NCBI RefSeq assembly: GCF_023721715.1
Contig: NZ_JAMDLG010000001.1
Coordinates: 871,889 to 935,888 of the forward strand
Source: Parasegetibacter sp. NRK P23
GTDB taxonomy: Bacteria > Bacteroidota > Bacteroidia > Chitinophagales > Chitinophagaceae
Length of the DNA stretch: 64,000 bases
Direction of reading: 5' to 3'
The position numbers were made by a program, and so were the translations under genes. Numbering within the stretch: the stretch's first letter is position 1; every line of letters begins with the position of its first letter. A model generated the notes under the pieces. That model worked only from the letters and a program-made list of their open reading frames with translations, searched no databases and had not been told where the DNA came from. Positions 1-64,000 of this stretch are shown one piece after another.

Positions 1-385
1 CGTTCTTCACTTCAAAAAAATTCGCCTTCTTCTGGTAAAAAGTTTTGAACCAGGGCTTTTTTGAAAGAAAAGAAGCCGGTTCGTTCTCCACATACTCACT
101 GTTCTGTGCCAGCGCGGAAAGCATATTGGCCTGGTCCACCTTCGTTAAAACCCCGGCGCTATCGGCATCAGCCAGGGCCGCCACCCATTTTTTACCCGGG
201 AAAGGCTTGGCGGTATTGAAACGCAATTCAGGGTGCGACTGCATTTTAATGTCCAGCCGGTCCAGTAAACGGTATTCTTTCGACCCTTGCGGGAACCAGT
301 TGGTTTGGGCGAGCAATGTAACCGGTAAACATAAAAAGAGGATGCTTACCACGCTTTTAATAACTTGCATCAGATATTGATTCAT
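1..385 (-). CDS. Exported protein, N-terminal part (cut by window edge)
   Basis: The reading frame is open from an ATG at 385 to the left window edge, giving the first 128 residues. An alternative ATG lies at 370. The N-terminus has a basic stretch, a hydrophobic core (about residues 10-24) and an LLAQ-type signal peptidase I site, so the product is probably exported to the periplasm or outer membrane. The mature part begins with NWFPQGSKEYRLLDRLDIK. Similar '..LLDRLEIK' starts are familiar from large Bacteroidota outer-membrane proteins (Wzi/RemB-like), but that is a weak memory-based link and I do not assign a function. It is divergent to pyrC with only 19 bp between the start codons. Confidence 0.7.
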   Translation of the reverse strand, partial: MNQYLMQVIKSVVSILFLCLPVTLLAQTNWFPQGSKEYRLLDRLDIKMQSHPELRFNTAKPFPGKKWVAALADADSAGVLTKVDQANMLSALAQNSEYVENEPASFLSKKPWFKTFYQKKANFFEVKN

Positions 386-404
386 GATTTAGAGACTGAA
401 AAGT

Positions 405-1808
405 ATGCAAAATTATCTCATTAAGAATATCCAGGTCGTGAATGAAGGCCTGGTTCAGGTGAACGATGTATTGATTGCCGGCGGAAGAATTGAAAAAATC
501 GCGCCACAAATAAGTTCAGATGTAGCCGTGGAAATCAACGGCGAAGGAAAGTTCCTGCTGCCGGGCGCCATCGACGACCAGGTGCATTTCCGGGAACCGG
601 GTCTTACCCACAAGGCCACCATTGGGTCCGAAGCCAAAGCCGCCGTTGCCGGAGGTGTTACCTCGTTTATGGAAATGCCGAATACTGTTCCCAACGCACT
701 CACCATTGAATTGCTGGAAGATAAATATAAGATTGCCGCGCAAACTTCCCTCGCCAATTATTCCTTTTTCATGGGCACCGCCAACAACAACGCGGATGAA
801 GTGCTGAGAGTGAACGAGCTGAAAAAAGACATCTGCGGTGTGAAGATATTCATGGGTTCCAGTACCGGAAACATGCTGGTAGACAACTATGTTACCCTCA
901 ACAAAGTGTTCAGCGAATCCGAAGTGCTGATCGCCACCCATTGCGAGGACGAGAAGATCATCAAACGGAATTACGAAAAAAGAATCACGGAAAAGCCTGA
1001 ACTGGATGCAGCCGACCACCCCATCATCCGCGATGCGGAAGCCTGTTTTGAATCTTCCCTTACCGCAATCCAGTTCGCAAAGAAATACAATAGCCGCCTG
1101 CACATACTCCACATCAGCACAGCGAAGGAACTGGCCCTTTTCTCCAATATGCTGCCGCTGAAAGAAAAAAGGATCACCGCTGAGGTATGCGTGCACCACC
1201 TGCATTTTACCGCCGACGACTATGCGCAACTGGGCTACCAGATCAAATGTAACCCCGCCATTAAATCGCCTGAAAACAAGGCCGCTTTGTGGGAAGCGTT
1301 GCTGGACGACCGTTTAGATGTGATCGCCACCGACCATGCCCCGCATACGCTTACCGAAAAAGGCTATGTGCGCAACGAAGCGGGTATGCTGGTGCCGGCT
1401 CCGGAAAACCCCGGTTACCAACACGCGCATTCCGGCTTGCCGCTGGTACAACATTCCCTCCCGCTGATGCTGCATTATGTGAAGCAAGGCAGGATAAAGC
1501 TGGAAAAAGTAGTGGAAAAAATGAGCCACGCCGTTGCCGATTGTTTCCAGATCGCCAACCGGGGCTATATCCGCGAAGGCTATATGGCCGACCTGGTAAT
1601 AGTGGATATGAACGCGCCTTACACGATTAATACGGGCAACATCCTGTACCAATGTGGCTGGAGCCCGATGGAAGGCATGTCCCTCCCCGCTTCCGTCACC
1701 CATACTTTTGTAAACGGCAACCTGGTGTACCATGCGCCCGGTGGTGATTATGGAAAAGCGGTATGGAATGAATCAATGAAGGGAGAACGGCTGCAGTTTG
1801 ACCGATAA
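405..1808 (+). CDS. pyrC: Dihydroorotase, class I type
   Basis: Cytosolic metallo-amidohydrolase that cyclises carbamoyl aspartate to dihydroorotate in pyrimidine synthesis. The 467-residue product has the dihydroorotase hallmark DDQVHFREPG (about residues 56-65), GVKIFMGSS with the likely carboxylated lysine (about 150), THCEDE (about 180), ILHIS (about 235) and DVIATDHAPHT with the catalytic Asp (about 308). The first histidine of the usual HxH metal motif is Gln (QVH). I recall this form from Bacteroidota PyrC proteins, so I read it as a lineage feature rather than a dead enzyme. The ATG at 405 fits the family start. The MutS-like gene follows after 9 bp, probably in the same transcript. 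Confidence 0.93.
   Translation: MQNYLIKNIQVVNEGLVQVNDVLIAGGRIEKIAPQISSDVAVEINGEGKFLLPGAIDDQVHFREPGLTHKATIGSEAKAAVAGGVTSFMEMPNTVPNALTIELLEDKYKIAAQTSLANYSFFMGTANNNADEVLRVNELKKDICGVKIFMGSSTGNMLVDNYVTLNKVFSESEVLIATHCEDEKIIKRNYEKRITEKPELDAADHPIIRDAEACFESSLTAIQFAKKYNSRLHILHISTAKELALFSNMLPLKEKRITAEVCVHHLHFTADDYAQLGYQIKCNPAIKSPENKAALWEALLDDRLDVIATDHAPHTLTEKGYVRNEAGMLVPAPENPGYQHAHSGLPLVQHSLPLMLHYVKQGRIKLEKVVEKMSHAVADCFQIANRGYIREGYMADLVIVDMNAPYTINTGNILYQCGWSPMEGMSLPASVTHTFVNGNLVYHAPGGDYGKAVWNESMKGERLQFDR
408..415 (-). promoter_or_regulatory. Candidate -7 promoter element of the leftmost gene
   Basis: The minus strand reads TAATTTTG, an exact match to the Bacteroidota -7 consensus TAnnTTTG, 22 nt upstream of the ATG at 385. 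It lies inside codons 2-4 of pyrC on the other strand. No clear -33 TTTG is seen, so this is a motif match only. Confidence 0.35.
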
Positions 1809-1817
1809 ATACCGCCC

Positions 1818-3137
1818 ATGCAAATCGACAAAGTAACCTTCAACGACCTTTCTATCTTCAGTTCCGACGAGGAATCATCCGTATTCCACCTGCTCGACCG
1901 TACACGTACCGTGGGTGGCAGGGAATGGATGCGCCGCATTTTCAGGGCGCCGCATACGGATATAGAACAGATTGTCGCCACCCAGGAACTGCTGCGCAGG
2001 ATCATGGAAAAGGATGCTTTGTGGCCCGCAGATATTACCAACGGCACATTGCTGGTGATTGAAAAGTTATACGACACCAACATTGATGAATATCCTGAAC
2101 GACCCAACCCCGTGCAGGCATTCAGCTACCGCATATTTCACGGACCTGACTATGCGCTTATTAAGTTTACGCTCCCCCATTGTATCGATTTCCTGAAAGG
2201 CGTGGCCCAGTTGCTCCCGCTGCTTGGTCAGGTCGATCAACTGCCCAAGCTTATTAAGGCTCATGTGGAAAGGGCTGCTGAATTGCTGCAACGTTCAGGG
2301 GTGCCGCGTATACTTAAAACGCCCAGAGGCGCAAAACTGAGTACAGCGGAAATGCTGCGCCTGGCGCACTTTTTCCTTCACGCTTTCCGGGAACAAACGC
2401 TGGAACTCATTCAGATCTATTATCGGCTCGATGCTTATTATGGGATGGCAAAATCCGCTAAGGAGCTGAAGCTGGCCTTCCCGGAAATGGTGCACAGTGA
2501 AATGCCCATCCTGGAAATTGACGGATTGTATCACCCGCTGCTGCCCACGCCAGTGGCCTACAATACGGAGCTGAATTCCAATAAGAACTTCCTCTTTCTT
2601 ACCGGCGCGAACATGGCCGGTAAAAGCACCTTCATCAAAGCCGTGGGTATTTCCGTTTTCCTTGCGCACCTGGGCATGGGGGTTCCCGCGGCTTCAATGC
2701 GACTAAGCCTGTTCAATGGCCTGCTCTCGAACATACAGGTGATGGACAATATCCTGAAGGGGGAAAGCTATTTCTTTAACGAAGTGCAACGCATCAAGAA
2801 CACCATTCTAACCATCAACGACAGCCGAAAATGGCTGATCCTGATCGATGAACTTTTTAAGGGAACGAATGTGCAGGATGCCATGAAATGCTCCCTGGCG
2901 GTGATCAACGGCCTCGTGCGCATCAAACATTCTTTGTTCATACTTTCCACGCACCTTTATGAGATCGGGGAGGAACTGAAAACCCACCCCAATATCGTTT
3001 TCCGCTTCTTCGAAACCAATGTGAAAGATGACCAGCTTGAATTCAGTTACCAACTGAAGGAAGGCATCAGCAACGACCGGCTCGGCTACCTGATTCTGAA
3101 GAGGGAAAAAGTAACGGAGTTGCTGGATAAGCTGTAG
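1818..3137 (+). CDS. Short MutS-family ATPase without mismatch-binding domain
   Basis: This 439-residue protein ends in a MutS domain V ATPase: Walker A TGANMAGKST (about residues 260-270), the NxxKGESYF-like segment near 315, Walker B LILIDELFKGT (about 340) and the STHLYE switch (about 378). The first half is helical and resembles MutS core/lever domains. MutS1 is about 850 residues with N-terminal mismatch-recognition domains; these are absent here, and the C-terminal Smr nuclease domain of MutS2 is missing too. It therefore belongs to the stand-alone MutS-related proteins common in Bacteroidota, whose role is not settled. A role in canonical mismatch repair is unlikely. It follows pyrC by 9 bp with no visible terminator between them. 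Confidence 0.85.
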   Translation: MQIDKVTFNDLSIFSSDEESSVFHLLDRTRTVGGREWMRRIFRAPHTDIEQIVATQELLRRIMEKDALWPADITNGTLLVIEKLYDTNIDEYPERPNPVQAFSYRIFHGPDYALIKFTLPHCIDFLKGVAQLLPLLGQVDQLPKLIKAHVERAAELLQRSGVPRILKTPRGAKLSTAEMLRLAHFFLHAFREQTLELIQIYYRLDAYYGMAKSAKELKLAFPEMVHSEMPILEIDGLYHPLLPTPVAYNTELNSNKNFLFLTGANMAGKSTFIKAVGISVFLAHLGMGVPAASMRLSLFNGLLSNIQVMDNILKGESYFFNEVQRIKNTILTINDSRKWLILIDELFKGTNVQDAMKCSLAVINGLVRIKHSLFILSTHLYEIGEELKTHPNIVFRFFETNVKDDQLEFSYQLKEGISNDRLGYLILKREKVTELLDKL

Positions 3138-3142
3138 GAAAT

Positions 3143-3352
3143 TTTTTGAATGATGAATGTTGAATTGGGATATGGCGGGCCTGGCTTTCCCATTTGTATA
3201 CGAGCTCAGTTTCGCGGTTCATTATCCCCGGCTCTCCTATCCATTCAAGCCCTGCACATACAAGCCCTTTACAAACCTTTTATTCAGCCAGAGCCAATCA
3301 AAACTTCCGCTACAATAATCCATCATCCAAAATTCATCACCCAAAATTCAAG
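3143..3352. repeat. Degenerate GATGAATTTTGAAT-type repeats in the gap before comM
   Basis: The 271-bp gap between the MutS-like gene and comM holds no credible gene. Near its left end the plus strand reads TTGAATGATGAATGTTGAAT (3147-3166). Near its right end, opposite-orientation copies occur: CCAAAATTCA at 3327-3336 and again at 3341-3350, 14 bp apart. Together they form an imperfect inverted pair around about 150 bp. Such short degenerate units are common between Bacteroidota genes; no function is visible. Confidence 0.4.
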
Positions 3353-3432
3353 ATAAACCCGTTTTTTTCCCCGCACTTCTCGGTTAAAACACCGTTTTTT
3401 CTGAATCGATGTCCTCCTACCTTGCACCTATT

Positions 3433-4971
3433 ATGCATGTGAAAGTATATGGCAGTACGGTGTTTGGCGTGGACGCCATCACCATTACAATAGAAGTGAA
3501 TGTTTATGGTGGATTGCATACGCATGTGGTGGGATTGCCTGATAATGCGGTGAAGGAAAGTATCCTCCGTATTGAGTCCGCGCTGAAAACAAATGGCTGG
3601 CAGATGCCCAGGAACAAAGTGGTGGTAAACCTGGCCCCCGCTGATATCCGGAAAACCGGTTCCTCCTTTGACCTGCCCATTGCCATCGGCATACTGGCCG
3701 CGACCGGGCAACTGCGTTCGACAGCGCAACTGTCGAATACCATGCTGATGGGTGAACTGGGGTTGGATGGGAATATCCTGCCAATAAGGGGTGCTTTGCC
3801 CATCACGATGCAGGCGAGAGCCGAGGGATTTGTACAGATACTTCTTCCGGAAGCGAATGCGGGGGAAGCCGGTGTCGTGAAAGAGATCAGTGTGTACGGC
3901 ATGAAACACCTGAAAGAAGTGGTCTCCTTCCTGAACGGGGAGCTGGCGCTTGTTCCGCTTGAAACAGATGTGGATGCCCTCTTTCTGGAGGCCCACAGCA
4001 CAGCACATGATTTTTCCGAGGTAAAAGGGCAGGAAAACATCAAACGGGCGTTGGAGATTGCAGCGGCGGGCGGACATAATGCCCTGTTGATTGGTCCGCC
4101 GGGAGCGGGTAAAACCATGCTGGCCAAACGATTACCGGGCATTCTCCCGCCCATGCGTCTGGCCGAAGCGCTGGAAACCACCCGTATTCATAGTGTGGCG
4201 GGGCGGTTGAATTGGAGCAAAGCGCTGGTTACGGCACGGCCATTCCGAAGTCCGCACCATTCCATCAGCGCTTCAGCGCTGGCGGGTGGGGGAAGTATTC
4301 CGCAGCCCGGAGAAATATCGCTGGCGCACAATGGGGTGTTGTTTCTGGATGAACTGCCGGAGTATAAAAGATCGGTACTGGAAGTGATGCGTCAGCCTAT
4401 GGAGGAAAGAAAGATCACGGTAAGCCGGGCGCGGTTGAGCTCCGTTTTCCCCGCATCGTTTATGTTGATCGCGTCTATGAATCCTTGTCCATGCGGGTAT
4501 TTTAACCACCCCGACAAAGCATGCAAATGTCACCCGACCATGGTGCAGAAATACCTTCAGAAGATTTCCGGCCCCTTGCTGGACCGTATCGACCTTCATG
4601 TGGAAGTGACACCGGTAGGTTTCAGCGATCTTCAAAGTGAGCGGCGAACTGAGTCTTCAGAAACAGTAAGAGCAAGAGTGGTGGAAGCCAGAAAGCGGCA
4701 GGAACTGAGGTTTACGGGTCATCCTGGCATCTTCTGTAATGCCCAGATGCCGGCGTCCATGTTAACCGATGCCTGTACATTACCCTGCGAGGCAAGGACG
4801 CTGCTTCAGCAGGCGATGGAAAAACTGCAATTGAGCGCCAGGGCATACGACAGAATACTAAAGGTGGCACGTACCATTGCCGACCTTGCAGGAAGGGAGA
4901 AAATAGAAGTGGAACACCTTGCAGAGGCGATACAATACCGGAGTCTGGACAGGGAGAGTTGGGGGAAATAA
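3433..4971 (+). CDS. comM: YifB/ComM-family Mg-chelatase-like AAA+ ATPase
   Basis: The 512-residue product has the N-terminal ChlI-type S5-like fold (VGLPDNAVKES, VVNLAPADIRKTGSSFDLPIA), a central AAA+ module with Walker A IGPPGAGKTM (about residues 220-229) and Walker B LFLDELPEY (about 305), SMNPCPCG with nearby cysteines (about 350-375), and a C-terminal Mg-chelatase helical domain. In naturally competent bacteria ComM is a hexameric helicase that promotes branch migration of incoming DNA; here that is inferred from family. An upstream in-frame ATG at 3409 exists, but the family normally starts at MxVKxYG, which fits 3433. The stop codon runs into the terminator hairpin shared with the convergent sugar-transferase gene. 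Confidence 0.9.
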   Translation: MHVKVYGSTVFGVDAITITIEVNVYGGLHTHVVGLPDNAVKESILRIESALKTNGWQMPRNKVVVNLAPADIRKTGSSFDLPIAIGILAATGQLRSTAQLSNTMLMGELGLDGNILPIRGALPITMQARAEGFVQILLPEANAGEAGVVKEISVYGMKHLKEVVSFLNGELALVPLETDVDALFLEAHSTAHDFSEVKGQENIKRALEIAAAGGHNALLIGPPGAGKTMLAKRLPGILPPMRLAEALETTRIHSVAGRLNWSKALVTARPFRSPHHSISASALAGGGSIPQPGEISLAHNGVLFLDELPEYKRSVLEVMRQPMEERKITVSRARLSSVFPASFMLIASMNPCPCGYFNHPDKACKCHPTMVQKYLQKISGPLLDRIDLHVEVTPVGFSDLQSERRTESSETVRARVVEARKRQELRFTGHPGIFCNAQMPASMLTDACTLPCEARTLLQQAMEKLQLSARAYDRILKVARTIADLAGREKIEVEHLAEAIQYRSLDRESWGK

Positions 4972-4974
4972 AAA

Positions 4975-4993
4975 AGCCGGGTTAAGCCCGGCT
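4975..4993 (-). terminator. Intrinsic terminator of the sugar-transferase gene
   Basis: AGCCGGG (4975-4981) pairs with CCCGGCT (4987-4993) over a 5-nt loop. On the minus strand it is followed by TTTTTATTT (complement of 4967-4975). The stop codon of the minus-strand sugar transferase is inside the loop, so the hairpin begins within its coding end. It sits at the convergent end of comM. Confidence 0.75.
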
Positions 4994-5767
4994 GAGAAGT
5001 TGTTTGAAGGTGAAGGTTATTTTCCTGTAAATTTTCATTCTACGAACATCGTCGTGGAAATCTTCTTTGCCCACAAGTTTACCCAGTATATAAAAAACCG
5101 TTTGGGCCGCAGTTTGGCGAACGATTCTGATATCCAGCCAAAAATTGGCGTTTCTTACATAAAATGCATCGTACTGGTACCTGTGAAAGATCTGATCGAA
5201 TGTTTCAGCGGGGCCGCGGAAACCTTTAACCTGAGCTAAACCTGTGATGCCGGGCTTCATCAGATTGCGGAATTTATAGCCTTCGATCACTTTAGAAAAT
5301 TTTGAGCAATCACTCAGCATGTGCGGCCTTGGGCCAACAATGCTCATGTGGCCAAGAAAAACATTAAGGAACTGAGGAATTTCATCCAGGTTGGAACGAC
5401 GGAGAAATTTTCCCACCAATGTAATTCTGGAATCATTTTCAGTTGCAGCGAGCGTATCACTCAACTGATTGACTTTCATTGTTCTAAACTTATAGCAATA
5501 AAAACTTTTGTTTAAGAACCCGATTCTGCGCTGCACAAAAAAAACGGGGCCACGTGAAGTTAGCAGTATTGCCAGGCTGATAAGAGGAATCATCCAACTT
5601 AGAAACATCAAAATTACAAGGGAAGAGAAAACTATATCAAAAATGCGCTTGTAAAGGAAAAAATTTCGCTGGATATTAAAAAACTTCCTGTTATTAGGGA
5701 TTTTAAAATTACCTTTTCTTCGATACCTGGGATAATTTACAACTCGCTGCTGGTTTTCAAAAAACAT
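4982..5767 (-). CDS. Initiating sugar transferase (WcaJ/WbaP-type PGT)
   Basis: Membrane phosphoglycosyl transferase that would attach the first sugar-1-phosphate of the repeat unit to undecaprenyl phosphate. The 261-residue protein has a short N-terminal segment, one hydrophobic hairpin (about residues 48-72), the PGT motifs KRIFD, GPVFFVQRRIG and YKFRTMK, LRRSNLDEIPQF with the catalytic Asp-Glu pair, and IVGPRP. It is the short monotopic type without the extra N-terminal four-helix membrane domain of WcaJ. ATG at 5767 is chosen over a TTG two codons upstream. It is divergent from the glycosyltransferase at 6039 and opens the polysaccharide locus. Confidence 0.9.
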   Translation of the reverse strand: MFFENQQRVVNYPRYRRKGNFKIPNNRKFFNIQRNFFLYKRIFDIVFSSLVILMFLSWMIPLISLAILLTSRGPVFFVQRRIGFLNKSFYCYKFRTMKVNQLSDTLAATENDSRITLVGKFLRRSNLDEIPQFLNVFLGHMSIVGPRPHMLSDCSKFSKVIEGYKFRNLMKPGITGLAQVKGFRGPAETFDQIFHRYQYDAFYVRNANFWLDIRIVRQTAAQTVFYILGKLVGKEDFHDDVRRMKIYRKITFTFKQLLSRA

Positions 5768-5803
5768 CTTCAATCGGATAAAAGTTTACTAATAAGGTTG
5801 GTA

Positions 5804-5811
5804 CAAAAATA
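5804..5811 (-). promoter_or_regulatory. Candidate promoter of the sugar-transferase gene
   Basis: The minus strand reads TATTTTTG, an exact TAnnTTTG match, 36 nt before the ATG at 5767. A TTGA at 5830-5827 lies 16 nt further upstream and could be the -33 element. The rest of the 5768-6038 divergent gap is AT-rich; the plus strand has a near match (TTTCTTTG, 5991-5998) before the 6039 gene. Confidence 0.45.
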
Positions 5812-6038
5812 GCGTAAGGTTTCATATCAACGGTATTATATCATAAATATTGCCAGATTTTATTTTGAAACTGACAAGTAGTTCTTATCAATCGTTGCAG
5901 CAAAAAGAAAAAAAATCACCTTAGTTATATTATAAAATATCATCAAGCCTTACTTCTTTAATCACATTAACCATATGTGCCATTTTTCCCTTTCTTTGCG
6001 TTTCAGAACAAAAAATCTTGCAGATAAATTAACATGTT

Positions 6039-7136
6039 ATGAAGATCGGGATACTGGGTACAAGAGGCATTCCCAACGCTTACGGTGGATTTGAGCAATT
6101 TGCACAGTTCCTTGCGTTGGGTTTGTATGCACGCGGGCATGAGGTATATGTGTACAATTCAAGTACCCACCCTTATCAACAAAACCAATGGAATAACATC
6201 CGTCTAATCCATTGCAAGGACTGGGAAAATAAAATTGGGACTGCCGGACAATTCTTTTACGACCTCAACTGTATTCTCGACGCACGGAAGAGAAAGTTTA
6301 ACATATTACTTCAACTTGGATATACCAGTAATTCAATCTGGCGTTTTCTCTGGCCCGCAGATACATTGAATGTCGTGAACATGGATGGGCTTGAATGGAA
6401 ACGAACGAAATACGGAAAGCTCACACGGAGTTTCCTTCAATCAGCTGAAAAATGGGCCGCGCGCGGCGCTCACTATATGGTCTCTGATTCAACCGGCATT
6501 CAAAGTTATCTTAATAAAAAATATGGTCTTCCATCAGACTTTATTCCTTACGGGGCAGATATACCCGAGGCATTCGATATTGCATACCTTGAAAGGTACC
6601 ACCTTCCACCATACAGATATAATATGGTTATGGCCAGAATGGAGCCTGAAAACAATATTGAGATGGTACTGAAGGCCCATCGCGCTGTTCATGGCAAAGT
6701 ATTATTGGTCGTGGGCAAAACAGACAACAAATACGGGCAGTACCTTAAAAATGAGTATGAATCAGCCAACATAATTTTCGTTGGCGGGATTTATGATATT
6801 CAGATTGTAAATACCCTGCGGCACTACGCTGATGTTTATTTTCATGGCCATTCTGTTGGAGGCACTAATCCTTCTCTTCTGGAAGCCATGGCCTGTAGTT
6901 GCAATATTGCCGCTCATGACAATGAATTTAACCGCGCAGTTCTAGGTGCGGACGCCCGGTATTTTAATAATTCTGAAGAAATTCAACACTTGCTGACAAA
7001 CTCGGATTCGGAAGGAGCAGCTACAAACAAAAAATACAATAACCTTCAAAAAATCGCTACCATTTACAATTGGGACAAAGTGATTGAACAATATGAGTCA
7101 CTGTTTAAAAGACTGATTGAGCATAAAAAAAGCTAA
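6039..7136 (+). CDS. GT4 glycosyltransferase with DUF1972-type N-terminus
   Basis: The 365-residue protein begins with KIGILGTRGIPNAYGGFEQF, the signature of DUF1972 rhamnosyltransferase-like enzymes. It continues into a GT-B fold with the acceptor side VVNMDGLEWKR (about residue 112) and the nucleotide-sugar side SVGGTNPSLLEAMAC (about 275-290), including the GT4 E-x7-E-like region. It probably transfers a deoxysugar such as rhamnose to the lipid-linked repeat unit at the cytoplasmic face; the sugar is a guess from family. It starts a plus-strand run of four genes (6039-11637) with overlapping or nearly touching ends. Confidence 0.85.
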   Translation: MKIGILGTRGIPNAYGGFEQFAQFLALGLYARGHEVYVYNSSTHPYQQNQWNNIRLIHCKDWENKIGTAGQFFYDLNCILDARKRKFNILLQLGYTSNSIWRFLWPADTLNVVNMDGLEWKRTKYGKLTRSFLQSAEKWAARGAHYMVSDSTGIQSYLNKKYGLPSDFIPYGADIPEAFDIAYLERYHLPPYRYNMVMARMEPENNIEMVLKAHRAVHGKVLLVVGKTDNKYGQYLKNEYESANIIFVGGIYDIQIVNTLRHYADVYFHGHSVGGTNPSLLEAMACSCNIAAHDNEFNRAVLGADARYFNNSEEIQHLLTNSDSEGAATNKKYNNLQKIATIYNWDKVIEQYESLFKRLIEHKKS

Positions 7137-7158
7137 CCCCTTTTTCTTACATCTACTT

Positions 7159-9702
7159 ATGAATAAAAAGACCTTACCCGAACTGAATAGCGAAAAAATC
7201 AACAACCTTTTACTATTCATCTTGTCAGTAACCATATTCCATCTGACTTATGGCATACAAACCATTATCCCTACTAATATTGCCTGGTTAATGGAAGCCC
7301 GGCATGACTGGGGCACCCATTACCTGGGGTTTTATTATTTCCGGAACGAGGACTGGGGATTCCCTTTGGGTGATATACACGCTTATAACTATCCCGTTTC
7401 TACGAATGTAGGATACACCGATTCCATTCCTTTGTTCGCTATTTTCTTTAAGATTTTTTCGTTTTTGCTGCCTGAAGATTTTCAATACTTCGGGTTCTGG
7501 TTGATGCTTTGTTATATCCTTACAGCTTATTATGTGCTCCGTATAGGGAAACATTTCGGCCTTTCACGAGGTTTTATTTTTTTATTGACCCTGCTGGTTC
7601 TTATCAACCCTGCTCTTGCCTACAGGGGAATGCATCCGGCACTCTGCAGCCACTGGATGTTATTGGCTTCCTTCTGTTTTTTCATTGGTAAAAACCCATA
7701 CACAGCCCTCAGAAATCAGCTCTTACTGTTCCTCCTAAGTGCGCTTGTGAACCCGTATATGTGTGCCATGGTGGGAGGGTTTACAGTTATACTCCCCCTG
7801 AAGCATTATTTACAAACAAGGTATTTAAGTTTAAAGAAAACAGTTGCCTACCTCGCGCTGTCGTTTTCAGGTTTGCTGTTCCTTTGGTTTGTTACCGGAA
7901 TGCTGAGATTAGATGGAGAAAAACTTTCGGTCGATAATGCCTTCGGCCTTTACAGTCTTAACCTCAACGCACTGTACAACGCAAAAGGGTTTTCTAATTT
8001 ATTGCCGGCATTTAAAGACGTTTCATGGCACCAATACGAAGGCTTCATGTATCTGGGTGCCGGGATGATGGTGTTGGTTGTTATGGCTCTGGGGTATTCG
8101 ACCTTTCTGTTCGTGCGCAAATACGAAAACATAAAAAAAAGAATCGCGCAACACCGTATTTCAATTCTTTTATTGGGGATTCTTTGTACAGGTTATGCCA
8201 TATTCGCGATAACACACATCATCACATTTGAAGACAAAGTGTTGCTTAAGCTCCCAGCTCCCAAGACATTCCTGAATATCGGAAACATCTTCAGGGCCAG
8301 CGCAAGATTTTTTTGGCTGCCCTATTACATACTCCTATTGGCTCCTCTGCTCCTGCTTTTACGTTCCCCTCTCCCTAAACGCTTAAAATACTTCATCCTG
8401 CTGGGTGCAACATGTTTGCAGTTCTATGATACCCTCCCGCTCCTTACCCACCGCAAACTGAGAAACGGTGATTATACCACGCCGCTGGCAGATAATGAGT
8501 GGCTGAGCATTATGAAAAACTTTGAAGAAATAAGGTTTGTTCCCCCTTTCAATAACTCCCAGCTCAACACCCTTGATTACCAGGATTTCAGTTTCCTTGC
8601 TGCCAAACTAAGAAAGCCCATCACCATCGGGTACGTGGCGCGAATGGATGAAAAAAAAATGCGCCATTTTACAGACTCCATTTTCAATGAACTTGAAAAC
8701 GGAACCATACCACAAAAGGCCCTCTATGTAACCACTTATCCCAACCTGCCCATTTTCGCAGGCGTCTACCTCAGGGGTAAAGCGCAAATCCATACATTAA
8801 ACGGCTACTATTATATTTTCTCAACTGATAGCGTACTCAGTAATTTGCATAAAGCATGCGCAATATTAGACAAGCATGACTCTGTTTCAATAAAAAAAGC
8901 GCTTGCGGCCATCGGGGAAAAACAGGTCTTTCAGCCCTTACCTCCTCACTTGCAAGCTCCGGCAGATACGCTGATTCATTATTATTTTGACCGGCTAAAC
9001 ATTACTCCTGAACTTGTCTCAGCCGACGGCTGGGGCTTCATTAAAAACACTGATGACAATTCAGGAGACTCCACATTTATTACACTGAGCACGACCAATC
9101 AATCTTTTTTTTCCGCCGTTTCACCCCAGAAAAGACCCGATATTACGCAGCAGTATAAAAAAACCAACCTCGATAATGCAGGGTTTAAGCTACTTGCGCA
9201 TACCACTGATGTGCCTCCCGGAAAATACCATATAGGCATTGCCATCAAAAACAAAAACGGTTTGGTGCGGCATGCTCAAAACCGTGAAATGGTGCAAATA
9301 GGACGACCACAAGAACAGGCGTTTACGACACTGGCTCAGATGCCCCCTTCAGAAGAACTTGTTTATAATTTTGACATAGCTGATACAACCGGAACCACCA
9401 TTAAACTCGCTGGTTGGTCATACAGAACAGGAGAATCAGCCGCTAAAAACGAAATCATCATCGTATTGCATTCCAGTACTTCTGATTTTCAGCTCAAACC
9501 CGATGTGGTATCACGCCCCGATATCGCGAATGCGAGAAAACTGAGATTGAACATGGATGATTGCGGCTTCGAAACTACTTTTGAAAGGAACAGATTAGCG
9601 TCAGGCACCTACCAGGTAGGTATTATACTAAAAAACAAAAACGGCAAAAAAACAGGCATGACATTAACAGGTATTAAATTCAATGTACCTTCTGCCCAAT
9701 AA
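7159..9702 (+). CDS. Large multi-pass membrane protein, DUF6311-like, with tandem C-terminal modules
   Basis: The 847-residue protein has about ten hydrophobic helices in its first 430 residues. Between the first two, the motifs WLMEARHDWGTHYLGFYYFRN, PLGDIHAYNYPV and YTDSIPLFA match proteins I know as DUF6311, a GT-C/YfhO-like group of integral membrane proteins. The C-terminal ~230 residues hold two similar modules, each starting with a GW motif (about residues 623 and 751), with an RPDI motif, a GF motif and ending in G-Y-x-x-GI-x-x-KNKNG. The start at ATG 7159 is preferred to a TTG at 7117 that overlaps the upstream gene. Its place among glycosyltransferases suggests a role in decorating or moving the lipid-linked glycan. 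Function is unproven. Confidence 0.65.
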   Translation: MNKKTLPELNSEKINNLLLFILSVTIFHLTYGIQTIIPTNIAWLMEARHDWGTHYLGFYYFRNEDWGFPLGDIHAYNYPVSTNVGYTDSIPLFAIFFKIFSFLLPEDFQYFGFWLMLCYILTAYYVLRIGKHFGLSRGFIFLLTLLVLINPALAYRGMHPALCSHWMLLASFCFFIGKNPYTALRNQLLLFLLSALVNPYMCAMVGGFTVILPLKHYLQTRYLSLKKTVAYLALSFSGLLFLWFVTGMLRLDGEKLSVDNAFGLYSLNLNALYNAKGFSNLLPAFKDVSWHQYEGFMYLGAGMMVLVVMALGYSTFLFVRKYENIKKRIAQHRISILLLGILCTGYAIFAITHIITFEDKVLLKLPAPKTFLNIGNIFRASARFFWLPYYILLLAPLLLLLRSPLPKRLKYFILLGATCLQFYDTLPLLTHRKLRNGDYTTPLADNEWLSIMKNFEEIRFVPPFNNSQLNTLDYQDFSFLAAKLRKPITIGYVARMDEKKMRHFTDSIFNELENGTIPQKALYVTTYPNLPIFAGVYLRGKAQIHTLNGYYYIFSTDSVLSNLHKACAILDKHDSVSIKKALAAIGEKQVFQPLPPHLQAPADTLIHYYFDRLNITPELVSADGWGFIKNTDDNSGDSTFITLSTTNQSFFSAVSPQKRPDITQQYKKTNLDNAGFKLLAHTTDVPPGKYHIGIAIKNKNGLVRHAQNREMVQIGRPQEQAFTTLAQMPPSEELVYNFDIADTTGTTIKLAGWSYRTGESAAKNEIIIVLHSSTSDFQLKPDVVSRPDIANARKLRLNMDDCGFETTFERNRLASGTYQVGIILKNKNGKKTGMTLTGIKFNVPSAQ

Positions 9703-9715
9703 GACAACCAAAAAA

Positions 9716-10846
9716 ATGAAGAAGGAAACCCCGATAAACCTATTTGTAGATGCCCATGTTTTTGATGGTGAGTTCCAGGGAAGCAGAACTTTCATTAAAG
9801 AGATTTACAAGTTCCTGGGCAGGAAAAAAGATGTGAGGATCCACATGGGAGGCAATAATGTAGCAGTACTTAAAGAAACGTTTCCTGACCTCCCCAACGT
9901 ACAATTTCATCAGTACAGATGGAAATCGAAATTCCTCCGGCTGCTGATAGACATCCCGTCAATAATCCGGAAAAACAATATCGGTTACGCGCATTATCAA
10001 TATATCATTCCGGTATTGCTCAACGCAAAAACGATCGTGACCATTCACGATGTGGTATACAAGGATTTTCCCGAAGAATTTTCAGTCTTTTACAGGTTGT
10101 CTAAATACCTCCTTTACAAACATGCCGCCAAAAGAGCCTTTCATATTACTACTGTTTCTGAACACTCCCGCTATGCGATTCAAAGATACCTTGCTGTTCC
10201 GGCAAAAAAAATAACCATTACTCCAAACGGCGTCAGTGAATCGTTCTTTATTGCCAGAAGTAAAAATGATGATCGCAGGAAGTTGGAGCAACAAAACGGA
10301 TATTCAAAATTTATCCTTTACGTAAGCCGGATAGAACCCAGAAAAAACCACGCCGCACTCATCCGTTCATACCTGGAGTTGGGCTTGAACCAAAAGGGTA
10401 TTCACCTGGTATTCATCGGTCACACGTCCATCCCATGTGCTGAAATGGATGCGTTGCTCCAACAACTCTCTCCCGAACAAAGCGCCAGTATTCACCACTA
10501 TACCAATATTGAAGAGGAAGAGCTTAAGCGCTACTATAATGCCGCGCTGGTATTCGCCTATCCATCAAAAGCTGAAGGGTTTGGTATCCCTCCGCTTGAA
10601 GCCGCGGCCTTCCATACCCCGGTGATCTGTTCCAACACCTCTGCGATGGAGGAGTTTTCTTTTTTTGGCGAGGGACATATTAACCCTTATGACCAGGAAG
10701 CACTTACCAAATCGCTGCGCGTTTACATTACCCATCCTCCTGCTGAAGAACAACTGCTTGAAATTGCTGAAACCATCCGCAAAAAATACAATTGGAGCGC
10801 TTCAGCCAACAAATTTTATGAAATCTTACAAACAAAATATAGCTAA
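9716..10846 (+). CDS. GT4-family glycosyltransferase
   Basis: The 376-residue GT-B enzyme shows TIVTIHDVVYKDFPE (about residues 105-118), TTVSEHSRYAIQRY, the hinge region ITITPNGVSESFF, FILYVSRIEPRKNH at the start of the second Rossmann domain and the EGFGIPPLEAAAF donor-binding motif with its E-x7-E spacing (about residues 288-301). It is expected to add a sugar to the repeat unit at the cytoplasmic membrane face. ATG 9716 follows the previous stop by 13 bp; the longer frame starting at 9683 would overlap the upstream gene and lacks family support. Confidence 0.88.
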   Translation: MKKETPINLFVDAHVFDGEFQGSRTFIKEIYKFLGRKKDVRIHMGGNNVAVLKETFPDLPNVQFHQYRWKSKFLRLLIDIPSIIRKNNIGYAHYQYIIPVLLNAKTIVTIHDVVYKDFPEEFSVFYRLSKYLLYKHAAKRAFHITTVSEHSRYAIQRYLAVPAKKITITPNGVSESFFIARSKNDDRRKLEQQNGYSKFILYVSRIEPRKNHAALIRSYLELGLNQKGIHLVFIGHTSIPCAEMDALLQQLSPEQSASIHHYTNIEEEELKRYYNAALVFAYPSKAEGFGIPPLEAAAFHTPVICSNTSAMEEFSFFGEGHINPYDQEALTKSLRVYITHPPAEEQLLEIAETIRKKYNWSASANKFYEILQTKYS

Positions 10847-10863
10847 CTTTACAAAAAAATCTT

Positions 10864-11637
10864 ATGATCAACTTAGACTTCTTAGAAGCCAATAAAGAAA
10901 GGTTGAGAGAAGCATATCTTTTGGCTAAACCTTTTCCTTACCTCATTATCGACAATTTCTGCGATCCGGTTAAAATGGAAGCGCTTTACGCGAAAATTCC
11001 TGAACTGAACAATAAGAGCCGCGACTATGTTTTCGCGAACAACAAGTTCGAAAAATCAAACTACAAAGAACTTGGTACAGAATTTCAGGAATTATACGAC
11101 GACCTTATTTCTGACAGGATGAATGCCTTTCTGAGTTTTATCGCAAATGAAGAAGTTTTTGTAGACCCCAAAAATCATGGTGGCGGATTACACCAGGGCA
11201 AGAAAAACAGCTTTCTTGATATGCACCTTGATTTCAACTATCATCCACTTCAAACCAGTTGGTTCAGGAATATGAACCTGTTGCTTTACCTGAATAAAGA
11301 TTGGCACCCCTCCTATAAAGGTCATCTTAAAATTCAGGACCTTAGAACTGGAGAAACGAAGGAACTGGAAGTTCCCTTTAACAGAATGATCATTCAACAA
11401 ACCCGCGCCTATACACTGCATGGCTATGAAATGACCAACTTCCCGGATGGCAAGTTCAGAACATCCATCGCCACATATGCTTACACAACGCATATGCATC
11501 ATGTTGAAAAGCCAAGAACCACAGACTGGGTGGTATCTGATGCAAAACCAGTGAAAAAAATGCTCGCATCTATTTACGGACCCGCTGTAAAAATAAAAAA
11601 CAAACTGTTCGGAAGCGGAACGGCTAAAAACCAATAG
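10864..11637 (+). CDS. 2OG-Fe(II)-type oxygenase in the polysaccharide locus
   Basis: The 257-residue protein resembles prolyl-4-hydroxylase-like 2-oxoglutarate/Fe(II) oxygenases: PFPYLIIDNFCDP near the N-terminus, the iron-binding pair H-x-D in FLDMHLDFNYH (about residue 120), the distal histidine in YTLHGYE (about 181) and an Arg in RTSIATYAY (about 195) that would bind 2-oxoglutarate. Such enzymes hydroxylate sugars, lipids, peptides or small molecules. Here the context argues for a glycan or lipid-carrier substrate, but the sequence does not reveal it. A near-consensus -7 element, TAACTTTA, lies at the end of the upstream gene. It ends 2 bp from the convergent methyltransferase gene. Confidence 0.75.
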   Translation: MINLDFLEANKERLREAYLLAKPFPYLIIDNFCDPVKMEALYAKIPELNNKSRDYVFANNKFEKSNYKELGTEFQELYDDLISDRMNAFLSFIANEEVFVDPKNHGGGLHQGKKNSFLDMHLDFNYHPLQTSWFRNMNLLLYLNKDWHPSYKGHLKIQDLRTGETKELEVPFNRMIIQQTRAYTLHGYEMTNFPDGKFRTSIATYAYTTHMHHVEKPRTTDWVVSDAKPVKKMLASIYGPAVKIKNKLFGSGTAKNQ

Positions 11638-11639
11638 CC

Positions 11640-12623
11640 TTACACTTTTCGGATCCAGAAAGAACCAGGTTCATGAGCTGGAAATTGTCCCAGATAGGGG
11701 AACACCTGTTGGAGTTGCGCCGGATATTTTTGCTTCAGATGATGCAGGCTTCCCAACACTTCAAACTCCTTATTACAGGTAAGAAAAGCTTCAAGGATGT
11801 ATTGTTCGTTCCAGAACAATACATCCTTTTTCAAATGCAGGTCCGTATAGTCACGTGGCGAAAAAATATCGTGTACGTGAACAATCACGCCTTTTTGAAT
11901 AGAAGGAAGCAGCTCCAGAAACTCATACAATACATCACCCTGAGGCCTGATGACATGAGATGAATCGATAAACAGGATATCATGCTCATTCAAATCTTCA
12001 AAGAAAGACAAGGGAATCTTTTCCACCACCTCCCGCACCACTTCTACTCCCGTACTCTCCAGCCACGGCATTTCATATGGTTCGATACAGGTATGCCGGC
12101 AGGAATAAGACGGATCTTCAAAGCGGTTCCTGTCTATTGCCGCCTGCGCCATAAGCGTAGAATAACCGCTGCCAATTTCTATAATTTTCCCCGGCCTGAA
12201 TTTCCGGATCATAGCATATAGAAACTCCGCATCACCAGGGCCAAAAGAAGGATTGTTAAAATAAAATACGGGCTTTACGCCCGCTGGTTTATCCCAGGGA
12301 AATGCCGAGAGTTCATTCCTGTACACAAAAGAATTAATCAAAGCGAGTTGTCCGTCAATATTCCAATTTATCCCATTTAAAGACCTGTCCGCAGTAAGTG
12401 GACGGCTCAGTTGATCGAAATTGAATTGCGGTTCATAATAGTGATCCCTTATCGGGAACACGCCAACTTTCTTAAAAATAAACATGCTAACCGGAAAGTG
12501 CCTTACCCTGAGCACCCTGATGAGTTTTAAAAGTACAGCGCTCAATATGGTAAAGGGCGCAAGCAGCACGTCAAGCAAAGGGAAAAATGGGGTGATTACT
12601 TTTCTGATCGCGTTATTTTTCAT
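11640..12623 (-). CDS. Class I SAM-dependent methyltransferase (Methyltransf_24-like)
   Basis: The 327-residue product has a hydrophobic N-terminal stretch (about residues 12-38) that may anchor it to the membrane. A Rossmann methyltransferase core follows: GKIIEIGSGYST (motif I, about residue 145), CIEPYE (motif II), DILFIDSSHV (about 215) and VIVHVHDIFSPRDY. The DSSH and HVHDI motifs are typical of Methyltransf_24 proteins often found in glycan clusters, where they methylate sugars. Its ATG overlaps the stop of the upstream Wzy-like gene by 4 bp, so the two are translationally coupled. It is the last gene of a five-gene minus-strand operon (16899 down to 11640). Confidence 0.8.
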   Translation of the reverse strand: MKNNAIRKVITPFFPLLDVLLAPFTILSAVLLKLIRVLRVRHFPVSMFIFKKVGVFPIRDHYYEPQFNFDQLSRPLTADRSLNGINWNIDGQLALINSFVYRNELSAFPWDKPAGVKPVFYFNNPSFGPGDAEFLYAMIRKFRPGKIIEIGSGYSTLMAQAAIDRNRFEDPSYSCRHTCIEPYEMPWLESTGVEVVREVVEKIPLSFFEDLNEHDILFIDSSHVIRPQGDVLYEFLELLPSIQKGVIVHVHDIFSPRDYTDLHLKKDVLFWNEQYILEAFLTCNKEFEVLGSLHHLKQKYPAQLQQVFPYLGQFPAHEPGSFWIRKV

Positions 12624-13831
12624 AACTCATTAGACCGTTCCTCTTTAAGGGTATTTTTATCGTATTGCTGGAAATTGCCCCAAAAAGCAAGTATCCATAT
12701 CAGGTATTCCGCCATGTTCGTAATAAAACTACCGGTAAACTGATAGATAAATATAAATACAAAGAGCGATAACCTGTAATAATTTGACCATACACGCTTG
12801 TAAAAGAACAAAAATCCCTGAATTGAAAACCGCAATAACAATCCAAGCCACCCGAATATCGCAAAAGTTTCCGCGGTAGCATTGGGAATAGAGATTACAT
12901 AGTTTTCATCATAACCGTAATAAGACCTGATAATATCTGTTCCAATCACCTTTATCTGCCCGAGGCCTGCGCCAAAAAGCAGACTTTTCTGTTCCGCGAT
13001 CCTGTATGCCAACAGAAATGCTTCAAAGGTGCGGCCATTCCCCGATGAGTCGTGCCCGCTGAAGATATTCTTTAACCGCAGAAAAAGTGTATTGTCCGGG
13101 AAGAACAACACAGAAAAAACAACCCCCAATACCATGAGTAATGAAGAAGAAACAATAAATACAAAAACAGCTTTTTTCTTCAGCAGGGTTCTGAGGTGCA
13201 CCACAAGCGTAACTAGCACGGCTATAAGAAGGCCTCCTATCACCCCCAGTGAAAAAGATAAAAGCAGGGGTAGCAATACCATTGGCATATACTTGAGATA
13301 AGCATATACTTTACCACTCAAAATCGTTTTATAAAAGAAGAACAGGCATAGTGGCACAAACAAGGTGGCATAATAAGAAGCTTCATAAGTAAAGAGCCGC
13401 AAACGCCGGTAATGATCTATCCCTTCAGTAAGGTATTGTTCAATCCAGAACAGGTTAAAATATGGAGAGCTGTAAAATGGAATAGCGATCAGACATAAGA
13501 TAAAATTCCATTTAAGCAGCTTATGAAATAGGGTATCCAGCTTGTAACTTCCAACCAGCACCTGACAGGAATGGCAAAAAATGAATACAAGTGTGAAGTT
13601 GATTAAAGAAGCGAGATAGACATTGACATCAACTCCAACAAGCATATGGGCAATAAAGAACGGCGTCAGCAATAAAATGAAAGTAAACAACCCCCAAACT
13701 TTTCCACGTCTTATTGTCCAATAATAAAACAACGGGCCAAGTAAAGCCATGAAGGTAAGCCCAAACGGAAGCCCCACCGAGTTAAAGAAAAAGAATAAAA
13801 CCGCAAAAGGCGTGTATTTACTGATCTTCAT
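12620..13831 (-). CDS. Wzy-like O-antigen polymerase
   Basis: The 403-residue protein is almost entirely membrane-embedded, with about ten to twelve helices. A longer loop contains HYRRLRLFTYEASYY (about residue 150) and GHDSSGNGRTFEAFLLAY (about 265-280). Multi-helix proteins with an S/N-GR loop motif and the following LLFGAGLGQ segment are typical of Wzy polymerases, which join repeat units at the periplasmic face. A separate ligase-like protein lies at 19560, so this one is assigned the polymerase role by elimination and by its neighbour Wzx. ATG 13831 overlaps the upstream glycosyltransferase end by 14 bp. Confidence 0.75.
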   Translation of the reverse strand: MKISKYTPFAVLFFFFNSVGLPFGLTFMALLGPLFYYWTIRRGKVWGLFTFILLLTPFFIAHMLVGVDVNVYLASLINFTLVFIFCHSCQVLVGSYKLDTLFHKLLKWNFILCLIAIPFYSSPYFNLFWIEQYLTEGIDHYRRLRLFTYEASYYATLFVPLCLFFFYKTILSGKVYAYLKYMPMVLLPLLLSFSLGVIGGLLIAVLVTLVVHLRTLLKKKAVFVFIVSSSLLMVLGVVFSVLFFPDNTLFLRLKNIFSGHDSSGNGRTFEAFLLAYRIAEQKSLLFGAGLGQIKVIGTDIIRSYYGYDENYVISIPNATAETFAIFGWLGLLLRFSIQGFLFFYKRVWSNYYRLSLFVFIFIYQFTGSFITNMAEYLIWILAFWGNFQQYDKNTLKEERSNEL

Positions 13832-14741
13832 AGCGTCCTCCTGTGAAAAAATGTAACGTACCATATATCATGCCGCGCACCCGCTGGTATTCTCCCTTCA
13901 GTAATCTTTTCATGATCCGTGGAACCAGGGAGGGTATCGCCAGTAACACATACCAGGTGTTCACTCCTGCAATAAACTTTAGTCCATTCCTGGTATAGAA
14001 ATAATCCGACAGAAAGCCCCGGCCAATAGTAGTACTGATCTTATCGTAACATACCGCATTTTCAGCAACACGTAAGCCTACTCCATTTTTCCTTGCGCGG
14101 AAACCCCATTCGGCATCTTCCCAGTACAAAAAAAACTGCTCTGATAATAGTCCCAGTTTCAGCCAAACTGCCGAATCGCAAAGCAGACAACCGCCGGAAA
14201 TGTAAGAAAGTCGCGGCACATCGGCTTGGGAAATCACTTCTTTCACCGTTGCAAAGGAATATATCACCCTGGAGCCTCCATAAAAAAGAATGCCTTGAGG
14301 GGCTGAAAAAGATTTCGTAACCGCCCCCACAATTGTTCCTGGCCACCTTCTCTCTTCCAACATCAGTTCAGACATCGTATTCCGCTCTACCACCATATCC
14401 GGATTCAAGAGCCAGGTACAAGCGTTATGTTCCGCTGAAATTTTTGCCAGAACAAGGTTGTTGGCCCCTGCAAAACCCGCATTGGTATCATTCTGGATCA
14501 AAACCACTTTTTTCCATCCGGTCAAAGCGCTCTCAGTAAAGGAGGAAGCTGTAAAAAATGAGCAATCGTCATCGTTTAACGCCGTTATTTCCTGAATTTT
14601 TGCCAGTGACCCATTCCCGGAGTTGTTGTCTATAATTATTGCCGTGTAATGGGGATAATCGGATGACAACAAAGCCCGGATACAGGCGGCAGTATCTTCG
14701 TATTTCTTATAGTTCAATATAATAACATAACAATGCTTCAT
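13818..14741 (-). CDS. Family 2 glycosyltransferase
   Basis: The 307-residue enzyme starts with VIILNYKKYEDTAACI, typical of GT2 rhamnosyltransferase-like proteins, followed by AIIIDNNSGNGS, the donor-site region NTNAGFAGANN (about residue 93), LLNPDMVVE as the DxD-equivalent, SGGCLLC and a W-E-D-AEWGFRARK acceptor motif (about 210-222). A short hydrophobic C-terminus may bind the membrane. ATG 14741 is used instead of a start 12 codons upstream; it overlaps the stop of the preceding gene by one base (TAATG), indicating coupled translation. Confidence 0.87.
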   Translation of the reverse strand: MKHCYVIILNYKKYEDTAACIRALLSSDYPHYTAIIIDNNSGNGSLAKIQEITALNDDDCSFFTASSFTESALTGWKKVVLIQNDTNAGFAGANNLVLAKISAEHNACTWLLNPDMVVERNTMSELMLEERRWPGTIVGAVTKSFSAPQGILFYGGSRVIYSFATVKEVISQADVPRLSYISGGCLLCDSAVWLKLGLLSEQFFLYWEDAEWGFRARKNGVGLRVAENAVCYDKISTTIGRGFLSDYFYTRNGLKFIAGVNTWYVLLAIPSLVPRIMKRLLKGEYQRVRGMIYGTLHFFTGGRYEDQ

Positions 14742-15622
14742 TATTGAAAACTTTTGAATACACCGAATCTGCCACAAAGGAAATGCGCAAATCCATAAAA
14801 AAACGCTTTTACTTTTTTCCGTTTATCCCGCTCAAAAAGCATCACTTTAATAAGTTCGGTTATCCTTGTCCTGATTATTTTGAAAGCAAACAAAGGATCC
14901 ACCGAAAAATATTTCCAGGCAGTATCAAATCCATTTCTGGTCATATAATACCTTCTTAAAGCGTTGTGGTGGGATGCGCCCACACTTTTTCCTGAGATCG
15001 AGTGCAATTGGAAATCTCCCAATGCATGCTGGAGCGCAATGGAAGTATCGCAATAGATAATGTACCCATTCTTTCTGAGCCTCAGGCAATATTCATGGTC
15101 AACGTAATCAATGAAATAATCCTCCCTGAAAGGACCTGCCTTTTTGTATGCGGCAAGAGAGAGGAGATTACCTGATGTCATGGCGCTTTTCTCCACCTGG
15201 TATCTTTCCCCTGTAGTAGCCACAGAGAAATGGTGGTGTACCAAATGCCTGGGGGTAATAATCGCCGCCCCGGCGGGAAAGCCAGCGTACGCCAGCCCCC
15301 CCCTCATCCTGGCAAAGTCATGCCCGTTGAAATAACTATCCTGATCCATGGTCAATATCCAACTGCACCCTTCCGCCATTGCGAGTTCACACCCACAATT
15401 CAGGGCAACACCTATTCCTTTGTTGCCGCCCAGGTATTTATACCGCGCATTCGTATTCCATTCCTGCGCTTTTTCAATAATCCAATCGTTCTGAACAGCC
15501 GAATTATCGATCAGGAAAAGGCACTCCACTTCCGCCGCATAAGAACGAATATTACTCAACACATCATTGGAAGGATGATATAGTACTACAACCGCAGCAA
15601 TTTTTACGCTTTCTGTATTCAT
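14741..15622 (-). CDS. Family 2 glycosyltransferase (rhamnosyltransferase-like)
   Basis: The 293-residue product shows IAAVVVLYHPSNDV, LFLIDNSA, YLGGNKGIGVALN (about residue 63), ILTMDQDSYF with the DxD motif (about 88-97), the SGNLLSL segment and YFIDYVDHEYCLRLRK (about 175-190). The MDQDS pattern is characteristic of WsaE/RfbF-type rhamnosyltransferases, so it may add rhamnose; the donor is an inference. ATG 15622 is chosen because the longer frame starts with TTG inside the upstream wzx gene. Two GT2 genes in tandem suggest two different linkages. Confidence 0.87.
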   Translation of the reverse strand: MNTESVKIAAVVVLYHPSNDVLSNIRSYAAEVECLFLIDNSAVQNDWIIEKAQEWNTNARYKYLGGNKGIGVALNCGCELAMAEGCSWILTMDQDSYFNGHDFARMRGGLAYAGFPAGAAIITPRHLVHHHFSVATTGERYQVEKSAMTSGNLLSLAAYKKAGPFREDYFIDYVDHEYCLRLRKNGYIIYCDTSIALQHALGDFQLHSISGKSVGASHHNALRRYYMTRNGFDTAWKYFSVDPLFAFKIIRTRITELIKVMLFERDKRKKVKAFFYGFAHFLCGRFGVFKSFQ

Positions 15623-15636
15623 TTCAGACACTACCT

Positions 15637-16899
15637 TTAAAAAATCCAAACGCCCGGTTTTGTATGCATCTTTTTGTTATAAAAATAAACAAGCCCTGCC
15701 GTGATATAGACTTCGGTAATCAATACGGTAAAACAGGTGCCGTAAATACCATATAAACCGGTAAGGGCAATGTTTAATACAACATTGAATAAAGCGCCGC
15801 TTATAAATACGAACATCAGACTGCGTTTCTCATTGTTCGCAAGCAATACCTGGTAAGAAGGAATATTGAGACAAACCAGCCAGGGCACGAAAGCCATGAT
15901 CTGAAGGCATTCCTCAGGGAGACGGGTATCTCCCTTCATAAAATACCCCACAACCGGAGATGGCCAGCAAAGCAGGAATATACAGCCTAATAAGATGGCG
16001 ACTTGAAAAGGAAAGAAAAAACGCTTAAAGAACTGGTACAGTTCCACCCTTGTTTTCTGCACATATTGACACACCTTTGGATAAATCACATTAAAATACA
16101 CACTCAGTAATTGCCTTACGGCCTGCACAACTTTGTCGGCCACGCTGTAGTATCCCACCACAGTATCGTTGGTGAACAGCCTTAGAAAAAAAACATTCAC
16201 ATACATATAAGAACTTGTAGCAACATTCGAGGCCATGATATGCCATCCTCCGTACAATTCTTTTACCACTTCCCTCCTGGAAGGCATGATAAAAGAGAGC
16301 TTGAATAACCTGATCGCAATAATGACACTGACTACTCCGGCAAGGATATTACCAAGCCCCATAAAAAACATATAATAAATCCCATCACCCGGACTCTTTA
16401 TATAAACCAGCACCAACAATGCGAACACTACTCTGGAAAACAAGCTCACATAAGTAATGAATTTCATTTGTTCCGCCCCCTGAAAGAGCCAGTTCAGGAG
16501 CAGCCCCTGCCCAACAACCGCGGTAAAACCCAATACATACAAGGCAGTATATTCTCTGACAGAAGGAACCAGCCAAAACGTTGCAAGCATACAAGAAAAA
16601 AGAAGGGCGGCAATCAGTAGCCGTGTAATAAGGACAACCGATAGTATCTTTGAAACTGTTGAAGGCTCCATTTCACTCCGCGACACATCCCTGGTTGCCG
16701 TCAGGTTAAAGCCATAGTCTGTCACATTAATGAAAAACATAATGAAAACCTGGGCTACGGCCACCTCCCCAAATCCGTCAGCGCCAATCTTGCCGATCAC
16801 ATACGGAATTATTAAGATCGGCACCAGAAAATTAGTACCCTGGACCAATCCTAATGAAAAAAAATTCGCCAAAAGACGCTTTGTTTCCGTACTATTCAT
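15637..16899 (-). CDS. Wzx-type oligosaccharide flippase
   Basis: The 420-residue multi-pass protein (about twelve helices, MOP superfamily) has the N-terminal signature NFFSLGLVQGTNFLVPIL and PYVIGKIGADGFGEVA, then FFINVTDYGFNLTATRDVSR. This pattern is typical of RfbX/Wzx flippases that move undecaprenyl-PP-linked repeat units across the inner membrane. ATG 16899 gives the usual short N-terminus; an ATG at 16917 is also possible. A near-consensus -7 (TATCTTCG, minus strand 16913-16906) lies just upstream and would favour 16899. It is the first gene of the minus-strand operon. Confidence 0.88.
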   Translation of the reverse strand: MNSTETKRLLANFFSLGLVQGTNFLVPILIIPYVIGKIGADGFGEVAVAQVFIMFFINVTDYGFNLTATRDVSRSEMEPSTVSKILSVVLITRLLIAALLFSCMLATFWLVPSVREYTALYVLGFTAVVGQGLLLNWLFQGAEQMKFITYVSLFSRVVFALLVLVYIKSPGDGIYYMFFMGLGNILAGVVSVIIAIRLFKLSFIMPSRREVVKELYGGWHIMASNVATSSYMYVNVFFLRLFTNDTVVGYYSVADKVVQAVRQLLSVYFNVIYPKVCQYVQKTRVELYQFFKRFFFPFQVAILLGCIFLLCWPSPVVGYFMKGDTRLPEECLQIMAFVPWLVCLNIPSYQVLLANNEKRSLMFVFISGALFNVVLNIALTGLYGIYGTCFTVLITEVYITAGLVYFYNKKMHTKPGVWIF

Positions 16900-17026
16900 A
16901 AGCCACGAAGATAACATTGCGTGGAATATAGTGAAAGAGAATAATCTTCAACACAGTGAAAACGGATAGCATTTATTATTTATCTTGCCGCTACATTGCT
17001 GAATAACCTTGCAAGACTTTTATCGT

Positions 17027-17869
17027 ATGAACGAAAAGAAACCTATCCCCATTGAATCCGAAGAGATTGACCTTATTCATCTTTTCAGGCGGATAATAAA
17101 CTTCCTTAACATCAACGGACGTTCGATTGCCCTATGTGGTTTAGGAGGAATGCTGCTGGGATTTTGCTTATTCCTGCTCATCTCAAACAAATACAGTTCC
17201 CGGCTCCTGCTTCACTCCACGATACTTACCAACTCAGAACAGATTGAGATCATTGAAAGCTGGGACGAACTTTTATCGAAGGGTGAATACCAGCAACTAT
17301 CGGGTATGCTGAACAGTGATGAAAACACCCTGAAGAAAGTAAAAAGCCTTAAAGCAAAAGAGATTTACAAAGTAGACGGAGTAGCCGGAAATCCCAATGG
17401 CTTTATTGTGGAAGCACTGGTAAAAGATACGGCTGTTTTGGCTTCCCTTGAGCAAGGTATATTGTTCGGGCTCAACGAAAATGAATTCATCAAAAGTCGT
17501 GTTACCTTAAAGAAGCAAAACATTACGCGGATGATTGAAAAAGTGACCTCTGAAATTGACAAGTTGGATTCCACGAAAAAGATCATAGAAAATTCACTCC
17601 GCGCCCAGGGCTCCAGCAACAATGGATTTATTATTGACGTTGCAGGAATAAACGGGCAAATCATTTCATTTAACGAAAAACTCCTGTCGTATCAGGAAAG
17701 TCTGAAATTTGTTGATGCCATCCATGTGTTAAAGAGTTTTTCTAAATTCAGGAACCCGGTAGAACCCAGGCTTGAATTGTTGTTGTTCGCTGGCCTTGCA
17801 TCAGGTATTTTTGCAGGCCTGCTGCTTACGTTCCGGCGTAATCTGCTTGATCGTATCAGGCATTCCTGA
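17027..17869 (+). CDS. Wzz-like chain-length / polysaccharide co-polymerase protein
   Basis: The 280-residue protein has the Wzz layout: a short cytoplasmic N-terminus (EEIDLIHLFRRIINFL), a first membrane helix (about residues 35-53), a large periplasmic part with predicted coiled-coil around EKVTSEIDKLDSTKK (about 175-195), and a second helix at 245-262 ending in RRNLLDRIR. It has no kinase domain. Bacteroidota Wzz-like proteins are divergent, so the chain-length role is inferred from topology and neighbours. ATG 17027 is preferred to an upstream TTG at 17009. It is divergent from wzx and convergent with the GT2 gene at 17900. Confidence 0.7.
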   Translation: MNEKKPIPIESEEIDLIHLFRRIINFLNINGRSIALCGLGGMLLGFCLFLLISNKYSSRLLLHSTILTNSEQIEIIESWDELLSKGEYQQLSGMLNSDENTLKKVKSLKAKEIYKVDGVAGNPNGFIVEALVKDTAVLASLEQGILFGLNENEFIKSRVTLKKQNITRMIEKVTSEIDKLDSTKKIIENSLRAQGSSNNGFIIDVAGINGQIISFNEKLLSYQESLKFVDAIHVLKSFSKFRNPVEPRLELLLFAGLASGIFAGLLLTFRRNLLDRIRHS

Positions 17870-17872
17870 TAC
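17853..17872. terminator. Hairpin at the convergent end of the wzz-like gene
   Basis: GTATCAGG (17853-17860) pairs perfectly with CCTGATAC (17865-17872) over a CATT loop and overlaps the stop codon of the wzz-like gene. No T-run follows on either strand, so it may weakly terminate or protect mRNA ends rather than be a classical intrinsic terminator. Confidence 0.35.
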
Positions 17873-17899
17873 ACCAACAACCGGAAGTTGGCCCTGGCT

Positions 17900-18616
17900 T
17901 CAATACTTAATGGAAAGCATAATAAGTTCCCTTATAACTTTGGGGAAATCAGTAATCCTTAGTTTCGAACCTTTCACATCCTTCCATTGCCTGATTGGCG
18001 CTTCTATTCCATCATACAGCATGTCGGCCGCTTTCAGACGAAGAAAAATCTCCACATCAAAAAGCCAGCTGCAGGTGAATTTGTTATGGAACCCTATTTC
18101 TGCCGTTTTCCTATTGAATATTTTAGCGCCGCACTGTGTATCGTAAATCCTGAGACCAAACCTGAAACCGAGGATGGTTGAAATAACCCTGCCCACAATA
18201 TGTCTCCAGGGTTTTCTATCTATTTTGCTGTCCAGTTTTTTAATTCTTGCGGCAAAGGCAAATGGACGCTTCCTTTCCAACAGTTCCTCATAAAGCCTTA
18301 TGTATTCGTAGGAAGGCGTTGAAAAATCGGCATCAAGATAGCCTACAAAATCTATCTCTTCCAATTGGAGCAATGATAATATGCCCTCCCGCACAGCATT
18401 GGCTTTACCGCCATTTTTTTTAAGCAAAAGCACCTTTACATTTCTACCAAACCTGGCCGCCAGTTTATTCAACACCTCACGGGTGCCATCCGTACTTCCG
18501 TCATCCACAAAACATAGGCATACTTCAGGTAAACGTGTGATCAATTCGCCAACTTCCGCATGGTCCAGCCTTAGTTCCTCGTTATAACAAGGAATAACAA
18601 TTCCTAATTTCTGCAT
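17900..18616 (-). CDS. Family 2 glycosyltransferase (dolichyl-phosphate sugar synthase-like)
   Basis: The 238-residue protein has the DPM1/Alg5-like motifs KLGIVIPCYNEE, CFVDDGSTDGT (about residue 36), LKKNGGKANAVREG (about 66), GYLDADFSTP as the DxD site (about 92), and DTQCGAKIF (about 160), followed by FDVEIFLR. Such enzymes load a sugar onto a polyprenyl phosphate, often glucose or mannose. In this locus it could make a lipid-linked sugar donor for a periplasmic transferase, for example the multi-pass protein at 7159; this link is inference. ATG 18616 overlaps the upstream methyltransferase gene by 13 bp, so the pair is co-transcribed. Confidence 0.83.
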   Translation of the reverse strand: MQKLGIVIPCYNEELRLDHAEVGELITRLPEVCLCFVDDGSTDGTREVLNKLAARFGRNVKVLLLKKNGGKANAVREGILSLLQLEEIDFVGYLDADFSTPSYEYIRLYEELLERKRPFAFAARIKKLDSKIDRKPWRHIVGRVISTILGFRFGLRIYDTQCGAKIFNRKTAEIGFHNKFTCSWLFDVEIFLRLKAADMLYDGIEAPIRQWKDVKGSKLRITDFPKVIRELIMLSIKY

Positions 18617-19374
18617 ATACAATAGCATGAAAGCCCCGGAATTCTAATACCAACTTTACCCAGCAATCGTCCAACCCAAAAATCAGCGCGAAGTACCGCT
18701 GAAATTAATTTCGTCTTCAATGCGCCCCCATTCCAATTGTCTATTGAATAATCCTTCTTCCTCAACATTACTTTTTCTATTGTCCGCAGAACTAAAAGGG
18801 TTAAAAAGAAATACCCGGAGTCAACAACCTCGAATCCAGCGTTGGTCAACAATTTTTTAAACCCCTTCCTATTGTACCGGCGGTAGTGCCCCAGCAATAC
18901 ATCGTGATTGGTAAACACTTGCTGAAATGCCGGTACCGTAAAAACAAAATATCTCTTCTGTCCTTTATTTTCATTGTCTGGTGGAAAATATTTCAATATT
19001 TCATTTTCATCTTTTAAGTGCTCCAGTACATCCATACAAAGATATAATCCCTCTCCTGCACCTCCTTCTCTTGCAATAAAAGCATCAATGGAGGAGTGGA
19101 AATTTATTTTAGAGTCGGGGTTATTCTCTGCCAGGCGCATAACAATTTCCTCCGTAAAAGCATTATCAATGGCGTGATATCTCTTTGCCAGCCCTTTTCC
19201 GGCAAGCCAGTTTATGACAAAAGCATCCCCGCTGCCTATATCCACAAGTGTAGCCTGCGGCTCTTTTATATTCGCCCTGATGAGGTTCCACACTACATTA
19301 ACCCTGGCCAGCTCCCAAGGATGCCTTGCATAACCCTCCTTTTCATTCAACCTTTTAAACTCCGAAATATCCAT
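18604..19374 (-). CDS. Class I SAM-dependent methyltransferase
   Basis: The 256-residue product has a SAM-binding motif LVDIGSGDAFVINWL (about residues 43-57), an acidic second motif YHAIDNAF, and LYLCMDVLEHLKDE (about 112-125), as in Methyltransf_11/23 families. The C-terminal LGHYRRYNRKGFKKLL segment is common in Bacteroidota methyltransferases adjacent to polyprenyl-linked glycosyltransferases. The substrate may be a sugar or lipid intermediate. It is transcribed with the GT2 gene downstream and is divergent from the ligase-like gene at 19560. Confidence 0.8.
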   Translation of the reverse strand: MDISEFKRLNEKEGYARHPWELARVNVVWNLIRANIKEPQATLVDIGSGDAFVINWLAGKGLAKRYHAIDNAFTEEIVMRLAENNPDSKINFHSSIDAFIAREGGAGEGLYLCMDVLEHLKDENEILKYFPPDNENKGQKRYFVFTVPAFQQVFTNHDVLLGHYRRYNRKGFKKLLTNAGFEVVDSGYFFLTLLVLRTIEKVMLRKKDYSIDNWNGGALKTKLISAVLRADFWVGRLLGKVGIRIPGLSCYCICRN

Positions 19375-19474
19375 ATTCCAACTTTAATTTGTAAATAAGG
19401 GACAACATAGCTTTACTTCAAAATAGCGAAAACTTACCAGCGACGCCTTTGTCATTTATCACCGCCGCAAACTA

Positions 19475-19482
19475 TACCTTTG
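19475..19482 (+). promoter_or_regulatory. Candidate promoter of the ligase-msbA unit
   Basis: TACCTTTG matches the Bacteroidota -7 consensus exactly and is followed by C, the most frequent next base. A TTTG at 19448-19451 lies 23 nt upstream, slightly longer than the usual spacing to the -33 element. A transcript from here would have a leader of about 70 nt before the ATG at 19560. Confidence 0.5.
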
Positions 19483-19559
19483 CCGGATCAGAAAGCGGCC
19501 AAAAATAGCCCAATAATATTATATTTATAAATCCACAGGTCTAATAAAAATACTTAAGT

Positions 19560-20870
19560 ATGGTACATGTTCAGAAATTTAGCACGTTAAGGATTACAAT
19601 AATTTCTGCACTTTTTCTTACCATTCTTATTTCCAAGCTCAATCTCAATAGCTTCTGTATTATCCTACTGGCACTGTGCTGGCTATACGAAAGAAACTTC
19701 AGGGAGAAAATAAGCACCCTTTACGCCAGTAAAATATTCTGGTTTTTCCTTGCTTTTTTTGCGGTTCAGGTGTATGGCTTTTTTTTAGGAGAAAATTCTT
19801 CACGCGCCTGGAAGGGGCTTGAATCCAAAGCAGGGCTTATCGTTTTACCGATCCTCTTTCTTTCCGGAAGTTTCCCATCAGCAAAAGAAAGAAAGATAAT
19901 CATGACGATTTATTCTATACTGATGACCCTGTTCCTGCTTTTCATGCTGGCTATTGCAGGTTACAAGTTCTTGATGGAAAGAGATCCTGGCATATTTTTC
20001 TACCATGAACTGCTATTGCCCGTTCATCAAAACGCTATCTACATTTCCGGGTTCACCTACATCAGTTTCTGCTTTATTCTCTTTGAAGGAAAAAACTTAT
20101 GGCCATCGCAACAATTCATACGATGGAGAAGCGCCTGGTTGATGCTCCTGTTTTGCTTTCTCCTTTTATTATCTTCAAAACTGATCATCTCCATCACTTT
20201 CGTAACCCTTATTATCGCTTTCTATCGTATTGCAGCAGAAAAAAAACGTTCTCCGCTCATCCTCACCGTTAGTCTCATTATTTTCTCCTTAACCTTCATC
20301 AGTTCCATCATTCTTACACCGCCTATCAATAAACGATTCAAAGAAATAATCCAGACCGACTACAAAAAAATCACACAGGAAAAGTTTGATCCCAATACCT
20401 ATTTTTCCGGGCTGGAATTCAGGTTATTGTTATGGAGATTCGGATTTGATATTGCTGAGCATGAAAACACCCTGCTCTTTGGGGTGGGCCCTTCCAATTC
20501 CCAACCACTGCTACAAAAGAAATACCTGGAGATGAATATGTACAGCGGTGAAAAAGGAACGGATAATGTTGGATACCTTTCGTTCAATTACCACAACCAA
20601 TACCTGCAAACGCTGGTGGATTCAGGTTTGGTTGGTCTGGCAGTGCTCCTGCTTCTTTGCGCCAGTATGGTAAAAATGGCATTCTCTTCAGGCACCGTTG
20701 TCCTTAAATGTATTTCGTTACTTATTATAATCATGTTTCTTACAGAATCCATGCTGGAGCGCCAGTATGGCATAATACTTACATTGGTTCCATACTTGAT
20801 CTATTATCCTTCTTCCAAATATAAGACATCAAAATATGCGTACACTACTTCAATACCTCAAACCCCATAA
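19560..20870 (+). CDS. O-antigen ligase-like membrane protein (WaaL/PglL superfamily)
   Basis: The 436-residue protein has about ten to twelve membrane helices and one large periplasmic loop (about residues 245-345). The loop has a conserved-looking arginine region (LEFRLLLWRFG), then GVGPSN and SFNYHNQYLQTLVDSGLVGL, the H-N-x-x-L...G-x-x-G signature of Wzy_C/WaaL ligases in which the histidine is essential. It would join the finished polysaccharide to lipid A core at the periplasmic face. A polymerase role cannot be excluded, since both use this fold. The last 35 bp overlap the start of the MsbA-like gene. Confidence 0.75.
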   Translation: MVHVQKFSTLRITIISALFLTILISKLNLNSFCIILLALCWLYERNFREKISTLYASKIFWFFLAFFAVQVYGFFLGENSSRAWKGLESKAGLIVLPILFLSGSFPSAKERKIIMTIYSILMTLFLLFMLAIAGYKFLMERDPGIFFYHELLLPVHQNAIYISGFTYISFCFILFEGKNLWPSQQFIRWRSAWLMLLFCFLLLLSSKLIISITFVTLIIAFYRIAAEKKRSPLILTVSLIIFSLTFISSIILTPPINKRFKEIIQTDYKKITQEKFDPNTYFSGLEFRLLLWRFGFDIAEHENTLLFGVGPSNSQPLLQKKYLEMNMYSGEKGTDNVGYLSFNYHNQYLQTLVDSGLVGLAVLLLLCASMVKMAFSSGTVVLKCISLLIIIMFLTESMLERQYGIILTLVPYLIYYPSSKYKTSKYAYTTSIPQTP

Positions 20871-22596
20871 ATGGTTGGTCGCCCTGGCGCTCCTGCTTTC
20901 CGCCATCAATATGGTGTTTTCCCTTTTTGAACCCATGATCTTCGGAAAGATCATCGACCTTTTCGCGTCCAAAGCCAACGAGCTCAGCAAACAACAATAC
21001 ATCAACGGCGTCCTTTACTGGCTCGGAATAGGTGTGGGCGCCGCTATGGTGAGCCGCATCGCGAAAGCCTTCCAGGATTACTTCATGAATGTGGTGGTAC
21101 AGAAATTCGGGGCGAAAATATTCACCGACGGCCTCCGCCACTCCATGGGACTCCCATTCCAGGAATTCGAGGACCAGCGCAGCGGGGAAACACTTTCTAT
21201 TCTGGAAAAAGTACGGTCGGATACCGAGCGCTTCATCATGTACTTCATCAACATTCTTTTCCCCACCATCACCGGCATCATTTTCGTGATCTGGTACGCC
21301 ACCAGCAAACACTGGCTGCTGGCCCCAACTTATTTCGGGGGCATTATCATACTCGCCGTACTCACAAGTCTGCTGAGCCGGAAAATCAAGGTGATCCAGA
21401 AGAACATCGTGAAAGAAACCACCACCCTGGCGGGAAGTACCACGGAAAGTTTGAGGAACATCGAGATCGTGAAGAGCCTGGGGCTGGCGGAACAGGAAGT
21501 GAGCCGCATCAATAAGAATACGTATAAGATACTTGGCCTTGAACTCACCAAAGTGAAAAAGGTACGCAGCATCAGTTTCATCCAGGGCACTTTCGTGAAC
21601 CTGTTGCGTACGGTCATCCTGTTCCTGCTGCTTTATTTCATCTTCGGCGGAAGTCTTACCGTGGGCGATTTCGTGGCCATGCAGATCTATTCCTTCTTTA
21701 TCTTCGGTCCTTTGCAGGAACTCGGGAACGTCATCATGGCGTACCGCGAAGCGGAAGCCTCCCTCAACAATTTCACCAACCTGATGCAGAAAGAGCCGGA
21801 ACACGAACCGGACAAACCCGTTCCCTTGGGCGCCGTGGAAACCCTCGCTTATGAAAACGTAGGCTTCCAGCACCGGACCGCTCCCTACAAAGCCATCGAT
21901 GGCATCAGTTTCCAGGTAAAAACCGGCGAAACCATCGCCTTTGTTGGCCCCTCAGGCTCGGGAAAAACCACGCTCGTGAAGTTATTATTGGGCCTGTACC
22001 GCCCGCAGGAAGGAAGGATTCTTTACAACAACGCGAATGGCGCAGACATCAGTTTCAACCAACTCCGCGGACAAATAGGTTTCGTGTCCCAGGACACCCA
22101 ACTGTTCGCCGGCACCATCAAAGAGAACCTCCTGTTCGTAAACCCCACCGCATCAGATGAAGACCTGATGGAGGTATTGCAGCAAGCCTCCTGCCAGAAC
22201 CTGCTGGCCCGGGCCGAAAACGGCCTGGATACATTGATCGGTGAAGGCGGCATCAAAATTTCAGGCGGCGAAAAACAACGGCTCTCCATTGCGAGGGCGC
22301 TGCTCCGGAAACCACACCTGCTCATCTTTGATGAAGCGACTTCCGCACTGGATTCCATTACGGAAGAAGAGATCACCAAAACCATCCGGAAAGTTTCTTC
22401 CAAAAGGGAACAGATCACGATACTCATCGCGCACCGCCTTTCAACGATTTTGCACGCAGACCGGATTTTCGTACTGGAAAAAGGAAAGATCGTGGAAATG
22501 GGTACGCACCACGAATTGCTGGGCGAGAAAGGGTTGTATTACGCGATGTGGCGGCAGCAGATCGGGGAACGGAATACAGTGGCGGAGAAGGTGTAG
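20836..22596 (+). CDS. MsbA-like ABC exporter (fused membrane and ATPase domains)
   Basis: The 586-residue half-transporter has six membrane helices in residues 1-310 and a C-terminal ATPase: Walker A GPSGSGKTT (about 371-379), Q-loop FVSQDTQ (about 416), signature SGGEKQRLSIARALL (about 475), Walker B LLIFDEATSALD (about 495) and H-loop AHRLS (about 532). The size and layout match lipid A/multidrug exporters that flip LPS core-lipid A. Overlap with the ligase-like gene supports the lipid A role. Base composition looks more GC-rich than in the genes before it, so it probably marks the conserved right flank of the polysaccharide island. Confidence 0.85.
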   Translation: MRTLLQYLKPHKWLVALALLLSAINMVFSLFEPMIFGKIIDLFASKANELSKQQYINGVLYWLGIGVGAAMVSRIAKAFQDYFMNVVVQKFGAKIFTDGLRHSMGLPFQEFEDQRSGETLSILEKVRSDTERFIMYFINILFPTITGIIFVIWYATSKHWLLAPTYFGGIIILAVLTSLLSRKIKVIQKNIVKETTTLAGSTTESLRNIEIVKSLGLAEQEVSRINKNTYKILGLELTKVKKVRSISFIQGTFVNLLRTVILFLLLYFIFGGSLTVGDFVAMQIYSFFIFGPLQELGNVIMAYREAEASLNNFTNLMQKEPEHEPDKPVPLGAVETLAYENVGFQHRTAPYKAIDGISFQVKTGETIAFVGPSGSGKTTLVKLLLGLYRPQEGRILYNNANGADISFNQLRGQIGFVSQDTQLFAGTIKENLLFVNPTASDEDLMEVLQQASCQNLLARAENGLDTLIGEGGIKISGGEKQRLSIARALLRKPHLLIFDEATSALDSITEEEITKTIRKVSSKREQITILIAHRLSTILHADRIFVLEKGKIVEMGTHHELLGEKGLYYAMWRQQIGERNTVAEKV

Positions 22597-22606
22597 CAGG
22601 AAAGAA

Positions 22607-22746
22607 TTTTCACGCGAAGACGCAAAGGAGCAAGGACGCAAAGCCTTAACAGGTTGGCTGGGGCTAAATTTTGTGTAAACGTTGTTGCCGAAAAATATTT
22701 GCACTAAGCTGCCGTACAGCCGCTCCTTGCGTCCTTGCTCCTGCGA
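22607..22746. repeat. Inverted pair of GCAAGGACGCAA-type intergenic repeats
   Basis: AGGAGCAAGGACGCAA (22626-22641) is perfectly repeated in reverse complement at 22727-22742, a 16-bp inverted repeat with an 85-nt spacer. The left copy begins TTTTCACGCGAAGACGC (22607-22623). A third relative occurs at 26554-26598. It lies between convergent genes (MsbA-like and the lipoprotein) in a 205-bp gap with no gene, resembling REP-type elements; it may also end transcription. Confidence 0.65.
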
Positions 22747-22801
22747 GGCATGAAGCAGTGCGTTGCGAAGTGCACAGCACAAAGCAATCGCGTGAAAAAA
22801 A

Positions 22802-23362
22802 TTATTGCACTCTAAAATCAAAATCCAACTCCACATCCGTCTCTCCCACGCCTATCCCGTCACCTGCCTGTTTCATGCCATCAGGCTTATGCTTCAGCGC
22901 TACTTTTACCGTACCTGAACCAGCGGTAGCTGATGTTGTCCACCGGGAAGTGAGGCCCAGGGGTAATCCGTTGGCATCGGTACTCAGTTGGTTGATCGTG
23001 GCGAGGGAGGCAGGGGTGGGCACAAAGTAAATCTGGTGCTCATGACCTTCTTCTGCAATCTCCTCCGTAATATTATCCGCGGGTGATACTGATTCGTTCA
23101 GGAAAGATATCGCACAGGTATACACTTTATTCGGCGCCAGCACGATCTCATCGAATTGCGTGGGTTCATTTCCGCCTTCACCATCAGGATCTTTGAAGGA
23201 AAATGTTAAGGGTGTTGATGAACCACCCACTTCAGTGAACGTGAGCGTTACGGAAGTAATCAGTTCTTCCTCGTTCAGTTCGGTTTTGTCTTTTTTGCAG
23301 GAGCTCAAAGTAGCGGCTCCGAGAAAGGCCAGCAGGCTCAGCGAAAGGATTTTTCTTTTCAT
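22802..23362 (-). CDS. Small exported lipoprotein partnered with a TonB receptor
   Basis: The 186-residue product has a lipoprotein signal peptide with lipobox LSSC (Cys at about residue 21), followed by KKDKTELNEEE. The mature domain looks beta-rich (alternating hydrophobic strands such as VTLTFTEVGG and TFSFKDPDG) and contains an exposed GHEHQIYF segment (about residue 120). It begins 13 bp after the stop of the TonB receptor gene, so both are one operon. By position it is likely a surface or periplasmic accessory lipoprotein that binds the same ligand. I do not recognise a characterised family. The true start is ATG 23362; the longer frame overlaps the receptor gene. Confidence 0.75.
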   Translation of the reverse strand: MKRKILSLSLLAFLGAATLSSCKKDKTELNEEELITSVTLTFTEVGGSSTPLTFSFKDPDGEGGNEPTQFDEIVLAPNKVYTCAISFLNESVSPADNITEEIAEEGHEHQIYFVPTPASLATINQLSTDANGLPLGLTSRWTTSATAGSGTVKVALKHKPDGMKQAGDGIGVGETDVELDFDFRVQ

Positions 23363-23375
23363 ATTGCTGTATTTG

Positions 23376-25727
23376 TTATTTTTTATGGAAAGGAATTTTA
23401 ACACGGAGTGAAACATCACGCCCACGTTCATCCGTAAAATAGCGGAAGGCGTTGAGGTAATCGCGGTACCTGGTATTGAAAGCGTTTTGCACGCCAAGAA
23501 TCAGTTGAATGGGTTGTTTGCCCCAGCGGATGGTGGTCGCGGCTTCCGCGCCCGCCAGGAAATATCCTGAAGGGGGTGGCGCGAAATCGGATGCCATGGT
23601 GGTGGAGCCGTCGGGCTGCTTCACTTCTATATTGCCGGTACCAGGCGTACGGGATTGCCGGAGCACCTGCTGCGCCAGTAACTTCACATAACTTTCTTTC
23701 CAGAATTTGCCGTCGGAGAAGGTATAAGTAACCTCTCCTTCAAAGCGGTCGGCGGGCATCTGGATGAGCCAGTCGTTGGCCAGTTTGTCTTTTGCACGAA
23801 GCAGACTTACCTTCCCCAATACGGACAAATGTTTGTTGTAAGCATAGGTAATGGAGAGATCGGTACCGGTCAGCCTTGCGTCTGTTTGCGCGTATTCGAA
23901 TACGGGGAATGCTCCTCTAACCGTAAGCTGGTAAGGAAACCCTGGACGCAGGTAGATAAAGCCATTAATGTCCTTATAATAAACTGTCCAGTCTAGTAAC
24001 CAATGTCCTTTGTTGAAGTTGAAGTTTCCCTGAATGGTATTGGCGCGTTCCGGGGTAAGTGAAGCATCGCCTTTTTCCAGGCGCAGCACACCATGGTGCA
24101 GCCCGTCGCTGTACAGTTCATTGATGGCGGGCGGTCGCCAGGCGGAAGAAACACCCATGGTAAACTGCGCTTCGGTAGAAAGACGGTAGGTGGCCCCGAA
24201 ATTTCCGGATATGCTGGTGTAGTTTTTCTCATCGAAGATCACACTGTTATCGTTGTTGCTGATGTTGTACAACTTTCTGTGATCGGCCCGCACACCACCT
24301 TCCAGCAGCCATTTGTTCTTATCCCATCTTTCAATCCAGAAAGCGCCGAGGTTCAGCGCCTCATAGTTTGGAATGAAAAAACGCTGTTCATAGCTATTGT
24401 ATTGATAGTTCGCGGTAACCCCCATGGTTCCACGCAGTCCGAGTAAATGATAGTGGTCCCACACCAGTTCGGAACCGAGTGTATACAAATCAAGCCGCAT
24501 CAGGGGACGCACGCTGTTGGAAGAGCGGGCGGGATCATATTCATCCCTGTGGTTGTATTGCCCGGAGAGGGTGAGGTTCAGCCTGCCGATATCACCGGTT
24601 TGCAGGAAGGATTTCACCTTCAGCAACCGGTGTTGAATCTCCTGCCGGGGCCGGTCGATGGTGTAGGAGAAGTCTTTTTGCTGGTAGAATTCCGTCGGTT
24701 CGCCCCGTTCAATGGCGTTCTCCAGGTCGGTGAGGTTCCCCATGTGCGCACCGCTAAAAATACCTATCGTATTGTTGAATTGACTGTAAAAAAGTTCCGC
24801 GCCTTTGGTGGGTGTGTTCCATCCCGCGGTAGCGGAAAAGTTGACTTCTTTGTTACCGGAATTGGTGAGCCAGTAATTTGGCGTTCTGGCGTCTCCCCCT
24901 CGTTTCAGCGTTCCTTGTAAGCGCCAGCTGAACGGCCGGAACCTGGCGCTGTTGCCCTCCAGAATACCAGAAATCACTCCTTGCCGGTTGTTGCTGAATG
25001 CCGCGAGATTGAGTTCACCGGAAATGCCCGGCACATTAGGTAGTAAACGCGGTTCCACTAAAATCACCCCGCCAAGTCCATCGCTGCCGTAACGCATGGA
25101 ACCCGCTCCTTTCACAACCGAAATCCGGTTGGCGAGATAGGGGTCCACTTCAGGCGCGTGTTCACTGCCCCATTGCTGTCCTTCGATCCTGATCCCGTTG
25201 TTCAGCACCAGTACGCGGTTGCTGTGTAATCCATGGATGACGGGCTTATAAATGTTATTACCCGTTTGCAAAGTGCTTACCCCGGCTATGCGCTTTACGG
25301 CCTCCCCCAGGGAAAGGCCTCGTGTAGCTTCCAGTTCAGCCCCTTTCAATTCCCCCACCTGCGCGGTGGTCTTCTGTTTTCCGGCACCTGTTACAGTAAC
25401 TTCGGCCAGCTCATTGTGGCGATGGGGCAAAGCGATGTTCTTGGTAAGATCGTCATTGAGGTGAATATGAAGTGAAACGGGATCACAACCAATATGGGAC
25501 ACAATAAGGTTGTAATTCCCCGGACAAAGTCCTTCCAGGAGAAAGTTGCCTTGTTCATCCGTTTCCACGGTTTTCTTCAGTTCCAGCAGGGTAACCGTGG
25601 CGGAACTTAGTTTTTCACGGGTGTCCGCATCCTGCACCGTACCCTTCAAACGAAGAATACACTGGGCGGAAGCCAGATTTCCCATTGCCACTAAAATTAC
25701 CAGGACCAACCAGTTTTTTGAAACCAC
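23376..25727 (-). CDS. TonB-dependent receptor, ZnuD-like
   Basis: The 783-residue outer-membrane receptor has a signal peptide (about residues 1-21, AxA-Q cleavage), an N-terminal carboxypeptidase-regulatory-like domain (about 27-105) with the TETDEQGNF-like motif, a plug domain containing PVIHGLHSNRVLVLNNGIRIEGQQWGSEHAPEVDP, and a long beta-barrel ending in VKIPFHKK. The HGLHSNRVLVL / GQQWGSEHAPEVD pattern is typical of receptors related to zinc receptor ZnuD. Together with the His-containing partner lipoprotein this hints at metal uptake, but the ligand is unproven. It starts with GTG at 25727; an in-frame stop just upstream rules out a longer start. Confidence 0.85.
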   Translation of the reverse strand: MVSKNWLVLVILVAMGNLASAQCILRLKGTVQDADTREKLSSATVTLLELKKTVETDEQGNFLLEGLCPGNYNLIVSHIGCDPVSLHIHLNDDLTKNIALPHRHNELAEVTVTGAGKQKTTAQVGELKGAELEATRGLSLGEAVKRIAGVSTLQTGNNIYKPVIHGLHSNRVLVLNNGIRIEGQQWGSEHAPEVDPYLANRISVVKGAGSMRYGSDGLGGVILVEPRLLPNVPGISGELNLAAFSNNRQGVISGILEGNSARFRPFSWRLQGTLKRGGDARTPNYWLTNSGNKEVNFSATAGWNTPTKGAELFYSQFNNTIGIFSGAHMGNLTDLENAIERGEPTEFYQQKDFSYTIDRPRQEIQHRLLKVKSFLQTGDIGRLNLTLSGQYNHRDEYDPARSSNSVRPLMRLDLYTLGSELVWDHYHLLGLRGTMGVTANYQYNSYEQRFFIPNYEALNLGAFWIERWDKNKWLLEGGVRADHRKLYNISNNDNSVIFDEKNYTSISGNFGATYRLSTEAQFTMGVSSAWRPPAINELYSDGLHHGVLRLEKGDASLTPERANTIQGNFNFNKGHWLLDWTVYYKDINGFIYLRPGFPYQLTVRGAFPVFEYAQTDARLTGTDLSITYAYNKHLSVLGKVSLLRAKDKLANDWLIQMPADRFEGEVTYTFSDGKFWKESYVKLLAQQVLRQSRTPGTGNIEVKQPDGSTTMASDFAPPPSGYFLAGAEAATTIRWGKQPIQLILGVQNAFNTRYRDYLNAFRYFTDERGRDVSLRVKIPFHKK

Positions 25728-25729
25728 GA

Positions 25730-25741
25730 TTCAAATTTGAA
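25730..25741. promoter_or_regulatory. Perfect 12-bp palindrome in the leader of the TonB receptor gene
   Basis: TTCAAATTTGAA is a perfect palindrome directly between the candidate -7 element (25746-25753) and the GTG start, overlapping the expected transcription start. That is a typical place for a repressor operator, for example of a metal-responsive regulator. No regulator was identified. Confidence 0.4.
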
Positions 25742-25745
25742 GGTA

Positions 25746-25753
25746 CAAAACTA
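25746..25753 (-). promoter_or_regulatory. Promoter of the TonB receptor-lipoprotein operon
   Basis: The minus strand has TAGTTTTG, an exact -7 match, and TTG (25775-25773) exactly 19 nt upstream as a -33 element. The predicted leader is only about 12-15 nt. This is the best two-part promoter seen in the window. Confidence 0.55.
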
Positions 25754-25844
25754 AGGATTTGACTTAAATATGCAACACTATTTCATTTTTTATTAATGGA
25801 AGTAAAGAATGGGGTAATAAATTGCCGGTCCCAAACGAACAGGT

Positions 25845-26540
25845 ATGGCGCTCCCTTATTTTTACCAGGAACAATATGCAGGCGAAAAAAACTGGATATT
25901 GGACGAAGACACCAGCAAGCATTGTGTACAGGTACTGCGGATGGAAGCCGGTGAAAAACTGGTGCTCACCAACGGGAAAGGACTACTTGCTACCGTTCAG
26001 ATCACGGATCCGCACAAAAAGAAATGCGGCGTCACCCTTGTTTCGGTGGAAAATATCCCTGCCCCGGCCCACAAACAACTGATCGGGATCTCTCTTTTAA
26101 AGAATGCTTCGCGGTTCGAATGGTTCCTGGAGAAGGCAACTGAACTCGGCATTAACGGTATTGTACCCTTGTTGTGTAAAAGAACGGAGCGTCAACATTT
26201 CAGGGAAGAAAGGCTGAAGGGCATTCTCATTGCCGCGATGCTCCAGTCGCAGAAAGCCTGGCTTCCAGAGTTATATACTCCCCAATCCATAGAAGAAGTC
26301 GTTAAAATACCCGCTGAAAAAAAGTTCATAGCCCACTGCATGGACAGTGAAAAAACGCCCTTAAAAATGATGGTAACCCCGGCCGTTTCCCAGTATTTAT
26401 TAATCGGCCCCGAAGGGGATTTCACGGAAGAAGAAGTAATATCAGCCAGCAACGCAGGCTTTCAACCCGTCTCCCTGGGCAATTTCCGGCTCCGCACCGA
26501 AACCGCCGGCATCTACGGTGCAGTAACACTTATGATGTAG
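25845..26540 (+). CDS. rsmE: 16S rRNA (uracil-1498-N3)-methyltransferase
   Basis: Cytosolic SPOUT-class enzyme that methylates U1498 of 16S rRNA in the 30S subunit. The 231-residue product has the N-terminal PUA-like part (HCVQVLRMEAGEKLVLTNGKG), then KNASRFEWFLEKATELGI and the knotted C-terminus LLIGPEGDFTEEEV and LGNFRLRTETAGIYG, all canonical RsmE motifs. The length is usual (about 230-250). It is a lone gene between the TonB operon and the convergent pyrD; a REP-like repeat follows its stop. Confidence 0.95.
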   Translation: MALPYFYQEQYAGEKNWILDEDTSKHCVQVLRMEAGEKLVLTNGKGLLATVQITDPHKKKCGVTLVSVENIPAPAHKQLIGISLLKNASRFEWFLEKATELGINGIVPLLCKRTERQHFREERLKGILIAAMLQSQKAWLPELYTPQSIEEVVKIPAEKKFIAHCMDSEKTPLKMMVTPAVSQYLLIGPEGDFTEEEVISASNAGFQPVSLGNFRLRTETAGIYGAVTLMM

Positions 26541-26553
26541 GTGGTCACAAAAC

Positions 26554-26598
26554 CGCTCCTTGCGTCTCCGCTTCCTTGCGTCCTTGCGTGAAAAAAAA
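26554..26598 (-). repeat. Third copy of the GCAAGGACGCAA-type intergenic repeat
   Basis: The minus strand contains TTCACGCAAGGACGCAAGG followed by AAGCGGAGACGCAAGGAGCG, the same family as the pair at 22607-22746. It fills the gap between the convergent rsmE and pyrD genes and touches the pyrD stop codon. Several tandem GACGCAAGG-like units are visible within it. Confidence 0.6.
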
Positions 26599-27648
26599 TC
26601 AAAGTCCCTTACAAATCTTCCCCGCAATCCCTGGCCCCTCATAAATGAACCCCGTCCAAACCTGCACCAGTTCAGCCCCTGCATTCAGTTTCTCCCGGGC
26701 ATCCTCACCCGTAAAAATGCCGCCTGCGGCAATCACCGGAATCGATCCGCCTGTTTCTGAACAGATGTATTGCACCACTTCTGTACTCCTTTGCCGCACG
26801 GGTTTTCCACTTAATCCTCCTGCGCCAATGGCTTCCACTTCGGAAGCAGGCGTCTTCAGTCCTTCCCGGCTTATCGTCGTATTCGTGGCTACCAGTCCAT
26901 CCAACCGGATTTCGGTGGCGAGTGAAATAATATCATCAAGTTGTCCCTGGGTGAGGTCCGGCGCTATTTTCAGCAGGAGCGGCCTTGGCGTGGACGATTG
27001 TACGTTAATCGTCTGAAGATGGGAGAGTATTTTCCGGAGCGCGTCCTTTTCCTGTAATTCGCGCAAACCGGGTGTATTGGGAGAACTTACATTCACCACA
27101 AAGTAGTCCACCACATCGGCGAGTTCTGTAAAGCAACGTTCATAATCTTTCCAGGCGTCTTCATTGGGCGTAACCTTGTTTTTACCGATATTTCCCCCGA
27201 TGATCATGGGCAGTTCACCTGGCTTCAATCCTTTTTGTTCCTGGTTCTTCCATTCGGCGAGCCGGCGTGCGGCCACTTTTACCCCATCGTTGTTAAAACC
27301 CATGCGGTTGATGAGCGCGCCATCTTTCGGTAAACGGAACAGGCGCGGCTTCTCATTGCCATCCTGTGGTTTCGGTGTAACCGTTCCTATTTCCACGGAG
27401 CCGAAGCCCAATGCACGCAGTTCCCGGAGGTAGCGGGCATTTTTATCGAACCCGGCGGCCAGTCCTACCGGATTTCTGAAAGTAAGTCCGAAAACTTTTT
27501 TGGCCAGCGATGCCGGCGGTGTCATCGACGCGGCAATGGCGTTCTTCGCGGGCGCTATCCCACAAACGCCTTGTAAACTGTTCATCGCCAGATAGTGAAC
27601 AGTTTCAGGATCAACGAGGAAAAGCAGGTTTCTGAGCAGTGAATACAT
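26599..27648 (-). CDS. pyrD: Dihydroorotate dehydrogenase, class 2 (quinone)
   Basis: Membrane-associated flavoenzyme oxidising dihydroorotate to orotate with quinone. The 349-residue protein has an N-terminal amphipathic part typical of class 2 (MYSLLRNLLFLVDPETVHYLAMN), then FRNPVGLAAGFDKN, FGSVEIGTVTPKPQ, NRMGFNNDG, VNVSSPNTPGLRELQ with the catalytic serine (about residue 190), LLLKIAPDLT, TNTTISRE and the FMN phosphate region VIAAGGIFTGEDA. Length is normal. A near-consensus -7 (TATCTTCG) lies about 10 nt before the ATG. pyrC is in the same window, 25 kb away, so the pathway genes are scattered. Confidence 0.95.
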   Translation of the reverse strand: MYSLLRNLLFLVDPETVHYLAMNSLQGVCGIAPAKNAIAASMTPPASLAKKVFGLTFRNPVGLAAGFDKNARYLRELRALGFGSVEIGTVTPKPQDGNEKPRLFRLPKDGALINRMGFNNDGVKVAARRLAEWKNQEQKGLKPGELPMIIGGNIGKNKVTPNEDAWKDYERCFTELADVVDYFVVNVSSPNTPGLRELQEKDALRKILSHLQTINVQSSTPRPLLLKIAPDLTQGQLDDIISLATEIRLDGLVATNTTISREGLKTPASEVEAIGAGGLSGKPVRQRSTEVVQYICSETGGSIPVIAAGGIFTGEDAREKLNAGAELVQVWTGFIYEGPGIAGKICKGL

Positions 27649-27776
27649 AATGGCTGCGAAGATAGCCAGACTATCGCTAAAAAATTTTAAGTTGTTTATG
27701 CAACTTTTCCGAAATTTGTTTAGTTTTATAGGAGTGACCTTATCCGAGTCTCCAATACTTTTATAAAAATTTCACC

Positions 27777-28955
27777 ATGCAGGAAGCCTACATCATAGCT
27801 GGTTTCAGAACCGCGGTCGGGAAATCGAAGCGCGGGGGATTCAGGTTTACACGGCCTGATGACCTTGCCGTGGAAGTGATCAAAGGATTGATGGCCAGCG
27901 TTCCTGCGCTTGACCCTGCCAGGGTTGACGATGTGATCGTGGGGAATGCGGTGCCGGAAGCGGAACAGGGTTTACAGGTGGGAAGAATCATAGCAGCAAG
28001 GGCTTTGGGTATCGAAGTTCCGGGCATGACGGTGAACAGGTATTGCGCCTCCGGACTGGAAACCATCGCCATCGCCACCGCCAAGATCAGGAGCGGACAG
28101 GCGGAATGTATTGTGGCAGGCGGAACGGAAAGCATGAGCCTGGTGCCTACCGCAGGATGGAAAACAGCCCCGGCTTATTCCATCGCATCAGAAGAACCGG
28201 ATTATTACCTGAGCATGGGGCTTACAGCAGAAGCAGTGGCAAAAGAATACAATGTAAGCAGGGAAGACCAGGACCAGTTCGCGTTGCAATCACACGAAAA
28301 AGCCATAAATGCAATCCAAAAAGGCATTTTTAAGGAGGGAATTCTACCCATAACCGTGGAGCATGTATATTTGGACCCCTCGGGTAAAAAACAAAAAGCT
28401 TCTTTTGTTGTTGACACGGACGAGGGTCCCAGACCTGATACTACGCTCGAGGCACTGGGAAAATTGAAGCCGGTATTCGCTGCGGGAGGAATGGTAACAG
28501 CGGGCAACTCGTCTCAAACAAGTGATGGAGCCGCTTTCGTGATCGTGATGGGAGAAAAAATGGTGAATGAACTGGGGTTAAAACCAATCGCCCGCCTTAT
28601 CGCCTGCGCCTCTGCAGGGGTTCATCCCAGGATCATGGGAATAGGCCCTGTGGCAGCTATCCCTAAGGCGCTCAGGCAGGCAGGACTGCAACAAAGCCAG
28701 ATCGATCTCGTGGAACTCAATGAGGCTTTCGCTTCGCAGTCGCTGGCAGTAATACGAACGCTTGACCTCGACCCCTCCATCGTTAACATCAATGGAGGCG
28801 CCATTGCGCTCGGTCACCCATTGGGATGCACCGGTTGCAAACTGACTGTACAACTTACGCACGATCTGAAACGACTGAATAAAAAATATGGGATCGTTTC
28901 CGCTTGCGTTGGCGGAGGACAAGGCATCGCCGGCATTATAGAGAACATCAACTAG
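27777..28955 (+). CDS. Acetyl-CoA C-acyltransferase (thiolase)
   Basis: The 392-residue enzyme has all thiolase active-site motifs: nucleophilic Cys90 in NRYCASGLE, ELNEAFASQ (about 312), GGAIALGHPLGCTG with the catalytic histidine (about 345) and the second cysteine in SACVGGGQGIAG (about 375). It condenses or cleaves acyl-CoA in fatty-acid breakdown or acetoacetyl-CoA formation. Sequence alone does not separate FadA from AtoB/PhaA types; without a FadB neighbour the role stays open. A weak TACTTTTA -7-like element lies 24 nt before the ATG. A strong terminator follows. Confidence 0.92.
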   Translation: MQEAYIIAGFRTAVGKSKRGGFRFTRPDDLAVEVIKGLMASVPALDPARVDDVIVGNAVPEAEQGLQVGRIIAARALGIEVPGMTVNRYCASGLETIAIATAKIRSGQAECIVAGGTESMSLVPTAGWKTAPAYSIASEEPDYYLSMGLTAEAVAKEYNVSREDQDQFALQSHEKAINAIQKGIFKEGILPITVEHVYLDPSGKKQKASFVVDTDEGPRPDTTLEALGKLKPVFAAGGMVTAGNSSQTSDGAAFVIVMGEKMVNELGLKPIARLIACASAGVHPRIMGIGPVAAIPKALRQAGLQQSQIDLVELNEAFASQSLAVIRTLDLDPSIVNINGGAIALGHPLGCTGCKLTVQLTHDLKRLNKKYGIVSACVGGGQGIAGIIENIN

Positions 28956-28985
28956 CTCACATATACGCGACACATGAGAAAACGG

Positions 28986-29018
28986 GAAACCAGTCTTCGG
29001 ACTGGTTTCTCAATTTTT
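28986..29018 (+). terminator. Intrinsic terminator of the thiolase gene
   Basis: GAAACCAGTC (28986-28995) pairs perfectly with GACTGGTTTC (29000-29009) across a TTCG tetraloop and is followed by AATTTTT (29012-29018). The 10-bp stem with a stable loop plus T-run is a textbook Rho-independent terminator. Confidence 0.9.
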
Positions 29019-29133
29019 GGCCATTACTGAATTGATCTCAGCTTGTTGAACTTAAAAGACGGCGGTGCATTCAACCGCTGCACAATATCCCCTGTTTGGG
29101 TAGTATTTTTATCAATAGTGAATAGTTTTCTCC

Positions 29134-29141
29134 TATATTTG
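29134..29141 (+). promoter_or_regulatory. Candidate promoter of the two-component operon
   Basis: TATATTTG is an exact TAnnTTTG match 32 nt upstream of the regulator ATG. No clear -33 element is seen. The rest of the 29019-29173 gap shows nothing else. Confidence 0.45.
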
Positions 29142-29173
29142 ATCTAATATTTTAGCCGGATCTGTATAAAAGA

Positions 29174-29821
29174 ATGAAGATCAATATTCTGATTACCGAA
29201 GACCACGAAATGTACCTGGAAGGACTGGCCCTGTTGCTGAACAAACAGGAGCACTTCTCCGTTTCCGGCACCTTCCACAATGGCACCCAATTGCTGGAGC
29301 ACCTGCCGGATGAAAACGCGCACCTGCTGCTACTTGATGTACACCTCCCGGATATTGAAGCCGAAACTTTATTAAAGCAGATCCGCGTTAAGCAGCCCGA
29401 CATACGCATTCTCTACCTCACCATGATGCGTGGCACCCGTAACGTTCACAAACTGATCAGGCATGGAATAGGAGGTTATATTTTAAAGAATGCCCCCATT
29501 GCTGAATTGTGCGAGGCCATTGCAACCGTTGCCAATGGCGGCAGCTATTTCAGCAAGGAAATAGACGTTTCCGACGGGAACGACGACTTCCGCCAAACCA
29601 TCACGGTAAACGATGTGAAGATCGATGATATCCTCACCAAAAGGGAAATAGAAGTACTGAAGCTCGTTTGCAAAGAATACAGCAATTCAGAAATCGCCGA
29701 CAAGCTCTTTCTGAGTGTAGGCACTGTTGAAACACACCGGAAAAACATCATCGCCAAACTAGGGGTAAACAACACCGTTGGACTGGTGAAATACGCACTC
29801 CGAAACAAGCTAATAGATTGA
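29174..29821 (+). CDS. NarL/FixJ-type response regulator
   Basis: The 215-residue protein has a receiver domain (1-125) with acidic E9/D10, phospho-acceptor Asp55 in LLLLDVHLPD, T83 and Lys105 in GYILKNAP, and a LuxR-type HTH (about 150-215) with LTKREIEVLKLV, NSEIADKLFLSVGTVETHRKNI and a final AKLGVNNT segment. It should bind DNA as a dimer when phosphorylated. It is the first gene of a two-gene operon; the kinase gene starts about 10 bp after its stop. The target promoters are unknown. Confidence 0.92.
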   Translation: MKINILITEDHEMYLEGLALLLNKQEHFSVSGTFHNGTQLLEHLPDENAHLLLLDVHLPDIEAETLLKQIRVKQPDIRILYLTMMRGTRNVHKLIRHGIGGYILKNAPIAELCEAIATVANGGSYFSKEIDVSDGNDDFRQTITVNDVKIDDILTKREIEVLKLVCKEYSNSEIADKLFLSVGTVETHRKNIIAKLGVNNTVGLVKYALRNKLID

Positions 29822-29830
29822 TTGCAGCCT

Positions 29831-31672
29831 ATGCTTACCTCCAGGTGGTTCATCGCCGTCCTTTTACTGATCGCCGCACAACAGAAGAGTCTGGCGCAGA
29901 AAGACACGGGGTACCTCAAAGCGCTGTACGACCGCGCACTGGATTTTGATGAGAGCAAACTGGACTCACTGTTATCCTGCGCAGATTATATCGAAAAAAC
30001 AGGCGCCGAAATAAACTTCCCGGCAGCAAAGGTACTGGCCCTGCGGCTCAAAGGCATCTACCAGGAATATTCAGAAGAATACGATGAAGCCGCCAACAGC
30101 TACCTGCGCACACTCGAAGAATCCCGGAAACTCCAAAATACCGATTACGAAAGCGCCGCCCTCAGCGACCTGGCCATTCTCTACTCCAGACTGAAGCAAC
30201 CCGTAAAGGCCATGGAGATGTACCGGAAAAGCCTGGATATCTCAAGGGCGCGGGGAGAACTTGGTGGTCTCATCACCGCTTACAGCAATATCGGCGCACT
30301 ACACAACCAGGTGAACAGATACGACAGCGCCCTCCACTACCTTTCTTACGCGCAGGAACTTTCTCGTCAGGTGAATGGCTATATCGAATTGTCGACCCTT
30401 TACAACAACCTTGGGAACGTTCATTTCAAATCAGGCAACCTTGACTCAGCCCTGTACTATTTCAGAACGAACCTCTCCCAGCATATCCTGGAAAACGACG
30501 AAAGCGGCCTCTGGATCGACTACCTGAACATCGCGGATGTATTCATCGAAAAGGAACAGTTCGACTCCGCGCTTCATTACGCGAACAACTCCCTGAAAAT
30601 GGCGATCACACTCCATTCCAGGACAAAAGAAGCCGACAGCTACGCCATCCTCGCCAAATACTACGAAAGGAAACACAGTTACCCCGAAGCTTTTACCTAC
30701 CTCCAGAAATGGTACAGCCTTGATACGGCCCTCGTGAACAGTGAAACCAACCGCAGGATAGCCGATCTCCAGGAAAAATACAATGCGCAGAAAAGAGAAA
30801 ACGACAACCGCAAACTGACCGCCGACCTCTTCGTTAATAAACAAAGGCAACGTTACATCTGGCTGCTGGCCTTCGCTTTCCTGCTCATTGCCGTGGTGGC
30901 CGGCTTTGCCTTCATCACCAAAAGAAGGGCCAACAAGCACCTCGCCCGCACCAATGCGCTTATCCTCGAAAAAAACGAAAAACTCGCCATCCTGAACCAG
31001 GAAAAAAACGCGCTCATCAGCATCGTTTCGCACGACCTGAGCAGTCCGTTCGTAAACGTGATGATGTGGGGACAACTACTTCAGATCAACGCAGAAAATC
31101 TGACGGAGGAGCAACACACCGCGGTAAAGCGCATCCTCACCTCCGCCGCAAAAGGCGAACAACTGATCCGAAACATCCTTGACGTGGAAAAAGCGGAAAC
31201 CAACGGCCATCTCCTGCACCTAGAAAAGAACGATATGGAACAGGTGCTGCTGAAAGTACTGGAAGAATACAAAGCCAGGGCGGAAAAAAAGAATATCTCA
31301 CTGGTGTTCACCCGGTCGGGCAATGATTTCTCCTTACTTACCGACGCGTATCTTGTCACCAGGATCATGGAGAACCTTTTGTCGAACGCGATCAAATTCA
31401 GTAACCCTGACACTTCAGTGAAGATACACCTGGAAAAAACGGAAAATGATCGTGTGCGCATCACCGTTGAAGATGAAGGTGTGGGCATTCCGGAGGAAGA
31501 GCTGCCTTATCTGTTCACCAAATACAGCCGCATTTCCTCTACGCCAACCGGTGGGGAGCACTCAACCGGCCTGGGGCTTTCCATTGTAAAAAGATTGGTG
31601 GAAGAACTCAACGGTACCATCAGCTGCACCAGCAAAGAAGGCGCTGGCACAGCATTTCACGTCACTTTATAA
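29831..31672 (+). CDS. Sensor histidine kinase with extracytoplasmic TPR repeats
   Basis: The 613-residue protein has a signal peptide (1-22), about six TPR-like repeats (for example residues 85-290) that would lie in the periplasm, a coiled-coil before a single membrane helix (about 341-362), then HisKA with His in SIVSHDLSSPF (about 401) and a HATPase domain: NLLSNAIKFSNP (about 515), EDEGVGIPEEE (about 550) and STGLGLSIVKRL (about 578). It uses a HisKA-type phospho-acceptor, unusual for a partner of a NarL-type regulator, which mostly pairs with HisKA_3 kinases. ATG 29831 is chosen over TTG 29822. It ends 8 bp from the convergent dnaB stop. Confidence 0.9.
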   Translation: MLTSRWFIAVLLLIAAQQKSLAQKDTGYLKALYDRALDFDESKLDSLLSCADYIEKTGAEINFPAAKVLALRLKGIYQEYSEEYDEAANSYLRTLEESRKLQNTDYESAALSDLAILYSRLKQPVKAMEMYRKSLDISRARGELGGLITAYSNIGALHNQVNRYDSALHYLSYAQELSRQVNGYIELSTLYNNLGNVHFKSGNLDSALYYFRTNLSQHILENDESGLWIDYLNIADVFIEKEQFDSALHYANNSLKMAITLHSRTKEADSYAILAKYYERKHSYPEAFTYLQKWYSLDTALVNSETNRRIADLQEKYNAQKRENDNRKLTADLFVNKQRQRYIWLLAFAFLLIAVVAGFAFITKRRANKHLARTNALILEKNEKLAILNQEKNALISIVSHDLSSPFVNVMMWGQLLQINAENLTEEQHTAVKRILTSAAKGEQLIRNILDVEKAETNGHLLHLEKNDMEQVLLKVLEEYKARAEKKNISLVFTRSGNDFSLLTDAYLVTRIMENLLSNAIKFSNPDTSVKIHLEKTENDRVRITVEDEGVGIPEEELPYLFTKYSRISSTPTGGEHSTGLGLSIVKRLVEELNGTISCTSKEGAGTAFHVTL

Positions 31673-31680
31673 CCAGGAAG

Positions 31681-33234
31681 TTAGAACGGTGTTTCTTCAT
31701 CCAGGTCCAGGTCGTTCATCTTACTGCCTTTCTGGATGAATAATTTCGCATCGGCGCCATCTCCGTCCTTAACTGGTTTCCAGGAGCCGCTGGTGGTAAA
31801 ATCATTGAAGCTGTCCTGCTCCATTTCAACGAACTTCTGAATATTAAGGTGTGCCCGTAATTTCACCGTATCAAGAGAACCGTTCCTGTGTTTCGCGATC
31901 TTGATGTGCGTTTCCCCCCGGTTGTCTTCTCCCATTTCATTCGCGGTGATATCATAGTATTCGGGGCGGTAGATGAACATGACCATATCGGCATCCTGTT
32001 CGATGGCGCCCGATTCCCGGAGGTCACTCAACTGTGGTATTTTTTGTCCGTCTTTTCTGGATTCCACGGCCCGGCTCAACTGGGACAGCGCCAGCACGGG
32101 CACATCCAGTTCTTTGGCCAGTTGCTTCAGCGAGCGTGATATCTGGCTGATCTCCTGTTCACGGTTGGTATTTTTTCCTTCCCCGCTGCTGCTCATCAAC
32201 TGCAGGTAGTCGATGATGATCATGCCAAGGTTCTCTTTGTTCTTCAAGCGGCGGCATTTTGCGCGCAGTTCGAAGATATTGAGCGACGCGGTATCATCGA
32301 TAAAAATCGGGGCCTGTGCTAGACGTTGAATGCCTTTCGCATACAACTGTTTCATTTCATGGTCCTCCATTTTACCGCGGGAGATTTTTTCGAGCAGAAT
32401 CTCACTTTCCGCGGAGAGAATCCTTGATACCAACTGCGCGGCGCTCATCTCCAGACTGAACAACGCCACCGCGGTTGGCCTGGTGGGGTGCAACGCCGCG
32501 TTACGTGCCAGGTTAAGGGCGAAAGCGGTTTTACCCACGGCGGGACGGGCGGCGAGGATGATCAGGTCCGATTTCTGCCAGCCATAGGTCAGCTTATCCA
32601 GGCTTGGGAACCCGGACGGTACACCGGTGATCTCTTCCTGCCTGCTGCGCAGGTCCTCGATCCTTTGCACCGCTTTTACAAGCACTGAGTCTATTTTGTT
32701 GAACTCTTTCCGGAGGTGATTATTGGTAATGTGAAACAGTTTTCCTTCAGCATCGTCCAGCAGATCGAATACATCGGTGGAATCTTCGTAGGCATCGGCG
32801 ATGATTTCCCCGCTAACGCGGATCAGTTCCCGCTGGATGAATTTCTGCAAAATGATCCTCGCGTGTGTTTCAATATTCGCGGCGCTTACCACGGCATTGG
32901 TGAGCCGGGTAACAAAATAAGGGCCGCCCACCATCTCCAGTTCTTCCTTCTTTCTCAATTCTTCCACCACGGTGAGAATATCAATGGGCATACTCTTCGC
33001 GGCCAGGGACTGCATGGCTTTGAAAATGCGCTGGTGCGCCTCCACATAAAAACATTCCGATTTCAGGATCTCGATTACCGTGTCGAAAGCGGATTTCTCC
33101 AGCATCACCGCCCCCAAAACGGCTTCTTCCAGGTCCTTGGCCTGGGGCGGAACCTTTCCATATACCATGGTGGAAACGTCAACGGAGGACTTGCGGCGTG
33201 CTTTACGGTCTTTATTGAGATTTGTAAGGTCCAT
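31681..33234 (-). CDS. dnaB: Replicative DNA helicase
   Basis: Hexameric helicase that unwinds DNA at the replication fork. The 517-residue product has the N-terminal primase-interacting domain (KDLEEAVLGAVMLEKSAFD), a linker helix, and the RecA-like ATPase with Walker A AARPAVGKTAFALN (about residues 227-240), Walker B MIIIDYLQLM (about 335), RSLKQLAKELDVPVLALSQLSRAVE and the IEQDADMVMFIYRPEYY motif. The length is usual for Bacteroidota, which carry a longer tail. It is a single gene; the 490 bp upstream hold no other gene. No intein is present. Confidence 0.96.
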   Translation of the reverse strand: MDLTNLNKDRKARRKSSVDVSTMVYGKVPPQAKDLEEAVLGAVMLEKSAFDTVIEILKSECFYVEAHQRIFKAMQSLAAKSMPIDILTVVEELRKKEELEMVGGPYFVTRLTNAVVSAANIETHARIILQKFIQRELIRVSGEIIADAYEDSTDVFDLLDDAEGKLFHITNNHLRKEFNKIDSVLVKAVQRIEDLRSRQEEITGVPSGFPSLDKLTYGWQKSDLIILAARPAVGKTAFALNLARNAALHPTRPTAVALFSLEMSAAQLVSRILSAESEILLEKISRGKMEDHEMKQLYAKGIQRLAQAPIFIDDTASLNIFELRAKCRRLKNKENLGMIIIDYLQLMSSSGEGKNTNREQEISQISRSLKQLAKELDVPVLALSQLSRAVESRKDGQKIPQLSDLRESGAIEQDADMVMFIYRPEYYDITANEMGEDNRGETHIKIAKHRNGSLDTVKLRAHLNIQKFVEMEQDSFNDFTTSGSWKPVKDGDGADAKLFIQKGSKMNDLDLDEETPF

Positions 33235-33724
33235 GAGTTAAACTGAATCTGCGTGAATGTTAATTTATCAAATCGTTACGGTTTTGTTACCGGAAGGTTA
33301 CCTGCATTTTGGCAGGACGGCGAATATAATGGGGTTCCTATTCTCCAAAAAATAATTCTGCTTTGAAAAGTATTTCACAGCTATTTCACGGGTAATCCAC
33401 ATCCATTACCCGGCTTTTAAACAAGAATCATGCACTTATCCCCAATTTAAAAAAGTTTTCACCTCGTGTCAAAAAGAAATGCACACATCCTGTGCGTAAG
33501 TTTTAGCCGTGAATATTTTGGTGAAATGGGGTTACCTACCGTTGTGCGTTTCAGCGTTTTTTTTGAGTTAAATCAATGCTGAAACAGCGGTCAGGTAAGG
33601 GGAAACACATATAAGCAACAGTAAAAAATGAAGTTCTTCGAATGCAGTTACACATTTAATAAAAGAGAATATGTTTTTTGGGAGGCATAAAGGAGATAGA
33701 TGGTAGTTTCAGTTCATTCCACTG
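33235..33724. other. Gene-free region between dnaB and the arr pseudogene
   Basis: I see no credible gene in these 490 bp. Visible structure: a 7-bp inverted repeat GGGTAAT/ATTACCC (33390-33396 and 33405-33411) that contains TAATCCACA (33393-33401), and TTATCCCCA (33436-33444), each one mismatch from the DnaA box TTATCCACA. TTTCAGC (33549-33555) and GCTGAAA (33578-33584) form another inverted repeat. The dnaB promoter must lie here but no exact -7 match was found. Confidence 0.5.
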
Positions 33725-34155
33725 CTAATCTTCAATGGCTTCAATGCCCTGCGCTTTTAATTGCTCAAGGTGATCCTTCATGGCTTTTAATTGTTCCGGA
33801 GCATGTCCGGTCCAGGTTGTTAATTCGCCTACCACACGAAGCGCTTGCAATGACCTGTAAGACTTTGTAGGATTTCCGGGAACTTTTTATCTGTAAGATT
33901 AGGATCATCCTCCATGGGTCCGGTTGGCTCAACAATATAAATCCGCCCGGGTCCTTCCCCCTGCGCCAGTTCAGCACCCCAAACCGCGGCATCCAGCGTA
34001 GCCGTTAAGTACACGTATTTTGCTATTTTTCTTCGCCCGTAGTTGGACGAAAAGCCAGGCTCAATCAGATCTCCGGGATTTAACGCCGCTTTTGTGCCAT
34101 GATAGAATTTTTCAGAAAATTCAATACCATTCGCTTTTTCAGAAGGTGTATGCAT
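33725..34155 (-). pseudogene. arr: Rifampin ADP-ribosyltransferase gene with a single-base frameshift
   Basis: Arr inactivates rifamycins by ADP-ribosylation with NAD. The first 92 codons match Arr: FYHGTKA with the catalytic His, GDLIEPGF, KYVYLTATLDAAVWGAELA with the Tyr, GRIYIVEPTGP and EDDPNLTDKKFP with the catalytic Asp. The frame then shifts and stops at 33829. Restoring one G-C pair near 33875-33880 (minus strand CCCGG to CCCGGG) gives PGNPTKSYRSLQALRVVGEL and continues to a TAG at 33725-33727, ending in EAIED as family members do (143 residues). It is therefore either a recent pseudogene or a one-base sequence error in a short G/C run. All three catalytic residues precede the lesion. 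Confidence 0.88.
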
Positions 34156-34263
34156 TCGGGGAACTTTGTAATGATTAACGGGCGATTGACCAATTCATCA
34201 GCCAATACGTTGCAGGTCGGTAGTGTAAGACGAAGCGCTCGTTCAGCTACCCGATACCGTAAC

Positions 34264-34650
34264 TTAATTGAGTTTAAAAGGAACGATCATTTCAAACACG
34301 GGGATATTCACATCGAAAGAGGATTTGGAAAGCAGGTTCTCCATCTGGTAAGTGCCGTACATTTTCCCCATTTCCGTGCGCAGGTTGCAGCCACTCACAT
34401 ATTGGTACTTTTCTCCCGGCTGCAGGGTTGGCTGAACGCCTACCACGCCTTCCCCCTCCACTTCTCGGTGGGTGCCGTTGCTATCGGCGATGAACCAGTG
34501 CCGGCGTTGCAATTTTACGGGATATGTATTGTGGTTTTCGATGGTGATCCGGTAGGCGAACATGAATTCACCCGACATGGGATTGGAATAGTCGGGTTGA
34601 TAAAACGTTTCCACACTAACTTCAACGCCTTCGGAGATTTTAGATACCAT
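34264..34650 (-). CDS. apaG: ApaG-domain protein
   Basis: The 128-residue protein is the single immunoglobulin-like ApaG domain: VSVETFYQPDYSNP, FAYRITIENHN, QRRHWFIADSNG, EVEGEGVVGVQP, PGEKYQYVSGCNLRT and GTYQME all match the family. ApaG is linked to Co2+/Mg2+ tolerance in enterobacteria, but its biochemical role is unsettled. ATG 34650 is used; the frame can be extended by two codons only with TTG. It is divergent from icd across a 124-bp gap with a promoter motif for each. Confidence 0.93.
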   Translation of the reverse strand: MVSKISEGVEVSVETFYQPDYSNPMSGEFMFAYRITIENHNTYPVKLQRRHWFIADSNGTHREVEGEGVVGVQPTLQPGEKYQYVSGCNLRTEMGKMYGTYQMENLLSKSSFDVNIPVFEMIVPFKLN

Positions 34651-34675
34651 CTTCAACGTTTTTTCTAAAATTAAC

Positions 34676-34683
34676 CAAATTTA
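34676..34683 (-). promoter_or_regulatory. Candidate promoter of apaG
   Basis: The minus strand reads TAAATTTG, an exact -7 match, 25 nt before the apaG ATG. The surrounding sequence is A/T-rich. No -33 element at the proper distance was seen. Confidence 0.4.
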
Positions 34684-34729
34684 AAATTTAAGGCCGATAA
34701 ATAACGCATCCTGAAATAATTTTCAATGC

Positions 34730-34737
34730 TACCTTTG
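34730..34737 (+). promoter_or_regulatory. icd: Candidate promoter of icd
   Basis: TACCTTTG followed by C matches the -7 consensus exactly and is identical to the element before the ligase gene (19475). It lies 37 nt upstream of the icd ATG. The -33 region has no clear TTTG. Confidence 0.45.
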
Positions 34738-34774
34738 CACCACTTTCACTTTACGACATCAAAAACACCATGAT

Positions 34775-36226
34775 ATGAAAATTGCCGTAGCCAAAGGAGA
34801 TGGAATAGGACCGGAGATAATGGATGCTGTTCTTTCTGTTTTCAACGCCGCCAAAGTTTCGCTGGAATACGAATTTGTTGATATGGGTAAATGGGTATTC
34901 GACAAAGGTTTTTCCAATGGAATGACCCCTGAAGCCCAGCAATCTATTGAAACCCTGGGCATCCTTTTCAAAGGCCCCATGGAAACCCCCAAGGGAAAGG
35001 GCGTGAAAAGCGTGAACGTGACCGCCCGTAAAACCTGGAACACCTACGCCAACAAGCGTGTTTTCCAAACATTGTCCGGTGTGGACACCGTTTTCAGCAA
35101 GGCAGGCATTCCCATCGACATCACCATTGTGCGCGAGAACATTGAGGATACCTATGGTGGCGTAGAGCACATGCTCACCCGCGACGTTGCCCTCAGCCGT
35201 CGTTTCATCACACGCCCCGGCAGCTTACAGGTGATCCGCTACGCTTTCGAGATGGCGAAAAAGAAAGGCGCGCGCCGCATCACCTGCGGACACAAGGCCA
35301 ATATCATGAAGATCACCGATGGCCTCTTTCTGGAATGCTTCTACGAAGTAGCCAAAGAATACCCAGAACTCAAAGCCGACGACGTGATCGTGGACGATCT
35401 CTGCATGAAACTCGTTACGCGCCCTGATACTTTTGATGTGGTGGTACTCACCAACCTCCAGGGCGATATCGTTTCCGACCTTTGCGCCGGTCTTGTAGGT
35501 GGACTTGGGTTCGCGCCTTCCGCCAATATCGGCGACCATATCTGCATTTTCGAAGCCGTTCACGGCACCGCACCTGATATTGCCGGTAAAAACATCGCCA
35601 ACCCAACCGCCCTGCTGCTCAGCGGACTTTCTCTCCTGCAGCACATCGGGTTATATGATACCGCCTCCATGATCGAGAACGCCCTGCTTTACACCCTGGA
35701 AAGCGGTGTTCATACAGGCGACTTCGGTGATAAAACAAAACCCTCTCTCAACACAACTGAGTTCGCGCAGGCCATCATCGGCAACTTCGGCAAGAAGCCT
35801 GCCAACAATCCCAAACCAGGCAGCACCGACCAACCCACCAGTTGCACGGTCTTTAACCTGGAAGAGAATCCTATGCTGGAATCCGCCGCTGGCGCAAGCG
35901 AAAAGATCGTTGGTGTGGACATGTTCATCGAGAGCAATATCCAACCCGAAGAACTGGCCCAGAAATGCCTGCGTCATGCCGGTGTTAAGTTCAAACTGGT
36001 GAACATCAGCAACCGCGGGACCCAGGTTTGGCCCACCGGCTCCAAATTCACCAACCTGGTGAACCAATACAACGCGCGCTTTGAAAGCATCGACACCACA
36101 CCACTCAACCAACAGGATGTGATTGGTCTGTATGTAAGTCTGAGCGGAGATTTCAAAATATGTTCCCTTGAGCTCCTGAATAAAGTCGGGGAGAAAAGCG
36201 GTTATTCATTGGCGCAGGGCCAATAA
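34775..36226 (+). CDS. icd: NADP-type isocitrate dehydrogenase with C-terminal extension
   Basis: TCA-cycle enzyme converting isocitrate to 2-oxoglutarate. The 483-residue product has VAKGDGIGPEIMDAV, the isocitrate-binding loop SVNVTARKTWNTYANKRV, VRENIEDTYGGVEHM (the catalytic Tyr), CGHKANIMKITDGLF (the catalytic Lys), NLQGDIVSDLCAGL and AVHGTAPDIAGKNIANP. After residue 335 an extension of about 140 residues follows with KIVGVDMFIES and WPTGSKFTNLVNQ. This layout matches the Thermus-type enzyme (about 495 residues) rather than the 416-residue E. coli type. NADP preference is assumed from that group. It is a single gene ended by a hairpin terminator. Confidence 0.92.
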   Translation: MKIAVAKGDGIGPEIMDAVLSVFNAAKVSLEYEFVDMGKWVFDKGFSNGMTPEAQQSIETLGILFKGPMETPKGKGVKSVNVTARKTWNTYANKRVFQTLSGVDTVFSKAGIPIDITIVRENIEDTYGGVEHMLTRDVALSRRFITRPGSLQVIRYAFEMAKKKGARRITCGHKANIMKITDGLFLECFYEVAKEYPELKADDVIVDDLCMKLVTRPDTFDVVVLTNLQGDIVSDLCAGLVGGLGFAPSANIGDHICIFEAVHGTAPDIAGKNIANPTALLLSGLSLLQHIGLYDTASMIENALLYTLESGVHTGDFGDKTKPSLNTTEFAQAIIGNFGKKPANNPKPGSTDQPTSCTVFNLEENPMLESAAGASEKIVGVDMFIESNIQPEELAQKCLRHAGVKFKLVNISNRGTQVWPTGSKFTNLVNQYNARFESIDTTPLNQQDVIGLYVSLSGDFKICSLELLNKVGEKSGYSLAQGQ

Positions 36227-36248
36227 TAGTTTTCCGATAATCTGATTG

Positions 36249-36298
36249 CGGAGTTGATGTGAGTGATCTTGCTCATTTCAACTCCGTTCTTATTTTAC
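36249..36298 (+). terminator. Terminator after icd
   Basis: CGGAGTTGA (36249-36257) pairs with TCAACTCCG (36278-36286); an inner TGAG/CTCA stem (36260-36263 / 36272-36275) extends it after a 2-nt mismatch. It is followed by T-rich TTCTTATTTTA, which runs into the stop codon of the convergent SUI1 gene. Confidence 0.75.
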
Positions 36299-36622
36299 AT
36301 CAACGTATCCTTCTTTTTTAAGAAAGGCTTTCAATTTCTCCCGGTGATCCCCCTGTACGATGATCTCTCCATCCTTCGCGGAGCCACCCGTTCCGCAATG
36401 GTTCTTCAGTTTTTTACCTAATGCTTCGAGGTCCTCCTCTTTTCCTATGAACCCGAGTACAACCGTAACCGTTTTTCCGCCGCGGTGTTTCGTCTCCAAC
36501 TGAATCCTTAACCGCTGCGCGGCTTTCGGCAGGGTTTCCACTACTTCAGCTTCCTCTTCTATCTTAAAACCCGGATCGGTGGAGTAAACGATCCCTGTTC
36601 CGGTAATTTTCTTTTTTGCCAT
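36290..36622 (-). CDS. SUI1/YciH-type translation factor-like protein
   Basis: The 110-residue protein ends in a SUI1 (eIF1-like) domain: KHRGGKTVTVVLGFIGKEEDL, GKKLKNHCGTGGSAKDGEIIVQGDHREKL and KKEGYVDVK. The fold binds ribosomes and can influence start-codon selection; the bacterial YciH role is only partly understood. ATG 36622 (MAKKK) is preferred over ATG 36634 four codons upstream. It starts 16 bp after the nadC stop and is probably read from the same transcript. Confidence 0.9.
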   Translation of the reverse strand: MAKKKITGTGIVYSTDPGFKIEEEAEVVETLPKAAQRLRIQLETKHRGGKTVTVVLGFIGKEEDLEALGKKLKNHCGTGGSAKDGEIIVQGDHREKLKAFLKKEGYVDVK

Positions 36623-36638
36623 CTTTTCAAGCATTACA

Positions 36639-37487
36639 TTAAACAGCTTTCAAACTAAGGTCCAGGCTTCTGGCCTGGTGGATCAATGCGCCCACACTTA
36701 CAAAATCCACGTTGGTGGCGGCGTAGTCCAGGAGATTGTCAAGGTTTATTCCGCCACTGGCTTCTGTTTCCAATCTTCCATCTATCAGTTCCATGGCTTC
36801 TTTCAGCAACGATGGCGAGAAATTATCGAGCATAACCCTGTTCACTTTTCCGGACGCCAGCACCTTCTGTACATCTTCCAATGACCGCGTTTCTATCTCA
36901 ATCTCAAGTGGCAGTTGCAACCGTTGTACATAAACATAGGCTTTTTCAATGGCCATTTCAATCCCCCCGCAATAGTCGATATGATTGTCTTTGAGCATAA
37001 TCATATCATACAGTCCCATTCTATGGTTCACCCCTCCTCCTATGCGCACCGCTTCTTTTTCAAGCAACCGGAAGTTGGGCGTGGTTTTCCTGGTATCCAG
37101 CACGCGTGTGTGCCATCCTTCCAGTTTGCCGACATACTGCCTTGTTAGTGTTGCGATACCACTCATGCGTTGCATGCAGTTCAACGCAAGTCTTTCACAG
37201 GACAAAATCGTATGCACACTGGCTTCCACTTCAAACGCTGTTTCTCCGGCCTTCATGGGTTCCCCGTCTTTTTTATGGGGCGTAAAAACGGAGGAACTAT
37301 CCTGCATGGCGAAGATTTTCCTGGCCACTTCAAGCCCGGCCAATACCCCGTCTTCTTTGATCTTCAGCACTGCTTTCCCCCTGGCATCTGCCGGAATACA
37401 ACTTAAAGTAGAATGATCCCCATCCCCGATGTCTTCTGCCAAAGCTGCTGTGACCAAAGCCGCCAATTGTTCGTCGAACGTTCTCAT
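36639..37487 (-). CDS. nadC: Nicotinate-nucleotide pyrophosphorylase (carboxylating)
   Basis: De novo NAD synthesis enzyme that turns quinolinate and PRPP into nicotinate mononucleotide. The 282-residue product contains ALAEDIGDGDHSTL, CERLALNCMQRMSGIAT, TRKTTPNFRLLEKEAVRIGGGVNHRMGLYDMIMLKDNHI, EIEIETRSLEDV, VMLDNFSP and ASGGINLDNL, all NadC signatures with the quinolinate-binding Arg/His/Lys residues. A TAGCTTTG motif ends 4 nt before the ATG, so the mRNA may be almost leaderless. SUI1 follows downstream. Confidence 0.95.
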   Translation of the reverse strand: MRTFDEQLAALVTAALAEDIGDGDHSTLSCIPADARGKAVLKIKEDGVLAGLEVARKIFAMQDSSSVFTPHKKDGEPMKAGETAFEVEASVHTILSCERLALNCMQRMSGIATLTRQYVGKLEGWHTRVLDTRKTTPNFRLLEKEAVRIGGGVNHRMGLYDMIMLKDNHIDYCGGIEMAIEKAYVYVQRLQLPLEIEIETRSLEDVQKVLASGKVNRVMLDNFSPSLLKEAMELIDGRLETEASGGINLDNLLDYAATNVDFVSVGALIHQARSLDLSLKAV

Positions 37488-37491
37488 AAAG

Positions 37492-37499
37492 CAAAGCTA
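37492..37499 (-). promoter_or_regulatory. Candidate promoter directly at the nadC start
   Basis: The minus strand reads TAGCTTTG, an exact -7 match, with only four bases (CTTT) before the ATG. If used, transcription starts at or within the start codon. No -33 element at normal spacing. Confidence 0.35.
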
Positions 37500-37647
37500 C
37501 ATAAAACGTGCGCAACCGAAGAGAGAGAAAAACACCGATAACATACCGTTTTTTAACGGAGCACTCCTGTACAAAGGTTTGTTTAATACCTTCAATACAG
37601 TTCCAACCATACTTCCGCAAATCTTCCATCCATTCAATGATAAAAAA

Positions 37648-37677
37648 GAGCGGCGCATCTTTTACGATGCGCCGCTC
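37648..37677 (-). terminator. Strong terminator of the DUF4783 gene
   Basis: GAGCGGCGCATC (37648-37659) pairs perfectly with GATGCGCCGCTC (37666-37677) around TTTTAC. On the minus strand it is followed by TTTTTT (complement of 37642-37647). The stem sequence closely resembles the gldN terminator at 48715. The rest of the 37488-37700 gap shows nothing else. Confidence 0.9.
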
Positions 37678-37700
37678 CAATCAAACGATATATAAACGGA

Positions 37701-38096
37701 TCAGGCTCCGCTGTTCTCCAATCGTATTTCCTGGAGCAATTGCTTTTCTCCTTTTTGTTTCAGGAATATCGTGGCCCGGTACTGGCCATTTTTAGTTTGC
37801 AGAATACCGATACAAAACTGGCTTCCCCCGTTCTCCCCTTTGTGTTTCACTTCAAAACTCTTTACTGCATTGGTCGTGAAGAAATCTTTCATTACCAGTT
37901 CCGCCTGACTTTTACTGTAAGAATTGCTTTTCGCGGGAAGGGAAATATCCACGTAAGTATCGAAAAATTTGGACAATTGGGCCGCATTCCCTGACTTCAT
38001 GGCGCTTACGACGCCATCAAGGGTCTGAAAGTTGGTGAATGCGGTAAGCAGCAACACCGGCAAAAGGATTAAGGCGCTCCGGTAAAGATATTTCAT
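37701..38096 (-). CDS. DUF4783 exported protein
   Basis: The 131-residue product has a signal peptide (about 1-19) and a small NTF2/SnoaL-like domain: LDGVVSAMKSGNAAQLSKFFDTYVDISLP, AELVMKDFFTTN and FCIGILQTKNGQYRATIFLKQ. This is the Bacteroidota-specific DUF4783 family, periplasmic and of unknown function, often found near nadC as here. It has its own strong terminator, so it is probably transcribed separately from nadC. Confidence 0.85.
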   Translation of the reverse strand: MKYLYRSALILLPVLLLTAFTNFQTLDGVVSAMKSGNAAQLSKFFDTYVDISLPAKSNSYSKSQAELVMKDFFTTNAVKSFEVKHKGENGGSQFCIGILQTKNGQYRATIFLKQKGEKQLLQEIRLENSGA

Positions 38097-38206
38097 GATA
38101 CTGATTTTAACCCTGAGGTACCCAAAAACATGCCAGATTAGGATTTTTCCGGGCTTTTCACGACCTAAATATAGCTGTTTCCTCCGTCAAAATTCTGTAA
38201 ATGAGT

Positions 38207-38214
38207 TAGTTTTG
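38207..38214 (+). promoter_or_regulatory. Candidate promoter directly at the gpmI start
   Basis: TAGTTTTG is an exact -7 match ending 5 nt before the gpmI ATG, so the transcript would be leaderless or nearly so. It shares its eight bases with the TonB promoter at 25746. No clear -33. Confidence 0.35.
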
Positions 38215-38219
38215 ATTTC

Positions 38220-39749
38220 ATGGAAAAGAAAAAAGCAATACTGGTTATCATGGATGGCTGGGGTTTGGGCCAGGTTCCCACCGCGGATGCCATCAGCAGC
38301 GCAAATACGCCATTTGTAGATAGTTTGTACGGAAAATATCCCAACACCACCCTTGTTACCTGCGGGGAAGAAGTGGGATTGCCTGAAGGGCAGATGGGCA
38401 ACAGCGAAGTGGGACACCTCAACCTGGGGGCGGGACGCATCGTTTACCAGGAACTTCAGCGCATTAACGTTGCCGTTAAATCCGGTGAAATGTTCACCAA
38501 CCCTGTGCTGCTGAAAGCGATCGACTATGCACGCACACAACAGAAGCCACTTCACCTGATGGGCCTGGTAAGCGATGGCGGGGTACACTCCCACATCAAC
38601 CACCTGATGGCGCTCACCAGCTTCCTGGCCACGCAGAACGTTCCACAGGTATATATACACGTATTTACGGATGGAAGGGATACGGATCCAAAAGGAGGAC
38701 TGGGTTATGTTACTACCCTGGAAGAGCACCTTACCCGTACAACCGGGAAAATAGCCACCGTCTCCGGAAGGTATTACGCCATGGACCGCGACAAACGCTG
38801 GGAACGCGTGAAACTCGCTTACGACGCATTGGTAAATGGAAGAGGAAACAAAGCCGCGTCAGCCATCGAAGCCATTACTTCTTCCTATGCTGAAGACAAA
38901 ACCGACGAATTCATCCTCCCCACCAATATCACCGGAGCCGACGGCCTGCCCATCGCCACCATCGCCGACGGCGATGCCGTGATCTGCTTCAACTTCAGAA
39001 CGGACCGCTGCCGCGAGATCACACAGGTGCTTACGCAGGAAGACTTCCCTGAACTGGGCATGCACAAAAAAACATTGCACTATACCACCATCACGGAATA
39101 CGATAAAACCTTCAAAGACGTATCCGTTATGTTTGAAAACGATAACCTCACCAACACACTAGGAGAAGTGATCGCCGCACACGGCCTCAAACAAATCCGC
39201 ATCGCCGAAACGGAGAAATACCCCCACGTCACCTTCTTCTTCAGCGGTGGCCGGGAACTTCCCTTCCCAGGCGAAGAAAGAATCCTGAAACCTTCGCCCA
39301 AAGTGGCCACTTATGACCTGAAACCTGAAATGAGCGCTTACGACCTTACCGACGCGATCGTTCCTGAAATTCAAAACCAAACCGCCGATTTCATCTGCCT
39401 GAATTTCGCCAACGCCGATATGGTGGGCCATACAGGGATTTTTGAAGCCGCCATGAAAGCCGCGGAAACCGTAGACAACTGCGTTCAACGCGTGGTAACC
39501 GCCGCCCTGGAAAACGGCTATACCGTGTTTCTAACAGCAGATCATGGCAACGCCGATTATATGCGGAACGAAGACGGATCACCCAATACCGCGCATACGC
39601 TGAACCTGGTGCCGTTGTTCGTTATTGATAAAAACTGGCATGGCACCTTGCAGCCAGGAAAACTGGGTGATATCGCGCCTTCTATCTTAACGATGATGGG
39701 TCTTCCTATCCCCCCGCAAATGACCGGCAAGGTGCTGGTTTCGGCATAA
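38220..39749 (+). CDS. gpmI: 2,3-bisphosphoglycerate-independent phosphoglycerate mutase
   Basis: Glycolytic/gluconeogenic Mn-dependent enzyme interconverting 3- and 2-phosphoglycerate. The 509-residue product has the alkaline-phosphatase-like metal motifs: ILVIMDGWGLG with metal-binding Asp12, the nucleophile Ser62 in MGNSEVGHLNLGAGR, VSDGGVHSHINHL, FTDGRDTDP, GRYYAMDRDKRWER, FNFRTDRCREIT, NFANADMVGHTG and LTADHGNADYM. Length is standard. The next gene begins 9 bp after its stop and may be co-transcribed. Confidence 0.96.
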   Translation: MEKKKAILVIMDGWGLGQVPTADAISSANTPFVDSLYGKYPNTTLVTCGEEVGLPEGQMGNSEVGHLNLGAGRIVYQELQRINVAVKSGEMFTNPVLLKAIDYARTQQKPLHLMGLVSDGGVHSHINHLMALTSFLATQNVPQVYIHVFTDGRDTDPKGGLGYVTTLEEHLTRTTGKIATVSGRYYAMDRDKRWERVKLAYDALVNGRGNKAASAIEAITSSYAEDKTDEFILPTNITGADGLPIATIADGDAVICFNFRTDRCREITQVLTQEDFPELGMHKKTLHYTTITEYDKTFKDVSVMFENDNLTNTLGEVIAAHGLKQIRIAETEKYPHVTFFFSGGRELPFPGEERILKPSPKVATYDLKPEMSAYDLTDAIVPEIQNQTADFICLNFANADMVGHTGIFEAAMKAAETVDNCVQRVVTAALENGYTVFLTADHGNADYMRNEDGSPNTAHTLNLVPLFVIDKNWHGTLQPGKLGDIAPSILTMMGLPIPPQMTGKVLVSA

Positions 39750-39758
39750 ATAAACCGT

Positions 39759-40244
39759 ATGAAAAAAAGAATACTGACAGGCCTGCTGGTCGCTTTTCTA
39801 CTGATGCAGTTCTTCCGGCCGGAAGCCAACAGCACAACTGCTCCGCAGCCCAATGCCCTTTCGGCAGGTTATGCCGTGCCGGAAGCCGCAGCCATTATTC
39901 TGAAGAAGTCCTGTAACGACTGTCACTCCAACAATACCAGTTATCCCTGGTATGCGCACGTGCAGCCCGTTGGCTGGTGGCTCGCGGACCATATTAAGGA
40001 TGGGAAGAACGAATTGAATTTCGATGAGTTCCTCACCTATGGCCTGAAAAAACAGGATCACAAGCTGGAAGAAGTGATAGAAGAAGTGAAAAAAGGCCAT
40101 ATGCCGCTACCGTCTTATGTGCGCATGCACAAAAGTGCCGCGCTCACCAAAGCGGAAAAAGAAGCGATTGTAGCCTGGGCCGATAAAACCCGGAAAGAAA
40201 TACAGAACAAAATGCTGGTAGCGGGTGAACGTAAAACACCATAA
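39759..40244 (+). CDS. Periplasmic heme-binding domain protein (single CxxCH)
   Basis: The 161-residue product has an N-terminal membrane anchor or signal (about 5-18) and a small cytochrome-c-like domain with SCNDCHSN (CxxCH, about residue 52), SYPWYAHVQPVGWWLADHIKDGK and MPLPSYVRMHKSAALT, where Met residues could be distal ligands. It matches the Haem_bd family common in Bacteroidota, thought to bind one c-type heme in the periplasm. It is the first gene of a cluster with a TonB receptor and a PepSY membrane protein, suggesting a role in heme or iron handling or in associated electron transfer. Confidence 0.87.
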   Translation: MKKRILTGLLVAFLLMQFFRPEANSTTAPQPNALSAGYAVPEAAAIILKKSCNDCHSNNTSYPWYAHVQPVGWWLADHIKDGKNELNFDEFLTYGLKKQDHKLEEVIEEVKKGHMPLPSYVRMHKSAALTKAEKEAIVAWADKTRKEIQNKMLVAGERKTP

Positions 40245-40755
40245 TATTCCAACTTTCAGCGGGGCAATGCTGCTACTCCTACTGGCGGCCGCCCCGCTTT
40301 TTCTTTCCCTCGCATTCCTGGGCAGGCAGGCCATGATACGCCATGAAATGGAAGAACGGCTGGAAAAAGAGGCGCTCACCACCATCTTTGTACCCAGGGG
40401 CCGGTTGTATTGGGTGAAGAAGAACAAAGAGATACAGCTTGGAAAAGATTTGTTTGATGTGAAAAAAATCGTTCCGGTGGCAAAAGGGTACCTCGTTACC
40501 GGCTTGTACGATTATGATGAAAAACATATTCACCGGCAATTAAGTAACGCGATAGAAGGCCAGGCGGAAGAAGAACAACAAGATGCTTTTGGCACCTGGC
40601 TCTTTAAACAACAGTATACCTGCCCTGACCAGGAGCCGGCCATGCCCGTTGAAAGCACTGCAATCCTTAAGCTGTACAACATTTATCCGACCGGATATTT
40701 TCAGAAAAATGAACAAAAGGTGCCCACCCCTCCTCCCCGGCATCCGTTTTCTTAA
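40225..40755 (+). CDS. Uncharacterised single-pass membrane protein in the heme cluster
   Basis: The 176-residue protein has one hydrophobic helix (about residues 15-34) and a mostly charged periplasmic or cytoplasmic part with VPRGRLYWVKKNKEIQLGKDLFDVKKI and a C-terminal PTPPPRH tail. The segment between QQYTCPDQEP and YNIYPTGYF carries one cysteine. I do not recognise a family. The GTG start at 40225 overlaps the heme protein gene by 20 bp; an ATG at 40267 would remove the basic N-terminus. Its place between the heme-binding protein and a receptor suggests a part in the same uptake system. Confidence 0.6.
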   Translation: MNVKHHNIPTFSGAMLLLLLAAAPLFLSLAFLGRQAMIRHEMEERLEKEALTTIFVPRGRLYWVKKNKEIQLGKDLFDVKKIVPVAKGYLVTGLYDYDEKHIHRQLSNAIEGQAEEEQQDAFGTWLFKQQYTCPDQEPAMPVESTAILKLYNIYPTGYFQKNEQKVPTPPPRHPFS

Positions 40756-40793
40756 ACACACACTGCTGTTCATTTTTTCAAACCAATACTAAC

Positions 40794-43013
40794 ATGGATT
40801 ACAGAAGAATTATATGCTCCTGTACAGCCATGGGCATGTTCTTTTTTGCCCAGGCACAGGATAAAAAGAGCAAGGATTCCTTGTGGAACGAACTGGATGA
40901 AGTAGTTGTTTCCTACAACAAATGGGAGCAAAACCTGAATGAGGTCCCCAATAAGATCGCGCGCATCAATATGAAACTCGCTGCCTTGCAACACCCGCAA
41001 ACAGCGGCCGACCTGCTGGGTGCTTCGGGCTCAGTATTCATTCAGAAAAGCCAGATGGGCGGCGGAAGCCCGATGATACGCGGTTTTGCCACCAACCGTG
41101 TACTTATTGTAGTGGATGGCGTGCGCATGAACAACGCCATTTACCGCAGCGGTAACCTCCAGAACGTGATCTCGCTTGATGCGCTGGCTACTGAAAACGC
41201 GGAAGTGATCTTCGGGCCGGGAAGTCTTATTTATGGAAGCGATGCCATTGGTGGTGTAATGGATTTTCATTCCTTCACGCCGAAACTATCGTCCAATGAG
41301 GACTTGTTCGTTAAAGCGAATGTGCTCACCCGTTATGCTTCCGCGAACAAGGAAAAAACCGTTCATGCCGACGTGAATTTCGGGGAGAAAAAAATATCTT
41401 TTCTTTCCAGCTTCACCTACAGTGATTTCGGCGACATGAAGATGGGAAAGAACGGCGGCCAGGACAGCTACCTTCGCCCCAATTCCGTGGAATGGATCAA
41501 CGGGAAAGACAGTGTGGTCACTAACCCGGACCCGCGTGTCCAGTTGCAAAGCGGTTACCATCAGCTCAACCTGTTGCAGAAAATCCGTATCCGCCCCAAC
41601 GATCATTGGGACCTCGGTTATGCCTACCATTATTCCGCTACGGGTAATGTGCCCCGTTATGACCGGTTGATTGAAACGAGCGGCGGCTTACCCACCTTCG
41701 CCCAATGGTATTATGGCCCGCAACGCTGGGAAATGCACCAGGCACAGGCAGCTTACACTGGCAGAACCGCGCTGTTCGACAACATGAAGGCCGTATTTGC
41801 CTACCAGGATTATGAAGAAAGTCGCCACGACCGGCGCAGAAACAATGCCAACCTCCGCAACCTCACTGAAACCGTGGAAGCTGTTTCCGCCAACTTCGAT
41901 TTCCTGAAAATGCTCGACCCGCATACAAGCCTGTTTTATGGCGCAGAATACGTTTTCAATGAAGTGGGCTCAACAGGAAACAGGGTGAACACCACCAACG
42001 GAACAGTTTCAGGTGTGGCTTCCCGTTATCCTAACGGATCAAAGTGGCAATCAGCGGCCGCTTACATCAGTTTGAAAAAACGGGTAAACCCGAAACTTGT
42101 GCTGTCCACCGGCCTCCGGTACAACCATGTTTCACTGAAGAGCAGGTTCGATACTACTTACTTCAAAACACCATTCCTGGAAGCGGACATCAGCAAAGGG
42201 GCTCTTACAGGCAATATTGGTATCACCTACCGCACAACGGAAAACTCACACCTTTTCTTCAATGTATCTACCGGGTTCAGAAGTCCGAACGTGGACGATA
42301 TCGGGAAGATATTTGAATCGGTTACCGGAAGACTGACGGTGCCGAACGCGAACCTGTCATCGGAATACGCGTGGAACGGCGAGTTGGGCTGGAACATCAA
42401 AAAAGAGAGAAGGTATAGTTTCGACATCACCGCCTTCTTCACCTATCTGGATAACGCCATCGCACGGAGAGCTTTCCGGTTGAATGGCAGCGACAGCCTA
42501 GAATTCAATGGCGGCATGGTGTTCACGGAAGCCCTTCAGAACGTGGCACACGCCAAAGTATGGGGCGTGCAGGGTGCTTTTTCTGTGTTTATTGCCCCGA
42601 GAATATCCTGGAGCATCCAGGGCAATTGGACGAAAGGAGAAGAAACGGACGACGCGGAAGACAAGAACGTTCCACTACGCCACGCGGCCCCCTTCTTCGG
42701 GAACAGCCACCTGCGTTTTATGCGTGGCAAATGGCTGTTCGACCTGTATGGCATCTACAATGCCGCGATCCGTTACGAGGACTTGGCGCCCACCGAGCAG
42801 GTGAAAACCTTCATCTACGCAAAGGACGCGAACGGCAACCCTTATTCACCTTCCTGGTACACCATCAACCTGAAGGGAAGTTGCGAGATCAACCGCCATA
42901 TTTCTGTTTCCGGAGGCTGGGAAAACATGACCAACCAAAGGTACAGGCCTTATTCATCCGGCATTGTGGCCGCGGGTTCCAACCTCGTACTCTCCGTAAA
43001 AGCTTCCATTTAA
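40794..43013 (+). CDS. TonB-dependent receptor, heme/hemoglobin type
   Basis: The 739-residue outer-membrane receptor has a signal peptide (1-21, AQA-Q), no N-terminal carboxypeptidase-like domain, a plug with LDEVVVSYNKWEQNLNEVP, GGGSPMIRGFATNRVLIVVDGVRMNNAIYRSGNLQNVI and EVIFGPGSLIYGSDAIGG, and a 22-strand-type barrel with SHLFFNVSTGFRSPNVDDI (the FRAP-NPNL-like region near residue 480) and a last strand ending in VKASI. The plug motifs and FRxPN segment are typical of heme receptors such as HmuR/HemR. The flanking heme-binding and PepSY proteins support heme or iron import. Confidence 0.88.
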   Translation: MDYRRIICSCTAMGMFFFAQAQDKKSKDSLWNELDEVVVSYNKWEQNLNEVPNKIARINMKLAALQHPQTAADLLGASGSVFIQKSQMGGGSPMIRGFATNRVLIVVDGVRMNNAIYRSGNLQNVISLDALATENAEVIFGPGSLIYGSDAIGGVMDFHSFTPKLSSNEDLFVKANVLTRYASANKEKTVHADVNFGEKKISFLSSFTYSDFGDMKMGKNGGQDSYLRPNSVEWINGKDSVVTNPDPRVQLQSGYHQLNLLQKIRIRPNDHWDLGYAYHYSATGNVPRYDRLIETSGGLPTFAQWYYGPQRWEMHQAQAAYTGRTALFDNMKAVFAYQDYEESRHDRRRNNANLRNLTETVEAVSANFDFLKMLDPHTSLFYGAEYVFNEVGSTGNRVNTTNGTVSGVASRYPNGSKWQSAAAYISLKKRVNPKLVLSTGLRYNHVSLKSRFDTTYFKTPFLEADISKGALTGNIGITYRTTENSHLFFNVSTGFRSPNVDDIGKIFESVTGRLTVPNANLSSEYAWNGELGWNIKKERRYSFDITAFFTYLDNAIARRAFRLNGSDSLEFNGGMVFTEALQNVAHAKVWGVQGAFSVFIAPRISWSIQGNWTKGEETDDAEDKNVPLRHAAPFFGNSHLRFMRGKWLFDLYGIYNAAIRYEDLAPTEQVKTFIYAKDANGNPYSPSWYTINLKGSCEINRHISVSGGWENMTNQRYRPYSSGIVAAGSNLVLSVKASI

Positions 43014-43023
43014 AACACCAACC

Positions 43024-43602
43024 ATGCAGCAGAACACTTCAGCACAGATAGCCCGCAAAACGAGATGGCACAGAAAATGGCACCGGAACATCGCCATTAT
43101 AGGAGCTGCTTTCCTATTGTTCACCTCCGTTACCGGCCTGCTGCTGGCCTGGAAAAAAAATAGCGGGGGATACCTGCTGGCGGAATCAAAGAAGGGGAGC
43201 AGCCCCCTTCTTTCCCAATGGCTCTCTTTTGAAACGCTTTCTTCCAAAGCCATTACGGCGCTTCGCGAAAAACACGGTAATACTATTGATACCGTGATCA
43301 GCCGGATCGATGCGCGGCCGGATAAAGGAATGGTCAAGTTCATTTTCGAGAACCATTACCACGCGCTCCAGGTAGATGCCGTTACGGGAAATATACTTTT
43401 GTACGAGGAACGGCGCGCCGACTTTATTGAACAGTTGCACGACGGCAGCATCATTGATAAGCTGTTGAGCGCCAATGGTCTGGGTAAACTCACCTACTCC
43501 ACCATTGGAGGAATAAGCCTCCTCCTGCTCACCATTACCGGGTTCTGGCTCTGGTATAACCCGAAAAGAATCCGGAAGAGAAAGGCAGAAATTCAGCCCT
43601 GA
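43024..43602 (+). CDS. PepSY-domain membrane protein
   Basis: The 192-residue product has two membrane helices (about 22-43 and 155-177), a cytoplasmic His/Arg-rich start (RKTRWHRKWHRN), and a periplasmic PepSY-like domain around ALREKHGNTIDTVISRID and HYHALQVDAVTG. The helix start WHRNIAIIGAAFLLFTSVTGLLLAWKK and the final LTITGFWLWYNPKR match PepSY_TM proteins seen next to siderophore and heme receptors, some of which act as ferric reductases. It follows the receptor by 10 bp and is probably the last gene of the cluster. Confidence 0.85.
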   Translation: MQQNTSAQIARKTRWHRKWHRNIAIIGAAFLLFTSVTGLLLAWKKNSGGYLLAESKKGSSPLLSQWLSFETLSSKAITALREKHGNTIDTVISRIDARPDKGMVKFIFENHYHALQVDAVTGNILLYEERRADFIEQLHDGSIIDKLLSANGLGKLTYSTIGGISLLLLTITGFWLWYNPKRIRKRKAEIQP

Positions 43603-43659
43603 AACTTAAACGGAGGCAGCATATTCTGAAAATTATTGTCTAACTTGTATGGTAACCAA

Positions 43660-44253
43660 ATGTCGTATATGACGGAGGAAGCCATTCTTACCGGTTGCTT
43701 AAGAAATGATGCAACCGCCCAAAAGGAGTTATACAACCGCTACAGCCCGAAAATGTTGTCGGTGTGTTTCAGGTACGCCCACAACAGGGAAGACGCGGAA
43801 GATATGCTCCAGGAGGGTTTCATTAAAGTGTTCTCGCAAATCCACACCTTCCAGGGCAAAGGCGCTTTTGAAGGTTGGGTGAGAAGGGTGATTGTGCATA
43901 CCTGCATCAACATTCTGAAGAAGAACAAAAAGTTCAATGAAAGTGTGGACATTATTCACGCTTCGGGCGTGCAGGTAAGGGAGGAATCCGTTCCGTCGAT
44001 CATCCAGGCCAAGCAGGTTATCGATTGCATCAGGATACTCCCGATCGGATACCGGACGGTACTCAACCTGTATGCCATTGAAGGCTACAACCACAAGGAG
44101 ATCGCAGAGATGCTGGACATTGAGGAAAGCACGAGCCGCTCGCAGTACACCAGGGCCCGCGCCATGCTGGAAGATATTCTTGTGAAAAAAAGAATTATGC
44201 AGAAACCACGGGAAAAAGCAGGCTGGTTCGCCGCGCTTACCGGGAGATCCTGA
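43660..44253 (+). CDS. ECF-family RNA polymerase sigma factor
   Basis: The 197-residue protein has sigma region 2 (LYNRYSPKMLSVCFRYAHNREDAEDMLQEGFIKVF, about residues 25-60; binding to -10 DNA and core) and region 4 (IGYRTVLNLYAIEGYNHKEIAEMLDIEESTSRSQYTRAR, about 125-165; -35 recognition by HTH). The C-terminus adds about 25 basic residues. ATG 43660 is chosen; the upstream in-frame TTG at 43636 is unlikely. The stop of sigma precedes the next gene's ATG by about 20 bp, so the downstream membrane protein is its likely anti-sigma factor. Confidence 0.92.
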   Translation: MSYMTEEAILTGCLRNDATAQKELYNRYSPKMLSVCFRYAHNREDAEDMLQEGFIKVFSQIHTFQGKGAFEGWVRRVIVHTCINILKKNKKFNESVDIIHASGVQVREESVPSIIQAKQVIDCIRILPIGYRTVLNLYAIEGYNHKEIAEMLDIEESTSRSQYTRARAMLEDILVKKRIMQKPREKAGWFAALTGRS

Positions 44254-44273
44254 GACCTTGAAACGAGACCGGC

Positions 44274-45785
44274 ATGGAGAGAGACTTTTACACAGATGAT
44301 TTTGAACAATATCTAAGGGAAAAAACAGACGAATACCGGATGTTCCCCTCTGATACTGTTTGGAAAAAAATTCACCGCCAACTGCATGTGTACAGGCGCT
44401 GGACCATGTTCGGTATATCCGCCCTGCTGCTGGGCGCCACTTTCCTCGGAGGCAGGTTTTTCCTGAGCGGCACTGAAAATATCCTAGCCGATGCCGCCAA
44501 CAACCAGGTAACACCTTCTCCACTTTCCACTACAAATTCAGAAGAAGAAGCGGAGAAAAAAACCGCAAAGAAAGAGCCTGGTAAAGAAGCGGCAAAATAC
44601 ATAGCGCCCAACCAACTCATTATTGCCATCAACAACATCAGGGAAAGGAAACTTTCCAATATGCTTTTCCAGGACATCGCGGAAAAGAACGATCCCAACA
44701 TGAAGGTGGCCTGGCTTCGTCCCGCGGAAGTGGATAGTCCGGCTATTGTAGCCGCTGAGGTTCCGGAAGAAAAAGAACTGCCAGCCCCTGTTGTTGCGCA
44801 GATAGAACTGAAAACCACGGCTTCCTTCCCCGTTAAAACACCGGAATCACAACCTGTTCCTCATCTGGAAGCCGCTCATATTGAAAAACCTTCCGCCCTG
44901 AGCGCTCCGCTTCAACAGGCACTTACGGTACCGGTAAACGGAACAATGGATATTGCTTCCGTAAAACTGTTGGAAGACAAGCCATTCCTTTCTGAAGAAG
45001 ACAAAAGACATATAGATAATTTCGCGCTGAACTATATCCCCCCTCAGCGAAAGAAACTAAGTGTCCAGTTCTACGTAACGCCTACGGTTAGTTACAGAAG
45101 GTTAACCGATTGGGGGAAAAACATCAACCTCAATTCCGCGCCAACCAACCTCACCACGCAAGCCCACTACGATATTGACAAATACGTGAACCATAAGCCA
45201 TCATTTGGCTTTGAAGCCGGTTCCAATATGCTCGTAAAACTGATGCCCGGCTTAACCTTGAAAACCGGTCTTCAATTCAATTTCTCCCGCTTCCAGGTGC
45301 ACGCTTATAATGCGGCGCCGGAAACAGCAATCGTGGCTATGAGCACCACTACCGGCAACCAGCCCGACACGATGCTCAGCAGCAGCAGGCTCAGGAACTA
45401 TTTCGGCTATTCGAGGGCGGAAGTCCAGAACCAATACATGCAACTTTCCATGCCGGTGGGGCTGGAACTCCGCGTGGCGGGCACCAATAAATTCAGTTTC
45501 AACGTGGCAGGTGCCGTTCAGCCCACCTACCTGCTGGGCAGCAACAGCTACATGCTGAGTTCCGATTACAAACATTACGTGAAAGCGCCGGACGACCTGA
45601 TGCGCCGCTGGAACCTGCACACCAATCTCGAAGCTTATTTCGCCTTCGAAAAGAACGGGCTTCGCTGGCAAATGGGGCCACAATTCAGGTACCAGATGCT
45701 TTCGAGTTATGAGAACAGGTATCCTATACGGGAATACGTGATCGATTATGGTTTCAAGATCGGCGTAAGCAAAATTTTCAAATAA
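44274..45785 (+). CDS. Putative dual-membrane-spanning anti-sigma factor with C-terminal OM barrel
   Basis: The 503-residue protein starts with a short acidic/basic cytoplasmic segment (1-41; DFEQYLREKTDEYRMFPSDTVWKKI) as in anti-sigma N-termini, has a single membrane helix at about 43-64, a periplasmic linker of about 195 residues rich in Pro, Glu and Ala, and from about 259 to the end alternating amphipathic strands (LSVQFYVTPTVSYR, LKTGLQFNFSRF, QLSMPVGLELRV, KIGVSKIF) like a PorT/OmpW-type eight-stranded barrel. There is no signal peptidase site. This matches the architecture of Dma-type anti-sigma factors of Bacteroides, which reach across both membranes. Position right after the ECF sigma gene supports the role; the sensing function is inference. 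Confidence 0.75.
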   Translation: MERDFYTDDFEQYLREKTDEYRMFPSDTVWKKIHRQLHVYRRWTMFGISALLLGATFLGGRFFLSGTENILADAANNQVTPSPLSTTNSEEEAEKKTAKKEPGKEAAKYIAPNQLIIAINNIRERKLSNMLFQDIAEKNDPNMKVAWLRPAEVDSPAIVAAEVPEEKELPAPVVAQIELKTTASFPVKTPESQPVPHLEAAHIEKPSALSAPLQQALTVPVNGTMDIASVKLLEDKPFLSEEDKRHIDNFALNYIPPQRKKLSVQFYVTPTVSYRRLTDWGKNINLNSAPTNLTTQAHYDIDKYVNHKPSFGFEAGSNMLVKLMPGLTLKTGLQFNFSRFQVHAYNAAPETAIVAMSTTTGNQPDTMLSSSRLRNYFGYSRAEVQNQYMQLSMPVGLELRVAGTNKFSFNVAGAVQPTYLLGSNSYMLSSDYKHYVKAPDDLMRRWNLHTNLEAYFAFEKNGLRWQMGPQFRYQMLSSYENRYPIREYVIDYGFKIGVSKIFK

Positions 45786-45814
45786 AAATTATCCTTCCCC
45801 GCCCCCTATTTCCT

Positions 45815-45822
45815 TAATTTTG
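45815..45822 (+). promoter_or_regulatory. Candidate promoter directly at the start of the lipoprotein gene
   Basis: TAATTTTG is an exact -7 match, ending 4 nt before the ATG at 45827, so a transcript would be leaderless or nearly so. The upstream C-rich 30 bp show no -33. Confidence 0.35.
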
Positions 45823-45826
45823 GGGC

Positions 45827-46417
45827 ATGCGAATAACAGTGATTATAGCCCTGGTGTTCCTATACGCCTGCCAGGGAACCCCATTGAAAACGGAAGCCGG
45901 TGATATCATGAAAGACAGTATCGCAGCCTCCAAAGAATACTATCCCATTCCCGCCTTTATTACCGAGGAACTGAAATACGCCCAGGAAAACCCAACGGCC
46001 ATTACCAGGTATATTACGATTGGCAATAAAGTGGATTCCGGGTTCGTGCCTTACGATACACTGGAGGCATTCGCCACCGCATTCATGGGAATTGACCTGA
46101 ACGATGCCACCTTTAAAAGAGATGTGGTAGAAAAAACTTTCATGGATGAATCCATCGGACTGGTCACGCTCAGCTATACCATAGACAACGACAAAACACC
46201 ATTGCGCCGGGCCGATATACTCGTGAAAGAAGGGGAAGTGAAGAGTAAAGTGAACAGTATTTACCTTGAAAAAGTGGCGGAAAATAACGGCACCACTACC
46301 GTGAAAAAACTGTACTGGAAATCCAGGCAGAACTGCATGGTTATTGAACAGGAAACAGATGCCTCCGGCAATGAAAAAATGATCCAGACCAAACTGGTAT
46401 GGAACGCCGGCGAATAG
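45827..46417 (+). CDS. Uncharacterised lipoprotein
   Basis: The 196-residue product has a very short lipoprotein signal (ITVIIALVFLYAC; Cys at 15). The mature part has YYPIPAFITEELKYAQENPTAITRY (about 38-62), KVDSGFVPYDTLEAFATAFMGIDL and beta-rich stretches ending in LYWKSRQNCMVIEQET. I do not recognise a characterised family, though similar small lipoproteins occur upstream of uvrC in related genomes as far as I recall. It is separated from uvrC by 7 bp and is probably co-transcribed with it. Confidence 0.75.
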   Translation: MRITVIIALVFLYACQGTPLKTEAGDIMKDSIAASKEYYPIPAFITEELKYAQENPTAITRYITIGNKVDSGFVPYDTLEAFATAFMGIDLNDATFKRDVVEKTFMDESIGLVTLSYTIDNDKTPLRRADILVKEGEVKSKVNSIYLEKVAENNGTTTVKKLYWKSRQNCMVIEQETDASGNEKMIQTKLVWNAGE

Positions 46418-46424
46418 CTATATC

Positions 46425-48242
46425 ATGACCGCACAGGAATACCAGCAGATCGCACATACCATCCCGCACCAACCCGGTATCTATAAATACTATGATAAAC
46501 AGGGCACACTGTTGTATGTGGGAAAAGCAAAGAACCTGCGGAAAAGGACTGGGTCTTATTTCACAAAAAGTTATCCCAACTACAAAACAAAGGAGTTGGT
46601 CACCCGCATCCACCGGGTGGAATTCACCATCGTAGACAGTGAGCAGGATGCCTTCCTGCTTGAAAACGCCCTGATCAAACAATACCGGCCGAAGTACAAT
46701 ATCGACCTGAAGGATGATAAATCGTATCCCTTCATTGTCATTAAAAAAGAACATTTCCCGAGGGTGTTCCTTACGCGCAATAAAATCAACGATGGCTCGG
46801 AATACCTGGGGCCATTCACTTCCGTCGGCAGAGTGCGGGAGTTGCTGAACTTCATCCGGCTCAACATCCCGTTGCGGACCTGTAAACTGAATCTTTCCCC
46901 GGCGAATATCCGGGCAGGAAAGTTTAAAGTATGCCTGGAATACCATCTTGGCAACTGTAAGGGCCCCTGTGAGGCCTTGCAGACCGAAGAAGATTACCAG
47001 GCCGGACTGCTGCAGATCCGGCAGATATTGAAAGGGAACGTTTCCCCCGTGATCCAGCAGTTTAAGGAGCAGATGCAGGCTTTCGCGCAGGACATGGCCT
47101 TTGAAAAAGCCGAGATGATGCGCAAGAAAATTGAACACCTCGAAAATTACAATGCCCGCTCCGTAGTAGTAAGCAGGTACCTCACAAATATTGATGTGTT
47201 CTCGCTGCTCAAAGAAGACGAATGGGCCTACGTAAACTACCTGATGGTGCAGAACGGTACCATCGTTCAAACCCATACCATCCGACTGGAAACACACCTG
47301 GAAGAGACGGATGAAGAAGTACTCGTGTTTGCGATACAGCAGCTCAGAGAAACCTTCAACAGTCTGGCGGATGAGATAGTCGTCCCCTTCCCTATTGAGT
47401 TCCCGCTCGAAGCGATTACGATTACTGTACCCAAGGCCGGCGACAAGAAAAAACTGGTAGAATTATCGTTAAAAAACGTGAACTATTTCCGTGAAGAAAT
47501 CCGGAAGAGAAAGATCCTTCAACTGGAAGGAAAGGATGACCAGGAAAAGAAAAAAGTCCTGTACCAGCTCCAGGAAGAACTTCAATTGCCCGAACTGCCG
47601 GTTCATATAGAATGCTTCGATAACTCCAATTTCCAGGGCAGCTACCCGGTTTCGGCCATGGTATGTTTCAGGAACGGCATCCCCAGCAAAAAAGACTACC
47701 GCCACTACAACGTGAAAACCGTGGAGGGCATCAATGATTTCGCCACCATGAAAGAAGTGGTTTTCAGGCGTTATAAGCGCCTCCGGGACGAGGAGCAGTC
47801 TTTTCCTCAACTGGTCATCATTGATGGTGGTAAAGGACAATTAGGCGCCGCTATGGAGAGCATAAGGGAGCTGGGACTCGTAGGTAAAATGACCCTCGTG
47901 GGGCTTGCTAAAAACGAAGAAGAACTGTTCTTCCCCGGCGATTCGGAATCCATTAAGCTCCCCTATAATGGCGACTCCCTAAGACTGATCAGGCGTATCC
48001 GGGATGAAGTGCACCGCTTCGGCATCACCTTCCACCGCAACCAACGCAGCAAAGGTACTTTCAGTAATGAACTGGAACAGATACCAGGTATCGGTAAACA
48101 AACGGCCGAAAACCTTTTAAAGCATTTCCGCTCGGTTAAAAATGTAAAGAACGCCTCGGAAGAAGAGCTCATTAAGGTAGTGGGTGTTGCGCGCGCTAAG
48201 CTCATCCGCACACATTTCTCCGCTGAAAACACGGAAGAATAG
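46425..48242 (+). CDS. uvrC: Excinuclease ABC subunit C
   Basis: Nucleotide-excision repair endonuclease that cuts on both sides of a UvrAB-bound lesion. The 605-residue protein has the N-terminal GIY-YIG nuclease (PGIYKYYDKQGTLLYVGKAKNLRKRT, about 17-42), the Cys-rich middle (RTCKLNL...VCLEYHLGNCKGPCEA), a UVR-like region (QDMAFEKAEMMRKKIEHLE), the RNase H-like second nuclease (ECFDNSNFQGSYPV, LVIIDGGKGQLGAA) and a C-terminal helix-hairpin-helix pair (LEQIPGIGKQTAENLL). Length is normal. It follows the lipoprotein gene closely and is ended by a terminator. Confidence 0.96.
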   Translation: MTAQEYQQIAHTIPHQPGIYKYYDKQGTLLYVGKAKNLRKRTGSYFTKSYPNYKTKELVTRIHRVEFTIVDSEQDAFLLENALIKQYRPKYNIDLKDDKSYPFIVIKKEHFPRVFLTRNKINDGSEYLGPFTSVGRVRELLNFIRLNIPLRTCKLNLSPANIRAGKFKVCLEYHLGNCKGPCEALQTEEDYQAGLLQIRQILKGNVSPVIQQFKEQMQAFAQDMAFEKAEMMRKKIEHLENYNARSVVVSRYLTNIDVFSLLKEDEWAYVNYLMVQNGTIVQTHTIRLETHLEETDEEVLVFAIQQLRETFNSLADEIVVPFPIEFPLEAITITVPKAGDKKKLVELSLKNVNYFREEIRKRKILQLEGKDDQEKKKVLYQLQEELQLPELPVHIECFDNSNFQGSYPVSAMVCFRNGIPSKKDYRHYNVKTVEGINDFATMKEVVFRRYKRLRDEEQSFPQLVIIDGGKGQLGAAMESIRELGLVGKMTLVGLAKNEEELFFPGDSESIKLPYNGDSLRLIRRIRDEVHRFGITFHRNQRSKGTFSNELEQIPGIGKQTAENLLKHFRSVKNVKNASEEELIKVVGVARAKLIRTHFSAENTEE

Positions 48243-48341
48243 AAGAGAAATTCACCTGAAAAAAGTATGTATAAAATGGCTGCAGTACAAGTGCTGTAGG
48301 GAGAACATGCGCTATGCCGCAAAATAAAGGGCATAAAAAAA

Positions 48342-48372
48342 GGGGCCAGGATAGACATCCAGCCCCGTTTTT
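48342..48372 (+). terminator. Terminator after uvrC
   Basis: GGGGC (48342-48346) pairs with GCCCC (48362-48366), and inner GGAT/ATCC extends the stem after a small bulge. It has A7 before and T5 after (48368-48372), so it can work in both directions. It lies 100 nt after the uvrC stop. Confidence 0.75.
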
Positions 48373-48710
48373 AAAATCCAATATCCTATGAAAAACCGTT
48401 GTAAAAATAGTAAAAGAATCACAACTTCCAATACCCGCATGTGGGTATTTTGATATTTTTTTTTATTAAGGTTTTTACTCATAGATGCAGCGTTTGAAAG
48501 AACCCGCTACACAGCCCGGAAAATAAGGGAGTGGTGCCAGATGTTTTGGCGTGATGGTATTTTTTAGCAAACCTGCTACCGGGAACAAAAGTGGACGAAC
48601 CTTAATTTGCATGGCAGGTTGCTGAAACCAAACCGAATGACAAAGGCGAGTAGCATCCGCTGAAAAGCCAGTGGTTTAGAGGGACTAGAAGTTTGTTATA
48701 AGGAAGAATA
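48373..48710. other. Gene-free region with possible structured RNA, between uvrC and gldN
   Basis: No credible gene in about 340 bp. Visible elements: a hairpin AATACCC/GGGTATT (48430-48436 / 48443-48449) followed by TTGATATTTTTTTTT, which looks like a second plus-strand terminator; AGCAAACCTGC (48566-48576) pairing with GCAGGTTGCT (48614-48623) with one bulged A; and AAACCA (48625-48630) with TGGTTT (48672-48677). The nested pairings might mark a small RNA, but no known RNA family was recognised. Confidence 0.35.
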
Positions 48711-48714
48711 AAAA

Positions 48715-48743
48715 AGCGGCGCCATCTTTTGGATAGCGCCGCT
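48715..48743 (-). terminator. Terminator of the gldKLMN operon
   Basis: AGCGGCGC (48715-48722) pairs with GCGCCGCT (48736-48743); the stem continues as ATC/GAT after a C-A mismatch around a TTTTG loop. On the minus strand it is followed by a T-run (complement of A's at 48708-48714). The stem core is nearly the same as the terminator at 37648. Confidence 0.85.
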
Positions 48744-48770
48744 TCTATAATGAAAGAACCAGTGTTGTAA

Positions 48771-49805
48771 TTAATAGGACCAGAGATCCTGCTCGTAGTT
48801 GAAGATGCGTTCTTTTACGGCATCTCCTTCCAGCAAACGAAGGATGGGATCTTTTACGTAATCCGCGATGTAACGATCATAGGGGTTATCCATAGTCGTC
48901 TTGATGATCCTCGCGCTGAACATCCTGCTTTCGAACAATTCTTCCCAGCTCATGCGGGCGCCGATGTTCTTTCCGTTGAACACCTCATAACGTGCCAGCA
49001 TGGGGCGCAGATCGGGATAATACACCCAGAAAATCGGGGTAACATCACGGAACGAGCCATCTGAATTATAAATGTTCTTCAGCGGAGCGATGCCGAGTAT
49101 CCTTGTGTAAAGGCGGGAAGATTCCTTATCGAACACCACATCTTCTTTGATCCAGTATTTCTCGATGGCCTCAGGGTTGAATTCATCGATGATGATAGAA
49201 TCTTTGAAGATATCTTTAGATCCGTCGGGATCGGCGTTCCAGTCGCGCACCTGAACAGTCTTGGGTTCACCTACCAAAGTTTTGGTGATCTCCCCCATCG
49301 TGATGGGCGTGGTGAAGCGGTCGTCGATCGGACTGAAAGCGGTGATGCTGTCGTTCGGATTCTTCAACGCGTTCAGCAGGATACTTATAAAGCGCTGGTT
49401 GCCATTGTCTTCGTTGGCTTTGTTCACGAAGGGCATGTTGATTTTTTCCCGAACATCAAGTTCCCTCCACACCCTTTGGCGGTATACGGCATCATCTTCG
49501 CGGATGTGCTCGTAAGCCAGTGGTGTTCTTTCCTTCACCAGGTTCCTTTCGATGGCGTTGTCGTTCCGCAATGATTTGCGGATCGTATCCAGCTTCAGTT
49601 CCGGGGGAGGTGGTGGCAACTTTTTCACTGTATCCGCGGGTGGCGGTGTATTCTGCACGGCATTGTTGTTGGCTGCAGTATTGTTGGTCGTGGGAGTTCT
49701 ACGGGTCGTAGGTCTAGGTCTGCGGCCCGTCTGTGCATCGGCAGTTTCAGCTACACCGGCTACCAGCGTAAGCAACAACAGTGATTTGATGATTCGGTTC
49801 TTCAT
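48771..49805 (-). CDS. gldN: Type IX secretion / gliding motility protein GldN
   Basis: Periplasmic ring component of T9SS that works with GldK. The 344-residue protein has a signal peptide (1-24, ADA-Q), a low-complexity Arg/Thr/Asn/Pro-rich linker (about 27-70), and the conserved GldN/PorN domain with REDDAVYRQRVWRELDVREKINMPF (about 98-122), RDWNADPDGSKDIFKDSIIIDEFNPEAIEKYWIKEDVVFD and TPIFWVYYPDLRPMLARYEVFN. It is the last gene of the gldK-L-M-N operon, 12 bp after gldM, and is followed by a terminator. Confidence 0.95.
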   Translation of the reverse strand: MKNRIIKSLLLLTLVAGVAETADAQTGRRPRPTTRRTPTTNNTAANNNAVQNTPPPADTVKKLPPPPPELKLDTIRKSLRNDNAIERNLVKERTPLAYEHIREDDAVYRQRVWRELDVREKINMPFVNKANEDNGNQRFISILLNALKNPNDSITAFSPIDDRFTTPITMGEITKTLVGEPKTVQVRDWNADPDGSKDIFKDSIIIDEFNPEAIEKYWIKEDVVFDKESSRLYTRILGIAPLKNIYNSDGSFRDVTPIFWVYYPDLRPMLARYEVFNGKNIGARMSWEELFESRMFSARIIKTTMDNPYDRYIADYVKDPILRLLEGDAVKERIFNYEQDLWSY

Positions 49806-49817
49806 TATACAAACGAG

Positions 49818-51353
49818 TTATTTCAAATTAAAGAAAATACCGGGAATAGCGCGGATCTTTCCGTCCGGACCTTGTACCCTGATCTCATCGAAGAAGATAG
49901 AGGTACCTGGTGTTGCGCGGTTGATCAATCCCGCGGCGTTTCCGCTCCAGCGGGGACCATCGTTGGCGAACTGCTGATAAGAAGCGATCTCTCCGCCTTT
50001 CGCGCCCAGCACATAGCTGATCACTTTAAAAGGCGCGTCGAAATCAGAATCTTTCAGTTTAGCGATCAGCCCCCCCTGCGCCTTGAAGTTCGCGGAGGCC
50101 ATAGCGCCACCACCTGAACCGCCTACCATTACAACGGGATCCGGCAGTACTTTACACCTCATAGAGAAAGGCGTGGATTTGCCATCAGCGGTTACGATAA
50201 TTTCAGCTGGACCGGTCTTGTTGGGGATCGCGATGTAACGGTCACCACCAACTTTTCTCAGTTCACCACCGGTGAAACGTACACTTACTTTTTCTGAACC
50301 CACGCTACCACCAGAGATGGTGAGCGGGTTCTCAACTCCCTGGTACAGCACGTTCATTTTCTCAAGGAAGATGGAAGCGCCGGAGGGGGAGCCCACAGTG
50401 TATTCAATTACTTTAGAAATAGAAGCTGTTGTGCCATCAGGCTTGGTGTAGGTAATGTTTACAGGTACTTTGTGAGAACCAACACCATCCACTCTTGATT
50501 TCCATACAGCGGCACCGTCAGCGTTCAAAGGCTGGGCAGCACCATTAATGGTAATGGAAGGCTTTGATTTACTACTGAATGCACCCACACCTGCCGTAAT
50601 TTCCAGTTCCTGACCAGGCATGAGGTAAGTAGAGTTTGTTCCGGCGAAAGCCTGGAAGGCATCATACACCACTTGTACCTGTCCGATCTGTGAGTGGAAA
50701 TAATCCACCAACTGTGCTTCTGAACTTTTAACATCGTTCTGGAACTTGCTCAGGATAGTGATCGCTGCAATAGACGGGGTCATTCTGAAATAAGCAGCTG
50801 ACCAGTCTTTGTTCGCGGAAGAGCCTGTTTCAGATTTAGGCGGATTCAGGTCCAGCGGCAATGATTTTGCGAACTCGGCCTGCTTGGTTTTATCCTGCAC
50901 AAGCGCAAGCATATTCTTTTTATATGCTTCCAGTTTGGCGAGCAGTTCCTTACCTTTTCCGCCTTCCACCATTACACGGGTGGGGGCATCCAGGTTATCT
51001 TCCTTGAAAGATTCAACGCCATCATGCACCTCCAGACCCGATTCTTTTTTCAGGTTCTGTTTCAGGTCCTCGATATAAGAATAGAGCGCTTCTGATTCTT
51101 TCTTCGCGTTATCCGCGAAAGGTTTCCATTTTTCCGCGCGCTCCCTTGTTTCGCTGTCTTTCAGCTTCGCTTCAAAGGAGCCGTAGGTCATGTTGTTTTT
51201 GTCGGTAATGATGCGGTTGGCTTCTCCGATACTGGCGTTTACAGTCCGGAAAGCGATGATCACCTCAGCGGATACATTCAGTGCCAGCAGGGCTGTAAGC
51301 ACCAAATACATCATGTTGATCATCTTCTGCCTGGGCTCTTTAGGTAGGGCCAT
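49818..51353 (-). CDS. gldM: Type IX secretion / gliding motility protein GldM
   Basis: Inner-membrane motor shaft of T9SS. The 511-residue protein starts with EPRQKMINMMYLVLTALLALNVSAE, whose single helix (about residues 10-32) inserts in GldL's membrane bundle, then a long periplasmic part: a helical D1 region (about 35-225) and Ig-like domains D2-D4 (IEYTVGSPSGASIFLEKMNVLYQGVENPLTISGG, VRFTGGELRKVGGDRYIA, FRVK-like KVLPDPVVMVGG). The C-terminus GRIRAIPGIFFNLK-like end matches the family. Proton flow through GldL-GldM drives secretion and gliding. The length is standard. Confidence 0.96.
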   Translation of the reverse strand: MALPKEPRQKMINMMYLVLTALLALNVSAEVIIAFRTVNASIGEANRIITDKNNMTYGSFEAKLKDSETRERAEKWKPFADNAKKESEALYSYIEDLKQNLKKESGLEVHDGVESFKEDNLDAPTRVMVEGGKGKELLAKLEAYKKNMLALVQDKTKQAEFAKSLPLDLNPPKSETGSSANKDWSAAYFRMTPSIAAITILSKFQNDVKSSEAQLVDYFHSQIGQVQVVYDAFQAFAGTNSTYLMPGQELEITAGVGAFSSKSKPSITINGAAQPLNADGAAVWKSRVDGVGSHKVPVNITYTKPDGTTASISKVIEYTVGSPSGASIFLEKMNVLYQGVENPLTISGGSVGSEKVSVRFTGGELRKVGGDRYIAIPNKTGPAEIIVTADGKSTPFSMRCKVLPDPVVMVGGSGGGAMASANFKAQGGLIAKLKDSDFDAPFKVISYVLGAKGGEIASYQQFANDGPRWSGNAAGLINRATPGTSIFFDEIRVQGPDGKIRAIPGIFFNLK

Positions 51354-51465
51354 ATCTTAAACTATTTAAAGTAATTATTGTACGGTTGGTTTTTCAGGAT
51401 CGGGATTCTAAAGCAAACATCTAATACTGAGAGAAAATGGCGCTTTTAGCACACCCTTTGAATCA

Positions 51466-52230
51466 TTAAGAACGGCCTTGCATAGCGTTCAGCATATTGC
51501 CATATACCTGGTTCAGGTTGCTCAGGTTTTTAGCCAGTACGCCGATCTGCTCTTGTGTTTTCTTGGCATCTTCCACGCTGCCCTGCAGTGCCTGCGAAGC
51601 GCTGGAAAGGTTACCGTAGAACTTGTTCATCGCTTTCAGGTGGTTATTGGTATCCTGCAGTTCCAGTTCGTAAATAGTGTTCAGTGAGCCGAGGTTCTTG
51701 GTCATCAGTTGTACCTGCTCGTGGAATTGTTTTGTACCATCAGCGGCCTGGTTGAAAGCACCGAGTGAACTTGCGGCGCCCAGGTAAGCTTCTTTTACGG
51801 TACCCAGTGCGGCGGCGGCTTCTTTTGTTTTAGCGGTATAATCGCTGGTAGCGGCCACTACATTGGTCATGTCTTTCATCTGGGTAACAGTGGTACCCAG
51901 GCTTTTGAAACTTTCGCTGAGTTTTTGCAGATTGGCGGGTGTGATGTCCGCGTCCTGCATCATGTTGTCCAGTTTCGCGAGAGCGGGGTTGGAAGAACCC
52001 TGGGAAATTTTCGGCAGTGCAGCGATAAGGGGTTCCATATCGTTACCTGGAGGTGGGAGCAATGCGTAAACGATGAAGATACCTGCTTCGGTAAGAAGAC
52101 CTACGGTGAGCATGATGTCGGCAAAAGGCTTGTGAAGGATTTTTGCCCAGGCTCCGAAGATTACTACTGCGGCGCCCACACACACGATAACGTTTACGAT
52201 TCTGTCAACTGATTTAGATTGTCCGGCCAT
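51466..52230 (-). CDS. gldL: Type IX secretion / gliding motility protein GldL
   Basis: Inner-membrane stator-like partner of GldM. The 254-residue protein has two N-terminal helices (about 10-30 and 36-58) with the key charged residues inside the membrane: Lys in GAWAKILH (about 30) and Glu in GLLTEAGIF (about 48), which are implicated in proton translocation in the family. A long cytoplasmic helical domain follows (ANLQKLSESFKSLGTT, GLEQ-like coiled coils). The 112-bp gap to gldM shows no promoter or terminator that I can call. Confidence 0.95.
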   Translation of the reverse strand: MAGQSKSVDRIVNVIVCVGAAVVIFGAWAKILHKPFADIMLTVGLLTEAGIFIVYALLPPPGNDMEPLIAALPKISQGSSNPALAKLDNMMQDADITPANLQKLSESFKSLGTTVTQMKDMTNVVAATSDYTAKTKEAAAALGTVKEAYLGAASSLGAFNQAADGTKQFHEQVQLMTKNLGSLNTIYELELQDTNNHLKAMNKFYGNLSSASQALQGSVEDAKKTQEQIGVLAKNLSNLNQVYGNMLNAMQGRS

Positions 52231-52334
52231 GATTAGATGTTTTGATTTTTGACAAAGGGGTATTGATTTAAAATTCAGACGAAATTTAAACGGTTAGAAT
52301 GGTTAAAAATTGTTCCGGGGTCCGGGATTTTTAC

Positions 52335-53615
52335 TTAGCGCTGCTGAACGGGAGGCAGGTCGATCACACAACGGAAACCGATGTATGATTTGGTTGTATC
52401 CTGGTATTCGTAAGAGCGGGTTCCTGTTTGCAGGAAGAAGCCTACATCTTTCCAGCTACCGCCGCGCAATACTTTACGTTTCATGCGGGGAGGATCTGTA
52501 TCCTTTGCATTCCAACGAATGTCAGGGTTCATATCGTGCTGAAAATTGTACCCGCCTTCATAGTACAGGGAAGAGGTCCACTCCGCTACGTTTCCGGCCA
52601 TGTTGTACAGACCGAAATCGTTGGGCCAGTAGGCATCTGCACGTACAGTGTAGAATCCACCATCTTCTGGATAGTTACCGCGGCCGGGTTTAAAGTTGGC
52701 CAGCAGACATCCTTTCTTGTTTCTCAGGTAATAGTTACCCCAGGGGAACATAGATTGTGAGCGACCACCGCGGGCAGCGTATTCCCACTCAGCTTCCGTT
52801 GGCAAACGGAAATCAGACTCAGTAATTCTTTTCTTGCTTTCGAGGAAACTGTTGAGGTATTTTGTCCTCCATTCGCAGAAAGCCACAGCCTGCTTCCAGT
52901 TGATGCCCACTACAGGATAGTTTCCATAAGCGGGGTGGCTGAAATAACGTTTGGTCATAGGCTCATTGTAGGAATAGGAGAAGTCTCTGATCCAGCAAAG
53001 CGTATCGGGGTAAATCCTGGTATCTGTTTTAATGATGAAGGCTGAAACAGGGCGACTGGCGTTCTCTCTTTTCGCCGCTTCTTTCAGGTCGAAGGTTTCG
53101 GAGTGGTAGATCATTTTAGCGGGATCCAACACTTTCTTACCGAAAATCCTGTTTTCAGGAGTCACCATGATGGCTTCCAGCTTTTCCATGGTGGCCTTAT
53201 CACCGTACTTAATGGTTTTCGCTTTGGTCCAGTCAACGAACTCTTCGCCATCCACCTGCTTCACGAAACCCAGTTGTTTCGCGGCGATAGAGTCGCGGAC
53301 ATAGCTCACGAACTGACGGTATTCGTTGTTGGTAATTTCAGTAGCATCCATCCAGAAGCCGTTGATAGACACCTGTTTGTTGCGTGCGGTAAAGGCATAG
53401 TTCATATCCTCATCGCTGGGGCCCATGTGAAAGGTCCCTGGTGGAATATATACCATACCCGGCGGCTTAGGTAATACGTATTTACTACCAGGAGCAACGC
53501 CGTGCAACTGGCCATCGTTGGGGAGTCCGGAGGACTTGCCCAGCTTTCCGCAGCTTGCAGCCAGCAGTGCTAGTGTGGCTACGGCCATAAGATTGGCTAG
53601 GTTTTTCATTTTCAT
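52335..53615 (-). CDS. gldK: Type IX secretion / gliding lipoprotein GldK
   Basis: Outer-membrane-attached lipoprotein that forms the large periplasmic ring with GldN. The 426-residue product has a lipoprotein signal (NLANLMAVATLALLAASC), then a formylglycine-generating-enzyme-like (FGE-sulfatase) domain: VYIPPGTFHMGPSDEDMNYA, DATEITNNEYRQFV, PVVGINWKQAVAFCEWRT, RLPTEAEWEYAARGG, YNMAGNVAEWTSSLY, RGGSWKDVGFFLQTGTR and FRCV. ATG 53615 is used; the longer frame to 53657 would start upstream of the promoter motif. An alternative ATG is at 53609. First gene of the operon. Confidence 0.95.
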   Translation of the reverse strand: MKMKNLANLMAVATLALLAASCGKLGKSSGLPNDGQLHGVAPGSKYVLPKPPGMVYIPPGTFHMGPSDEDMNYAFTARNKQVSINGFWMDATEITNNEYRQFVSYVRDSIAAKQLGFVKQVDGEEFVDWTKAKTIKYGDKATMEKLEAIMVTPENRIFGKKVLDPAKMIYHSETFDLKEAAKRENASRPVSAFIIKTDTRIYPDTLCWIRDFSYSYNEPMTKRYFSHPAYGNYPVVGINWKQAVAFCEWRTKYLNSFLESKKRITESDFRLPTEAEWEYAARGGRSQSMFPWGNYYLRNKKGCLLANFKPGRGNYPEDGGFYTVRADAYWPNDFGLYNMAGNVAEWTSSLYYEGGYNFQHDMNPDIRWNAKDTDPPRMKRKVLRGGSWKDVGFFLQTGTRSYEYQDTTKSYIGFRCVIDLPPVQQR

Positions 53616-53634
53616 GTACTTAAAGGGTATTGGG

Positions 53635-53642
53635 CAAATATA
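53635..53642 (-). promoter_or_regulatory. Promoter of the gldKLMN operon
   Basis: The minus strand reads TATATTTG, an exact -7 match and identical to the element before the two-component operon (29134). TTG at 53668-53666 lies 23 nt upstream. The leader to ATG 53615 would be about 12 nt. Confidence 0.5.
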
Positions 53643-53767
53643 ATGTTTCTCAAACATCAGCTTTACAAGATTAGCGTTTAAAATTTAATTTTTCCAATCA
53701 GGTTCAACGCAATTGTATTAACGATAGGCAAGAATGTATTATTGTTTAGGATTAACATAATTTTACA

Positions 53768-55801
53768 TTATTGATTCACAAGTAATTGCATTAACTCCTC
53801 TACCGTAAAAACCGGCTGTTTACAGGCGTATTGTTCACACAGGAAAATACGTGAACCTGCTTCCGTTGGTTTGCCCGCCATTAAGGGGTATTGATCATCT
53901 CCCTGCGCCGCCGCCTGCACCACCTTTCCGGGAATGTATTTCAATAATAGTTCCTTCAAATGCTTTTCCCAACCGGCGCCCAGTATTACAATCTCCTTTA
54001 ATCCGTTCAGCTGTACCATCAGGCAATCCGCCCATTCACCGAACGAAGTCGGATACCGCGAAGCCGTTTGCCCGAAACCTTCCAGCATTTTTGAGGCGCG
54101 CATGCCCCAGTCCTCTTTCCCCAACAACACGGATAAGCGCAATAAGTTGCCGCAGAGTACAGCATTTCCTGATGGAACGGCGCCATCGTAGGTTTCCTTT
54201 TTCCTGATCACCACATCATCCTGAGTGGCGGACGTATAATAACAGAAAACACCTTCCTCATCGGAAAAATCCTTTAGTATAACCCCGGTGAGCACTCCGG
54301 CCTTCTGCAACCAGGTATTATCTCCGGTGAGTTCCTGCAGGTCGAGCAAGCCGCGCACCCAGAAAGAAAGGTCGTCCAGAAACGCGGGATACCTGGCCTC
54401 CCCGTTCTTTGCGGTATGCAGGTAAGTATGGTTCCCCGCATCAAACTGTTGCTCCAGGAAACCGGCCAGGGTCAGCGCCTCCTGCTTCCAGGCCTCCTCG
54501 CCGAAAACACCCGCAGCTTTGCACAATGCCGAAAGCATCAACGCATTCCAGCTCAGCAGTATTTTATCGTCCAGGCCGGGACGCACTCTTTTCGACCGGG
54601 CAGCCAGGAGATTGCCTTTAACTTCATTGAGCCGTTCCTCCCACTCTTCTTCCGACATCCCGTTTTGCGCGGCAAACTCCGCTACTGTGTTTTTCAACCG
54701 GAGGATATTGGTATGCTCCCAATTCCCTTCGGGCGAGACATCATAGAAAACCGCGGCTAAGGGCGCATCAGGGCCTGCTGATTTCATAAAATCGTCATAC
54801 GACCACACATAAAATTTCCCTTCCACACCTTCGCTGTCTGCATCCAATGCCGCGTAATATCCTCCATCCGACGCACGCATTTCTCTTTGTAAAAAAGCGA
54901 TCGTTTCGCGCACCACCTCTTCATACCGCTTATTTCCTGAAAGCTGAAAGGCTTCGCAAAGCACATAAATCAGCAGCGCATTGTCGTACAGCATCTTCTC
55001 AAAATGCGGGGCAAGCCATTCATTGTCCACGGAATATCTCGCGAAGCCGCCGCCGATCTGGTCGTAAATACCTCCGGCACACATTTTATCCAGGCTTAGC
55101 AGAGCCTGCTTCAGCGCCTGCTCATCCTTGTAAAGATGGGCATAACGCAGTAGATATCGTATAGAAAATGTTTGAGGAAACTTAGGGGCACGGCCGAAGC
55201 CGCCTTCTGTAGTATCCGCCTGTTGCATGATATTGTTTTTCATCCGGTGCAGCCAGTCTGTGTCGGCGGACTCCGATTGCTTTCCCGCGCCAAATGTGTT
55301 TGCATTCAGCAGGTGTGCCGTCAGGTTTTCGGCCTGCGACTCTATTTCGTGTCTTCTTTCGTTGAACGCGGCGGATATCCCCGCAAGCACGTCCAGCCAG
55401 GAAGCCCGGTTATGCATCGGTTGCGGCGGAAAATAAGTCCCGCCGTAAAATGGTTTACGGTCGGGAGTAAGGAATACATTCAGCGGCCATCCCCCACTCC
55501 CGGTGATCGCCTGAACGGCATCCATATAAATATGGTCCAGGTCAGGGCGTTCTTCCCGGTCAATCTTGATGTTGATGAAGTGCTGGTTCATGAAAGCAGC
55601 CACTTCTTCATTTTCAAAACTCTCTCTTTCCATCACATGGCACCAATGGCACGCGGAATAACCTATACTTACGAGGATCGGCTTCTGCTCCGTTTGTGCC
55701 CGCAACAAAGCTTCAGGCCCCCATGGATACCAATCTACAGGATTGTGCGCATGTTGCAGTAAATATGGACTTGATTCTGAAATGAGCCGGTTGGTATGCA
55801 T
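53768..55801 (-). CDS. Thioredoxin-domain protein (YyaL/SSP411 family, DUF255)
   Basis: The 677-residue protein begins with [29 protein letters not shown] and a thioredoxin-like fold with CHWC (Cys51, Cys54), followed by [19 protein letters not shown] and [24 protein letters not shown]. The rest is an alpha/alpha-barrel of the six-hairpin glycosidase type ([42 protein letters not shown]). The family (human SPATA20) has no firm function; a redox or sugar-modifying role has been proposed. No signal peptide, so cytosolic. Single gene flanked by gaps of 110 bp and 142 bp. Confidence 0.92.
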
Positions 55802-55943
55802 GAAAATCCTTTTAATGCGTGAGTTACAATATTAGGGATTTTCGTTTTTACCGGTCTTCGGTATTAAAACGGTGTATCACGAAGAAAAACACGTAGGGTT
55901 GTACAATTATACAACGCACATACCAGCAATATTTATACCGCAG

Positions 55944-56735
55944 TTATTTTGCCGCGAGGAACTTCTCCAGTGCCGCCACCATAGATGGCATCTGGGGTTG
56001 CGGTGCTTTGATGTCAAGCCGGAGGCCCGCTTCTTCCACCGCTTTAGAAGTATTCACGCCGAAGGCGCCAATGTGTGTGCCATTTTGTTTGAACTGCGGA
56101 CAGTTATCAAACAGGCTCTTCACGCCACTGGGGGTGAAAAAGCAGATCACATCAAAGTCTTTACTGCCGAGCACTTCCTTCACATCGCCATTGGAAACGG
56201 TGCGGTACATATAAGGCGTGGCGTATTCGCAATTATGGGATTTAAGCCAGGTGCAGATATCATTGTCCTGCTGGCCTTCGGAAACAGGGTAAAGGAATTT
56301 CTCGTTCTCTTTGTGTTTGTTGATCACATCGAACATGCTCTTGTTCGTGCCATCAGCACCGTAGAAAACTTTTCTTTTCCTGTAGAGAATAAACTTCTGG
56401 AGGTACAGCGCAACGGCTTCGGTAACGCAGAAATATTTGGTATCCTGGGATACGCTCACTTTCATTTCTTCACAAATGCGGAAAAAGTGATCGATTGCAT
56501 TCCTGCTGGTAAAGATAACGGCCGTAAATTGCTGGATATCAATTTTCTGCTTCCTGAATTCCTTAGAAGGAACCCCTTCCAACCTGATAAAGGGATGAAA
56601 CTCCAACTCTACGTTAAAGCGCTTCGCCAGTTCGAAGTATGGCGACTTGTCGCTTTCAGGCCTCGGTTGGGTAATCAGGATTTTCTTTACTGATCCGGCT
56701 ACATCCGCCGCTTTTTTCGCCCCGTTCTTTAGCAT
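55944..56735 (-). CDS. hemD: Uroporphyrinogen-III synthase-family protein
   Basis: The 263-residue product has the two-lobed HemD fold: KKILITQPRPESDKSPYFELAKR, AVIFTSRNAIDHFF (about 90), YFCVTEAVALYLQKF, and in the second lobe VICFFTPSGVKSLFDNCP (about 205) and IGAFGVNTSKAVEEAGLRLD. It would close and invert hydroxymethylbilane in heme synthesis. Sequence conservation in HemD is low, so the call rests on the FTS/FTPSG motifs and layout. The upstream DUF4271 gene starts the transcript, 37 bp away. The 55802-55943 gap downstream holds no gene. Confidence 0.85.
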   Translation of the reverse strand: MLKNGAKKAADVAGSVKKILITQPRPESDKSPYFELAKRFNVELEFHPFIRLEGVPSKEFRKQKIDIQQFTAVIFTSRNAIDHFFRICEEMKVSVSQDTKYFCVTEAVALYLQKFILYRKRKVFYGADGTNKSMFDVINKHKENEKFLYPVSEGQQDNDICTWLKSHNCEYATPYMYRTVSNGDVKEVLGSKDFDVICFFTPSGVKSLFDNCPQFKQNGTHIGAFGVNTSKAVEEAGLRLDIKAPQPQMPSMVAALEKFLAAK

Positions 56736-56772
56736 TTGTTATTGAGCTAAGTTTACGTAAAGTTTAATTCTC

Positions 56773-57723
56773 TCACATATATCCGGACAACGCCTTGTAA
56801 ATAATCAGCAATGGCGCAATCTCGAAAGCGCAAAGGTACAAAAAAAAGTGAAAGCGACTTACTTTAACCTCTCTCGCAACGGCTGTCCATGCTAAAAAGT
56901 AGCGGAAAATGAACAGTCCGGCAATCAGTAGCCAGGAGATGGTGATGGCGAAATCGAGCACGGGTTGGGCGGTAAACGCAATAAGAATGACGGCCGGCAG
57001 CAAGGCCAGTCCCAGAATCTTGTTTACGGTGAATACGATAAAACTGTAGGTTTCCATCCCCTCCTGCACCGCGAATATCCATCCTGCCAGTTTAAGCACC
57101 AGGAATTTCAAAAGATATAGCATGGCCAGAGCGGCCACACACAGCCCGGTGAGGGTCCAGAAGCTGTTACGCGGCACCCTTTCATAATGATGCAGCAACA
57201 GGCTCACGTACACTCCGCCGGTAAGCACGAAGAAAAAATTCATCAGCAGCGAAGCAAGGGGCGTTTGCTGCATCTGTTCCCGCAACTGCTTCTGGCGGAA
57301 AGAAGTATTTCTGAATACCAGCCTGAACAGGTCCTGGAAATATTTCCCGAACGCGACCCTGAGTATCCCCAATAAAAAGAGCAGTCCGCATACCAGGTAA
57401 AAGAACTGGTCCTTATCCGGCGCAACGCGGTGTTCCATCGGCAGCCGGAGCACATTGCCTTTATTGTTCCCAATCAGTTCGTTCGCCTGCACGGTTTTCC
57501 AATACGCCTTCCGGTAATCGAGCAGTTCCGACGGTTTTTTAGGGACCACCGGCGGAGCCACAACGGAATCTTTCAGAACCGTGGTATCGCCTGCAACCAT
57601 TTGCTGTACCGTGTCGCGGACAGTGGAATCCACGCTGTTCAGCAACGTACTGTCCTGCGCACGCAGTGCGTCCGTTCCTCCCAACAGGCATACAACAATA
57701 AAACAGCGGATAAAAAGAGACAT
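56773..57723 (-). CDS. DUF4271 membrane protein
   Basis: The 316-residue protein has a signal peptide (1-22), a Ser/Thr/Val-rich periplasmic stretch (about 23-70), a KPSELLDYRKAYWKTVQANELIG motif, and about seven hydrophobic helices from residue 105 to the end. It belongs to DUF4271, a Bacteroidota family with no known role that I recall being next to hemD. Coupling with a heme enzyme is the only functional hint. It is read with hemD from a candidate promoter at 57738. Confidence 0.85.
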   Translation of the reverse strand: MSLFIRCFIVVCLLGGTDALRAQDSTLLNSVDSTVRDTVQQMVAGDTTVLKDSVVAPPVVPKKPSELLDYRKAYWKTVQANELIGNNKGNVLRLPMEHRVAPDKDQFFYLVCGLLFLLGILRVAFGKYFQDLFRLVFRNTSFRQKQLREQMQQTPLASLLMNFFFVLTGGVYVSLLLHHYERVPRNSFWTLTGLCVAALAMLYLLKFLVLKLAGWIFAVQEGMETYSFIVFTVNKILGLALLPAVILIAFTAQPVLDFAITISWLLIAGLFIFRYFLAWTAVAREVKVSRFHFFLYLCAFEIAPLLIIYKALSGYM

Positions 57724-57737
57724 AGGCGTAATGCCGG

Positions 57738-57745
57738 CAAAAATA
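57738..57745 (-). promoter_or_regulatory. Candidate promoter of DUF4271-hemD
   Basis: The minus strand reads TATTTTTG, an exact -7 match, 14 nt before the ATG at 57723, inside the 32-bp gap after the barrel gene. It is the same octamer as at 5804 and 59562. Confidence 0.4.
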
Positions 57746-57755
57746 TGCGTTCCTG

Positions 57756-59555
57756 TCAGAAATAATTCACGTAACCGAAATGGATTTTGGATTGCCGTAC
57801 ATCGAAGGGAAGATCACCCCGCTTTCCGGCGGCCCAGGAAAGGTTAAATATCCCGGCTTTCGTTTCAAAGGCCATACCTAATCCCGCACCGATATAAGCG
57901 ACCGTGCCCGCCCCTGCCATTGCCGCGGACCGGCTCCTGTTCTGCGTTAGCGCCATATCCGTAAAAGCCGCGAAATAGGAGTCGCGCCCTACCAGGTAAC
58001 GGTATTCACCTGTGAATACGCCGTAACGGGAAACGAAAATACTTTGCTCATCGAACCCTCTCAGTAAACGGTAGCCACCGATCTGGAAAAGTTCATTCCT
58101 GAAAATATCCGGACTTTCCAGCCAGGCACCGTTAAAAGCCGCTTTGAACGTGGATTGTCTGCCCAAAGGGAAATATTTATTGAGTGATGTCCTGGCGATG
58201 AACTGGTACGAATTCAGTTGAAGGCTGTCGTAAAGCGAAGAAAAATCGAAGTTGGGATCTTTAATCTCAATGATGCCGTTGTTTTCCCTGATCGTCTTCT
58301 GACCTGCCGTTACCATGGTCTCCCAGGCAAAGCCTTTGCGTGGGTTATTGCGGTAATCCGTTTTGTTGCTGCTGTACGATACCCCCAATGTGAGCACGCT
58401 CATATCGATCTGTTCGGGGAGCTGACGGGTAAGAAAAACAGTATTCGTATCTACCGTGAGCAGGTTGGTACGGAAGGTCTGGATGAATATCTTTCCTGTT
58501 TTTTCCGCGCTGGCAAGGTATTGTACGCCCGCCGAAGCCTGGAGATTGAGAAAAGACGAATCCTTTTTGAACAGTTCAAAAGAAAAATCAATCCCGAGGT
58601 TGGAGTTGGCAATGTAAGGATGGGCATAATTCAAATGGAGCCGTGGCGATTGTACCTGCAATTGCTGCCAGTTCAAACCGATGGATTCGCCCTGCTGCAA
58701 GGCATTTTTCAACTGGATATTCGCTTCTCCGGTTACGAGAAACCGCTTTCCTCCCGGCTGATCACTTCCCGGCAGGAACCCGATGAGCACATCTACCTGA
58801 CTGCTTTTTTTGGGCGCGAGGTACATATCGAGGACCGCGCCGGTAGACAGCATCGACAATTGCCAGGGTTGTGTTTCTTCCAGGAAAGGCAGTTCGCGCA
58901 TGCGCTTGCTCACCTGTTCCAGTTTCGCGGAGCGGTACAACACACCGTTCGGCAACTCCAGGTATTTCTGTAAGAACCGGTTGTTGATTTTTCCTTCCCC
59001 GAAAACACGGATACTATCAATGGTGTACCTACGGCCGCTGTCCAGTTGTAACTTCGCGGAAACCACGCCACTATTGAGTTGCAGACTGTCAAGGGTTACG
59101 GCGGCGAAGGGGTAACCGTTGTTGTTCATCCAATCCACGATCTTTTGTTGCAAAGCGCTCATCGCGCCGGGATCATATACTTTTTGATGATTAGCACCAC
59201 GCCATCCCGCAGCTTCCAATATGGCGCGGGGAACATTTCCCGGATCCAGCTCACCCCATTTCCAGGCTTCTCCAACAAACACTTTCAGGTATGCAGCCGT
59301 GGAATCGATCCTGACGGAATCGATGGAGGCCGTTATGAAGCCCATTTTTCTGAAAGTGGCTGGTAATTGCCCGATATAACCGGCGCATGCTTCTTTTGAA
59401 AGGAAGGAAAGCGGCATTTTCACCTGCTCCAGCAGTAACACACTATCTTTGCCGGAGCAATCCAGTTGCAGGGGATAAGGTTGGCTGGCAACCTGCGCCC
59501 GGCACACTACGGCCCCTATGCTGGTGAGGAGCAGCAGGAGCAGTATTCTATTCAT
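57756..59555 (-). CDS. BamA/TamA-like outer-membrane protein
   Basis: The 599-residue product has a signal peptide (NRILLLLLLTSIGAVVCRAQ), POTRA-like repeats (about 30-260; one contains RRYTIDSIRVFGEGKINNRFLQKYL) and a 16-strand type C-terminal barrel with RGFDEQSIFVSRYGVFTGEYRYL (the conserved (V/I)RG-F motif near 480) and end FGYVNYF. It is smaller than BamA (about 800-900) and has fewer POTRA domains, so a TamA- or ShlB-like role in exporting a partner or assembling barrels is possible. ATG 59555 is chosen over 59579. Divergent from hemW. Confidence 0.82.
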   Translation of the reverse strand: MNRILLLLLLTSIGAVVCRAQVASQPYPLQLDCSGKDSVLLLEQVKMPLSFLSKEACAGYIGQLPATFRKMGFITASIDSVRIDSTAAYLKVFVGEAWKWGELDPGNVPRAILEAAGWRGANHQKVYDPGAMSALQQKIVDWMNNNGYPFAAVTLDSLQLNSGVVSAKLQLDSGRRYTIDSIRVFGEGKINNRFLQKYLELPNGVLYRSAKLEQVSKRMRELPFLEETQPWQLSMLSTGAVLDMYLAPKKSSQVDVLIGFLPGSDQPGGKRFLVTGEANIQLKNALQQGESIGLNWQQLQVQSPRLHLNYAHPYIANSNLGIDFSFELFKKDSSFLNLQASAGVQYLASAEKTGKIFIQTFRTNLLTVDTNTVFLTRQLPEQIDMSVLTLGVSYSSNKTDYRNNPRKGFAWETMVTAGQKTIRENNGIIEIKDPNFDFSSLYDSLQLNSYQFIARTSLNKYFPLGRQSTFKAAFNGAWLESPDIFRNELFQIGGYRLLRGFDEQSIFVSRYGVFTGEYRYLVGRDSYFAAFTDMALTQNRSRSAAMAGAGTVAYIGAGLGMAFETKAGIFNLSWAAGKRGDLPFDVRQSKIHFGYVNYF

Positions 59556-59561
59556 TCCTCG

Positions 59562-59569
59562 CAAAAATA
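59562..59569 (-). promoter_or_regulatory. Candidate promoter of the BamA/TamA-like gene
   Basis: The minus strand reads TATTTTTG, an exact -7 match, ending 6 nt before the ATG at 59555. The resulting leader would be almost absent. It lies in the 25-bp gap between the divergent starts. Confidence 0.35.
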
Positions 59570-59580
59570 TCCTGAACAAA

Positions 59581-60711
59581 TTGGCCGGTATTTATATTCA
59601 TATTCCATTCTGCAAACGGGCTTGTCATTACTGCAATTTCCATTTCTCCACCACCCGTACGCATGAGAACGAAATTAGGGAAGCTTTATTGAAAGAAGTG
59701 TCGCTTCAAAGCGCTTATCTGGGAAAAGAACCGGTGCGCACCATTTATTTCGGGGGAGGAACACCTTCGCTGATGCCGGATTTGTTTCTGAAAGAAATGT
59801 TGTCCGCCATACGAGCCAATTTCCAGGTTGATCCTGATCCGGAGATTACGCTGGAAGCGAACCCTGACGACATCCAACCCGGCACCGTTGAATCCTGGGT
59901 CGCATTGGGCATCAACAGGCTTAGTATTGGTGTGCAATCTTTTTTTGATGCCGACCTGGAATGGATGAACCGCGCCCACAATGCGGGAATGGCCGAAGAC
60001 GCGATACGCATGGCCCAACAGGCGGGCATCCGCAACATCTCTATCGATCTGATTTATGGAGGGCCCACACTTCCGGACGAAAACTGGATCGCCAACCTGG
60101 AGAAAGCCGCTCAGTTGGAAGTACCGCACCTCTCCTGCTACGCGCTTACCGTAGAACCCAGTACCGCACTGGATCTTATGATACTGAAAGGGAAAAAAGA
60201 AGCTGTGGATCCTGACCGGCAGGCACGGCATTTCGAACTGCTGCAGTCGAAAGCCCCGGAATTTGGTTTTGAACACTATGAAATATCCAACCTGGCGAAG
60301 CCGGGATTCCGGAGCAAACACAACACCGCTTACTGGCAGGGTGTTCCCTACCTGGGCATCGGCCCCTCGGCCCATTCGTTCAATGGGAAAAGCCGGCAGT
60401 GGAACGTGGCAAACAACGCGCTTTACCTGACTTCCATACAAAGCGGGACCGTTCCTTTCGAAGAAGAAATACTCACGAAAGCCAACAGGCTGAACGAATA
60501 CATCATGACCAGCCTACGCACCATGGAAGGACTTTCACTGGAACGCTACGCTGCAATAGCAGGAACAACAGCGGTTCAGGAACTGCTGAAAGCAACCGCC
60601 CCACATATCGCAAATGGAAATGCCATACTTACACAAACGCATATCCGTATAACAGAAAAAGGCCGGTTCCTGGCCGACGGGATCGCGTCTGACCTGTTTG
60701 TGGAAGAATAA
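59581..60711 (+). CDS. hemW: Radical-SAM heme chaperone HemW
   Basis: Coproporphyrinogen-dehydrogenase-like radical SAM protein, now regarded as a heme chaperone. The 376-residue product starts AGIYIHIPFCKRACHYCNFHF with the cluster motif Cys11-x3-Cys15-x2-Cys18, then TIYFGGGTPSL, ITLEANPDD, GINRLSIGVQSFFDADL, SIDLIYGGPTLP, CYALTVEPSTAL, EHYEISNLAKPGFRSKHN and YLGIGPSAHSF. The family begins MxGIYIHIPFC, which fits a TTG start at 59581; the only upstream ATG (59518) lies inside the divergent barrel gene. A TTG start is therefore proposed. Confidence 0.92.
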   Translation: MAGIYIHIPFCKRACHYCNFHFSTTRTHENEIREALLKEVSLQSAYLGKEPVRTIYFGGGTPSLMPDLFLKEMLSAIRANFQVDPDPEITLEANPDDIQPGTVESWVALGINRLSIGVQSFFDADLEWMNRAHNAGMAEDAIRMAQQAGIRNISIDLIYGGPTLPDENWIANLEKAAQLEVPHLSCYALTVEPSTALDLMILKGKKEAVDPDRQARHFELLQSKAPEFGFEHYEISNLAKPGFRSKHNTAYWQGVPYLGIGPSAHSFNGKSRQWNVANNALYLTSIQSGTVPFEEEILTKANRLNEYIMTSLRTMEGLSLERYAAIAGTTAVQELLKATAPHIANGNAILTQTHIRITEKGRFLADGIASDLFVEE

Positions 60712-60733
60712 TCTGTTAGTGGAAGAATAAAAC

Positions 60734-61771
60734 TTACATCAACCCGCCTTCTATCAGTCTGAAACCTTCACGGGGAGACATTTTCTCCCATAAAATCCGG
60801 TAGATGGCTTCTGCAATGGGTATCTCCGCCTGGAAGCCGCGGTTGAGTTCATGAATACAACGGCTCGCATTGTAGCCTTCGGCCACCATATTCATTTCCA
60901 GCTGTGCTGCTTTTACGGAATATCCCTTACCGATCATATTGCCGAAAGTACGGTTGCGGCTGTAAAGAGAGTAACAGGTTACCAGCAAATCGCCGAGGTA
61001 CACGGAGGCTGCGTAATTCGCCTTCCTCCTGTGTGAAACCGGATCTTCCTCTTCATGCACGCCCACTTCAATGCGCGGCACACCTGCCTTCCGGAGAAAA
61101 CAGGCCATTTCGTCGGCACTATTCGCGATCAGTACACTAAGGAAATTATCGCCATAGTCCAATCCGTGGGCTATCCCGGCGCCTACCGCGTAAATATTTT
61201 TCAGGATGGCCGCGTATTGCACCCCGTTGATATCCGTATTCACCACGGTGTTCAGGTATTCCGTCGCGAAATACGAAGCGATATCTGCCGCGGCCTGTTC
61301 GTTGACACCTGAGAAAGTAAGGTAGGAAAGTTTCTCTTTGGCCACCTCTTCGGCGTGGCAGGGGCCCATCACGGCGAAATAATCCTGGAGGGGAAAATCA
61401 AAGGCCTGGAAGAGGTATTCGTTCAGCAACTGGTTTTGCTCGGGAAGAATACCTTTCACGGCTGAAATGATTTTTTTGCCGGCAAGATTTTCTCTCGAAA
61501 GCTGGCGAAATGCATCCGTTACATAAGCGGATGGCGTTGCTACGACGATGCAATCGGACGCCGCGACCACTTCTCTCACATCGCAGCTTAACCGAAGCAG
61601 CGCAGGGTTAAAATTCACCGAACTAAGATAGTGCGGATTATGATGCCGTTTCTTCAGATGATCTATCGTCTCCTGGTGGCGTACGCACCAGTTGATGGTG
61701 TGTCCGTTATCCGTAAGCAGTTTCACGAGTGCGGTGGCCCAACTTCCACTGCCCAGCATTCCCAATTGCAT
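60734..61771 (-). CDS. gpsA: Glycerol-3-phosphate dehydrogenase [NAD(P)+]
   Basis: Cytosolic enzyme making sn-glycerol-3-phosphate from dihydroxyacetone phosphate for phospholipid synthesis. The 345-residue product has the NAD-binding GMLGSGSWATALVKLL (about 4-19), VVATPSAYV, AVKGILPEQNQLL, VMGPCHAEEVA, ALKNIYAVGAGIAHGLDYGDN with the catalytic Lys, GDLLVTCYSLYSRNRTFG and VAEGYNASRCIHEL. Length and motifs are normal. It is convergent with hemW (22-bp gap) and follows the adaptor-protein gene on the other side without overlap. Confidence 0.95.
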   Translation of the reverse strand: MQLGMLGSGSWATALVKLLTDNGHTINWCVRHQETIDHLKKRHHNPHYLSSVNFNPALLRLSCDVREVVAASDCIVVATPSAYVTDAFRQLSRENLAGKKIISAVKGILPEQNQLLNEYLFQAFDFPLQDYFAVMGPCHAEEVAKEKLSYLTFSGVNEQAAADIASYFATEYLNTVVNTDINGVQYAAILKNIYAVGAGIAHGLDYGDNFLSVLIANSADEMACFLRKAGVPRIEVGVHEEEDPVSHRRKANYAASVYLGDLLVTCYSLYSRNRTFGNMIGKGYSVKAAQLEMNMVAEGYNASRCIHELNRGFQAEIPIAEAIYRILWEKMSPREGFRLIEGGLM

Positions 61772-61803
61772 TGCGCTAAGTTTTAGGCGGCGAAGTTCCT
61801 ACA

Positions 61804-63162
61804 TTATTTCTTCACCTCAAAAAGCTTGTCCTTTGGCACCACGTTTACCTTCATGCCATCGCGCAAAGTCTTGCTGACCGTGGAATATGGTCCGGTGATC
61901 ACTTCTTCCCCACCTTTGAGTCCGGAAGTCACCTGTATATAATTAATGTCCTGGATGCCTGTTTTCACCACGATTTTCTTCACCGTATTATCAGCCTGAC
62001 GTACAAATACTACTTCATCGGGATCATCGGAAACCGTTGTTCCCGCGTTGCCCTGTTCTTCACTACCCTCTTCTTTTTTCTTTTCAGAAGGTTTATCGCT
62101 GCCTTTTTCGCGGGTCGTCACCGCGTTAATGGGTACGCTCAACACGTTATCGATTCTTTTGGTCTGAATATCAGCGCTGGCGCTCATACCCGGGCGGAAG
62201 GGGAAACTTTTAGGGCGGGATGGATCAATCAGGTCCTTGTAACTTTCCGGCAACAGGCGCACATGTACTTTGTAGTTGGTTACTTCGTTGGTAGCGGCGG
62301 TGGCGGTAGCTGAAGTAGTGCTGCTGGCGATCTGGGTTACGATCCCTTTGAATTTCCTGTTGGTATAGGCGTCCACTTCCACGATGGCGGAATCGCCGAG
62401 GTGTACTTTGGGAATATCGTTTTCACTCACATCCACCTGCACTTCAATGGTATTCATATCGGCGATGCGCATCATTTCGGTACCCGCCATTTGTGCGGTA
62501 CCCACTACGCGCTCCCCCTTTTTAACGGCGAGCAGCGACACCACGCCATCCATGGGTGCCACGATCGTGGTTCTGCCGAGGTTCTTATCGGCGCCGCTCA
62601 ACTGTGCCTGTGCGTTCTGAACGCTGGCCTCGCTGCTGCGGATGCCCTGCAATGCAGCGTTGTAAGTAGCTTCAGCAGACAAATATGCACTTTGCGCGGT
62701 TTCGAATTCCGAGCGGGAAATCACTTTCTGGTCCAGCAATGTTTTTTGCCTGTCGTAAGCTGCTTTCGCCTGCTCCATGGCGGCTTTCTGCCCGGCGAGC
62801 TGTGCTTTGGCGTTCTGCACGGAAGCGAGTTGCTGCGTTACATTGGCCGCGGCCTGGTCGCGTTGCGTGGTATAGATATCGGCATAGATGCGCGCGAGCA
62901 CCTGCCCTTTGCGTACGCTGTCGCCTTCCTGTACCGTAAGTTCAGTGATCTCCCCGGAGATATCGGGACTCACTTTCACTTCAATTTCAGGATATACTTT
63001 ACCGCTGGCGTTCACCGATTCAATGATGGTGCGGGGTGCGGCTTTCTCTGCGGACACTTTGGTTCCCTCGTCCTTACCCAGCACACCGGCTTTTTTCAGC
63101 ACGATGAGCAGCACGATCAGGGCTACGATAATGATAATGATCCAGCGCAATTTCTTGTTCAT
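61804..63162 (-). CDS. Periplasmic adaptor of a tripartite efflux pump (MacA-like)
   Basis: The 452-residue membrane-fusion protein has an N-terminal membrane helix (about 6-25), a lipoyl half (VSPDISGEITELTVQEGDSVRKGQVLARI), a long alpha-helical hairpin rich in Ala/Gln (about 80-190), the second lipoyl half (TTIVAPMDGVVSLLAVKKGERVVG), a beta-barrel (QVDVSENDIPKVHLGDSAIVEVDAY) and a membrane-proximal domain with a Lys/Glu-rich insertion (SEKKKEEGSEEQG). It links an inner-membrane pump to the TolC-like gene 36 bp upstream on the same strand. The pump itself is not in the window. Confidence 0.9.
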   Translation of the reverse strand: MNKKLRWIIIIIVALIVLLIVLKKAGVLGKDEGTKVSAEKAAPRTIIESVNASGKVYPEIEVKVSPDISGEITELTVQEGDSVRKGQVLARIYADIYTTQRDQAAANVTQQLASVQNAKAQLAGQKAAMEQAKAAYDRQKTLLDQKVISRSEFETAQSAYLSAEATYNAALQGIRSSEASVQNAQAQLSGADKNLGRTTIVAPMDGVVSLLAVKKGERVVGTAQMAGTEMMRIADMNTIEVQVDVSENDIPKVHLGDSAIVEVDAYTNRKFKGIVTQIASSTTSATATAATNEVTNYKVHVRLLPESYKDLIDPSRPKSFPFRPGMSASADIQTKRIDNVLSVPINAVTTREKGSDKPSEKKKEEGSEEQGNAGTTVSDDPDEVVFVRQADNTVKKIVVKTGIQDINYIQVTSGLKGGEEVITGPYSTVSKTLRDGMKVNVVPKDKLFEVKK

Positions 63163-63198
63163 AATAATACTGTTATGATGGTTTTCTCAAGTGTGTGG

Positions 63199-64000
63199 TT
63201 ACAGTTTAAGCCCCTGACCTTTGTAGAATTCGAGTACTTTCATTTTGAAAACGTATTCGAACTGGGCGGATAAGAGGTTTATTTTGGCGGAAGAGAAATT
63301 GTTCTGGGCGATGATCAGATCAATTGTATTCAATAAGCCCACTTCATATCTCTTTTTAGAGAACTCGTATGTCTTCTGAGATGTCTCCACAGCCTTTTTC
63401 TGGGCATTGTATTTTTCAAGTGCGGTAGTGGCGTCTACATAAGCCTGGTAAACATCGCGTTTAAGGTTGAAATTGATCTGCTCCAATTGCAGGGCGACAT
63501 TTTTCGTGTTCAGTACAGATTTCTGATAATTCCCCCTGAATGTATACCCTTGAAACAGCGGGATATTGATACCAATACCAATACTCTCTGCGATATTCTC
63601 ACTCAATTGATCCATATAGGGAACTTTCTCAATCTGTCCGGAAGCGTTCATTTGCCTGTATAAACTAAAATACTGGGTACTGATTCCTCCGCTGGCAGAA
63701 ATAGTGGGCCACTGCATTGCCTTATTGGCTTTCACATAATACTCTGCGGATTGAAGTCGCAGCTTATTGCTCTTTTGGGAGGGCTGATTATTAACTGCGA
63801 TATTGTACACAAGGTCAGGCTGCAGTTCACTGATAGGATCCAGGGGTATCTGATCTACAGGAGGCACCGCCAGTTCAAACGGGGTGGCAACATCAAGGTT
63901 CATCAGCGCCTTGAGCTGAAGTATGGCGGTGTTTACTGCACCATAAGCCGTTACAACAGCGGACGTATCTCTTGCCACTTGTGCTTCCAATTCAGCAGCA
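63199..64000 (-). CDS. TolC-family outer-membrane channel, C-terminal part (cut by window edge)
   Basis: The visible 267 residues are the C-terminal half of a TolC-like protein: a conserved helix with LKALMNLDV, the strand-helix region GINIPLFQGYTFRGNYQKS, ending with KKRYEVGLLNTIDLIIAQNNFSSAKINLLSAQFEYVFKMKVLEFYKGQGLKL. The frame is open to the right edge, so the start lies outside the window. It precedes the adaptor gene in the same direction, forming an efflux operon whose first gene continues outside. Confidence 0.9.
   Translation of the reverse strand, partial: AAELEAQVARDTSAVVTAYGAVNTAILQLKALMNLDVATPFELAVPPVDQIPLDPISELQPDLVYNIAVNNQPSQKSNKLRLQSAEYYVKANKAMQWPTISASGGISTQYFSLYRQMNASGQIEKVPYMDQLSENIAESIGIGINIPLFQGYTFRGNYQKSVLNTKNVALQLEQINFNLKRDVYQAYVDATTALEKYNAQKKAVETSQKTYEFSKKRYEVGLLNTIDLIIAQNNFSSAKINLLSAQFEYVFKMKVLEFYKGQGLKL

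Follow-up and report, generated by a model that had tools for sequence, protein, structure and literature searches.

The window analysed here, a stretch of 64,000 nucleotides from the genome of Parasegetibacter sp. NRK P23, carries a gene for an ECF sigma factor followed by a gene for a 503-residue protein (Table 1), which raises the question of whether the state of the outer membrane can be reported to transcription by one protein fixed in both membranes. In the available portions of the reports, the Dma proteins begin with an anti-sigma domain, continue through a membrane helix and a disordered tether, and end in a barrel at the C-terminus; their genes adjoin ECF21 sigma factor genes and are described as confined to the Bacteroidota (PMC13088901). 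Dma1 works via nigD1, the Dma2 gene lies within a three-gene operon, and the effect of a dma2 deletion depends on das2 (PMC13088901). The Reo anti-sigma factor of Phocaeicola vulgatus extends to the outer membrane (PMC9308784, PMC13114119), loss of a Reo-type anti-sigma factor brings on the response of its sigma factor (PMC9308784), and expression of the EcfO-Reo pair rises strongly upon exposure to antibacterial toxins (PMC9308784, PMC13114119). Dma1, Dma2, and Reo are negative regulators (PMC13088901, PMC9308784).

The pair in the window most probably comprises an ECF sigma factor and a two-membrane anti-sigma factor of the Dma/Reo kind, which would release the sigma factor upon a change in its barrel to drive their own operon. 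It appears to be a gene switch locked by one protein fixed in both membranes, through which outer-membrane state could become gene activity directly. Switches of this kind have been described before, in gut Bacteroides, but the genes under the present one look different. As a further two-membrane anti-sigma factor, in another bacterial family than the known ones, the pair is well supported; among the matches listed in the open-access literature for anti-sigma, ECF sigma, and outer membrane vesicle, none mentions Chitinophagaceae. Direct outer-membrane-to-cytoplasm control by an anchored anti-sigma factor is thereby suggested beyond gut Bacteroides and as conserved in the Chitinophagaceae.

Table 1. 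Features of the sigma factor operon (positions in the window).
Feature	Position	Strand	Basis
ECF-type promoter GCAGC-N17-GTCTAA (predicted)	43616..43643	+	Motif count versus shuffles; conserved upstream of sigma genes
ECF sigma factor gene	43660..44253	+	197 aa; Pfam PF04542 and PF08281
Two-membrane anti-sigma factor (predicted), Dma/Reo type	44274..45785	+	AlphaFold, fold search, 80 relatives, profile matches
Residues 1-38, putative cytoplasmic sigma-binding domain	44274..44387	+	Most conserved part; helices 7-20 and 27-37
Residues 39-64, membrane helix, uncleaved, N-terminus taken as inside	44388..44465	+	Model helix; hydropathy peak 46-64
Residues 65-259, mostly disordered periplasmic linker	44466..45050	+	Low pLDDT; median identity 12%
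Residues 260-503, eight-strand outer-membrane barrel (predicted)	45051..45782	+	AlphaFold, VIA-align, PF13568 in relatives
Lipoprotein of unknown family, third gene	45827..46417	+	196 aa; lipid-site Cys15 in 70/70 aligned rows
uvrC, fourth gene	46425..48242	+	605 aa; TIGR00194 515.8 bits versus cut-off 285

The original prediction assigned to the 503-residue protein a cytoplasmic start of about 41 residues, a single uncleaved membrane helix, an extended linker of about 195 residues, and a small C-terminal outer-membrane barrel. The AlphaFold model, calculated from an 81-sequence alignment (mean pLDDT 72.5, pTM 0.57), agreed with it throughout, and the barrel, on which the prediction hinged, was present. 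The cytoplasmic part measured about 38-42 residues and was followed by the third model helix, which contains the hydropathy peak (Table 1). The linker comprised 195 residues by alignment columns and was mostly disordered, with block pLDDT values of 41-53 over residues 71-250 and low-confidence helices at 68-76 and 115-133. The strands spanned residues 262-502 at block pLDDT values of 84-98, for the most part above 90, except for the loop 281-310 (52-85), and were read from the strand list of the model as S1 (262-279), S2 (310-324), S3 (327-356), S4 (365-403, with breaks at 375-379 and 393-394), S5 (407-424), S6 (446-460), S7 (463-474), and S8 (485-502). Both ends of the modelled barrel would face the periplasm, as the linker requires.

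VIA-align placed the barrel next to the designed transmembrane barrel 6x9z (Z 17.8, 114 aligned residues, 1.5 A), PagL (2erv; Z 17.7, 135 aligned, 2.3 A), OprF (4rlc; Z 17.7, 130 aligned, 2.2 A), and OmpA (1qjp; Z 16.5, 132 aligned, 2.5 A). The Foldseek matches of the C-terminal domain were outer-membrane barrels too, with varied strand numbers. The window barrel scored 19.4 bits against Pfam PF13568, below the cut-off of 27, and the same family was matched at E <=0.01 in 69 of the 81 family members. A sequence search against solved structures returned weak matches only (E >=0.04), nearly all on the membrane helix and linker, and the N-terminal domain matched no Pfam anti-sigma family. The predicted architecture, a cytoplasmic start, one membrane helix, a disordered linker, and an OmpA-like eight-strand barrel, holds in the model.

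In a scan of genome contigs the pattern matched 305 stretches; 296 of them code for a relative, and 80 were kept. Among 59 near genomes a match was found in 24, and 23 of these fell within the 36 genomes of the strain's own family (own genome counted); phylum-wide, 25 of 296 genomes had one. The record titles of many relatives name Chitinophagaceae or genera such as Niastella, Segetibacter, Flavihumibacter, Terrimonas, and Puia, which, with others, we take to be genera of the Chitinophagaceae; the other titles comprise six Sphingobacteriales, one Williamsia, and entries given merely as Bacteroidetes, Bacteroidota, or Chitinophagales. Two genomes of the own family carry anti-sigma proteins identical to ones from titled records (L067 to L100, of a Chitinophagaceae bacterium; L068 to L174, of Pseudoflavitalea), and on this ground the own family is taken to be the Chitinophagaceae. 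A weak partial match to the anti-sigma family was seen in G031, one of the seven genomes counted below as lacking the pair.

Across the 80 relatives, residues 1-38 showed the highest median identity to the window protein (55%), followed by the barrel (40%), the membrane helix (23%), and the linker (12%). The N-terminal domain contained the invariant or near-invariant columns M23, P25, S26, V29, and W30, and the first hydropathy peak began at residues 36-74 in 78 of the 80 relatives. The linker varied from 128 to 242 residues in the 81 sequences (median 175) and had a Cys fraction of 0.000. Conserved ends joined by a variable linker argue for two functional ends on a free tether. Among the presumed surface loops, loops 1 (280-309) and 2 (357-364) were variable (1.6 and 1.4 bits), and loops 3 (425-445) and 4 (475-484) reached 2.6-2.8 and 2.5 bits, about the conservation of the strands, which makes the latter two candidate sites for the signal.

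The upstream gene is an ECF sigma factor gene, as had been proposed, on the same strand and 20 bp before the anti-sigma gene. Its product matched Sigma70_r2 (E 4.6e-18) and Sigma70_r4_2 (E 2.1e-13), both above the Pfam cut-off, and the alternative ATG at 43669 fits the start of the relatives better. The sigma factors of 37 relatives were 66-82% identical to it. A tree was built from 73 ECF sequences, in which 6 of the 80 relatives were represented; two sequences shorter than 141 residues were omitted, as were seven loci (L034, L048-L053) that we did not regard as ECF pairs. In it the sigma factor of the window fell within a clade of 23 (SH-aLRT 98). This clade held all 18 rows with a barrel-type anti-sigma factor and 5 rows with a short one, and the 50 other ECF sequences lay outside. 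In the free tree the barrel-type row L023 grouped with the short-type row L006, and the 18 barrel-type rows as a clade of their own were not rejected (AU 0.58). The short anti-sigma factors of 178-183 residues (L300-L303) and of 244 residues (L006, own genome) share with the window protein the sigma clade and one membrane helix, near residues 40-61, but are too short for a barrel. Their place in the same sigma clade indicates that sigma control in this clade can do without a barrel.

Kinship with Dma was examined through four genomes of a genus taken for Bacteroidaceae, which stood in for the Dma proteins of B. thetaiotaomicron. The genus was chosen with the alpha-mannosidase probe 6f91_A, presumably from B. 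thetaiotaomicron, which matched 1 of 395 genomes at E 1e-150 and then 12 of 38 in that genus (68-83% identity); of the four genomes, G450 and G456 matched the probe and G445 and G453 did not at that threshold. A profile of the window's sigma factor, built from 38 of 76 usable sigma sequences, ranked first in these genomes a group of sigma genes (tier a; E 1e-60 to 3e-56, four genomes) followed by genes for barrel anti-sigma factors of 408-422 residues and then for NigD-type lipoproteins; PF22221 (NigD-type) was found in all four tested tier-a neighbours, at three loci (L292, L293, L294). The second group (tier b; E 3e-54 to 4e-52, three genomes) was paired with barrel anti-sigma factors of 422-462 residues, with an LVIVD lipoprotein at two of the three loci. 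Below these came one sigma gene at 1e-39 with a 433-residue barrel protein, four at 2e-35 to 3e-33 with the short anti-sigma factors of 178-183 residues, and all remaining matches at 6e-17 or weaker. Judging from gene order, tier a would correspond to EcfO-Reo/Das1-Dma1 and tier b to the Dma2 type. The window's sigma factor was 48% and 50% identical to two sigma factors of this barrel class, one from tier a and one from tier b.

Profile comparison by hhalign, in which each E-value refers to a single comparison, aligned the window family with eight Bacteroidaceae-type sequences over the barrel (probability 94, E 1.2e-7), with tier b plus an own-genome paralogue over the barrel (probability 96, E 2.5e-9), and with the Bacteroidaceae-type barrel anti-sigma factors over 36 columns of the N-terminus (probability 87, E 4e-6). 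The match to the four tier-a anti-sigma factors alone was poor (probability 26), and BLASTP of the whole protein against the Bacteroidaceae-type barrel anti-sigma factors was weak (best E 0.006). All four tier-a sigma genes had the -35 core GCAGC ahead of them, in the form TGCAGC; TGCAAC occurred in the three tier-b promoters and TGCAGT before the remaining sigma gene (1e-39). ATC lay 18 bases downstream of the -35 element in seven of the eight Bacteroidaceae-type promoters, which are related to one another and were counted without a chance control. Judged via Bacteroidaceae-type counterparts, the proposed kinship with Dma is thus supported by sigma phylogeny, the profile matches of barrel and N-terminus, the order of domains and genes, and the recurring -35 core, which make the pair a probable relative of the Dma/Reo two-membrane anti-sigma factors.

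According to the text available for each system, the pair resembles Dma1/Das1 and Dma2/Das2 in the predicted order of parts, the adjacent ECF sigma gene, and a further operon gene, but differs in that the third gene here encodes an unrelated lipoprotein, with uvrC next, and in the bacterial family (PMC13088901). With EcfO-Reo of Bacteroides fragilis and Phocaeicola vulgatus it shares the predicted architecture and the GCAGC core of the -35 element, and its sigma factor is 48% identical to what is likely their counterpart; however, NigD lipoproteins are targets and NigD-type genes neighbours there (PMC9308784, PMC13114119), whereas here none of the 70 third-gene lipoproteins gave a NigD match at E 0.01. 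The -10 element also differs, being GTCT in window-type promoters and ATC in the Bacteroidaceae-type, EcfO-Reo-like ones.

A search for a promoter upstream of the operon itself, which had been suggested with the original prediction, yielded GCAGC-N17-GTCT. The motif had one match in the window against a shuffle mean of 0.07, with at least one match in 7 of 100 shuffles. Defined as GCAGC, 12-20 bases, and GTC followed by T or A, it was present ahead of the sigma gene in 72 of the 77 regions, the window among them, and its spacer was 17 in 68 and 18 in 4; the number rose to 74 of 77 once the sigma starts of L113 and L151 were set right, and GCAGC was absent upstream of the sigma gene in the other three (L111, L124, L126). 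A run of T preceded the motif, and mostly TAAATTACAGG followed it. A spacer of 16-18 with GTCT was found in 70 of 76 sigma regions versus 6 of 2940 random windows from the same loci. The base before GCAGC was G in the window (GGCAGC) and T in 34 of the 70 strict-motif regions. The layout of the motif is that of an ECF promoter, from which autoregulation is predicted. The promoter GCAGC-N17-GTCT was not met in the available portions of the Dma/Reo literature.

The gene order was conserved beyond the pair. By script, the ECF gene lay immediately upstream of the anti-sigma gene in 77 of 80 loci, and in L140 it lay 251 bp upstream; it preceded the anti-sigma gene in all 78 testable loci, L102 and L133 having too little DNA. 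An ORF started within 400 bp downstream of the anti-sigma gene in 75 of 80 loci, and 69 relatives chosen from these 75 ORFs by length (180-210, L152 excluded) were aligned with the window's third gene. The resulting 70 lipoproteins are of about 195 residues with an invariant lipid-site Cys. Against Pfam they matched no domain family, only the lipid-site motif in 2, and solved structures offered no clear counterpart to the confident model of the lipoprotein (pLDDT 87; best Foldseek E 1.1e-3, best VIA-align Z 6.1). In the window, uvrC begins 7 bp past the lipoprotein gene (starts of the four genes in Table 1); of the 66 loci that extend far enough, 64 had a uvrC start motif after the lipoprotein gene, with a median gap of 7 bp and 58 within 60 bp. 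The natural reading of this arrangement is a conserved four-gene operon of sigma, anti-sigma, lipoprotein, and uvrC genes, in which uvrC is probably co-transcribed. A lipoprotein and uvrC in such an operon were not met in the Dma/Reo literature as far as its text was available.

The architecture, relationship, gene order, and promoter motif described above were computed, and from them we infer sigma binding, the signal, proteolysis, co-transcription of uvrC, and the effects on targets. Residues 1-38 would capture the sigma factor at the inner membrane, which the uncleaved helix would cross, and the loose linker would run through the periplasm to the barrel anchored in the outer membrane. The trigger may be a change in the barrel, such as failed assembly, outer-membrane damage, or something bound by loops 3 and 4, and the sigma factor would be released, most likely via a cut of the linker in the periplasm. 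The freed sigma factor would then transcribe from GCAGC-N17-GTCT, its own operon first in a self-amplifying manner, raising sigma factor, anti-sigma factor, lipoprotein, and UvrC, and perhaps RNase Z too in several genera. Outer-membrane status could in this way be reported without a separate relay, a possibility to which experiments on relatives point in the available text (PMC9308784, PMC13114119).

In E. coli, RseA ends in the periplasm, and unfolded outer-membrane proteins are sensed separately. The present pair is like sigma-E/RseA in that an envelope signal would be released by an inner-membrane anti-sigma factor, and unlike it in that the window protein itself is predicted to reach the outer membrane.

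The barrel may alternatively be a mere anchor or assembly probe, the anti-sigma factor being a client of the barrel-assembly machine whose own misfolding exposes it to a periplasmic protease with no ligand involved. We regard this as a serious possibility, if the less probable one, since the available text on Phocaeicola vulgatus names ecfO-reo as the genes whose expression rises most under BcpT and under Bd-A (PMC13114119) and bacteroidetocin A, taken here as Bd-A, binds and inhibits BamA (PMC9308784, available text); the variability of loops 1 and 2 fits it as well. A bare anchor, however, would need no loops conserved about as well as the strands, as loops 3 and 4 are. That the barrel protein is instead a co-transcribed outer-membrane target and no anti-sigma factor, with the sigma factor controlled elsewhere, is quite improbable: the N-terminal domain, whose sigma binding is a prediction, matches no Pfam anti-sigma family, which leaves room for it, but an uncleaved helix and a cytoplasmic domain conserved better than the barrel (55% against 40% median identity) would be senseless in a plain porin, and the published counterparts act negatively, as cited above. 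Surface signalling of the FecI/FecR type through the TonB-type receptor gene at 40794-43013 is hardly credible, as this receptor, whose best NCBIfam match is a heme/hemoglobin receptor family below the cut-off, does lie with a PepSY gene directly upstream of the sigma gene, but a self-made receptor motif occurred upstream in just 3 of 62 loci and no FecR match was obtained by Pfam search. A link between the receptor and the pair was dropped on this count.

Candidate targets outside the operon were sought by motif. A search of 20 genomes allowing up to two mismatches gave 20 matches against 4 for the reversed control; ten were sigma-operon promoters by position, one belonged to the RNase Z gene of the own genome, one (L257, in G019) lay 19 bp before a 492-codon ORF, and the remaining eight were inside ORFs of at least 150 codons. 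In the own genome, GCAGC-N17/18-GTCTA had 8 matches against 6 for the reversed control. Two sat 17-18 bp ahead of gene starts, those of the sigma gene and the RNase Z gene (G000:C1:527539; NF000801 323.9 bits, cut-off 252), five were inside ORFs, and L309 was in or before no ORF found.

RNase Z was found in 26 of 27 genomes examined. The strict motif GCAGC-N17/18-GTCT lay within 120 bp upstream of it in 6 of 19 pair-bearing genomes (own included) and in none of 7 pair-less ones, a contrast that is not significant by itself, and it was missing there in the other 13 pair-bearing genomes. Counted per distinct upstream region (ORFs of at least 150 codons, both strands, loci at hand), the strict motif stood before 76 of 93 starts of sigma-like genes and 6 of 25 of RNase Z genes, and before none of the 695 others. 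The six RNase Z motifs differed in their flanks and in their distance to the start (45 in the own genome, 58-65 elsewhere), which would argue for function over shared descent of the region. The spacer was 18 in five of these six, against just 4 of 72 at sigma promoters, which lowers the likelihood of a regulon for DNA repair and RNA processing. We therefore put forward only tentatively, and as rather doubtful, that one two-membrane protein in the Chitinophagaceae couples outer-membrane status to the repair of DNA and the processing of RNA: the sigma factor under it would drive an operon with uvrC as its last gene and, in several genera, the RNase Z gene as well, in place of the NigD lipoproteins of gut Bacteroides. 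RNase Z as a target of such a sigma factor was not met in the available Dma/Reo texts, and no paper joining ribonuclease Z, sigma factor, regulon, and Bacteroidetes was found in the open-access literature. The precise promoter, the conserved gene order, and RNase Z as a predicted outside target open the regulon to tests in strains that can be cultivated, for example Niastella.

The pair of the window may have company within the same genome. Among 62 sigma region-4 matches, 50 were examined for the downstream gene, and four of them preceded a protein of at least 445 residues whose one membrane helix begins at residue 41-53: the pair of the window and those at 138 kb, 663 kb, and 1647 kb of contig C1. 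The latter three are candidates for further two-membrane sigma/anti-sigma pairs, so that several such pairs may exist in one genome. The Pfam barrel family scored above the cut-off at 1647 kb, reached 24.5 versus 27 bits at 138 kb, and gave no match at 663 kb, where the anti-sigma gene is followed by an LVIVD lipoprotein gene, as in tier b.

The genome of strain NRK P23 contained three further candidate barrel anti-sigma pairs besides that of the window. At one of these three, the gene following the pair encoded an LVIVD lipoprotein; at another, the lipoprotein encoded after the pair carried a cytochrome-type domain. The sigma clade of the barrel-type pairs also included short anti-sigmas that lack the barrel (L006 in the same genome, and L300-L303), and the sigma factor of L006 was grouped with a barrel-type sigma factor of its own genome (L023). 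This points to a possible loss or gain of the barrel.

Features in the window and at the loci examined
Feature	Location	Remarks
TonB-type receptor and PepSY membrane gene	window 40794-43602	directly upstream of sigma operon
gldN, gldM, gldL (type IX secretion system)	window 48771-52230	minus strand; NCBIfam, above cut-offs
Candidate barrel anti-sigma pairs, own genome	L207 (C1:661500-667500), L208, L056	
Promoter motif upstream of RNase Z	L311 1455-1500; also L316, L319, L321, L323, L325	

The RNase Z gene was preceded by the promoter motif of the sigma operon in six genomes that belong to different genera. Four of them carried, immediately ahead of RNase Z, a gene for a short protein with the C-terminal end QMEE-I/V-ERELL/M; in the NRK P23 genome, the gene at this position gave a weak STAS match below the cut-off. 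At another promoter-pattern match (L257, G019:C122:30821), a 492-codon ORF begins 19 bp downstream, and its start resembles an export signal.

The receptor motif was found at only 3 of 62 loci. The TonB-type receptor of the window was nearest to heme receptors, with a match below the cut-off, and the gld genes are convergent with the sigma operon. One relative of the anti-sigma (L099) was found in a MAG record titled Williamsia sp., an actinobacterium; this MAG is probably a mislabelled bin.
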